Shown here piece after piece: positions 1-35,644 of a stretch of 35,644 bases of DNA (positions are counted from its first letter, which is position 1; every line of letters begins with the position of its first letter). A program made the position numbers and the translations under genes. This DNA is from Desulfurococcales archaeon (lineage in GTDB: Archaea > Thermoproteota > Thermoprotei_A > Sulfolobales > NBVN01). The DNA lies in NCBI GenBank assembly GCA_027083115.1, contig JALWQN010000153.1, positions 1 to 35,644 of the forward strand, given 5' to 3'. A model generated the notes under the pieces. That model searched no databases. It had not been told where the DNA came from and worked only from the letters and a program-made list of their open reading frames with translations.

Positions 1-381
1 GAAGCTCAATATCTGTTCATCCTTAAAGGCACTCTCATCAAGAATTATGCCCTTTCTCTCCTCGTATTCCACCCCTTCGAAAGGATAGACGATAACAAAG
101 TCGCCCTCCTTTATGTTCTTGAGGCAAATATAGCCCACTGGCGTTAAAACAGGGTGGTCCTCGCTCCCCTCAATAACCCTTCCGCTCTCCGTTGTTATCC
201 TAACGGCCATCTCACCATCTTCCACTTCCCTCTCCGCAATGAAAGCAACATTGGAGGCATCATTGTGCCCTTCATCTAGGTTGTAGACCTTCAAATTAAG
301 GAGTTTGAACTTCTGCGGAAGCTCCTTAACTTCTACCCAATATCCATGATCTGTGAGAACTCTAGTGTCTGGAGCGAGGCA
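1..381 (-). mobile_element. Intein (N-terminal splicing domain, partial) inserted in RtcB after GYDIN
   Basis: After residue 100 (GYDIN) the expected CGVRLL is replaced by [22 protein letters not shown] (Hint block A) followed by [29 protein letters not shown] (block B-like with HP). Confidence 0.92.
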
Positions 382-681
382 ATTTATATCGTAGCCAACA
401 CCGCCAGGAGAAATTATCCCTTCGTCAGCTGATGTTGCTGCAACTCCCCCTATTGGGAACCCGTATCCTTGGTGACCGTCCGGCATTACGTATGATGCTC
501 TTACAACCCCAGGTAAGCAGGCAATATTTGCTCCCTGCACTAACGTGAGGTCTTCTTTCATTCTGTTTAGTAGCTCATTATCTGCGTAAATAATGGTGGG
601 GACCTTCATACACTTTATTGTGCCTTTAGGTATTTCCCACGTATATTCATCTATCTTTTCTAATTTTATTGAGGAACTCAT
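1..681 (-). CDS. rtcB: RtcB-family RNA-splicing ligase, N-terminal part, interrupted by an intein (runs off left edge)
   Basis: Manual minus-strand translation from ATG at 681 is open to the window edge: [115 protein letters not shown]... The [15 protein letters not shown] and [10 protein letters not shown] motifs are RtcB signatures. Missing from the ORF track, probably because it has no stop in the window. Confidence 0.95.
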
Positions 682-788
682 GGCTTCTCGACCCTTTAGT
701 GTTTAACGCTTTTATAATTAATAAGGTTAAGGAAAGTAAAGCTTATGAACTTATAAGTTCCACCTAAAAAGGTCTAGGCAGAGGAAAG

Positions 789-1277
789 GTGATAGATGTG
801 CCAGTATGGAGCTATTCGATTAAGATTGTTGATGAAGAGAGGACAGCTAAGGCTATGGCGTGGGATTCACCCATTTCGTTGAAGGAGGCTTATGAGATCT
901 TTAAGATAATTAGGGGGATGAAGCTTAAGGATGCTGAGAGGCTACTTGAGGACGTTATAAGTAAGAAGGTGCCCATACCTTTCGTCAGATACAAGTTGGG
1001 TATTGCCCACAAGAGAGGGCTCTCTGATAGGTTCCCCAGATGGAGAACACCAGTAGGCAGGTACCCCATTAAGGCAGCTAAAGAGGTCCTTAAGCTCTTA
1101 AAGAATGTAGAGAATAATGCCAGCAACAAGAATTTAGATGCGGATAGGTTACTGATTATTCATGCAGCAGCACACAAAGGAAGATACTTGAAGAGGTGGA
1201 TGCCTAGGGCCTTCGGCAGGTCAACACCAAGGATCCGGGCTACCGTCAATATGGAAGTTATTGTGCGGGAGGTGTGA
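789..1277 (+). CDS. rpl22: 50S ribosomal protein L22 (uL22)
   Basis: Archaeal L22-like sequence, followed by S3 in the standard order. Confidence 0.93.
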   Translation: MIDVPVWSYSIKIVDEERTAKAMAWDSPISLKEAYEIFKIIRGMKLKDAERLLEDVISKKVPIPFVRYKLGIAHKRGLSDRFPRWRTPVGRYPIKAAKEVLKLLKNVENNASNKNLDADRLLIIHAAAHKGRYLKRWMPRAFGRSTPRIRATVNMEVIVREV

Positions 1278-1283
1278 TGAGTT

Positions 1284-1913
1284 ATGGTTGATATTAAAGC
1301 TCATTTTCTAGGCCTTAATTTGTTAAGAGTAAAGATAGACGAGTATTTAGCTAGGAACTTTATGAGGGCAGGTTACTCACGAGTCGAGTTAATCAAAACA
1401 CCTTTAGGGACAAGAGTGATTATTTATGCTGACCGGCCAGCACTAATAATTGGGCGCAGAGGCCAAACCATAAGGCAACTAACTGAGGTCTTAGAGAAGT
1501 ACTTTAAGTTAGAGAACCCTCAGGTCACTGTAACCCAGGTCGAGAACCCTGACCTGGATGCACGAATTGTTGCCACCAGAACTGCACTAGCTATTGAAAG
1601 AGGCTATCACTTTAGGAGAGCTGCTTTCGTTGCTTTAAGAAGGATAATGGCTGCGGGAGCTGTGGGTGCTGAAGTAGTTATAAGTGGGAAGCTAACTTCT
1701 GAAAGAGCTCGTTACGAGAAGCTGAAGGCAGGAAAGGTATACAAGACCGGTCATCATATAGAGAGATTAGTTGATAGGGCGGTTATTCATCTTCTAAGGA
1801 AACCAGGAATTTACGGGATTGAGGTAGTAATAGTTAAGCCCGGTGAGCCAGACGATATTGTGAGGATTAAGGAAGCTGGTGAATTAACTCAGGCTGGGGG
1901 TGAGGCTGCATGA
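1284..1913 (+). CDS. rps3: 30S ribosomal protein S3 (uS3)
   Basis: KH-domain S3 sequence (IIGRRGQTIRQLTEVLEKYF), operon position. Confidence 0.96.
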   Translation: MVDIKAHFLGLNLLRVKIDEYLARNFMRAGYSRVELIKTPLGTRVIIYADRPALIIGRRGQTIRQLTEVLEKYFKLENPQVTVTQVENPDLDARIVATRTALAIERGYHFRRAAFVALRRIMAAGAVGAEVVISGKLTSERARYEKLKAGKVYKTGHHIERLVDRAVIHLLRKPGIYGIEVVIVKPGEPDDIVRIKEAGELTQAGGEAA

Positions 1914-2119
1914 GTTTAAAACCTAAGGAAATAAGGAAGATGAGTAAGGAGGAAAAAATAAAGAAACTCAATGAGTTAAGGGCCGAATTAATTAAGCTAA
2001 GAACTCAAGCGTTTCTGGGTACACTCACTAATATAGGGAGAATAAAGATCACCAGGAAAAATATTGCTCGTCTATTAACAATCCTTAGGGAAGAAGAGCT
2101 TAAGTCCCAGAAGAAGTGA
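1910..2119 (+). CDS. rpl29: 50S ribosomal protein L29 (uL29)
   Basis: Short L29 helical protein; ATGA overlap with S3. Confidence 0.93.
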   Translation: MSLKPKEIRKMSKEEKIKKLNELRAELIKLRTQAFLGTLTNIGRIKITRKNIARLLTILREEELKSQKK

Positions 2120-2125
2120 ACTCTA

Positions 2126-2401
2126 TTGAGACGTACTAAAATCAACTTACCTTACCATGAATTAATAGGGCTTGAGCTCAAGGTATTAAAGCATACTGAC
2201 CCCACACAAGAAGGCATAACTGGGGTAGTGATAGATGAAGCCAAAAAAGTGCTTAAAGTAAAAACTGCGTCCGGCAAAACCAAGGTAATTCCTAAGTTTG
2301 GTGGGGAATTCCTTTTTAAGCTTCAAAATAACCGGTCTGTAAGGGTGGATGGTTTGCGTTTATTAGGTAGACCTGAAGAGAGAGTTAAGAAGGTGAGGTG
2401 A
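2126..2401 (+). CDS. rnp1: RNase P protein component 1 (Rpp29/Pop4)
   Basis: HELIGLELKVLKHTDPTQEGITGVVIDEAKKVL; conserved position between L29 and S17. Confidence 0.92.
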   Translation: MRRTKINLPYHELIGLELKVLKHTDPTQEGITGVVIDEAKKVLKVKTASGKTKVIPKFGGEFLFKLQNNRSVRVDGLRLLGRPEERVKKVR

Positions 2402-2772
2402 AGGACTCATTGAGTAGTGGTATAAATGATATCGGCATTAAGTACCCGGGCTTGAAGCCCCCGGAAAAAAGTTGCAATGATGAATACTGTCCGTGGCACG
2501 GGCACTTGAAGGTCAGGGGAGGACTTCTCGTGGGAAGAATCGTTAAGGCTAGAATGAAAGGTGCGGTTGTTGTTGAGAGAGAATACCTAGTTTACGTAGG
2601 TAAATACATGAGGTATGAAAGGAGGAGGTCTAGGATACATGCCCACCTTCCACCATGCATAGAAGCATCTGTGGGGGACACGGTATTGATTGGGGAAACA
2701 AGGCCTATCTCAAAATCGGTTTCATGGGTTGTATTAGGAGTTTTGAGACGTGGGGTGAGCGAGAATGCCTGA
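2398..2772 (+). CDS. rps17: 30S ribosomal protein S17 (uS17)
   Basis: [33 protein letters not shown]... archaeal S17. Confidence 0.94.
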
Positions 2773-3184
2773 GAAGAAAGGCGGAGCAGCATTCAGCAGG
2801 GTTAAGCGAGTTGCTGGCGTTACAGTAGGCACAAGACTTAAGGTAACAGATAATAGTGGTGCTAAGGAAGCTATGGTAATAGGTGTTCCAGGAGTTAAGA
2901 CAAGGTTGAGAAGGCTTTCTTCCGCTACGATAGGAGATATGGTTGTTGTCACTATAAAGAAAGGAAACGCTGACTTAGTCGGCCAAGTTATGACCGCAGT
3001 AGTTGTTAGGCAAAAGAAACCTTTCCGAAGACCTGATGGTACTTGGGTTGCCTTTGAAGATAACGCATGCGTGATAGTAACACCAGATGGCGCACCTAAG
3101 GGTACAGAAATCAGAGGACCAATAGCGAAGGAAGCCGCCGAAAGATGGAATAGGTTGTCCTCCATAGCCTCCATAGTTATCTGA
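2765..3184 (+). CDS. rpl14: 50S ribosomal protein L14 (uL14)
   Basis: [20 protein letters not shown]; operon position. Confidence 0.96.
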
Positions 3185-3185
3185 G

Positions 3186-3677
3186 GTGAGTGATATGGCA
3201 GTAAAGTCGAGGAAACCAAGTAAGCAGAGGAAAGCTATTGCTGATGCCCCATTACATATTAGGAAAAAATTTCTTTCAGCTCCCCTTTCGCCTGACCTTA
3301 TTGCAAAGTATGGAGTTAAGAGATTAACTGTCAGAAAAGGTGATACTGTCAGGATAATGAGGGGTGAGTGGAGAGGTCATGAAGGAAAGGTTGTTTCAGT
3401 TGATTACGGGAAAATAGCTGTCCATATTGATGGAGTGACTGTAAAGAAAGCCGATGGAACGCCTGTCTACTACCCAGTGCATCCCTCAAACGTAACGATA
3501 ATCAATTTGAACCTGAGTGATAAAGCAAGAAGAAAAATTATGGAGAGAAGATCAGGTAAGGAAGTGATTATTGAGGAGGAAACTAATGTAGAGGCTCCTG
3601 AAGAAGAGGAGAGTGAGGAGGGGGAGAAAAATGAAGAAGTTAATAAGGAGGAGAGTAATTCGGAGGAGGTGAGTTAA
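3186..3677 (+). CDS. rpl24: 50S ribosomal protein L24 (uL24), acidic C-terminal tail
   Basis: VRKGDTVRIMRGEWRGHEGKVVSVDY KOW motif; ATG at 3195 is an alternative start. Confidence 0.95.
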   Translation: MSDMAVKSRKPSKQRKAIADAPLHIRKKFLSAPLSPDLIAKYGVKRLTVRKGDTVRIMRGEWRGHEGKVVSVDYGKIAVHIDGVTVKKADGTPVYYPVHPSNVTIINLNLSDKARRKIMERRSGKEVIIEEETNVEAPEEEESEEGEKNEEVNKEESNSEEVS

Positions 3678-3678
3678 G

Positions 3679-4437
3679 ATGGCAAGGATGGGTAGTAGTA
3701 AGCACCTCAAGAGACTGGCAGCACCTAATTTCTGGCCTATCCTTAGAAAAGAAGCTAAATGGGTTGTTAGAACTAGTCCAGGTCCGCATAGGAAAGGTGC
3801 TTCACTTCCCTTACTCTTACTTGTTAGGGAGTTACTGCATGTGGCGGAAACTAATGCCGAAGCAAGGAAAGTTATTGCTGAAGGACACATAAGGGTTGAT
3901 GGGGTGGTAAGGAAAGACTATAAATTTCCTGTAGGTTTTATGGACGTTATAGAAATTGTCGACACTGGGGAACTATTTAGGGCCATACCTGTACCTGTAA
4001 GAGTGCTTGGTCTCGTACCAATACCTCCGGAAGAAGCTACCTATAAGGTACTCAGGATAGAGAATAAAACGACTGTTAAGGGCGGCCATATACAACTCAA
4101 TCTCTATGATTGTAGAAACATCCTTGTGAGGGTTGAAAACCCTGAATCACCTGAGGAAGATACGTACAGAACAATGTCTTCCGTGAAGATTAAAATACCT
4201 GAGAATGAATTACTTGATTACTTTCCTTTAGAGAATGGAGTTCCAGTAATAGTTATTGGTGGCAGGAACGTAGGTAAGGTAGCTAAAGTTGTTTCCATAG
4301 CGGAGGGCATGAGGCACTACAGAAAATTAGTTACTTTAGAGGACTTCCACGGCAATAAGTTCTATACAACCCTAGACAAAATAATGGTGATAGGTAAGGA
4401 AAAGCCTGAAATAACTCTGCCGGAGGGTGCAGTATGA
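3679..4437 (+). CDS. rps4e: 30S ribosomal protein S4e (eS4)
   Basis: KHLKRLAAPNFWPILRKEAKWVVRTSPGPH. Confidence 0.96.
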   Translation: MARMGSSKHLKRLAAPNFWPILRKEAKWVVRTSPGPHRKGASLPLLLLVRELLHVAETNAEARKVIAEGHIRVDGVVRKDYKFPVGFMDVIEIVDTGELFRAIPVPVRVLGLVPIPPEEATYKVLRIENKTTVKGGHIQLNLYDCRNILVRVENPESPEEDTYRTMSSVKIKIPENELLDYFPLENGVPVIVIGGRNVGKVAKVVSIAEGMRHYRKLVTLEDFHGNKFYTTLDKIMVIGKEKPEITLPEGAV

Positions 4438-5006
4438 AGCAGACTGCTGTCTTCGAGTTAAGGGATGAAGTGATGGAAGATATAGTGAAGAAGTGGGGAA
4501 GTAATCCCATGTTAAAGCCGAGAATTAGTAAGGTAGTTGTTAATATGGGTATTGGAGAATCTGGTGAAAGACTCAGGAAAGCTGAGAAACTACTTCAGGA
4601 GCTAACTGGACAAAAACCCTCAGTAAGGAAAGCTAAAAGAACAATCAGAAATTTCGGTATAAGGAAAGGTGAACCTATCGCAGTTATGGTTACGTTAAGG
4701 AGAGAGAAAGCCCTTAACTTCCTCAAGAGGGCCTTAGAAGCTATAGGTTACAAGATAAAGTACTCAAGCTTTGACAACTACGGTAATGTGTCCTTCGGTA
4801 TAGCTGAACACATTATGTTGCCTGGAGTGAAATATGACCCTAATGTAGGTGTTTTCGGCATGGATGTCTCTATATCGCTAGAAAGGCCAGGATATAGAGT
4901 TATGAAGAGAAGGATCAAGCGCTCATCAATACCGCAGAGACACAGAATATCTAGGGATGAGGCAGCTACCTTCTTTATTAAAGAACTTGGTGTTAAGGTG
5001 ATGTAG
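4434..5006 (+). CDS. rpl5: 50S ribosomal protein L5 (uL5)
   Basis: [39 protein letters not shown]. Confidence 0.96.
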
Positions 5007-5007
5007 T

Positions 5008-5172
5008 TTGGGAAAGTACAGAACACAGTTGAACAGGAAGTATGGTAGGGGTGTGCAGGTCTGCCAGAGATGCGGTAGTAGGGATGCTGTAATACGCAAG
5101 TACGGAATATACTTGTGTAGGCAATGCTTTAGGGAGGTAGCTAGGGAACTAGGATTCAGGAAATATAGCTGA
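5008..5172 (+). CDS. rps14: 30S ribosomal protein S14 (uS14), zinc-binding type; not in the ORF track
   Basis: Manual translation from TTG 5008: (M)[53 protein letters not shown]; CxxC...CxxC; between L5 and S8. Confidence 0.95.
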
Positions 5173-5183
5173 GGTGATTAGAG

Positions 5184-5585
5184 ATGGTTGTTATAGATCC
5201 TTTAGCTAATGCACTATCCACAATAATGAACAATGAGATGAGAGGGCGTAAGGAGGCTGTAGTCACGCCAGCATCAAAACTAACAGCGATGGTCCTAAGA
5301 GTCATGCAAAAGTATGGTTATGTAGGAGAGTTCGAGCATATTGATGATGGACGCTGGGGCAAAATAAAAATTCAGTTACTTGGAAGAATAAATAGAGTAG
5401 GCGTCATTAAACCGAGAACCCCAATAAAATATAGTGAGTTACGGCAAATGCCTCAATGGTTAAGGAAGTATCTTCCCTCAAGAGACATAGGGATCCTCAT
5501 AATCTCCACATCAGAGGGTGTCTTATCTCATTATGAAGTCCTAGATAAGAGGATTGGTGGGGTTTTACTAGCCTACGTATACTGA
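5184..5585 (+). CDS. rps8: 30S ribosomal protein S8 (uS8)
   Basis: [29 protein letters not shown]; operon position. Confidence 0.96.
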
Positions 5586-5597
5586 GGTGAATTCGCG

Positions 5598-6146
5598 ATG
5601 AAGGAAGTTAAAGCGCTGGATAAGATCCGTATACCGGAGGGTGTCTCTGTTGAGGTTAAGGATAAGGTAGTTAAAGTTAGTGGACCTAAAGGCGAAATCA
5701 CTAGGGACTTTAGTCACGCCAAAAAAGTAAGGATTAGTGTTAAGGGCAATGAGGTTATTGTCGAAGGGTACTTCCTACGTAAGAAGGAGGTAGCTGTAGT
5801 TTACTCAGTAGCAGCACACATTCGCAACATGATTACCGGGGTAACTAAAGGCTACAGATACTGGCTCAAAATAATTTATTCTCACTTCCCTATAACGGTT
5901 AAGGTCGAGGACGGTAAAGTACTGATAATTAACTTTTTGGGTGAAAAATCACCTAGGGTTGCTAAGATCGTTGGTGATGCTAAAGTAAAAGTACAGAGAA
6001 GCGATATTGTTGTTGAAGGAATAAATATTGAGGATGTTGGTCAAACAGCAGCCAACATAGAGCAAGCAACTAAAATTACGGGATTCGATAGGAGGGTATT
6101 TGTGGATGGTATATACATCTATAAGAAGGAGTATATAGAAGGGTGA
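5598..6146 (+). CDS. rpl6: 50S ribosomal protein L6 (uL6)
   Basis: IPEGVSVEVKDKVVKVSGPKGEITRDF; operon position. Confidence 0.96.
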   Translation: MKEVKALDKIRIPEGVSVEVKDKVVKVSGPKGEITRDFSHAKKVRISVKGNEVIVEGYFLRKKEVAVVYSVAAHIRNMITGVTKGYRYWLKIIYSHFPITVKVEDGKVLIINFLGEKSPRVAKIVGDAKVKVQRSDIVVEGINIEDVGQTAANIEQATKITGFDRRVFVDGIYIYKKEYIEG

Positions 6147-6151
6147 TGTGA

Positions 6152-6541
6152 GTGAAAGAAGCTGTTCGTGATGTCAGGAAACTAATTGAGGGTAAGAGAA
6201 GAATAAAGTTCCTCAGGAATAAGTGGTGGAAATTCCCTAAGTTCAGGAATGACCCTAAATGGAGAAAGCCTAAAGGGAACGACAACCCTATGAGGCTAAA
6301 ACTTAAGGGCCAACCCCCAGTTGTTTCCGTTGGTTACAGAACACCTAAAGCTGTCAGAGGCCTGCATCCTTCAGGTCTGAGGCCAGCAGTTATTCATTCA
6401 GCTAAGGAGCTGAAGGAACTAAATCCAGCTGAAGTAATAATTTACGTAGGGGGCAGTGTGGGTGCGCGGAAGAAGAAGGAATTAATTATTAAGGCCCGAG
6501 AACTCGGGTTTACAGTAGCTAATGGGGGTGCTGGTGTTTGA
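6152..6541 (+). CDS. rpl32e: 50S ribosomal protein L32e (eL32)
   Basis: FPKFRNDPKWRKPKGNDNPMRLKLKGQPPVVSVGYRTPKAVRGLHPSG. Confidence 0.95.
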   Translation: MKEAVRDVRKLIEGKRRIKFLRNKWWKFPKFRNDPKWRKPKGNDNPMRLKLKGQPPVVSVGYRTPKAVRGLHPSGLRPAVIHSAKELKELNPAEVIIYVGGSVGARKKKELIIKARELGFTVANGGAGV

Positions 6542-6990
6542 CAGATTTAAGCATGCAGAAAAGATTGGCTGCCGAGATTTTAGGTGTCGGCGTTTCGAGA
6601 ATTAGGATAGACCCTGAAAGCTGGGATGAGGTAGAGTCCGCCTTAAGAAGGGAAGACATAAAGAGGTTAATTAAGGACGGAATTATTTGGGTTGAGCCCT
6701 CTCGCAGAAACTCTAGAGGGAGATGGAAATTACTTCATGCGAAAAGGAAGAGAGGCCATAGAAGAGGTCCAGGAAGACGCAAGGGAGCTAAAGGAGCCAG
6801 GCAGGACGAAGACATGCTTTGGGTCTACACCATAAGGAAAGTTAGAAGATACCTTAAGTGGTTAAGGGATCATGAGGTAATCGATAGGAAAACTTACAGG
6901 AGGCTTTACCTGCTGGCTAAGGGAGGAGTGTTCAGAAGTCTTTCAGACCTTAAGCGTCATTTAACGGATATGGGTATTAAGGTGAGGTAG
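6538..6990 (+). CDS. rpl19e: 50S ribosomal protein L19e (eL19)
   Basis: [22 protein letters not shown]... [16 protein letters not shown]. Confidence 0.95.
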
Positions 6991-6991
6991 T

Positions 6992-7594
6992 ATGGGACGT
7001 GGTCCAAGATATAAGGTGCCTCGTAAGAGGCGAAGGGAAGGTAAAACAAACTACTATAAGCGCTACAGGACGATCATATCTGGACAGAAAATTAGGGCAG
7101 TAGTTAGGAAAACTCTAAACAACATTACTGTACAAGTAATCGAGTTCAATGCTCATGGAGACAAAACCATAGTCGCTGCCTCCAGTAGGGAGTTAGGGAA
7201 GTACGGATGGCTAGGCAACTTAAGGAACACTCCCTCAGCATACTTAACAGGCCTCTTAGCTGGGCTAAAAGCTAAGGCCGAAGGCATAAATTACGCAGTC
7301 CCTGATATAGGGCTTCACGCCTCAGTTAGGGGTTCCTTAATTTATGCGGCCATTAAAGGCTTGAAGGATGCTGGCGTTAATGTGCCAGCTTCGGAGGATG
7401 TTTTTCCTTCAGAAGAGAGAATTAAGGGGGCACATATTGCTTCCTACGCATCTACTCTCGCTAAGGAAAACCCAGAAAAATACAGAAGGCAGTTCTCAAG
7501 AATTATTTCTCGGGATCTTCGGCCTGAGGACCTCCCCGCACATTTTCAGGAAGTTAAGGCTAAGATATTAAAGACCTTTGAAAGAGGTAGTTAA
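6992..7594 (+). CDS. rpl18: 50S ribosomal protein L18 (uL18)
   Basis: [29 protein letters not shown]. Confidence 0.95.
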
Positions 7595-7596
7595 GA

Positions 7597-8232
7597 ATGG
7601 CAGCTCAACAACAATTGCTTGAAGAGTGGGTTCCTAAAACACGGCTTGGGTGGATGGTTAAGGAAGGTAAAATCAGTAGCTTAAAGGAAATCTTTGACGG
7701 TAACTTAGTTATTCAGGAACCTGAAATAATTGATTACCTTCTTCCAGACCTGAAGCATGAGGTTGTTGATGTCAACATAGTTCAGAAACAGACAGATGCG
7801 GGAAGAATGACTAGGTTCAGGGTTTTGGTTGTTGTTGGTAACTTTGATGGATACGTAGGTATTGGGTTAGGTAAGGCGAAGCAATTGAGGCAAGCGATAA
7901 ATAAGGCAGTGAGGAACGCCAAGCTTAACATAATTCCTGTGCGGAGGGGATGCGGCAGTTGGGCATGCTCTTGTAATGAACCCCACAGTGTTCCATTCAC
8001 AGTTAGTGGTAAGTCGGGTAGTGTGAGGGTGAAATTAATTCCAGCACCTAAAGGCACCGGGCTTGTTGCTGGGGACGCTGCAAAAGTTGTGTTAAGGTAT
8101 GCAGGAATCAAGGATATCTGGACTTGGAGCAGGGGAGAGACAAGAACAACAATAAACTTTGTTGGAGCAGTATATAATGCCTTAAGAAACACCTACAAGT
8201 TCGTAACGGTTTATGACTGGTCTAGAAGGTGA
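7597..8232 (+). CDS. rps5: 30S ribosomal protein S5 (uS5)
   Basis: [23 protein letters not shown]... [22 protein letters not shown]. Confidence 0.96.
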
Positions 8233-8239
8233 GTTAGGA

Positions 8240-8710
8240 ATGGGTTTATTAGCAATCATTAGAATTAGAGGAACTGTTGATGTTCCCCCAAAAGTGATGA
8301 AAACTCTAGAAATGCTTAATTTAAGCAGAAAATTCACTGCAGTTATCTATCCAGATAACGAAACCATTAAGGGGATGCTGAATGTGGTGAAGGACTGGGT
8401 AACATGGGGCGAGGTAAATAAGGAAGTCTTGAAGGAATTAATCCTTAAGAGAGGCAGGCTCTGGGGGGAAAGAAAGGTTAGTGAAGAATCCATTAAAGAA
8501 ATTACAGGTAAGGAGATAGATGAACTCATTGATGAGTTATTTGCTGGCAACGTAGGCTGGCATAAACTATCGCCTAAAGTGAAGCCTGTTTTTAGATTAC
8601 ATCCTCCTAAAGGAGGCTTTAAGGGATCAATTAAAAAACCGTTTAAGTCTGGAGGTGAGCTCGGTTATAGGGGGTCTCGAATTAATGACCTCCTTAAAAG
8701 GATGATTTAG
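8240..8710 (+). CDS. rpl30: 50S ribosomal protein L30 (uL30); start probably ATG 8240 rather than 8213
   Basis: MGLLAIIRIRGTVDVPPKVMKTLEMLNLSRKFTAVIYPDN; the extra N-terminus of the longest ORF overlaps S5. Confidence 0.92.
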   Translation: MGLLAIIRIRGTVDVPPKVMKTLEMLNLSRKFTAVIYPDNETIKGMLNVVKDWVTWGEVNKEVLKELILKRGRLWGERKVSEESIKEITGKEIDELIDELFAGNVGWHKLSPKVKPVFRLHPPKGGFKGSIKKPFKSGGELGYRGSRINDLLKRMI

Positions 8711-8719
8711 TGGTGGTAA

Positions 8720-9187
8720 TTGATGGTCGTGAGAAGAAAGAAGAAGGTCAGGAAGCTCAGGGGATCAAGAACGCACTCTTGGGGTCAGGTAGGACAGCAT
8801 AGGAAGTCAGGAAGTAAGGGAGGTGTTGGCGCTGTCGGTTTTCAGAAGCATAAATGGACTTGGACAGTGAAGTATTTTCCCGACTGGTACGGTAAGCATG
8901 GCTTCACTAGAGCACCCGTAATAAGGATATCTACGAAAACCATTAACGTAGGTGAGCTTGATGAGTTAATTAAAGACATGAGTAGAAGAGGCGAATTAAA
9001 ACCTATGAGGAAAGTGTATCGTATTGATTTATCTGCCCTTGGCTATAACAAGCTATTAGGTAGAGGTAGTCTCTCAGTCCCTGTTAAGGTTAAGGTAGCA
9101 TTTGCTTCAGAGAAAGCCATCGAGAAAATTAAGGAGGCAGGTGGAGAAGTTACTCTCTTAAGTAAAGAGGGTGGAGAAACAGAATAA
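8720..9187 (+). CDS. rpl15: 50S ribosomal protein L15 (uL15)
   Basis: RKKKVRKLRGSRTHSWGQVGQHRKSGSKGGVGAVGFQKHKW. Confidence 0.95.
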   Translation: MMVVRRKKKVRKLRGSRTHSWGQVGQHRKSGSKGGVGAVGFQKHKWTWTVKYFPDWYGKHGFTRAPVIRISTKTINVGELDELIKDMSRRGELKPMRKVYRIDLSALGYNKLLGRGSLSVPVKVKVAFASEKAIEKIKEAGGEVTLLSKEGGETE

Positions 9188-9229
9188 CAAGCTTTTAATG
9201 AGTTAAGTTTATTCCTTTAGGGACCAGGT

Positions 9230-10621
9230 ATGGGATGGTTAGATGCCTTCGCAGAAATGGGGAAATATATCCCCTCAGCGCCAAAGCCCGCTAGAAAGCC
9301 TGACTTAAAGGCTAGACTAATTTACACTTTGCTTGCCCTCATAGCTTATTACTTACTTGCGTCCACACTTGCTTACCCTCTTGCCGCCTTCCCGCAAGCT
9401 AAGGGTGTCCCACTCCCACAAATGATAAGCATTGTTTTCGCCTCTACCAGGGGCTCAATAGCTCAGCTAGGTATAGGGCCTCTAGTAACTGCTGGTTTAA
9501 TAATTCAGATACTTGTGGGTGCTAAACTACTTGATCTAGATCTAAATGAGCCTGAAGACAGGAAAGTCTTCACTCAAGCTGAGAAAGGCATGGCTGTAAT
9601 CATAGCTGTAGCTGAAGGATTAGGTTTTGCTCTATACTACAGGCTAAATACTTACGTTACTGCAGCAATCTTCCTCCAGTTTTTCATAGGTGCCATAATT
9701 TTAATGATACTTGATGAAAGCATACAAAAAGGTTATGGAATAGGATCTGGAGTCAGCCTATTCATTCTTGGCAACATAGCCAGGGCTGTCATGTGGGACA
9801 TGTTCGGACCATTAAAAATTCCAGACCTTAATCAGTATTTCGGGATATTCCCATACCTGGCCTCATACTTTGAGGGCATTAAGGTAGATAGTTACAGGCT
9901 TCTGATAGGGTACTACAGGGGCGTAGGTGCCGTACCTACATTAACGGGTTTCGCAGCTTTCCTTGTTCTTGCCCTCGTCCTCGTCTACCTGCAGCAGATG
10001 AAGGTCAACATACCAGTAACCATGCAAAGACTTCCCGGCATAAAGAGTAAGGTACCTCTTCAGTTTCTCTACGTATCTAACATCCCTATCCTTCTAGTCG
10101 GTATAGTTTTTTCAGACCTACTACTTCTCAATAACTTATCATCCGCCTACTTGCAGCAGAACGCACCATGGCTGGCAAGTATACTGACGGCCAGTGTTGA
10201 ATATATGTCACCGCCTAGATCGATTCTGTTTTTGCAGGTGGCTCCATTAAGGGTGGCAATATATTCTGTTCTTTTAGTTGGTCTCTCCTTACTTTTTGGG
10301 TTAATGTGGGTTGAGGTAGCCGGTCTTGGTCCTGAAGCGCAGGCAGAAAACTTAATTAAGTCAGGCCTCCAAATGCCTGGCCACAGAAAGAGTCAGAAAT
10401 TGCTTCAGGCTGTCTTGGCAAAGTACATTTACCCTCTCACCCTGCTGTCCTCCTTGGTGGTAGGTGTTATTGCTTTAATTGCTGATATTTTCGGTGCTTT
10501 TGGCACAGGGATGGGGTTGCTTTTAGCTGTAGGTATAGTTTATCAGTTCTATATGCAGATAGCTTACGAAAGAGCTATAGAGGCATATCCATTACTAAAG
10601 AAGGTGATGGGGAGGGAGTGA
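9230..10621 (+). CDS. secY: Preprotein translocase subunit SecY
   Basis: Multi-spanning SecY sequence; downstream of L15. Confidence 0.96.
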   Translation: MGWLDAFAEMGKYIPSAPKPARKPDLKARLIYTLLALIAYYLLASTLAYPLAAFPQAKGVPLPQMISIVFASTRGSIAQLGIGPLVTAGLIIQILVGAKLLDLDLNEPEDRKVFTQAEKGMAVIIAVAEGLGFALYYRLNTYVTAAIFLQFFIGAIILMILDESIQKGYGIGSGVSLFILGNIARAVMWDMFGPLKIPDLNQYFGIFPYLASYFEGIKVDSYRLLIGYYRGVGAVPTLTGFAAFLVLALVLVYLQQMKVNIPVTMQRLPGIKSKVPLQFLYVSNIPILLVGIVFSDLLLLNNLSSAYLQQNAPWLASILTASVEYMSPPRSILFLQVAPLRVAIYSVLLVGLSLLFGLMWVEVAGLGPEAQAENLIKSGLQMPGHRKSQKLLQAVLAKYIYPLTLLSSLVVGVIALIADIFGAFGTGMGLLLAVGIVYQFYMQIAYERAIEAYPLLKKVMGRE

Positions 10622-11244
10622 TGTTGGAACCACTCAAAAACTTCCGGATAGTGGTTGTTGCTGGATTACCTGGTGTTGGGAAATCAACTGTTCTTTCAAG
10701 AACTTCGGAACTACTTAGGGCGGAAGGCTACCTACCTGAAGTCATAAATTATGGGGACTTCATGTTTGAGTTCGCTAAGAGAAAAGGTGTTAAATCAAGG
10801 GATGACTTAAGGAAGCTACCACTAAATGAGCAGAAAAAACTTCAGGCTTCTGTAGCGAAGGAAATAAGGAATTACGTCATTAACAAAGCAAGAGGTGACG
10901 TTGCCACCTTCATTGCCTTCATAGATACTCATGTCCTCATTAAAACGTCCTCAGGTCTTTGGCCAGGTCTTCCAGAATACGTAATTAAGGAATTAGTGCC
11001 TGACTCAATAGTCATTGTTGAGGCGTCCCCTGAAGAAATAGTTTCAAGGCAATTAAGAGATAAAACAAGATACCGAGCTGACTATGCTGACACTGCATTA
11101 GTTAAGGAATTAATGGATTTAATGAGGGTTTTTGCGATATCTGCCGCTACCTTGGTAGGGGCTTCAGTAAATTTTGTGGTGAATAGAGAAGGTAAGGTAG
11201 ACGAGGCTGCTCATTCATTAGCTGAGATCATTAGAAGGCTTTAA
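10618..11244 (+). CDS. adkA: Archaeal adenylate kinase
   Basis: VVVAGLPGVGKSTVLSRTSELL P-loop; between SecY and DUF106. Confidence 0.9.
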   Translation: MMLEPLKNFRIVVVAGLPGVGKSTVLSRTSELLRAEGYLPEVINYGDFMFEFAKRKGVKSRDDLRKLPLNEQKKLQASVAKEIRNYVINKARGDVATFIAFIDTHVLIKTSSGLWPGLPEYVIKELVPDSIVIVEASPEEIVSRQLRDKTRYRADYADTALVKELMDLMRVFAISAATLVGASVNFVVNREGKVDEAAHSLAEIIRRL

Positions 11245-11246
11245 CG

Positions 11247-11708
11247 ATGCTTACGGCATTATATGTAGTTGCTGCTTTCGTAGCATTGCTTCCTTGGTCC
11301 TATATAGTTAAGTTTTACGGCATGAGAATAGGCCTGAAAGGAATACTTAAGGAAACCTCTAAGGTAAAGAATGAGCTATCTAAGGTACCCGAAAGCAAAC
11401 CTAAGAAGAAAAGGATCCTTACAGAACGTTATAGGGAGCTAAGAGGGAAGGTAAGCAGGTTCATAATGCTGAACCTAATTCTCTTGTGGGTAGGTGTCAT
11501 AGGCTCTTTAATATTTGCTCGACTAGTAACCGTGGTTACTGCTAATCTACTGGGTATCTATCCCTACATACCATCCCCTTTGCTTCTTCCTTACGTAAGT
11601 GTTAACGGAGCACTAAACGACTTAATACTTTATCTTGCGGCTCTTTTAGCGTACCTCCCGCTCCATAACAGAATAACTGGCATTAAAGCACTTCACGAAA
11701 TTAGGTAA
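11247..11708 (+). CDS. DUF106/EMC3-TMCO1-like membrane protein
   Basis: Multi-TM protein in the conserved adkA-DUF106-L34e slot. Confidence 0.8.
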   Translation: MLTALYVVAAFVALLPWSYIVKFYGMRIGLKGILKETSKVKNELSKVPESKPKKKRILTERYRELRGKVSRFIMLNLILLWVGVIGSLIFARLVTVVTANLLGIYPYIPSPLLLPYVSVNGALNDLILYLAALLAYLPLHNRITGIKALHEIR

Positions 11709-11822
11709 ACCCGATATCGAAGGGATTCACTACATTTACGCAATTTATTTCTGGATTTCCAGCACTCCTGAAATATTTATTAAATTCACTGAGCCTAACA
11801 CAATTTAGGGGTTGATATTTAC

Positions 11823-12092
11823 ATGGTTAGGCCTGGACTGAGGTCAAGATCGGTTAGGAGAATCAGCAAGAGGGTTCCTGGTGGAGAAAGCAGGGTTTTC
11901 TATGTTAGGAGGAAACATTACAGGGTGAGTGATCCCGTGACTGGCGAGCGACTGAATGGAATCCCACTAAATCCTATTTGGATACGTAAAGGGGCTAAAG
12001 CCAGAAAAAGGCCAGAAAGAATTTTTGGGGGCGTGTTATCTCCAAGCACTTTAGCTACGGCCCTAAAGGTAGTCATTAGAAGTTCAGTGTAG
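11823..12092 (+). CDS. rpl34e: 50S ribosomal protein L34e (eL34)
   Basis: MVRPGLRSRSVRRISKRVPGGESRVFYVRRKH. Confidence 0.93.
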   Translation: MVRPGLRSRSVRRISKRVPGGESRVFYVRRKHYRVSDPVTGERLNGIPLNPIWIRKGAKARKRPERIFGGVLSPSTLATALKVVIRSSV

Positions 12093-12102
12093 GGGTCACT
12101 TT

Positions 12103-12696
12103 TTGATTAACTCAACACATGAGATAGAAACTCCCTACTGTAAGTTTGGTGTAGTTATTGCAGTAAGTGGTTTACCTGGATCAGGAAAATCAACCCTAGC
12201 TAAGATGCTAGCAGATAATTTAGGGCTTCGTTACATATCTTCAGGCGGCCTTTTTCGTGCCATGGCTCGTGAGAGAGGGATGTCGCTGGAGGAGTTCACT
12301 AAGTACGCAGAATTAAATCATTCAATAGATTTGGAAATCGATCGTAGGGCAGCCGACGAAGCCAGGAAGGGATGCGCAATTATTGATGGCCATATTGCTG
12401 CATGGGTTGTTAAGGACTATGCTCACATTAAGGTCTTCCTAAAAGCTTCAAGGGAAGTTAGGGCTAAGAGGGTTTCTGAGAGGGACGGGATTTCTTATGG
12501 TGAGGCGTTAAAGCAGGTGGTTTTAAGGGATGAGTCAGAGATCAAGCGCTTTAGAGAGATTTACGGTATAGACATGAATGACTTATCTATTTTTGATTTA
12601 GTCATAAATACGGAGAAGTTTGATGTTGAGGGTGTGTTCAACATAGTTCTGACTGCAGCCAAAAACTTCTTGAGGAAGCTAATTAACCTGAAGTAG
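12103..12696 (+). CDS. cmk: Archaeal cytidylate kinase
   Basis: IAVSGLPGSGKSTLAKMLADNLGLRYISSGGLFRAMARERGMSLEEF; between L34e and L14e. Confidence 0.92.
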   Translation: MINSTHEIETPYCKFGVVIAVSGLPGSGKSTLAKMLADNLGLRYISSGGLFRAMARERGMSLEEFTKYAELNHSIDLEIDRRAADEARKGCAIIDGHIAAWVVKDYAHIKVFLKASREVRAKRVSERDGISYGEALKQVVLRDESEIKRFREIYGIDMNDLSIFDLVINTEKFDVEGVFNIVLTAAKNFLRKLINLK

Positions 12697-12743
12697 GAAA
12701 AGCTTAAAGATTGTTCTTTAGTTATGAGTTAGGTGGGCAAGTA

Positions 12744-13058
12744 ATGGTAGCAATTAAGGTAGGGAGAGTATGCGTTAAGTTGCTTGGCAGGGAAGCAGGA
12801 CGTAAGTGCGTTATTATTGATATAGTTGACCATAACTTTGTGGTCATAACTGGACCTAAAGAATTGACTGGCGTTAGAAGAAGGAAAGCCAATATAGATC
12901 ATATAGAACCTACTGATAAAGAAATTAACATATCTAAAGGGGCAAGCGATGAGGAAGTCCTTAAGGCTATTGAGGAGGCAGGGCTTACTGACTTCATGAA
13001 GGAGAAAGTGCGGATAACTAAGAAAGAGCTGCTTGAAACGAAGGCGTTAAAGGCATAG
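12744..13058 (+). CDS. rpl14e: 50S ribosomal protein L14e (eL14); start probably ATG 12744
   Basis: MVAIKVGRVCVKLLGREAGRKCVIIDIVDHNFVVITGPKELTGVRRRK; preceded by an SD-like GGTGGG. Confidence 0.92.
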   Translation: MVAIKVGRVCVKLLGREAGRKCVIIDIVDHNFVVITGPKELTGVRRRKANIDHIEPTDKEINISKGASDEEVLKAIEEAGLTDFMKEKVRITKKELLETKALKA

Positions 13059-13117
13059 TGCAAATGCAGTTAATTCTTAACTAGTAATTTGGTTTTATTA
13101 TGAAGAGGTAAGAAAAT

Positions 13118-14156
13118 TTGAGTGAAGGCCTAAATTTTCTGGAAAAACTCGATGGTTTTGCAGGAATAGATAGAAGATGGATCCAAATTAAGGAAGCAGA
13201 AACTAGTCCTAACTATGGCAAGCATCCTGAAGAAAGAACCATAAATGAGCTCATGAAATTAGGCGTAATAAATCTCGATAAACCTCCTGGACCAACGAGT
13301 CATGAAGTAACTTCCTGGATTAAGAAAATGCTTGGTGTCGGGAAGGCCGGGCATGCAGGGACCCTAGAGCCGGCTTAGCCGGTGGGGATACCCTAAAACC
13401 ACGGGTGTGCTTCCCGTAGCCTTAGAGAACGCATCAAAAATGCTGAAGTACTTGACTCTATCAACAAAGGCTTACATTACAGTGATGCAGTTACATAAAA
13501 AAGTGGATAAGGGTAGGTTAATGGAGGTTATTAAGGAATTCACTGGCAGAATCTACCAGAAACCCCCAGTGAGGTCCTCAGTGAAGAGGGCCTTAAGGAC
13601 TAAGACGATCTATGAGCTTGAAGTACTTGAGATCAATTATCCTTGTGTTCTACTGAAAATTACCTGTGAGCACGGTACGTACGTAAGGAAGTTAATTCAC
13701 GATATTGGGGAAGTACTTGGTGTGGGAGCGCATATGAGGGAACTTCGTAGAGTGAGGACAGGTCCTTTTAAGGAAGACAAGAGTTTGGTTACGATGCATC
13801 AACTATCTGAGGCAGTATATATCTATAAAGAGCTGAATGACGAATCAACTCTTAAGAAATACATTATGCCGGGTGAATATATGGTTTCCCATTTGCCCAA
13901 GATCGTTGCCACTGATTCTGCAGTAGCATCAATAACTTATGGTGCTGACCTAGCTATACCTGGAGTTGTCGCGTTGCATGAGAAAATACGGAAGGGAGAT
14001 GATGTCGCTATTTTCACACTGAAGGGAGAGATAGTGGCTACGGGAATTGCTCAGAAACATACTGAAGAGGTTCTTGAAAGCAAGAAGGGAATAGCTGTAA
14101 AAACTAAAAGGGTAATTATGGAGAGAAAAATATATCCCAGGAAAACAAGGATTTAA
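13118..14156 (+). CDS. cbf5: tRNA/rRNA pseudouridine synthase Cbf5 (dyskerin homologue), join(13118..13368,13391..14156), interrupted by a BHB intron
   Basis: Exon 1 ...GVINLDKPPGPTSHEVTSWIKKMLGVGKAGHAGTL; exon 2 PKTTGVLPVALENASKMLKYL...; spliced length 1017 nt = 339 codons; the junction restores GTLDPKTTGVLP. Confidence 0.95.
13369..13390 (+). other. 22-nt BHB-type intron in cbf5 pre-mRNA (boundaries 13368-13389 or 13369-13390 give the same mRNA)
   Basis: Removal gives CTA GAC CCT AAA ACC (L D P K T). Foldable: AGGG(13357-60)/CCCU(13391-94), bulge AUA(13388-90), CCCUA(13362-66)/UGGGG(13383-87), bulge GAG(13367-69), CCGGC(13370-74)/GCCGG(13378-82), loop UUA. Confidence 0.9.
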
Positions 14157-14180
14157 AAGAATTGGAGGAATTCCTTATTG

Positions 14181-14268
14181 GCCGGGGTGCCCGAGCGGTC
14201 TAAGGGGCCGGCCTTGAGAGCCGGTGGGCTTCGCGCCTGCGCGGGTTCAAATCCCGCCCCCGGCGCCA
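14181..14268 (+). tRNA. tRNA-Ser(UGA), CCA encoded
   Basis: Acceptor GCCGGGG/CCCCGGC, long variable arm, anticodon loop CTTGAGA in stem CCGGC/GCCGG, T-arm GCGGGTTCAAATCCCGC. Confidence 0.93.
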
Positions 14269-14448
14269 CAGAATACCTCAGGGCAAGTTAGTCCCTTCGA
14301 ACCTAATCTCGTCCACCTCAAGCATAAGCATGGACGCTATCTTGTGATCACGCAATCTGAGGATTTCTTAGCGTGTTGAGGAACTTCATAGATTAATTTG
14401 CTAAACTTTATTAAAAACCCCTTAAACAATACATTTAGGTGATACAAC

Positions 14449-15939
14449 CTGAACGTTAAAGGGACTTACGCCCTTCTGCTGTCATTAATCGTTATTGTAG
14501 GTGTTGCTGCAGGAATTGTGGCCTCGCAGTCTGTGGTTAAGGCACAAACAAAGAAGGACTCAGTATGTATAGTTTACGACATAGGTGGTAGGGGAGATTT
14601 AGGCTTTAACGACATGGCTTACTTAGGTGCGCAAATTGTTCATCAGAAGTTAGGTCTAAAGATAATTTCGCTGTCTTCAACCAGTCAGGATGACTATCTA
14701 CCTAACTTAAGGACTCTTGCGAAGCAAGGTAACTGCGCAATAATTGTGGGTGTCGGTTTCTTAATGACTGACGCTGTGAAGCAAGTAGCTAAGGAATTCC
14801 CGAACCAACTGTTTGCGGGAGTTGATGAATACATACCAAACGAATCTAACGTAATAGGCATAGTATTTAGGGAGAATGAGGGTTCAGCCTTAGCTGGTGC
14901 GTTAGCGGCCCTCACGGCAATATATTATAACGCAAACAAGGTTGGCTTAGTTTTAGGTATGGAGATACCTGTTCTCTATAAGTTCGAAGGTGGCTACAGA
15001 TACGGCGTCTGGTGGGCTGCTCAGTGGTATAAGCATCGCTTCGGCCAAGAGAAAGACATTTCGGTCCTATACCAGTATACAGGAACCTTCAAAGACCCTG
15101 CTAAAGGAAAGGAAGCAACCCTCGCTCAGCTCCAGCAGGGAGCAATAGTGGTTTACAACGTTGCTGGCGCAACAGGTTTAGGAATATTTGACGCTGTCTC
15201 TCAGTGGGGGGCACAGCACGGTAAGACTCACGGACCGCCTTTCGGTATAGGTGTTGACTCCGATCAGGACTGGATTAAGCCCGGATGGATAATAGCGTCA
15301 ATGATGAAGCGTGTTGATATGGGTGTCTACTACGCTACAGAGAAAGCCCTACAGTATGAAGAAGGTAAAATCAACTCCTACGGTGGTCTAATGTCGTTAG
15401 GAGTTAAAGAGAATGGAACTGTCCTATCAAGCATTAACGACCTATATACCTTCATGAAGATGGGTGTTGAGGAAGGCGTTATTAAACAAAGTCAGGAGCA
15501 ACAAATAGTTCAGGAAGTGAAGGCCATCAGGAACCAATTACCTTCGTGGGTTTGGGAAGCCGTTAACGAGTTAAAGCAGGAAATACTGTCTGGTAATGTG
15601 AAGGTACCTATGCCAATGACTAAATCCGATATTGAGAAAGTGAGGACAGAGTACTCGGTTGCTTCCCCTGACGCAGAAGGCTGGAAACTCTCTTGGACAC
15701 CGCCTCCAGCCATGACGTCCACGACAACTTCAGCACCTCTTCCAGTAAGTACAGTTACGGTAACATCTACATTGACTACAACAAAAACCGTTACTGCAGG
15801 TACTGCATCAACGGTTACATCTACTGTGACTACAACAAAGACAATCTCTGCAGGAACTAGCTGGGCGATTGCTTGGACCTTATTCGTGGTCGGCTTAATA
15901 ATTGGTGCTGCTGCAATATACGTGATAAAGCGTAAGTGA
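14449..15939 (+). CDS. BMP-family (PnrA-like) nucleoside-binding lipoprotein/surface protein with Ser/Thr stalk and C-terminal TM anchor; start probably CTG 14449
   Basis: SVCIVYDIGGRGDLGFNDMAYLGAQ...; followed by the matching ABC ATPase and permeases. Upstream extension MNVKGTYALLLSLIVVIVGVAAGIVASQ is a signal peptide with AGGTGA 6 nt upstream. Confidence 0.88.
   Translation: MNVKGTYALLLSLIVIVGVAAGIVASQSVVKAQTKKDSVCIVYDIGGRGDLGFNDMAYLGAQIVHQKLGLKIISLSSTSQDDYLPNLRTLAKQGNCAIIVGVGFLMTDAVKQVAKEFPNQLFAGVDEYIPNESNVIGIVFRENEGSALAGALAALTAIYYNANKVGLVLGMEIPVLYKFEGGYRYGVWWAAQWYKHRFGQEKDISVLYQYTGTFKDPAKGKEATLAQLQQGAIVVYNVAGATGLGIFDAVSQWGAQHGKTHGPPFGIGVDSDQDWIKPGWIIASMMKRVDMGVYYATEKALQYEEGKINSYGGLMSLGVKENGTVLSSINDLYTFMKMGVEEGVIKQSQEQQIVQEVKAIRNQLPSWVWEAVNELKQEILSGNVKVPMPMTKSDIEKVRTEYSVASPDAEGWKLSWTPPPAMTSTTTSAPLPVSTVTVTSTLTTTKTVTAGTASTVTSTVTTTKTISAGTSWAIAWTLFVVGLIIGAAAIYVIKRK
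15757..15858 (+). repeat. Two degenerate tandem copies (period 54 nt) encoding TVTSTLTTTKTVTAGT / TVTSTVTTTKTISAGT
   Basis: acggtaacatctacattgactacaacaaaaac... and acggttacatctactgtgactacaacaaagac... 54 nt apart. Confidence 0.8.
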
Positions 15940-16085
15940 AGTCAAAAACCATATTTCAATAATATTTCAATATTTTTAATTCTTTTTCACCTTAATTCGT
16001 CATAAAATTTGGTATTATTTGCTTAGTAAGTAAAAATATAAAGCGTTTTAACCCTCTTCTTCACCCTAAAATAAGGATTGAGAGC

Positions 16086-17591
16086 TTGGTAGAGCCCTTA
16101 GTCAAAGTTGCCGATGTCGTGAAGGTATATCCTGACGGTACTGTGGCTTTGAGGGGTGTTAGTCTAGATATCTTTCCTAATGAAATACTTGGTTTGCTTG
16201 GTGAGAATGGTGCAGGAAAAACTACATTAATGAAGATCGTTTCAGGTCTTCTACAACCGACTGAAGGTAAACTATACGTTTATGGTAAGCCAGTTAAGTT
16301 CTCGATGCCTGCCCAAGCCCTTAAAATGGGTATAGGTATGGTTCATCAGAACATACCTTTAGTTCATAACTTCACTGGGCTAGAGAATATTTTGTTAGGT
16401 TATAAAGGAATTAAGAGGGATGAAGCTCTCGAGAGATTACGTGACTTAATGAGTAAGACAGGGCTTAAAGTTAGGCTTGACGTACCTGTTGAGGATTTGT
16501 CCTTGGGTGAGAGACAGCGTATTGAAATATTGAAGATGCTCTTCAGGGGAGTTAAGATACTGATTATGGATGAGCCCACAACTAACCTAACACCTGTTGA
16601 GACTAAAGACCTTTTCAGGCTTCTTAAGCAGTTAGCTTATGAAGGAAAAGCAGTTGTTTTCATATCCCACAAAATTAAGGAAGTTATGGAGATTACTGAC
16701 CGTGTTGTTGTTTTACGTAAGGGTAAAGTTGTTGGCAGACTAAAGACTAAGGAGACAACCCCTAAAGAACTTGCTTCCTTAATGGTTGGTAGGGAAGTAG
16801 TGTTCAGCTATCCTCCAAAGAAGGAGGTCCCAAATCAGAAGGATTTATTGGTTGTGAAGGATTTATGGGTTACTGATGACTTAGGTAGGCAAGCAGTTAG
16901 GGGAATCTCTTTCACTCTGAAGTCAGGAGAGATATTAGGTGTAGCAGGTGTTGAAGGTAACGGTCAGAAGGAACTTGTTGAGGCACTAACTGGGCTCAGA
17001 GTCATAGATAAGGGCAAAGTAATTCTTATGGGTGAGGAAGTCACTGGAGCAGATCCAGGTACCCTATCGTTCAGGGGCTTAGTGCATATACCTGAAGACA
17101 GGAAGAACGTCGGCCTTGTGTTAACCATGAGTGTTCTAGAAAACGTGTTCTTAGGTCTGCACAGATATCCTGAGTTCCTGAAGCCAGGCAAACTAATAAA
17201 CTGGAATAAGGTTACGGAACACGCTAGGAAATTAATTAAAAGGTTCGAGATTGTAGTTAGGTCCCTTAAGTCACCTGCTAAGTCCTTAAGTGGAGGAAAC
17301 CAGCAGAAACTTATCGTTGCTAGGGAATTAAGTAAGAAACCTTCAGTAATTATTGCTGCAAACCCGACCAGAGGTCTTGATGTTGCATCAACCCAGTTCG
17401 TGAGGAACTTACTCATTAACTTAAGGAATCAAGGGATAGGGATTCTTCTTATTTCTTCTGACTTAGATGAGGTTCTGGACCTTTCTGACAGGGTTGCAGT
17501 AATGTATGAAGGGAAATTCACTTCGCTTAAACCGGTTAAGGATTACACCCTCCAGGAGATTGGTCTGCTTATGGGAGGTGTTAATGCTTGA
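16086..17591 (+). CDS. BMP-type nucleoside/simple sugar ABC transporter ATPase (two ABC domains)
   Basis: GENGAGKTTLMKIVSG, LSLGERQRIEILKML, IMDEPT; second domain LSGGNQQKLIVARELS. Confidence 0.94.
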   Translation: MVEPLVKVADVVKVYPDGTVALRGVSLDIFPNEILGLLGENGAGKTTLMKIVSGLLQPTEGKLYVYGKPVKFSMPAQALKMGIGMVHQNIPLVHNFTGLENILLGYKGIKRDEALERLRDLMSKTGLKVRLDVPVEDLSLGERQRIEILKMLFRGVKILIMDEPTTNLTPVETKDLFRLLKQLAYEGKAVVFISHKIKEVMEITDRVVVLRKGKVVGRLKTKETTPKELASLMVGREVVFSYPPKKEVPNQKDLLVVKDLWVTDDLGRQAVRGISFTLKSGEILGVAGVEGNGQKELVEALTGLRVIDKGKVILMGEEVTGADPGTLSFRGLVHIPEDRKNVGLVLTMSVLENVFLGLHRYPEFLKPGKLINWNKVTEHARKLIKRFEIVVRSLKSPAKSLSGGNQQKLIVARELSKKPSVIIAANPTRGLDVASTQFVRNLLINLRNQGIGILLISSDLDEVLDLSDRVAVMYEGKFTSLKPVKDYTLQEIGLLMGGVNA

Positions 17592-18676
17592 GCGCCATTC
17601 TTGAGGTCATTAAGGATAAAGCGGGCCCAGTAATAGATTCCCTTATTGCTTTAACTCTTGGGTTTCTTGGTGGGGCGTTAACAATATACTTCTCAGGTTA
17701 TGATGTTGTTAAGGCGATGAGTCAACTCTATAATTTCTCAATAGGTAATCCATTCGTTAACCCTTACTCCCTAACAATTACGTTAACTTATGCGGGCCCT
17801 CTAATGTTGAGTGGTTTGGCGTTTGCTTTAGGTGTTAGGGCAGGACTTTTTAATATAGGTATTGAAGGGCAAATCTACATGGGTGCTTTCGGAGTAGTTA
17901 TTGCTTCATCCTTTGCTGGCATACCAGCTCCCTTAGAGGTCTTAGCGATAATTCTTGTGGGAATAGGGTTTGCTTTAATGTGGTCGGCTATACCTGCAGC
18001 CCTCAAAGTGTACAGAGAAGTTAATGAGGTAGTGGTGACGATAATGCTTAATTATATTGCGTTAGGTGTCGCAGACTACACGATCTTTAAGTACTTTCCT
18101 AACCCTTCAGACGCAACAAAATCTATAGTGGTGCCAGCATATGCAAGAATACCTCTGTTGATGCCTAATACTAGCCTGTCTTGGAACATAGTAATAAGTA
18201 TTGGTGTTCTCTTAGTCATATATTACGTTCTTTGGTATACTGTTCCAGGCTATGAATTAAGGGTTGCTGGAACTAACCCTAATGCTGCAAGGTATGCAGG
18301 CATAAATCCCAAGAGGGCGATGTTTCTCTCGTTCATGCTTGGTGGTCTTCTAGCTGGTATTGCAGGAATAGAGAAAGTTGCTGGATTACCGCCTTCATAC
18401 TCTGTGCTATCTACCTTAAGCAACCTACAGGGCTTAGGTTTTGAAGGAATTACTGTCTCACTCATTGGGGGCAATCATCCCTTAGGAATAATATTTGCTG
18501 CTATCCTTATAGGGGCCTTGCATGCTGGGGCTAGGGGCTTAAACCTGATTGGTATACCTAAGGAAATCGTTTGGGTCTTTCAAGGAATAATTGTGATTTC
18601 CATAGCTATACCTAATCTATACACATTAATTAAAAGAAAATTTGTTAGTCCGGGTAAGGAGGTGGTTGGCAAATGA
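17588..18676 (+). CDS. BMP-type nucleoside/sugar ABC transporter permease (subunit 1)
   Basis: ARAGLFNIGIEGQIYMGAFGV-like core (VRAGLFNIGIEGQIYMGA) and GTNPNAARYAGIN. Confidence 0.93.
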   Translation: MSAILEVIKDKAGPVIDSLIALTLGFLGGALTIYFSGYDVVKAMSQLYNFSIGNPFVNPYSLTITLTYAGPLMLSGLAFALGVRAGLFNIGIEGQIYMGAFGVVIASSFAGIPAPLEVLAIILVGIGFALMWSAIPAALKVYREVNEVVVTIMLNYIALGVADYTIFKYFPNPSDATKSIVVPAYARIPLLMPNTSLSWNIVISIGVLLVIYYVLWYTVPGYELRVAGTNPNAARYAGINPKRAMFLSFMLGGLLAGIAGIEKVAGLPPSYSVLSTLSNLQGLGFEGITVSLIGGNHPLGIIFAAILIGALHAGARGLNLIGIPKEIVWVFQGIIVISIAIPNLYTLIKRKFVSPGKEVVGK

Positions 18677-19584
18677 CTGCAATATGGGATCCGGCTCTAG
18701 ATTTAGTGTTCATGACTCTTAGGTCAATGGTTCCTATACTTCTAGCTTCTGTTGGGGAGGTAGTTTCTGAGAGATCAGGTATTGTGAATATAGGGCTGGA
18801 AGGAATCCTGTTATTGGGCGCGTTCTTCGCAGTCATTGCTGATGTCTCTACAGGTTCACCTTGGGTAGGTGTTCTTGCAGGAGCTAGTGTTGGGCTACTT
18901 ATTGGCTTGATCCATGGAGTAATTTCAACGAAGCTCAAAGGTAACCAGATTGTTGATACAATAGGTGTTAATACCTTCGCTTTAGGTGTGGTGGGTTTTG
19001 GGATTTTTGCTGTCTGGCATGTTTGGGGGGCAAGAACTATTTCAGCAAACTTGGTCATTCAGCCAATCTACGTTGGTGGCAGGGCCCTATCACCAATGGT
19101 TATTATTGCTTTCGGGATAGCAATATTCACTTACTGGTTCCTGTTTAAGACTTCGTTCGGGGCCGCAATAAGGGCATGTGGTGAAGATCCAGATGCTGCT
19201 GATGTTGTAGGTATTAATGTTGACTTAGTGAGGATCATAGCTACAACATATGGTGCCCTCTTAGCTGGCATAGGAGGTGCTTACTTGAGTGTTGACTGGT
19301 TCTCGGGAATTACTAAAGAGATATCCGCCGGTAGGGGATGGTTATCACTCGCTAACGTTGCCTTCAGTAATTGGAACCCTTTATTAGCGATCGGTGGCTC
19401 CCTAATCTTTGCTTTCTTTGATGCCTTGGTCTTATGGATAGGTCCAATGCCTCAAGTAAATAGCATTATACCGCAAGAAATACTAAGGACAGTTCCTTAT
19501 ATAGTAACTATAATAGCTTTATCGGGAGTTATTAAGAAGGTTCGTCCGCCTAAGGCATTAGGTTTCCCTTACAGCAGAGAATGA
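18673..19584 (+). CDS. BMP-type nucleoside/sugar ABC transporter permease (subunit 2)
   Basis: SERSGIVNIGLEGILLLGAFFAV; ATGA overlap with the previous permease. Confidence 0.93.
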   Translation: MTAIWDPALDLVFMTLRSMVPILLASVGEVVSERSGIVNIGLEGILLLGAFFAVIADVSTGSPWVGVLAGASVGLLIGLIHGVISTKLKGNQIVDTIGVNTFALGVVGFGIFAVWHVWGARTISANLVIQPIYVGGRALSPMVIIAFGIAIFTYWFLFKTSFGAAIRACGEDPDAADVVGINVDLVRIIATTYGALLAGIGGAYLSVDWFSGITKEISAGRGWLSLANVAFSNWNPLLAIGGSLIFAFFDALVLWIGPMPQVNSIIPQEILRTVPYIVTIIALSGVIKKVRPPKALGFPYSRE

Positions 19585-19655
19585 GTTGCATTATGCTTTT
19601 TTGCTCGATTAACTAATGTTTCACCGATGATGAGAAGAGGGTCTCGTGATGAGTA

Positions 19656-20168
19656 ATGAGCGTAGCCGGAAATGCTGACCAACTCCCTAAGCAACCACAA
19701 GGTATGGAACGGAGGTATAAGCTACTTACATTATTACTGACTTGGGCCTTAATTTACGCAATAATTTTCTTACTGTTTCATCAAATGCTTCAGGTAGCTA
19801 AAACCGTGAGCCCATACATAGGGTATGAGGTACCGTTAACCATGGTTTCCTTATATATCTCGACCTTCATCATGCTTATTGGTGTAGTTTTTGCGTATAT
19901 CTTTCATCCTTGCGGTTCCCTTATAAAACTGGTTTTAGTGACTTCTGTTGCTTTCGTAATAGTTCATTATTCATACGTTTATTCCGTTTTCTTAGGACGT
20001 TCAAGTGAATTAAAGATAGAGATACTTCCTTTCCTAATTAGGTTTGCTAGTTCCTCAGGGCACGCCTCCTTAGCTATTGATTTCGGTCAATTAGTTATTT
20101 TGGCTCTCCTACTTTACTCTGCCTTTAGAATTCGTGATTTCGTGAAGAAAGAACGATTTAGTGCTTAA
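19656..20168 (+). CDS. Hypothetical multi-TM membrane protein
   Basis: ORF of 170 aa with about four hydrophobic segments; GGTCTCGTGATG upstream. Confidence 0.65.
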   Translation: MSVAGNADQLPKQPQGMERRYKLLTLLLTWALIYAIIFLLFHQMLQVAKTVSPYIGYEVPLTMVSLYISTFIMLIGVVFAYIFHPCGSLIKLVLVTSVAFVIVHYSYVYSVFLGRSSELKIEILPFLIRFASSSGHASLAIDFGQLVILALLLYSAFRIRDFVKKERFSA

Positions 20169-20209
20169 GATTGCAATATTTTTAAGTTCGTTAGGTATTT
20201 CCTTATGGT

Positions 20210-20309
20210 GCCGCGGTAGTATAGCCCGGCCAAGTATGCGGGCCTTTCGAGCGGTTTCTGCCTGCGTGGATAGCCCGTGACCCGGGTTCAAATCCCGGCC
20301 GCGGCACCA
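20210..20309 (+). tRNA. tRNA-Glu(UUC) with a 22-nt intron at 37/38
   Basis: Acceptor GCCGCGG/CCGCGGC; anticodon stem CGGGC/GCCCG; loop CTTTCG|A; T-arm CCGGGTTCAAATCCCGG; CCA encoded. Confidence 0.92.
20250..20271 (+). other. tRNA-Glu BHB intron (22 nt)
   Basis: 29 nt between anticodon stem strands; removing AGCGGTTTCTGCCTGCGTGGAT leaves a 7-nt loop CTTTCGA. Confidence 0.85.
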
Positions 20310-20319
20310 TCAATTGATT

Positions 20320-21030
20320 TTACAGAAGTATATGCAGGACTTTCTCACACGCATGCGTTATTGTGGAAGTAACAACCCAAGCATCCAAGGGCTTAGGATA
20401 AATGGAGTATTCTTTATAGGCTGACGAGTGAACATATTCGCTGAAATCACCGTGGGGGAAAGCACCTATCACTATAGGTAATCCCTTATCTAAGCTCTCT
20501 ATACAGATCTCTTCAGGAGAATTAAGTTTACCTTTCTCACTTAGTAAAATACTTTTGGACGCGTTAAGGATTTTGAGGGCCTTATCGAATGTTGAGGGAA
20601 AGGCCTCCATTAAGGGTTCATTTTTCTGAGGAACTCTCCCATACTTCAGTAATTGCTCCATCAATCCGACGAACCTTAGGTAATTTCTTGGTATCTTAGT
20701 TAACGGATTAACCTTAATGCAGTAATCTCCATAGGTATGTACAATTAGCTTAAGCCTACCCTCTAGGTTGAGAGGGGAAGAAAGGAGATTTAGCAGCGTG
20801 ATATGGAGTATGTCAGGTCTCCCTCTCTTCTCCCTGTTAGGGAGCTTCTTCATGGCGTGATAATGTAATGAAACATCAAGGAGTGTTTCATAAGGTTTTT
20901 TATTCCTCCTTAAGGCGTTCTTAATTACTGATGGATGATTAGTTATTTCCTTAGGCACCAACTCAAGAGATGCTTCAGCAAGAACAACCTTAACTTGCTT
21001 TAGCTCAGCATATTTCATGGAGGATTCCAC
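20320..21030 (-). CDS. nep1: rRNA small-subunit pseudouridine N1-methyltransferase Nep1/Emg1
   Basis: ETLLDVSLHYHAMKKLPNREKRGRPDILHITLLNLLSSPLN; KIPRNYLRFVGLMEQLL; likely Met at MKYAEL. Confidence 0.9.
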   Translation of the reverse strand: MESSMKYAELKQVKVVLAEASLELVPKEITNHPSVIKNALRRNKKPYETLLDVSLHYHAMKKLPNREKRGRPDILHITLLNLLSSPLNLEGRLKLIVHTYGDYCIKVNPLTKIPRNYLRFVGLMEQLLKYGRVPQKNEPLMEAFPSTFDKALKILNASKSILLSEKGKLNSPEEICIESLDKGLPIVIGAFPHGDFSEYVHSSAYKEYSIYPKPLDAWVVTSTITHACEKVLHILL

Positions 21031-21110
21031 CTAAAATAATGTGTGGTCTGAATTTAAAGCGTAGTTAAAATAGATTCTTTAGAACTGTTAATTCAGTGAG
21101 GAGCTAAAGA

Positions 21111-21461
21111 ATGAGTTCAAGCAGATTAAGAAGCAACAGAGCATTAAAGGACTTAGCTATTCAGAGGGCCTTGCTTCTATATAAGCTTGCAGCACAAGCT
21201 ACTAAAGAAGGTAAGTACACTCTTGCTCGTAGATACATTGAGTTAGGCCTTAAATTAATAAGAAAAGCTAATACCTGTAAACCAGTTGTTTATAGGAGAT
21301 GGGTTTGTAAAGAGTGTCTAATTCCATTAATACCTGGACTTACGGCAACCGTAAGGATTAGAGGGAATAGGAAGCAAGTTATTATTATTAAGAAGTGCTT
21401 ACTATGTGGTAGGGTGATGAGGACTCCATGCATAAGAGAAGAACCGAGGAAAAAGGAGTGA
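21111..21461 (+). CDS. rnp4: RNase P protein component 4 (Rpp21/Rpr2 family)
   Basis: YIELGLKLIRKANTCKPVVYRRWVCKECLIPLIPGLTATVRIR...CLLCGRVMRTPC zinc ribbon. Confidence 0.88.
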   Translation: MSSSRLRSNRALKDLAIQRALLLYKLAAQATKEGKYTLARRYIELGLKLIRKANTCKPVVYRRWVCKECLIPLIPGLTATVRIRGNRKQVIIIKKCLLCGRVMRTPCIREEPRKKE

Positions 21462-21712
21462 TATCGGGCAAACCCCAGGTTAGAATAGGAAAGTACGGGA
21501 TAACTGACAACTTACTTAAGGAAATAGCTAGGTATCTGAAGAAAGATAAGGTTGTTAAAGTTAAGGTTCTAAGGTCTTTCCTTAAAGGTGATGTTCACGT
21601 GAGGGATTTGGCTGAGGAGGTTGCTAATCGAACCTCATCAAAAGTTATTGATGTGAGAGGACACACTTTCACTATAGCTAAGTATTCAAAAAGTAAGGGA
21701 ACCATTAAGTAA
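21428..21712 (+). CDS. YhbY/CRM-domain RNA-binding protein
   Basis: QVRIGKYGITDNLLKEIARYLKKDKVVKVKVLRS; small RNA-binding fold next to Rpp21. Confidence 0.8.
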   Translation: MHKRRTEEKGVISGKPQVRIGKYGITDNLLKEIARYLKKDKVVKVKVLRSFLKGDVHVRDLAEEVANRTSSKVIDVRGHTFTIAKYSKSKGTIK

Positions 21713-21722
21713 TTCTTGGGTT

Positions 21723-21813
21723 TGGTGCCGCCGCGGGGATTTGAACCCCGGACACCCCGGTCTCTGAGCAATGTTCTTCAGCCGGGTGCTCTCCCGGGCT
21801 GAGCTACGGCGGC
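21723..21813 (-). tRNA. tRNA-Phe(GAA) with a 14-nt intron at 37/38
   Basis: Minus strand: GCCGCCGTAGCTCAGCCCGGGAGAGCACCCGGCTGAAG[AACATTGCTCAGAG]ACCGGGGTGTCCGGGGTTCAAATCCCCGCGGCGGCACCA. Confidence 0.94.
21762..21775 (-). other. tRNA-Phe BHB intron (14 nt)
   Basis: Central helix CUGA/UCAG (4 bp), both bulges AGA, outer stem CCGG/CCGG: textbook BHB. Confidence 0.92.
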
Positions 21814-21857
21814 CCCTAATAAGGAGTTTTCCTGGGGAATTTTAAGTTTTGTTTATA

Positions 21858-22295
21858 CTAAAGGTCTAACACAAATCTCACTACCCAGCACTTATCTTCC
21901 TTCCTTATTTCCATCAGGGAGTATGTTACGGCCTTAACCTCAGTCCTCACCTCATGCTTTAAGGGATCGAATTTCTCTCCCTTAGCAACTCCCAAAATCT
22001 TGATTTCATTCTGTCCTGTTCGCTCGATCTTAACATCGAAATCCCTGAAGACCAGGCCCTCACTATCGTGAAGAATCAGAAGATCCTCTAACCATCTATA
22101 AAGAGCATTCTCTAAATCAATTGCTGAGTCCCTAATTTCCTTAAGCACTACAGCATCTACTTTTATGGTATCAGTAATGACCTCAAACATGCCTTTAGCT
22201 GCATAGATAAAGGCCTCATCTAAAGATGAACCTCTTGCCTCTATGTAAGCGTCTGAAGTATGTTCTAGGAACTTAAATCCTCTACACTCTCCCAA
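21858..22295 (-). CDS. Archease (RtcB ligase activator family)
   Basis: GFKFLEHTSDAYIEARGSSLDEAFIYAAKGMFEVITD; C-terminal EVRTEVKAVTYSLMEI. Confidence 0.93.
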   Translation of the reverse strand: MGECRGFKFLEHTSDAYIEARGSSLDEAFIYAAKGMFEVITDTIKVDAVVLKEIRDSAIDLENALYRWLEDLLILHDSEGLVFRDFDVKIERTGQNEIKILGVAKGEKFDPLKHEVRTEVKAVTYSLMEIRKEDKCWVVRFVLDL

Positions 22296-22406
22296 ACTTT
22301 TCCCCCAACATATTGTATAACTTTGGTTCTTTATGCGTGAACTTAATTATATAGGCCACGCAAAAAATTAAAGCCTTATTATGTCTTAAGGAAATGGTCT
22401 AGGGGT

Positions 22407-22503
22407 GCGGCGGTCGTCCAGCCTGGTCTAGGACGCCGGCCTTCCAAGGTATGGGTCCGTAGAACGCCGGAGATCCCGGGTTCAAATCCCGGCCGCCGCA
22501 CCA
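22407..22503 (+). tRNA. tRNA-Gly(UCC) with an 18-nt intron at 37/38
   Basis: Acceptor GCGGCGG/CCGCCGC, stem CCGGC/GCCGG, loop CTTCCA|C, T-arm CCCGGGTTCAAATCCCGG, CCA encoded. Confidence 0.92.
22447..22464 (+). other. tRNA-Gly intron (18 nt)
   Basis: AGGTATGGGTCCGTAGAA; weak BHB with bulges CAA/AAC, central CUUC/GUAG containing one U-U mismatch. Confidence 0.8.
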
Positions 22504-22521
22504 TCTTTGCGGTGATGTCTT

Positions 22522-23394
22522 ATGAGGGTGGGTTTCATAGGCCTAGGTTTAATGGGTTATAATATGGCTTGCAGGCTTAGTGAAGTGGGCTTTAAATTAA
22601 TAGTATATAATAGAACAAGATCTAAAGTGACTAAATTCGTGGATGAGTGCGGTGGTGAAGCAGTTAATTCGCCTATGGAGGTAGGGGAGACTTCTGATGT
22701 TGTGCATATTATGGTGGCAGATAATGAGGCTGTAGGCAGTGTTTTACTTAAGCCAAAAGGATTACTTTCTTCAGGAAAGAAATTCAGGATAGTCGTTCAG
22801 TCCACCATTACACCTCAGTTTAGCTTAGTTATGAAGTCATCTGTGGAGGCCTCTGGCAGATCCTACGCTGAGGCCCCGGTATTAGGTAGCGTGTCTGAAT
22901 CTAGGGAAGGGAAGCTACTGACTTACGTAGCTGGTGATAAGGAAGATGCTGAACTCCCGTCAATTAAGGCATTAAGTAAGAAAATCTATTATGTGGGTGA
23001 AGTCCCTAAGGCCTCAGCAATTAAGTTAGCGATAAATAATGTGTTCCTCACTTCCTTAGCTGGATTAACTGAGTCAGTAGCTCTGGCCTTAGGTTGGGGA
23101 GTAAGTAAGGAGAATATACTTTCTTACTTGAGAGACACCTGGTTGAAGACCTTGGTCGAGAGGTATGAGGGTAGGGGGTTTAATGGGGAGTTCCCGACTC
23201 GATTCCCTATGAGGTTGGCTGCTAAGGACCTCAGCTATGTATCAAGTGCTTTATCTAAGGTTAGACTTCCTGCAGCCTTGGCTTCTTCTGCTGCTGACTT
23301 ATTCAGTCAAGCAGCAAACTCAGGCTTCTCAAACAATGACTACAGTAATATTTTGCTTTTCTTTAAGGAGTTAGTGGCTTCGAGGAAAGTGTAA
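22522..23394 (+). CDS. NAD(P)-dependent oxidoreductase, 3-hydroxyisobutyrate dehydrogenase-like
   Basis: MRVGFIGLGLMGYNMACRLSEVGFKLIVYNRTRSK Rossmann motif. Confidence 0.88.
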   Translation: MRVGFIGLGLMGYNMACRLSEVGFKLIVYNRTRSKVTKFVDECGGEAVNSPMEVGETSDVVHIMVADNEAVGSVLLKPKGLLSSGKKFRIVVQSTITPQFSLVMKSSVEASGRSYAEAPVLGSVSESREGKLLTYVAGDKEDAELPSIKALSKKIYYVGEVPKASAIKLAINNVFLTSLAGLTESVALALGWGVSKENILSYLRDTWLKTLVERYEGRGFNGEFPTRFPMRLAAKDLSYVSSALSKVRLPAALASSAADLFSQAANSGFSNNDYSNILLFFKELVASRKV

Positions 23395-23441
23395 AGCTTA
23401 ATATGACCTGAGAGAGAGTTTGATGAGTAGAGGGATGTAGA

Positions 23442-23921
23442 GTGGTGAGCGTTAAGGAAGTGCCAGCAGATGCCTTCATTAATGAACTAGCTAAGTATCT
23501 CAAGGAGCACGTTCGGCAGGTTAAGCCACCTGAGTGGGCATTTCTAGTGAAGACTGGGTCAAATAAAGAGAGGGTGCCTGAGGATCCTGATTGGTGGTTT
23601 ATTAGGGCAGCTAGCATTATGAGGAAAATCTATGTTGCTGGGAGGCCTTTAGGTATCCAAAGATTGAGGACAGCCTATGGGAGCCTAAAAGATAGGGGAT
23701 CCGCGCCCTCCCACTTCCACAGGGCAGGGGGTTCTCATATAAGGAAAATACTTCAGCAACTTGAGAAGGCCGGCTTAATTATGAAGGAAAGGAAGAGGGG
23801 TCGTGCCTTATCCCCCAAGGGACTCTCCCTAATGGATAGGATAGCTAATAAGGTGTTTGCAGATCTAATTAAGGATAGGCCTGAATTATTAAAGTATGGT
23901 GGGGGGAAGACTAGTGAGTAA
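23442..23921 (+). CDS. rps19e: 30S ribosomal protein S19e (eS19)
   Basis: VKEVPADAFINELAKYLKEH... WWFIRAASIMRKIYVAGRPLGIQRLRTAYG. Confidence 0.95.
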   Translation: MVSVKEVPADAFINELAKYLKEHVRQVKPPEWAFLVKTGSNKERVPEDPDWWFIRAASIMRKIYVAGRPLGIQRLRTAYGSLKDRGSAPSHFHRAGGSHIRKILQQLEKAGLIMKERKRGRALSPKGLSLMDRIANKVFADLIKDRPELLKYGGGKTSE

Positions 23922-24261
23922 TTATGATGAGGAGCTTGAGCGCCTTAAGAAAAAACAGCTTGAGGAGCTCCTTAGGAAGCAGCAAGAGCAAGAAAGAATG
24001 AAAGAGGAGGAAATGATTAGGGAGGCTCAAAAGCAAGAAATACTTAGGAAAATCACTACTCCTGAAGCGAGAGCTCGATTAAATAATGTTAAGCTAGTTA
24101 GGCCAGAATTAGCTAAGGCAGTTGAGGACTACATCATTAGTTTAGCGCTTAGCGGGAGGCTAAACTCAGTTATTGATGACGACACTTTAAAGCAGATATT
24201 ATATGCTATTGACTCAAGGACTAGGAGGGAGTTTAAGATAAATATTCGTGAGAAAAGGTGA
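23914..24261 (+). CDS. PDCD5-family DNA-binding protein; start probably GTG 23914
   Basis: [25 protein letters not shown]... [30 protein letters not shown]. Confidence 0.9.
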
Positions 24262-24425
24262 TGAGTATGGCACGAAATAAGCATGTAGCGAGGAAATTAA
24301 GGCTTGCTAAAGCCCTGAAAAGCAATCAAGGAGTTCCTGTGTGGGTAGTGATTAAAAGCTTAAGGAAAGTACCCTACAGACCTAGGTTAAGAAACTGGAG
24401 AAGAACTAAGCTAAAGAATGTGTGA
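24261..24425 (+). CDS. rpl39e: 50S ribosomal protein L39e (eL39); not in the ORF track
   Basis: Manual translation: [54 protein letters not shown]. Confidence 0.94.
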
Positions 24426-24431
24426 AGGTGA

Positions 24432-24740
24432 TTGAATTTGCCGGAAGAAAAAATATATGTGATTGGTTTAGGGAGGCTGTATTGGGCAGGGCGTTCCAAT
24501 AGAGCGCCTAAGGCAGTTAAGAAAATTAGGGAGTTCTTGTACAGGCATACAAAAGCCGAAAAAATAGTTATTGATGAATCAATTAATGAGTTCGTGTTCT
24601 CGAGGTCCTACGATAAGCCGCCAAGAAAGGTGGCTGTCAGGGTAGTTCAATTGGATGATGAAGGTAAGATCCTTAAAGCTGCCTTGGCGGTACCTGTTGA
24701 GGAGAAAGAGAAAACTGAAGAGGGTGAGGGAAGCCATTAA
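24432..24740 (+). CDS. rpl31e: 50S ribosomal protein L31e (eL31)
   Basis: Adjacent to L39e and aIF6; RAPKAVKKIREFLYRHTKAEKIVIDESINEFVFSRS. Confidence 0.92.
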   Translation: MNLPEEKIYVIGLGRLYWAGRSNRAPKAVKKIREFLYRHTKAEKIVIDESINEFVFSRSYDKPPRKVAVRVVQLDDEGKILKAALAVPVEEKEKTEEGEGSH

Positions 24741-25411
24741 TGCCTTTAGATATGTTGAGCATTTTCGGGAATCCAAACATAGGTGTTTATTTATTTGCTA
24801 ATAATAAAGTTGCTTTAGTTCCCAAAGGGATTGATTCTGTTGTTAAGAAAAAGATAAAGGAAGTTCTTGATGTTGAGGTTATTGAGGCAAGAATTTCAGG
24901 GAGTCCACTCTTAGGCATCTTTATTGCAGGAAATGATAGGGCAATACTTCTTCCTAGGATTGCTAAGGAAAGCGAAGTACAGCATCTGAAGAACTTAGGG
25001 TTGCCTGTTAAGGTCTTTACAGGATTGTTTACGGCTTTAGGTAATGTTGTTCTAACAAATAATAAGGCTGCTTTACTTCACCCCGAACTAACGGATAATG
25101 AGGTCTCGGAAATAACTTCGCTGTTAGGAGTTGAGAGGCATATGAAGGGTTCTGTTGCAGGCGTCCCAACAGTAGGTTCTGCGGCAGTAATTACTGACCT
25201 TGGTGGGGCGCTACATCCTGATGTGAGTGATGAAGAAATTAAGTTCATTAAGGATCTTTTTAGGGTGCATGCCGACATAGCAACAGTTAATTTTGGTGTA
25301 GCCTTTATTAAGACGGGACTCGTAGCTAACAATCATGGGGCCTTAGTGGGTTCCAAAACCACGGGTCCTGAAGTAATGAGGATAATGAAGGCATTAAACA
25401 TAGGTGAGTAA
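24740..25411 (+). CDS. eif6: Translation initiation factor aIF6
   Basis: IFGNPNIGVYLFANNKVALVPKG...; repeated pentein-like units; position after L31e. Confidence 0.94.
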   Translation: MPLDMLSIFGNPNIGVYLFANNKVALVPKGIDSVVKKKIKEVLDVEVIEARISGSPLLGIFIAGNDRAILLPRIAKESEVQHLKNLGLPVKVFTGLFTALGNVVLTNNKAALLHPELTDNEVSEITSLLGVERHMKGSVAGVPTVGSAAVITDLGGALHPDVSDEEIKFIKDLFRVHADIATVNFGVAFIKTGLVANNHGALVGSKTTGPEVMRIMKALNIGE

Positions 25412-25413
25412 GT

Positions 25414-25665
25414 ATGGAGGTAAAAGTATATAGGGTTAGGGGGATTGCGTTGTTCAGTCCTGACAGGATAAGGGTATGGCAGCCTTTTACCATAGATGTG
25501 AGAGCTCTCAGGAAAGAGGATGCTATAGAAAAAGTGTATTCCGACTTAGGTAGCAAGCATAAGTTGAAGAGAGCACATATTAAAATAATAGAGGTATTTG
25601 AGATCTCACCAGAGGAGTCCAAATACAAGTACATTAAGGACATCAGTAACTTAACGGGCTGGTGA
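25414..25665 (+). CDS. rpl18a: 50S ribosomal protein L18a/LX (eL20)
   Basis: MEVKVYRVRGIALFSPDRIRVWQPFTIDVRALRKEDAIEKVYSDLGSKHKLKRAHIKI. Confidence 0.92.
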   Translation: MEVKVYRVRGIALFSPDRIRVWQPFTIDVRALRKEDAIEKVYSDLGSKHKLKRAHIKIIEVFEISPEESKYKYIKDISNLTGW

Positions 25666-26138
25666 GTGCAGTGGCAGCATCTAAAGCCGGCGGGGAAAAA
25701 GTAGTTGTGTCTCTAGATGCTTTAATGGCTCAGTTAAATGACTTAAGGAATTACATTTCTGCGTTGCAGGCCCAAATCGATAATTTAATTGCTGAATTGA
25801 CTGAGGTAAAGTCCAGCGAGAATGTTGTTTCCGAATTAAAAACTAAAGCTCCTGAGGAGGTCCTTGCACCAGCCGATAGGAGAGGGCATGTTATGCTAAG
25901 AGCTAAGCCAGTAACAATCGATTCAGTTGTCGTGCATATCGGTGGCGATAACTATACGGAATTACCTCTTGAGAAAGCTATTGAGATAGTACTAAGTAAG
26001 GAGAAGGAATTAAGTAACGTACTAACTCAATTAAGGAAAGAACTTAATAAAGCAACAGACTATCATGACCAGTTACAGCTGTTAGTGAATTCATTAATCG
26101 CGCAAGCCAAGAAGCAGGCTAAGAGCGAAGCTAAGTAA
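25662..26138 (+). CDS. pfdA: Prefoldin subunit alpha
   Basis: Coiled coil protein between LX and FtsY; VVHIGGDNYTELPLEKAIEIV. Confidence 0.88.
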   Translation: MSAVAASKAGGEKVVVSLDALMAQLNDLRNYISALQAQIDNLIAELTEVKSSENVVSELKTKAPEEVLAPADRRGHVMLRAKPVTIDSVVVHIGGDNYTELPLEKAIEIVLSKEKELSNVLTQLRKELNKATDYHDQLQLLVNSLIAQAKKQAKSEAK

Positions 26139-26184
26139 GGGCGTTAACCTAAGCTTTCTTCAGCGTCTTATGGGGTGAGGTCTA

Positions 26185-27099
26185 TTGCCGCTTAAATTAA
26201 AGGAAGCTTTTTCTAGTCTATCCAAAAAGCTTGGCGATGTTTTATCTAAGAAAGAATTAACTGAGGACGACATTGATGAGGTATTTGATGAGGTGCAAGT
26301 AACTCTTCTTGAGGGTGATGTTGCTTACGAAGTTGTTGAGATGCTTAGAGATATTCTGAAGAAAGAGCTTTCTGGATTAAAGGTCAGTAGGTTCTCTAGG
26401 GCAGAGAAAGAAGTTAAAGAAAAAATAACAGATTCCATTAAGAGGTTGCTTATGAGAGGTGTTATGGGTTCAGACATCATACAGGCAATAAAGGAAAGTC
26501 CTAAGCCCTACATAATTGTTTTTATGGGTGTGAATGGGGTAGGAAAGACCACAACAATTGCTAAGGTGGCTTACCTTCTACTTAAAAATAGGCTGAAGTC
26601 AGTAATTGTTGCGGCGGATACCTTCAGGGCAGGTGCTCAAGAGCAGCTTGAAATACATGCTAGGAATCTTAGCTTGCCTTTCATTAAGGGCAAGTACGGA
26701 GCCGATCCGGCGGCCGTAGCTAAGGACGGGGTAATTCATGCAGAAAGAAAGGGGTACCCGGTTGTACTAATAGATACTGCAGGAAGGATGCATACTGACA
26801 GGAACCTGATGGAGGAAATCAGGAAGGTTGTTAGGGTCGTTAAACCAAACCTTAAGTTACTTGTTCTTGACGCTCTAACAGGGAATGACGCCATATTGCA
26901 GGCCAGATGGTTCGATAAAGCAGTTGGTGTTGATGCCGTCATACTAACTAAGCTTGATGCTGACGCAAAAGGAGGTTCCGCATTAAGTATTATCTTAACT
27001 ATTGGGAAGCCTATTATGTTTGTTGGTGTTGGCCAGGAATATGATGACTTAGTACCTTACGAACCTAGTGAAATACTTAATAAGTTACTAGGAGAGTAG
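26185..27099 (+). CDS. ftsY: Signal recognition particle receptor FtsY
   Basis: MGVNGVGKTTTIAKVAYLL, AADTFRAGAQEQL, DTAGRMHTDRNLM, TKLDADAKGG. Confidence 0.96.
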   Translation: MPLKLKEAFSSLSKKLGDVLSKKELTEDDIDEVFDEVQVTLLEGDVAYEVVEMLRDILKKELSGLKVSRFSRAEKEVKEKITDSIKRLLMRGVMGSDIIQAIKESPKPYIIVFMGVNGVGKTTTIAKVAYLLLKNRLKSVIVAADTFRAGAQEQLEIHARNLSLPFIKGKYGADPAAVAKDGVIHAERKGYPVVLIDTAGRMHTDRNLMEEIRKVVRVVKPNLKLLVLDALTGNDAILQARWFDKAVGVDAVILTKLDADAKGGSALSIILTIGKPIMFVGVGQEYDDLVPYEPSEILNKLLGE

Positions 27100-27116
27100 G
27101 TTGGGGGTAGGGTTCA

Positions 27117-27296
27117 TTGAAGTTTGAGGAATTAATGTCGATGTGGAGGAAGATCCTTGAAATATCCGAAAAGCCTGAGCCTGATGAATACAAGTTGCTT
27201 CTTAAAATTACTTTTGGTGGGATGCTCTTGGTTGGCACTATAGGTTATCTAGTGTATTTAGCTCTAAGGATAGCTCAAGGTACAGGCATGACTTGA
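27117..27296 (+). CDS. secE: Preprotein translocase SecE (Sec61 gamma); not in the ORF track
   Basis: Manual translation from TTG: MKFEELMSMWRKILEISEKPEPDEYKLLLKITFGGMLLVGTIGYLVYLALRIAQGTGMT*; precedes Spt5. Confidence 0.92.
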   Translation: MKFEELMSMWRKILEISEKPEPDEYKLLLKITFGGMLLVGTIGYLVYLALRIAQGTGMT

Positions 27297-27318
27297 CTAG
27301 CTAGTGAGGTTATGAGTA

Positions 27319-27795
27319 ATGAGCGAAGAAAAAAGCAAGTCCCCCGGTTCGGTTCGATACTTAGTTTTGAGGACTACTGCCAACCAGGAAATAAACGTTG
27401 CTTTAATGCTTGAGTCCGTAGCTAAAGGCATACCTAATAGTGGCCTTTATTCCATAATTGTCCCTCCCGAAATCAAGGGCTACATAATTCTTGAAGCTAA
27501 AGGGCTACATGTTGTGAATCGCTTAATAAGGGACATAAAGCACGTTAAAGGCAGCGCTATTGGTTCCTTAAGTGAGGCAGAGGTTGAGAGGTTAATTAAG
27601 ACAGTCTCGCCGATCGAGAAAGTTAGGCCTGGGGATATTGTTGAGATTGTTTCAGGTCCCTTCAAAGGCTTAAAAGCCAGAGTTGTATCAGTAGATATAC
27701 AGAAGAACCTCGTTACCGTAAGGATGCTTGAGGCCTCCTACAGCATGGAGGCTACCTTACCTGGTGATGATATAAGACCTGAAAAAAGGAAGTGA
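27319..27795 (+). CDS. spt5: Transcription elongation factor Spt5 (NusG-like)
   Basis: NGN-KOW protein: LVLRTTANQEINVALML... RPGDIVEIVSGPFKGLKARV. Confidence 0.95.
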   Translation: MSEEKSKSPGSVRYLVLRTTANQEINVALMLESVAKGIPNSGLYSIIVPPEIKGYIILEAKGLHVVNRLIRDIKHVKGSAIGSLSEAEVERLIKTVSPIEKVRPGDIVEIVSGPFKGLKARVVSVDIQKNLVTVRMLEASYSMEATLPGDDIRPEKRK

Positions 27796-27801
27796 TGTAA
27801 T

Positions 27802-28311
27802 ATGGTGTGGAAAACAGTAAAAGCAAAAATTAAGGGTGGTGAAGCAACTAACGAGCCACCATTAGGCCCTTCATTAGCTCAGTACGGGCTACCTGTGGAT
27901 GAGGTAATTTCGAAAATTAATGAACTTACTGAGCCTTTGAAGGGTATGGAAGTTTCAGTGAATATCTATTTCGATACAGAGACAAAGAACTATAGGGTTG
28001 AGGTTAAGTCTCCCTCAACATCATCACTACTTCTTAAGGTAGCAGGTGCCAGTAAACCCTCAGGTGACCCTGCCCACAATAAAGTAGGTGACTTATCACT
28101 TGATGACGTCATTAAGGTCACTTTAATGAAGAAACATGAGCTTACGGCTAAAACTCTGAAGGCTGCTGTCAAGACGGTTCTTTCCACGGCAGCTACAATA
28201 GGGTTAACAGTTAATGGTAAGGAACCTAAGGTAGTTATTAGTGAGGTTGTTGATGGGAAGCATGATGAGTTATTGCTTAAATATGATGAAGAATTCAGAA
28301 AAGGTAGGTGA
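27802..28311 (+). CDS. rpl11: 50S ribosomal protein L11 (uL11)
   Basis: VKAKIKGGEATNEPPLGPSLAQYGLPVDEVI. Confidence 0.96.
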   Translation: MVWKTVKAKIKGGEATNEPPLGPSLAQYGLPVDEVISKINELTEPLKGMEVSVNIYFDTETKNYRVEVKSPSTSSLLLKVAGASKPSGDPAHNKVGDLSLDDVIKVTLMKKHELTAKTLKAAVKTVLSTAATIGLTVNGKEPKVVISEVVDGKHDELLLKYDEEFRKGR

Positions 28312-28958
28312 ATGGTATGCCATTAACTAAGGAAGTACTGGAGGAAGCTATAAGGAAAGCTATTGAGTTAGGTGCTGGGAGAGGGTTTAAGCAGTCGGTG
28401 GAGCTGCAGGTTGTTTTTAGGGGTGTAAGCCCTAAGGATCCTGAAATAAAGTTCAGGGAAGCTGTGTACCTTCCTAAAGGCTCTGGAAAGCCCTCTAAAG
28501 TGTTAGTTGTCGCTGATGGGGATATGCTTCTGAAGGCTAAGGAAGCAGGAATAACTGCATACCGAGGTGATGAAGTGAAGTCCATGAGTAGGAGGCAAAT
28601 CAAGAAGTTAGCTAGGGAGTTCGATTGGGTTTTAGTGAGGGCTGACTTAATGGCTCAGATGGGAAGGATATTAGGCCCTGCACTAGGTCCTAGAGGTAAG
28701 GCCCCAGTGCCTTTGCCTGTGAATGCAGACATAGCGTCTTTAGTTAAGCGGTACTCGCAGAGTGTGAGATTAAGGAATAAGGAGCAAGCTTGGGTAGGTT
28801 GCCGGATTGGGACTGAGGACATGGATCCTGGTGACCTGGCTGAGAATGCTTTAGCTGTTATAGAAAAGATTAAAGCCAAATATAAAAGGCCTTTCGAAGC
28901 AACAACAAAACTATATATTAAAACAACCATGGGTTTACCGATAGAGGTGTTCACGTGA
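28308..28958 (+). CDS. rpl1: 50S ribosomal protein L1 (uL1)
   Basis: ADLMAQMGRILGPALGPRGKAPVPLP. Confidence 0.96.
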   Translation: MNGMPLTKEVLEEAIRKAIELGAGRGFKQSVELQVVFRGVSPKDPEIKFREAVYLPKGSGKPSKVLVVADGDMLLKAKEAGITAYRGDEVKSMSRRQIKKLAREFDWVLVRADLMAQMGRILGPALGPRGKAPVPLPVNADIASLVKRYSQSVRLRNKEQAWVGCRIGTEDMDPGDLAENALAVIEKIKAKYKRPFEATTKLYIKTTMGLPIEVFT

Positions 28959-30031
28959 TGAAGGTATCTACGAAGGCATCGTTAAGTAGGGCTTTAAGAT
29001 ACCTGCAAAGCTATAACGTGTCGAAAACCCAGAGATTGAGGGAAGCAATAAGACGTAAGCAAGAATTGGTTAATGAAGTTAAGGGACTCCTGAAGAAATT
29101 CAGGTCTGTTGCGATAATTTCTTTAGAGAATGTGCCTTCACATCAGTACAACCTGATTAAGGGCGAAATAAGGAAGTACGGAATCGTGAAGGTATATAAA
29201 AACAATGTTTTCTTTCGGGCAGCGAAGGAACTAGGTATTGAAGGAATTGAGGAACTCTCTAAGCACCTCACAGGAATTAATGCTTTTCTCTTCACTAACT
29301 CCAATCCTTACGAAATCGCTTTAATTATTGAGAAAATAGTTGCTCCAAGGTATGCTAAGCCGGGGGATAAGGCAGAGAGCGATATTTATGTGCCTGAGGG
29401 ACCTACAGGAATACCTCCAGGCCCTATGCTCTCGGTGTTTGGGAAACTGAAAATAAGGACTCAAGTGAGGGAAGGAATTATTTGGATAGCTAAAGAAACT
29501 AAGGTCGCGAAAGCGAGTGACGAAATAAGCCCAGAGCTATCATCTCTTCTAAGGAAGCTTGATATTAAACCAATAATGGTTAGGTTATCCCTGAAGGCTG
29601 TTTGGGAGGAAGGGAAGGTTTATTCTTCAGACGACCTCAAGATAGATATTGATACTTTCAAGAACGAAGTCCTTAAGGCTGTGTCTATAAGTAAGGAACT
29701 GGCTATCGAGACAGCAATGCCTTTACCGGATATTTTACCGCAAATCCTTGCTAGAGCCCATAGGAGAGCCCTCTTACTTGCTAGTGAAGCAGGTTTCATA
29801 ACTCCAGAAACCGCAGCTGAAGTCATTAGGACAGCTGTAGCTAAGGCGCTAACTTTAGCTATTGAGGTAAAGCAGAAAGTACCTGATATTGGAATTGAGG
29901 TTGAGGTTCACGCTTACCAACCTCCTTCCAAGGTAGAGCATAAAAAAGAGGAGAAGGAAGAAGAGGAGGAAGAGAAGAAAGAAGTTAGTGAGGAAGAGAT
30001 AGCTGAAGGCATATCTTCTCTCTTCGGTTAA
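28955..30031 (+). CDS. rpl10: 50S ribosomal protein L10 / P0 stalk protein (uL10)
   Basis: LKKFRSVAIISLENVPSHQYNLIKGEIRKYG; acidic tail ending GISSLFG. Confidence 0.95.
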   Translation: MMKVSTKASLSRALRYLQSYNVSKTQRLREAIRRKQELVNEVKGLLKKFRSVAIISLENVPSHQYNLIKGEIRKYGIVKVYKNNVFFRAAKELGIEGIEELSKHLTGINAFLFTNSNPYEIALIIEKIVAPRYAKPGDKAESDIYVPEGPTGIPPGPMLSVFGKLKIRTQVREGIIWIAKETKVAKASDEISPELSSLLRKLDIKPIMVRLSLKAVWEEGKVYSSDDLKIDIDTFKNEVLKAVSISKELAIETAMPLPDILPQILARAHRRALLLASEAGFITPETAAEVIRTAVAKALTLAIEVKQKVPDIGIEVEVHAYQPPSKVEHKKEEKEEEEEEKKEVSEEEIAEGISSLFG

Positions 30032-30103
30032 CTTCTATTTTAAATCCTTTCTTCCGTTATTTCTTAGGTAATTTAAAATAATTTCATAGAGCTTACTCTA
30101 GAG

Positions 30104-32875
30104 GTGTCTGGAACGGGTGTCGTGAACCCTTCCGTATATAGGGTGAAGATGTTTAGTGAAAGAGGGTACGTAAGGCAAAAATGTAAGTATTGCGGAGAGT
30201 ATTTCTGGTCCCTACGGAGAAGAGATGATTGTGGTGACGCACCCTGCAGTGACTACACGTTCTTCAGGCTGAGCAAGTCCTTGCCTAGCCTCACTGTTCA
30301 AGAATCTAGGCAAAGATTCCTTAATTTCTTCAATAGGAAAGGTCATGAAATCATAGACCCATATCCGGTAGTGGCTAGATGGAGGGATGATCTCTACTTA
30401 ACGATAGCATCAATCATTGTTTTCCAACCTCATGTGACATCTGGTATGATGCCACCACCTGCAAACCCATTAGTCATCGCTCAACCATGCATAAGACTAG
30501 AAGATATCGATAGTGTAGGCTATACTTTCGGGAGGCACTTAACAAGCTTCATTATGGGTGGTCATCATGCCTTCAATTATCCTAAGAAGAAAGTTTACTT
30601 TAAGGATAAAACTGTAGAGCTCGCTATGGAGTTCTTTACAAAAGAAGTAGGGATACCTGAAGATGAACTCGTATTTAAGGAGTCATGGTGGGAAGGAGGA
30701 GGGAATGCAGGACCTTCCTTTGAGGTCACGGTTGGTGGGTTAGAGCTCGCAACCCTTGTCTTCATGATGTATGAGGTGAAGGACGGTAAGTACATTGAGA
30801 TGCCGATAAAGATAGTTGATACAGGTTATGGGATTGAAAGAATTTCGTGGTTCAGTCAGGGGGTCCCTACAGCTTTTCACGCAATATATGGGGACCTACT
30901 TAAGAAATACTATGATGTTTTGGGTCTTGAGGAACCGCCAATCGATCTGTTGCTTGATGCTGTAAGGCATTCAGGTAAGTTAAGCCCTAAAAATAAGAGG
31001 CTCTACATGAAGCTCAAGAAAGTGATTTCGGAAGACACTGGGTACAGTTTTAGTGAGGTCGGAAAATACTTGGATACTGCAGTGATGGTGTATGCTCTTC
31101 TCGATCACATAAAGACAGCTGAATTGATGCTGGCCGACGGTATTGTTCCTTCAAATACTGGGGAGGGGTATTTAGCTAGATTAATCCTGAGAAGAATATT
31201 CAGGATTCTTTCCTCCTTAGGTTCACTAAGTTCCATTAGTAACCTCCTAGAATTGCAGGCTAAGTATTGGGTGAGCTTATACCCCCAACTACTTAGGTCA
31301 CTTAATTACATTCTTGATGTAACCCAGCACGAATTAAGCAAGTTCAACGATGTGCTGAAGAGAGCCCCCAAAATAGTTAGTAAATACCTGAAGAAAGGCG
31401 AGACCGGCCTCACAATGGATGAGCTCATAGAGTTATACGACAGTCACGGTATATCTCCAGACATGGTTAAAGAAATAAGTAGTGGGTTAGGTCTAAAGAT
31501 AAGTGTGCCTGAGGACTTCTTCTCTAAGGTTGCCGCAAGGCATTCAACAGCACCTATAAAGAAAGTTAAGAAACTGCCTCTCCCTGACGACGTAGTTAAA
31601 GAGGCTAGCGGTTTCCCACCTACGGAACTCCTTTTCCATAAAGATCCGTACCTAAGGAAATTCAGGGCTAAAGTAATTTCAGTAATTAAATCTAGGTATG
31701 TAGTGCTGGATAAAACAGCCTTCTATCCGGAGGGAGGTGGTCAGGCACATGATGTGGGGTTCATTAAGGTTGATGGCTCAGGGATTGAGCTTAGGGTGGT
31801 GGATGTACAGAAGGTTAATGATGTAGTCATTCATGTTCTCGATGGTAAGGCGGACTTAATTAAAGGTAAGGAAGTTGTTGGAGAAATAGATTGGTTCAGG
31901 AGGTTTCCGCTAATGCGTCATCATACAGCCACCCACATAGTCCTTGGTGCTGCCAGAAAGGTTTTAGGGGATCACGTATGGCAGGCTGGAGCAGAGAAAA
32001 CACCTAAGAGAGCGAGGTTAGACATAACCCATTATAAACCAATAGATAAGGATGAATTAAAGCGGATAGAGGATTTAGCGAATAAGGTAATTCTCGAAGG
32101 AAGGGAGGTTAGGACCTACTACTTACCTAAGTATGAGGCAGAAAAGAAATATGGTTTCCGCCTTTATGAAGGGGGTGTCGTTCTTCAACCTGTTCTGAGG
32201 GTAGTTGAGATAGAGGGTTTTGATGCTGAAGCCTGCTTCGGAACTCACGTAACTAACACTAAGGACGTGGGAGCCATAAAAATAACCTCAGTGGATAGAA
32301 TAGCTGATGGTGTAGTACGTTTAGAGTATGTGGCTGGGACTGAAGTAGCGGAGTATGCTAGGGACTTAGAGGATAAAGTGAGTAAGGCATCCGAGATCTT
32401 GGGTGGGGACCTAATAGCTAGAAGCAAGTCAGTTATTCAGGAATTAAGTGAGCTGAAGGAAAAATTAAGGAGGTACTCGGGGCTCTATAAGGAAAGCCTA
32501 ATCAATAACCTAATGGCTAATGCCAAGCACATAAATAATCACAAACTAGTTGTAGGGGAGGTAAGTGCTGAAGATTCAGGCCTAGTTAAGGAAATCCTGA
32601 TGGAGGTATCAAGAAGATCCCCAGAAGTTGTTGCTGCCATCCTCATAAGAAGAAGGACTGGCTATCAGATAGAGCTGTCCTTAGGTGATCAAGCGGCGAA
32701 AAGCTATGACGCTAGCCAACTAATCAAGCGGATACTTAGATCAATAGGTGGTTCTGGTGGTGGGCAAAGAACTCACGCGAGCGGATTCATTAAATCTTTA
32801 TCCTCAACCATCGTCTCTCAGGTTAAGGATATTCTGATGAGGTTCCTTAAGCTCTCAGAGGATGCTAAGGCATGA
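30104..32875 (+). CDS. alaS: Alanyl-tRNA synthetase (archaeal type)
   Basis: N-terminal zinc motif CKYCGEYFWSLRRRDDCGDAPC; FHKDPYLRKF; MRHHTATHIVLGAARKVLGDHVWQAG editing domain; GGSGGGQRTHASGF. Confidence 0.96.
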   Translation: MSGTGVVNPSVYRVKMFSERGYVRQKCKYCGEYFWSLRRRDDCGDAPCSDYTFFRLSKSLPSLTVQESRQRFLNFFNRKGHEIIDPYPVVARWRDDLYLTIASIIVFQPHVTSGMMPPPANPLVIAQPCIRLEDIDSVGYTFGRHLTSFIMGGHHAFNYPKKKVYFKDKTVELAMEFFTKEVGIPEDELVFKESWWEGGGNAGPSFEVTVGGLELATLVFMMYEVKDGKYIEMPIKIVDTGYGIERISWFSQGVPTAFHAIYGDLLKKYYDVLGLEEPPIDLLLDAVRHSGKLSPKNKRLYMKLKKVISEDTGYSFSEVGKYLDTAVMVYALLDHIKTAELMLADGIVPSNTGEGYLARLILRRIFRILSSLGSLSSISNLLELQAKYWVSLYPQLLRSLNYILDVTQHELSKFNDVLKRAPKIVSKYLKKGETGLTMDELIELYDSHGISPDMVKEISSGLGLKISVPEDFFSKVAARHSTAPIKKVKKLPLPDDVVKEASGFPPTELLFHKDPYLRKFRAKVISVIKSRYVVLDKTAFYPEGGGQAHDVGFIKVDGSGIELRVVDVQKVNDVVIHVLDGKADLIKGKEVVGEIDWFRRFPLMRHHTATHIVLGAARKVLGDHVWQAGAEKTPKRARLDITHYKPIDKDELKRIEDLANKVILEGREVRTYYLPKYEAEKKYGFRLYEGGVVLQPVLRVVEIEGFDAEACFGTHVTNTKDVGAIKITSVDRIADGVVRLEYVAGTEVAEYARDLEDKVSKASEILGGDLIARSKSVIQELSELKEKLRRYSGLYKESLINNLMANAKHINNHKLVVGEVSAEDSGLVKEILMEVSRRSPEVVAAILIRRRTGYQIELSLGDQAAKSYDASQLIKRILRSIGGSGGGQRTHASGFIKSLSSTIVSQVKDILMRFLKLSEDAKA

Positions 32876-33558
32876 GTTACGCAAGGGCTTTAAGGCATGA
32901 AGTGCTTAGGGCTGCCGAAGACTACAGGTACCTGCTGGATAGGGGCTATAATCCTTCAAGCGCTCTAGACCTAATTACCTCCAGATATCTATTGAGTAGA
33001 GAAGAAAGGGTTCTTCTTTACAGGTGTGTCCACTCCAGCGAAGACGCCGCTGAAATCATCAGCAAGGTAGTTGACTCAAGCGAGATTAAAGGTAAGGAAT
33101 TAGTTGTTGATGGGTATAACGTAATCCTGACTGTGGCCTCAGGCGTTGAGGGAAGGACCTTATATCTTTGTGACGACACATTCGTTAGGGACTTGAGGAG
33201 CGTTAAAGTAAGGAACTTCTCTTCCTCCTCGCTGCTGACAGCAATAAAACTAATATCTGAGAAGGTTGAGGAGCTGAAGCCCTTAAGAATCACGCTTTTC
33301 TTAGATAGGAACGTCAGTTGGAGCGCAAGACATGCGGAAGCCATTAAGCAAGAAATCCGTAAGAACGTGGACGTTATCCTAGCAAGTAAGGCAGACACCT
33401 CAGTCATTAAGGAGGGGGGAATAGCCTCAAGCAGTGACTACCTAATACTGGAGAAATCCAGTCACGTGTACGATTTAGCTGGGGAAATAATAAAAACAAA
33501 ATACAGGAAGCAATTAAATACAGCAATATACTCCCTTTTCATTAATTCTCAAAGATAG
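32872..33558 (+). CDS. DUF434-family protein (NYN/PIN-like core possible)
   Basis: EVLRAAEDYRYLLDRGYNPSSALDLITSRYLLSREERVLLYRCVHS ... GKELVVDGYNVILTV; ATGA overlap with alaS. Confidence 0.78.
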   Translation: MSYARALRHEVLRAAEDYRYLLDRGYNPSSALDLITSRYLLSREERVLLYRCVHSSEDAAEIISKVVDSSEIKGKELVVDGYNVILTVASGVEGRTLYLCDDTFVRDLRSVKVRNFSSSSLLTAIKLISEKVEELKPLRITLFLDRNVSWSARHAEAIKQEIRKNVDVILASKADTSVIKEGGIASSSDYLILEKSSHVYDLAGEIIKTKYRKQLNTAIYSLFINSQR

Positions 33559-33626
33559 TGCCGGCCTTACAAGCAAAAATAAAATTTAAAGAACCTTAAT
33601 GAACAAAGAATCGGGCTTCAAACTAA

Positions 33627-33704
33627 GGGCCCGTCGCCCAGCCAGGATAGGGCGCCGGCCTTCTAAGCCGGTTGTCGCGGGTTCAAATCCCGCCGGGCCC
33701 GCCA
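33627..33704 (+). tRNA. tRNA-Arg(UCU), CCA encoded, no intron; likely integration target
   Basis: GGGCCCG...CGGGCCC acceptor, stem CCGGC/GCCGG with loop CTTCTAA, T-arm GCGGGTTCAAATCCCGC. Confidence 0.94.
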
Positions 33705-33733
33705 CATAAATTACTCCTTATATAAGTCATTAG
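33656..33733 (+). repeat. Left copy of 78-bp direct repeat (attL-like): tRNA-Arg from the anticodon stem through 29 nt past CCA
   Basis: 75/78 identical by eye to 35441..35518. Confidence 0.93.
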
Positions 33734-33985
33734 TCGTCTCTGTCTGATAAGTTTACTACATCAGAGAATTGAAAAACTATTGGAACCAGATATAGTTTGA
33801 AGTATAATAAATTAATGTTAGGGGTGGTGGTTCGAAAACCCCCGAAGGCGAATATTACATCTTAGGGGCGTCGTCCTTTATTAGCTGGTATTGTCTTATT
33901 AATTCTCCATTTACCTTTACGAGATTACAGCTTTTTGGGTGAGTGGAAGGGATAACTGTTATATGCGTGTGGCAGAAAATATTAT

Positions 33986-34573
33986 GTGGGATGGAGTGTG
34001 CGTGGTTTGGAGAGAACTATTAGAAGCATCTTTTTGGAGCTCGAGCACCTGGGTTATGAACCAGTGATTGTTGGCACTTATGCGTTGATAGTTCAGGGCT
34101 GGCTTCCACCTACATACTTGGATGAAACTAAAGATGTTGACATATATGTGGACGAGCCTATGGTTGTGTTTGATGAGAGGGTTGAGGAGAGAATGCTGGC
34201 CCTTGGTCTTAGTGTTGGGAGGTCGGAGTCAGGTGGCCTCTACATAGAGGCAGGCAAACCCGTAGAAATCGTATACCCTATTCATGACTTCTTCGTTCCA
34301 AGAACTTTACTTAAACATGTAGTAAGGGTTGAAAGGCTGAGAGTGATTGAGGGACACGCCGCACTCGTAGCTAAAGCCCTAGGCTCACCTATTGAGCACT
34401 TAGCTCCCACCATTAAGGCAATAGGTATTAAAGTTGATATTCAGAGTCTACGTAATCTTCTTAGGAGCATCGCCAGTGATGTAGAGCCTTCAAGGTATAT
34501 GGTTGCGAGAAGGCGAGTAGAGGCCTTCATCAATGAAATGTTTCCGGTAAAGAGGGAGGGTGATACAAAATGA
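33986..34573 (+). CDS. Putative minimal nucleotidyltransferase-fold protein (Pol-beta superfamily, AbiEii/DUF6036-like)
   Basis: GYEPVIVGTYALIVQGWLPPTYLDETKDVDIYVDEP: glycine-containing start followed by a DxD-type strand (DVDIYVD), with a later acidic strand VEIVYP. Confidence 0.6.
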   Translation: MGWSVRGLERTIRSIFLELEHLGYEPVIVGTYALIVQGWLPPTYLDETKDVDIYVDEPMVVFDERVEERMLALGLSVGRSESGGLYIEAGKPVEIVYPIHDFFVPRTLLKHVVRVERLRVIEGHAALVAKALGSPIEHLAPTIKAIGIKVDIQSLRNLLRSIASDVEPSRYMVARRRVEAFINEMFPVKREGDTK

Positions 34574-35178
34574 AGGTTGACCTCGGTGCCTTTGTGTCTG
34601 CCCTTAAAGGTTGGACGCTATGTATTAACGAAACTAGATGCGATTGCATGATATGTGTCCGCTTACCTGATTGGGCAGGGAATCTTGGTGAGCATGAGAA
34701 GGTTTATCTGGCCCTCTACATTACGTCCAAGCACCTACTCGACTATAGATTAACTGCCTCCATGCACATCTACTTGGTAAGGAACAAGGTCGCATTAAGG
34801 CCAGAAATATTGACAAAAGCCCTCAGAGATGCTAAAGTAGTTTCTAAAATCCCACGAGCCATAGAGGAGGAGAGCCCCTACGTATGGGAGGCAGTGCTCT
34901 ATAAGGGAATACTCTATGCGGAACAGATACTGAGCCTTGGCAAGCCTATCATAGTCAAGGTGGAGCCACCGAGGGATAAGCGTGCCCGTGAGAGACTAAG
35001 AGTGCTACTTGAGGGAAAGAGGGTAACCATCAAGGGCAGAACCTACCATGTTGGGGGGCTAACCAAAAAGCTCGGTGGTCAAAGAATAGCGCCCTGGGCA
35101 TATCTACTGCCCAGGAGGAATGTGCCAAAACTACTTAAGCAAGTGAAGTCAAGAGCACGGATCAACGTGGCAGGATGA
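34570..35178 (+). CDS. Hypothetical protein, overlapping the nucleotidyltransferase-like gene by ATGA
   Basis: 202-aa ORF with ATG start overlapping the upstream stop; CDCMICVRLPDW near the N-terminus; no family recognised. Confidence 0.72.
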   Translation: MKVDLGAFVSALKGWTLCINETRCDCMICVRLPDWAGNLGEHEKVYLALYITSKHLLDYRLTASMHIYLVRNKVALRPEILTKALRDAKVVSKIPRAIEEESPYVWEAVLYKGILYAEQILSLGKPIIVKVEPPRDKRARERLRVLLEGKRVTIKGRTYHVGGLTKKLGGQRIAPWAYLLPRRNVPKLLKQVKSRARINVAG

Positions 35179-35341
35179 GATACTATGTGAGAAGAAACCT
35201 TAGCATATACTTCTGAAACAATCGGAAAGCACTAAACGATAAACAGAGTTATTCTTGGCAAAAGCGTGCAAACTCCTATGCATTGGGAAATCTAAATATA
35301 GCACTGACACCATACGCTCAATCCAATTAGGAGGTATAATT

Positions 35342-35413
35342 ATGTATCCATCCCAAAACTCAAGCCTTTTCAGCTTCCTCATCATTTTTACTCTTTGTCT
35401 CCATTTAGATTAG
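35342..35413 (+). CDS. Possible small ORF (23 aa), hydrophobic peptide MYPSQNSSLFSFLIIFTLCLHLD
   Basis: AGGAGGT at 35329-35335, 6 nt before ATG; TATA-like ctaaatata about 30 nt further upstream. Confidence 0.35.
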   Translation: MYPSQNSSLFSFLIIFTLCLHLD

Positions 35414-35440
35414 AAGTAGATGCACTACTTTATGTGGTTT

Positions 35441-35518
35441 CGGCCTTCTAAGCCGGTTGTCGCGGGTTCAAATCCCGGCGGGCCTGCCACATAAATTACC
35501 CCTTATATAAGTCATTAG
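35441..35518 (+). repeat. Right copy of 78-bp direct repeat (attR-like): truncated tRNA-Arg 3' portion
   Basis: Same 78 bp as 33656..33733 with 3 substitutions; lacks the tRNA 5' third; T-stem and acceptor changes suggest decay. Confidence 0.93.
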
Positions 35519-35644
35519 CAAGACTATTGGTGAAAATTACTTCGGAAGCTAATTATTGGGTGACGTCTTTTAGTGCGTCATGAGGATAGCAGATTCTTTA
35601 GGATTTGCCCTTCCTTCATTACGAGCACTATATTATCCTTATTC

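Follow-up and report, generated by a model that had tools for sequence, protein, structure and literature searches.

The window, by which we mean the whole 35,644-nucleotide stretch of DNA analysed, carries close to its right end a short island bounded by two copies of the 3' part of a tRNA-Arg gene. The features of the island and its flanks are as follows.

33627..33704, + strand: intact tRNA-Arg with anticodon UCU (ARAGORN), the putative integration target, which would have been rebuilt by the left copy
33656..33733, + strand: attL, the left 78-nt copy, which runs from the anticodon stem to the tRNA 3' end and on through the 29-nt tail
33705..33733, + strand: 29-nt tail after the CCA, a conserved cassette left-end motif with the TATA-like CTTATATAAG
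33998..34573, + strand: ORF1, a DUF2204 nucleotidyltransferase (Pfam match with E = 5.2e-5, exceeding the gathering score; the start may be 33986 or 33998)
34570..35178, + strand: ORF2, a 202-aa orphan protein and proposed partner of ORF1, which it overlaps by 4 nt
35420..35440, + strand: right end of the cassette, the inverted repeat AAGTAG-ATGCA-CTACTT plus TTTATGTGG
35441..35518, + strand: attR, the right copy, a truncated tRNA-Arg(UCU) fragment with tail and three substitutions
35579..35644, - strand: C-terminal end of a chromosomal amidohydrolase-like gene, at the contig end (12/18 residues identical to the gene of G039)

The two direct repeats (33656-33733 and 35441-35518, 78 nt each) are 96% identical at a start-to-start distance of 1785, and the BLAST E value of about 1e-32 excludes a chance match. 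The repeat begins with the 5' strand of the anticodon stem, and the right copy is without the tRNA 5' half. Exactly three substitutions separate the copies (33693/35478 C>G, 33700/35485 C>T and 33715/35500 T>C); two of the changes in the right copy hit paired tRNA positions, in the T arm and the acceptor stem, as expected of a fragment which is no longer under selection. The DNA next to the two copies is unrelated, and no integrase gene was found between them (33656 to 35440) among the ORFs or with Pfam. The sequence-only reading, which had claimed 78-nt repeats at tRNA-Arg(UCU) with three substitutions, a spacing of 1785 and no integrase, therefore held in full on these points. Both boundaries are shown, with the caveat on the right one that the right copy lies 126 nt from the contig end at 35644. 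On the left, a DUF434/DUF5616 gene lies upstream of tRNA-Arg(UCU) in the window, in G001 and in G039; on the right, TTTATGTGG recurs inverted as CCACATAAA beyond the tRNA fragment, and the amidohydrolase-like gene of G039 sits 5.7 kb behind the same tRNA. A tRNA 3' direct repeat around foreign DNA with the tRNA left intact is what defines an archaeal tRNA-integrated element, and this is met. A tyrosine integrase gene of its own is not found in the island, which is therefore filed as an integrase-less derivative and not as an autonomous element.

The 1,785 bp of cargo (33656 to 35440) hold only the two overlapping genes on the + strand. The dN/dS values of ORF1 (0.20 and 0.11) and ORF2 (0.18-0.24) show that purifying selection acts on both. 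No family for ORF2 was found in Pfam, PHROGs, PADLOC or NCBIfam, and its relatives in three other genomes are 70-90% identical. Comparison with known structures returned a single weak match, of ORF1 to a designed fibre protein (E = 0.18), and nothing for ORF2, and the AlphaFold folds were of too low confidence for use (pLDDT 37 and 49). A viral origin of the cargo found no match in viral contigs or PHROGs, and PADLOC gave no match to a known defence system.

The cargo is absent from most of the family. None of the 30 same-family relatives sampled, some of them incomplete genomes, has the intact pair, and G003 of the same family has only an ORF2 remnant elsewhere in its genome. Relatives of ORF1 and ORF2 outside the family were found in G039, G032 and Hestiella acidicharens, and G039 carries ORF2 and the tail of ORF1 behind the orthologous tRNA-Arg(UCU). 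At the orthologous tRNA of G001, from the same genus, lies a different insert of 450 bp, an archaeal integrase gene broken by a frameshift (L049, G001:C19, 1937-2405; its Pfam match, E = 0.0023, falls short of the gathering score), with a tRNA-Arg(UCU) fragment as its closing boundary. The sequence-only reading had proposed a comparison with an empty site, but none with tRNA-Arg(UCU) and the amidohydrolase exactly joined was found among the relatives; the right-flank gene was of no use for this search because the amidohydrolase relatives of the family lie on contigs other than that of tRNA-Arg(UCU).

The main argument for mobility comes from Hestiella acidicharens, where three cassettes follow a tRNA-Arg(GCG) gene with tRNA-Arg(UCU)-type 3' fragments between them. 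The cassettes are, in order, a VapBC pair (PIN and AF2212-like), a UPF0175/DUF3368 pair and the ORF1/ORF2 pair of the window. The left 170 nt, the genes and the right end of the third cassette match the window, and the sole large difference is a 390-bp stretch found again elsewhere in the Hestiella locus. It is a repeat inserted into the Hestiella cassette and not a stretch deleted from the window. This MITE-like repeat of 190-390 bp has three copies in the locus (L017; 6866-7254, 250-440 and 13369-13591), one of them within the cassette. The DUF434/DUF5616 locus was not found in Hestiella. Two different tRNA-Arg genes thus carry one and the same short unit, which argues that it moved as a unit. 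The pair also lies in G032, inside a 9.2-kb element which runs from tRNA-Arg(CCG) to a closing tRNA-Arg fragment (L116, G032:C33, 6382-15702); its first gene is a Phage_integr_3 integrase, and it holds a VapBC pair in addition to the pair of the window. A second VapC-type gene lies beyond its closing fragment.

These observations bear on what the sequence-only reading had asked of the cargo. It had proposed a search of genomes for the cargo between other tRNA fragments, and such cases were found in Hestiella and G032. It had also named two outcomes as refuting integration. One, vertical inheritance of the cargo at this locus, failed, given the 0/30 count in the family and the presence of the pair behind different tRNA-Arg genes outside the family. 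The other was the same two copies with unrelated DNA between them; the opposite is seen in Hestiella, where the same unit with both ends lies at a different tRNA-Arg.

The wider occurrence of such fragments was surveyed in a sample of 154 tRNA genes from the family of the window and other families of the order, analysed as genome stretches. The genes were picked by similarity to tRNA-Arg, and other tRNAs are under-represented. Sense-strand 3' fragments were found behind 20 of the 154 tRNAs, compared with one hit in antisense and one upstream, and at 8/20 further loci. In this sample, rows of two or more fragments occur only at tRNA-Arg genes and run up to five fragments, and single fragments occur at tRNA-Gly, tRNA-Ser and tRNA-Leu. 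At 20 tRNA-Arg loci, 47 segments are bounded by tRNA-Arg 3' fragments; 42 of them carry toxin-antitoxin (TA)-type genes and three an integrase. Tandem rows, in which nearly all units lack an integrase, are thus shown. The segments are small (18/47 below 1.2 kb), many being single VapBC units of ~0.9 kb in one orientation, with the TA pair usually directed towards the tRNA. Pfam assigned, among 81 segment ORFs, 18 PIN, 16 AF2212-like, 6 UPF0175 and 4 DUF3368 domains, plus HicAB, MazE and DUF433/DUF5615. TA-type genes were found in 0/204 random control windows and in 5/83 windows behind tRNA-Arg genes without fragments. The TA seeds were taken partly from the rows themselves, yet all 17 segments from loci fetched after the sources of the seeds scored too. 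Cassette rows are present in the single-contig genomes G031 and G054, in the latter at tRNA-Arg(CCG) and tRNA-Arg(UCG), and pieces of such rows lie on contigs C25 and C93 of the genome of the window, G000. At L210 (G053:C47) an additional tRNA-Arg-like 3' fragment (13786-13835, 98% to tRNA-Arg(UCG)), read by ARAGORN as part of a 2.3-kb tRNA-Gln, makes the row longer than counted.

Natural alleles with and without cassettes are shown in G003, which has two versions of one tRNA-Arg(CCG) locus (L117 on C8 and L224 on C5), 94% identical over 2,956 bp. In the C5 allele a VapBC cassette directly follows the tRNA, while in the C8 allele 10.3 kb of other cassettes lie between the tRNA and the same VapBC cassette; the switch falls within the tRNA 3' half. 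Presumably the alleles belong to two strains in one metagenome bin. The two also differ upstream of the tRNA, where C5 has ~5 kb of extra DNA.

The neighbours in these rows also bear on the function of ORF1 and ORF2. They are clear TA pairs. ORF1 and ORF2 overlap by 4 nt and consist of one DUF2204 nucleotidyltransferase and a partner of no known family. By analogy with the neighbouring cassettes, we suggest a TA-like addiction or defence pair, in which one product would be toxic and the other would neutralise it; the label rests on analogy only because ORF2 is without a known family. Transcription of the pair away from the tRNA, contrary to most TA cassettes, is a point against the overall cassette reading given below.

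Most of the fragments that bound the cassettes start at or near the anticodon stem. The tail after the CCA, CCACATAAATACCCCCTATATAAG or a variant of it, accompanies different cargo in several genera, and the tail motif of the window is found behind tRNA-Arg genes and fragments in L017, G032 and G003, again with different cargo. The sequence-only reading had noted that the duplication unusually runs 29 nt past the CCA; the length held and the oddity did not, as the 29 nt are a conserved element-end motif. Since these 29 nt, common to both copies, form the left end of a cassette, the right copy (35441-35518) is most plausibly all that remains of another cassette, namely its left end; this is a likely inference. 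At the right ends, inverted repeats of three types were found (GTTTCCA/TGGAAAC, GTTGCAT/ATGCAAC and GTCCCA/TGGGAC), 14-18 nt before the stem; a repeat of at least 7 bp is present in 19/41 right ends and in 4% of controls. It is not attC-like by any test done. As it is also present where the cargo faces the opposite way, its role as a TA operator is left undecided. A TATA-like box was seen between this repeat and the tRNA fragment, for example in L167, L225, L236, L237 and on G000:C25 and C93.

Integrase genes follow tRNA-Arg directly at two sites of G032 (among them C33, 6544-7848), in G053 (C47, 336-1649) and in G016. A trans-acting integrase elsewhere in the genome of the window had been proposed by the sequence-only reading, and G000 does have three tyrosine integrases. 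They are unlikely to be trans helpers because they are linked to tRNA-Ala and tRNA-Val, and no integrase linked to tRNA-Arg was seen in this 89% complete assembly. Two of these integrase genes are on G000:C162 (L216/L217), where the 5' and 3' pieces of a tRNA-Val lie ~27 kb apart, likely marking an integrated virus or plasmid; on G000:C150 (L113) the integrase overlaps a tRNA-Ala(UGC) fragment. An excised circle was not observed and viral contigs contained no match to the circle junction of the cassette, which counts against the reading of a mobile cassette; a viral origin of the integrase likewise found no match in them.

Taken together, the evidence makes an integrated cassette of 1,785 bp the likely identity of the island (probability ~0.7). 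It would belong to a class of small elements which sit in tRNA-Arg 3' halves in this order of Thermoproteota and mostly carry one TA pair each; its mobility is inferred. The suggestion of a very small integrated element that lacks an integrase is supported and extended, and amended in that the lone mini-element belongs to a widespread class of TA cassettes at tRNA-Arg genes. From the boundaries and the integrase genes directly behind tRNA-Arg we infer site-specific recombination by a tyrosine integrase and, because almost no unit encodes one, its supply in trans; such movement is favoured and unproven. In the proposed mechanism, a tyrosine recombinase of the archaeal Phage_integr_3 class, supplied by a larger tRNA-Arg element, would recombine a circular cassette, at the tRNA 3' half which it carries, with a chromosomal tRNA-Arg gene, which would rebuild the tRNA at the left and push the fragment to the right. 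Repeated integration events would stack the cassettes. As the displaced copy in the window retains a cassette-type tail, an earlier cassette was probably present here and has since been lost.

Three other explanations were weighed. The island may be what is left of a single larger tRNA-Arg element with its own integrase, comparable to the one in G032, integrated here and reduced to the pair, and never mobile as a 1.8-kb unit. The G032 element with the pair inside it, the integrase remnant at the orthologous tRNA in G001 and the known loss of integrases after integration in archaea (PMC8371274) speak for it. Nevertheless, we regard it as unlikely: the short unit, both ends included, is found in Hestiella behind a different tRNA-Arg, therefore it had been shortened before it moved at least once; the repeats of the window enclose no integrase remnant, and most other cassettes of the class are just as short. 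Alternatively, RadA-dependent homologous recombination between tRNA-Arg 3' halves may spread cassettes without an integrase. The T arms and acceptor stems of tRNA-Arg are nearly identical, cassette arrays exist without integrases, and the UCU-type fragments behind the GCG tRNA of Hestiella mean that exchange across isoacceptors is possible. This too appears improbable, as the shared homology is just 45-78 nt and full-length relatives encode an integrase at the same sites; moreover, the starts at the anticodon stem in most fragments and the ends with conserved motifs suggest a site-specific enzyme.

Least probable, and already contradicted, is that the tRNA 3' end was simply duplicated in place or that the assembly is chimeric near the end of the contig. 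The contig end so close behind the right copy and the 29-nt tail common to both copies are compatible with it, but most of the family lacks this foreign cargo and the same junctions are found in Hestiella, an independent assembly.

Beyond the integrated-cassette reading, a bolder and less likely one is that the tRNA-Arg genes of the order are integron-like platforms. An archaeal tyrosine integrase acting in trans would there take up, keep and reshuffle standardised TA cassettes of ~0.9 kb, the joint between cassettes being the tRNA half plus the terminal inverted repeat. Tandem integration and integrase loss are documented in archaea (PMC8371274; PMC6563490), and in Sulfolobus islandicus, tRNA genes and vapBC pairs have been reported as mobile hot spots (PMC3718332). 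In the open-licence literature searched we found no description of TA cassette rows bounded by tRNA halves, and an earlier description elsewhere is possible. What appears to be new is the rows of TA cassettes at tRNA-Arg; tRNA-integrated elements, tandem integration and integrase loss were already known. Through such rows thermophilic archaea could accumulate their many TA pairs, and the presence of the rows in single-contig genomes makes the movement of archaeal VapBC loci testable.

Among known systems, the archaeal elements of SSV and pNOB8 type also use as target the 3' half of the tRNA, starting with the anticodon stem, and leave the intact tRNA on one side and the displaced fragment on the other; the full-length relatives of the cassettes (G032, G053) encode, directly behind tRNA-Arg, a Phage_integr_3 tyrosine integrase of the kind found in those elements. 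Unlike them, the cassette is 1.8 kb long (others ~0.9 kb), has one gene pair and no integrase, replication or virion genes, and occurs in rows. As for VapBC and nucleotidyltransferase (MNT/AbiEii-like) TA systems, ORF1 is a nucleotidyltransferase in a pair with a 4-nt overlap and the neighbouring cassettes are clear VapBC, UPF0175/DUF3368 or HicAB, whereas the familyless ORF2 places the pair outside the named TA families. Tycheposons and other tRNA-bounded islands are cargo elements moved by tyrosine recombinases, reduced forms included. They share the tRNA-bounded cargo but are bacterial and larger, with fitness cargo, and are not rows of single TA pairs.

With integrons and chromosomal superintegrons, which are reported in archaea too (PMC9668308), the rows share small, mostly one-function cassettes in one orientation, recombination-site joints and richness in TA genes. 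They differ in that the joint is the tRNA-Arg 3' half and not attC, and in that no dedicated attI is present. Membership by IntI plus attC is not met: an integrase is present in only 3/47 segments, and none of IntI type was found at the rows, although no separate IntI search was made. Cassette rows on tRNA genes thus appear to exist without attC or IntI. The CIMEs (cis-mobilizable elements) and the tandem accretion of streptococcal ICE/IME loci likewise combine att-flanked cargo that lacks an integrase with integrase-coding relatives, side by side or in tandem, at a single site. The CIMEs are bacterial and described as deletion derivatives of ICEs, whereas the cassettes are far smaller, mostly hold one TA pair and lie at archaeal tRNA-Arg, with mobilisation inferred. 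The definition of a CIME-like unit, att-flanked and integrase-less with a site and ends common to an integrase-coding relative, is met by the island, the relative being the G032 element with its similar tail.
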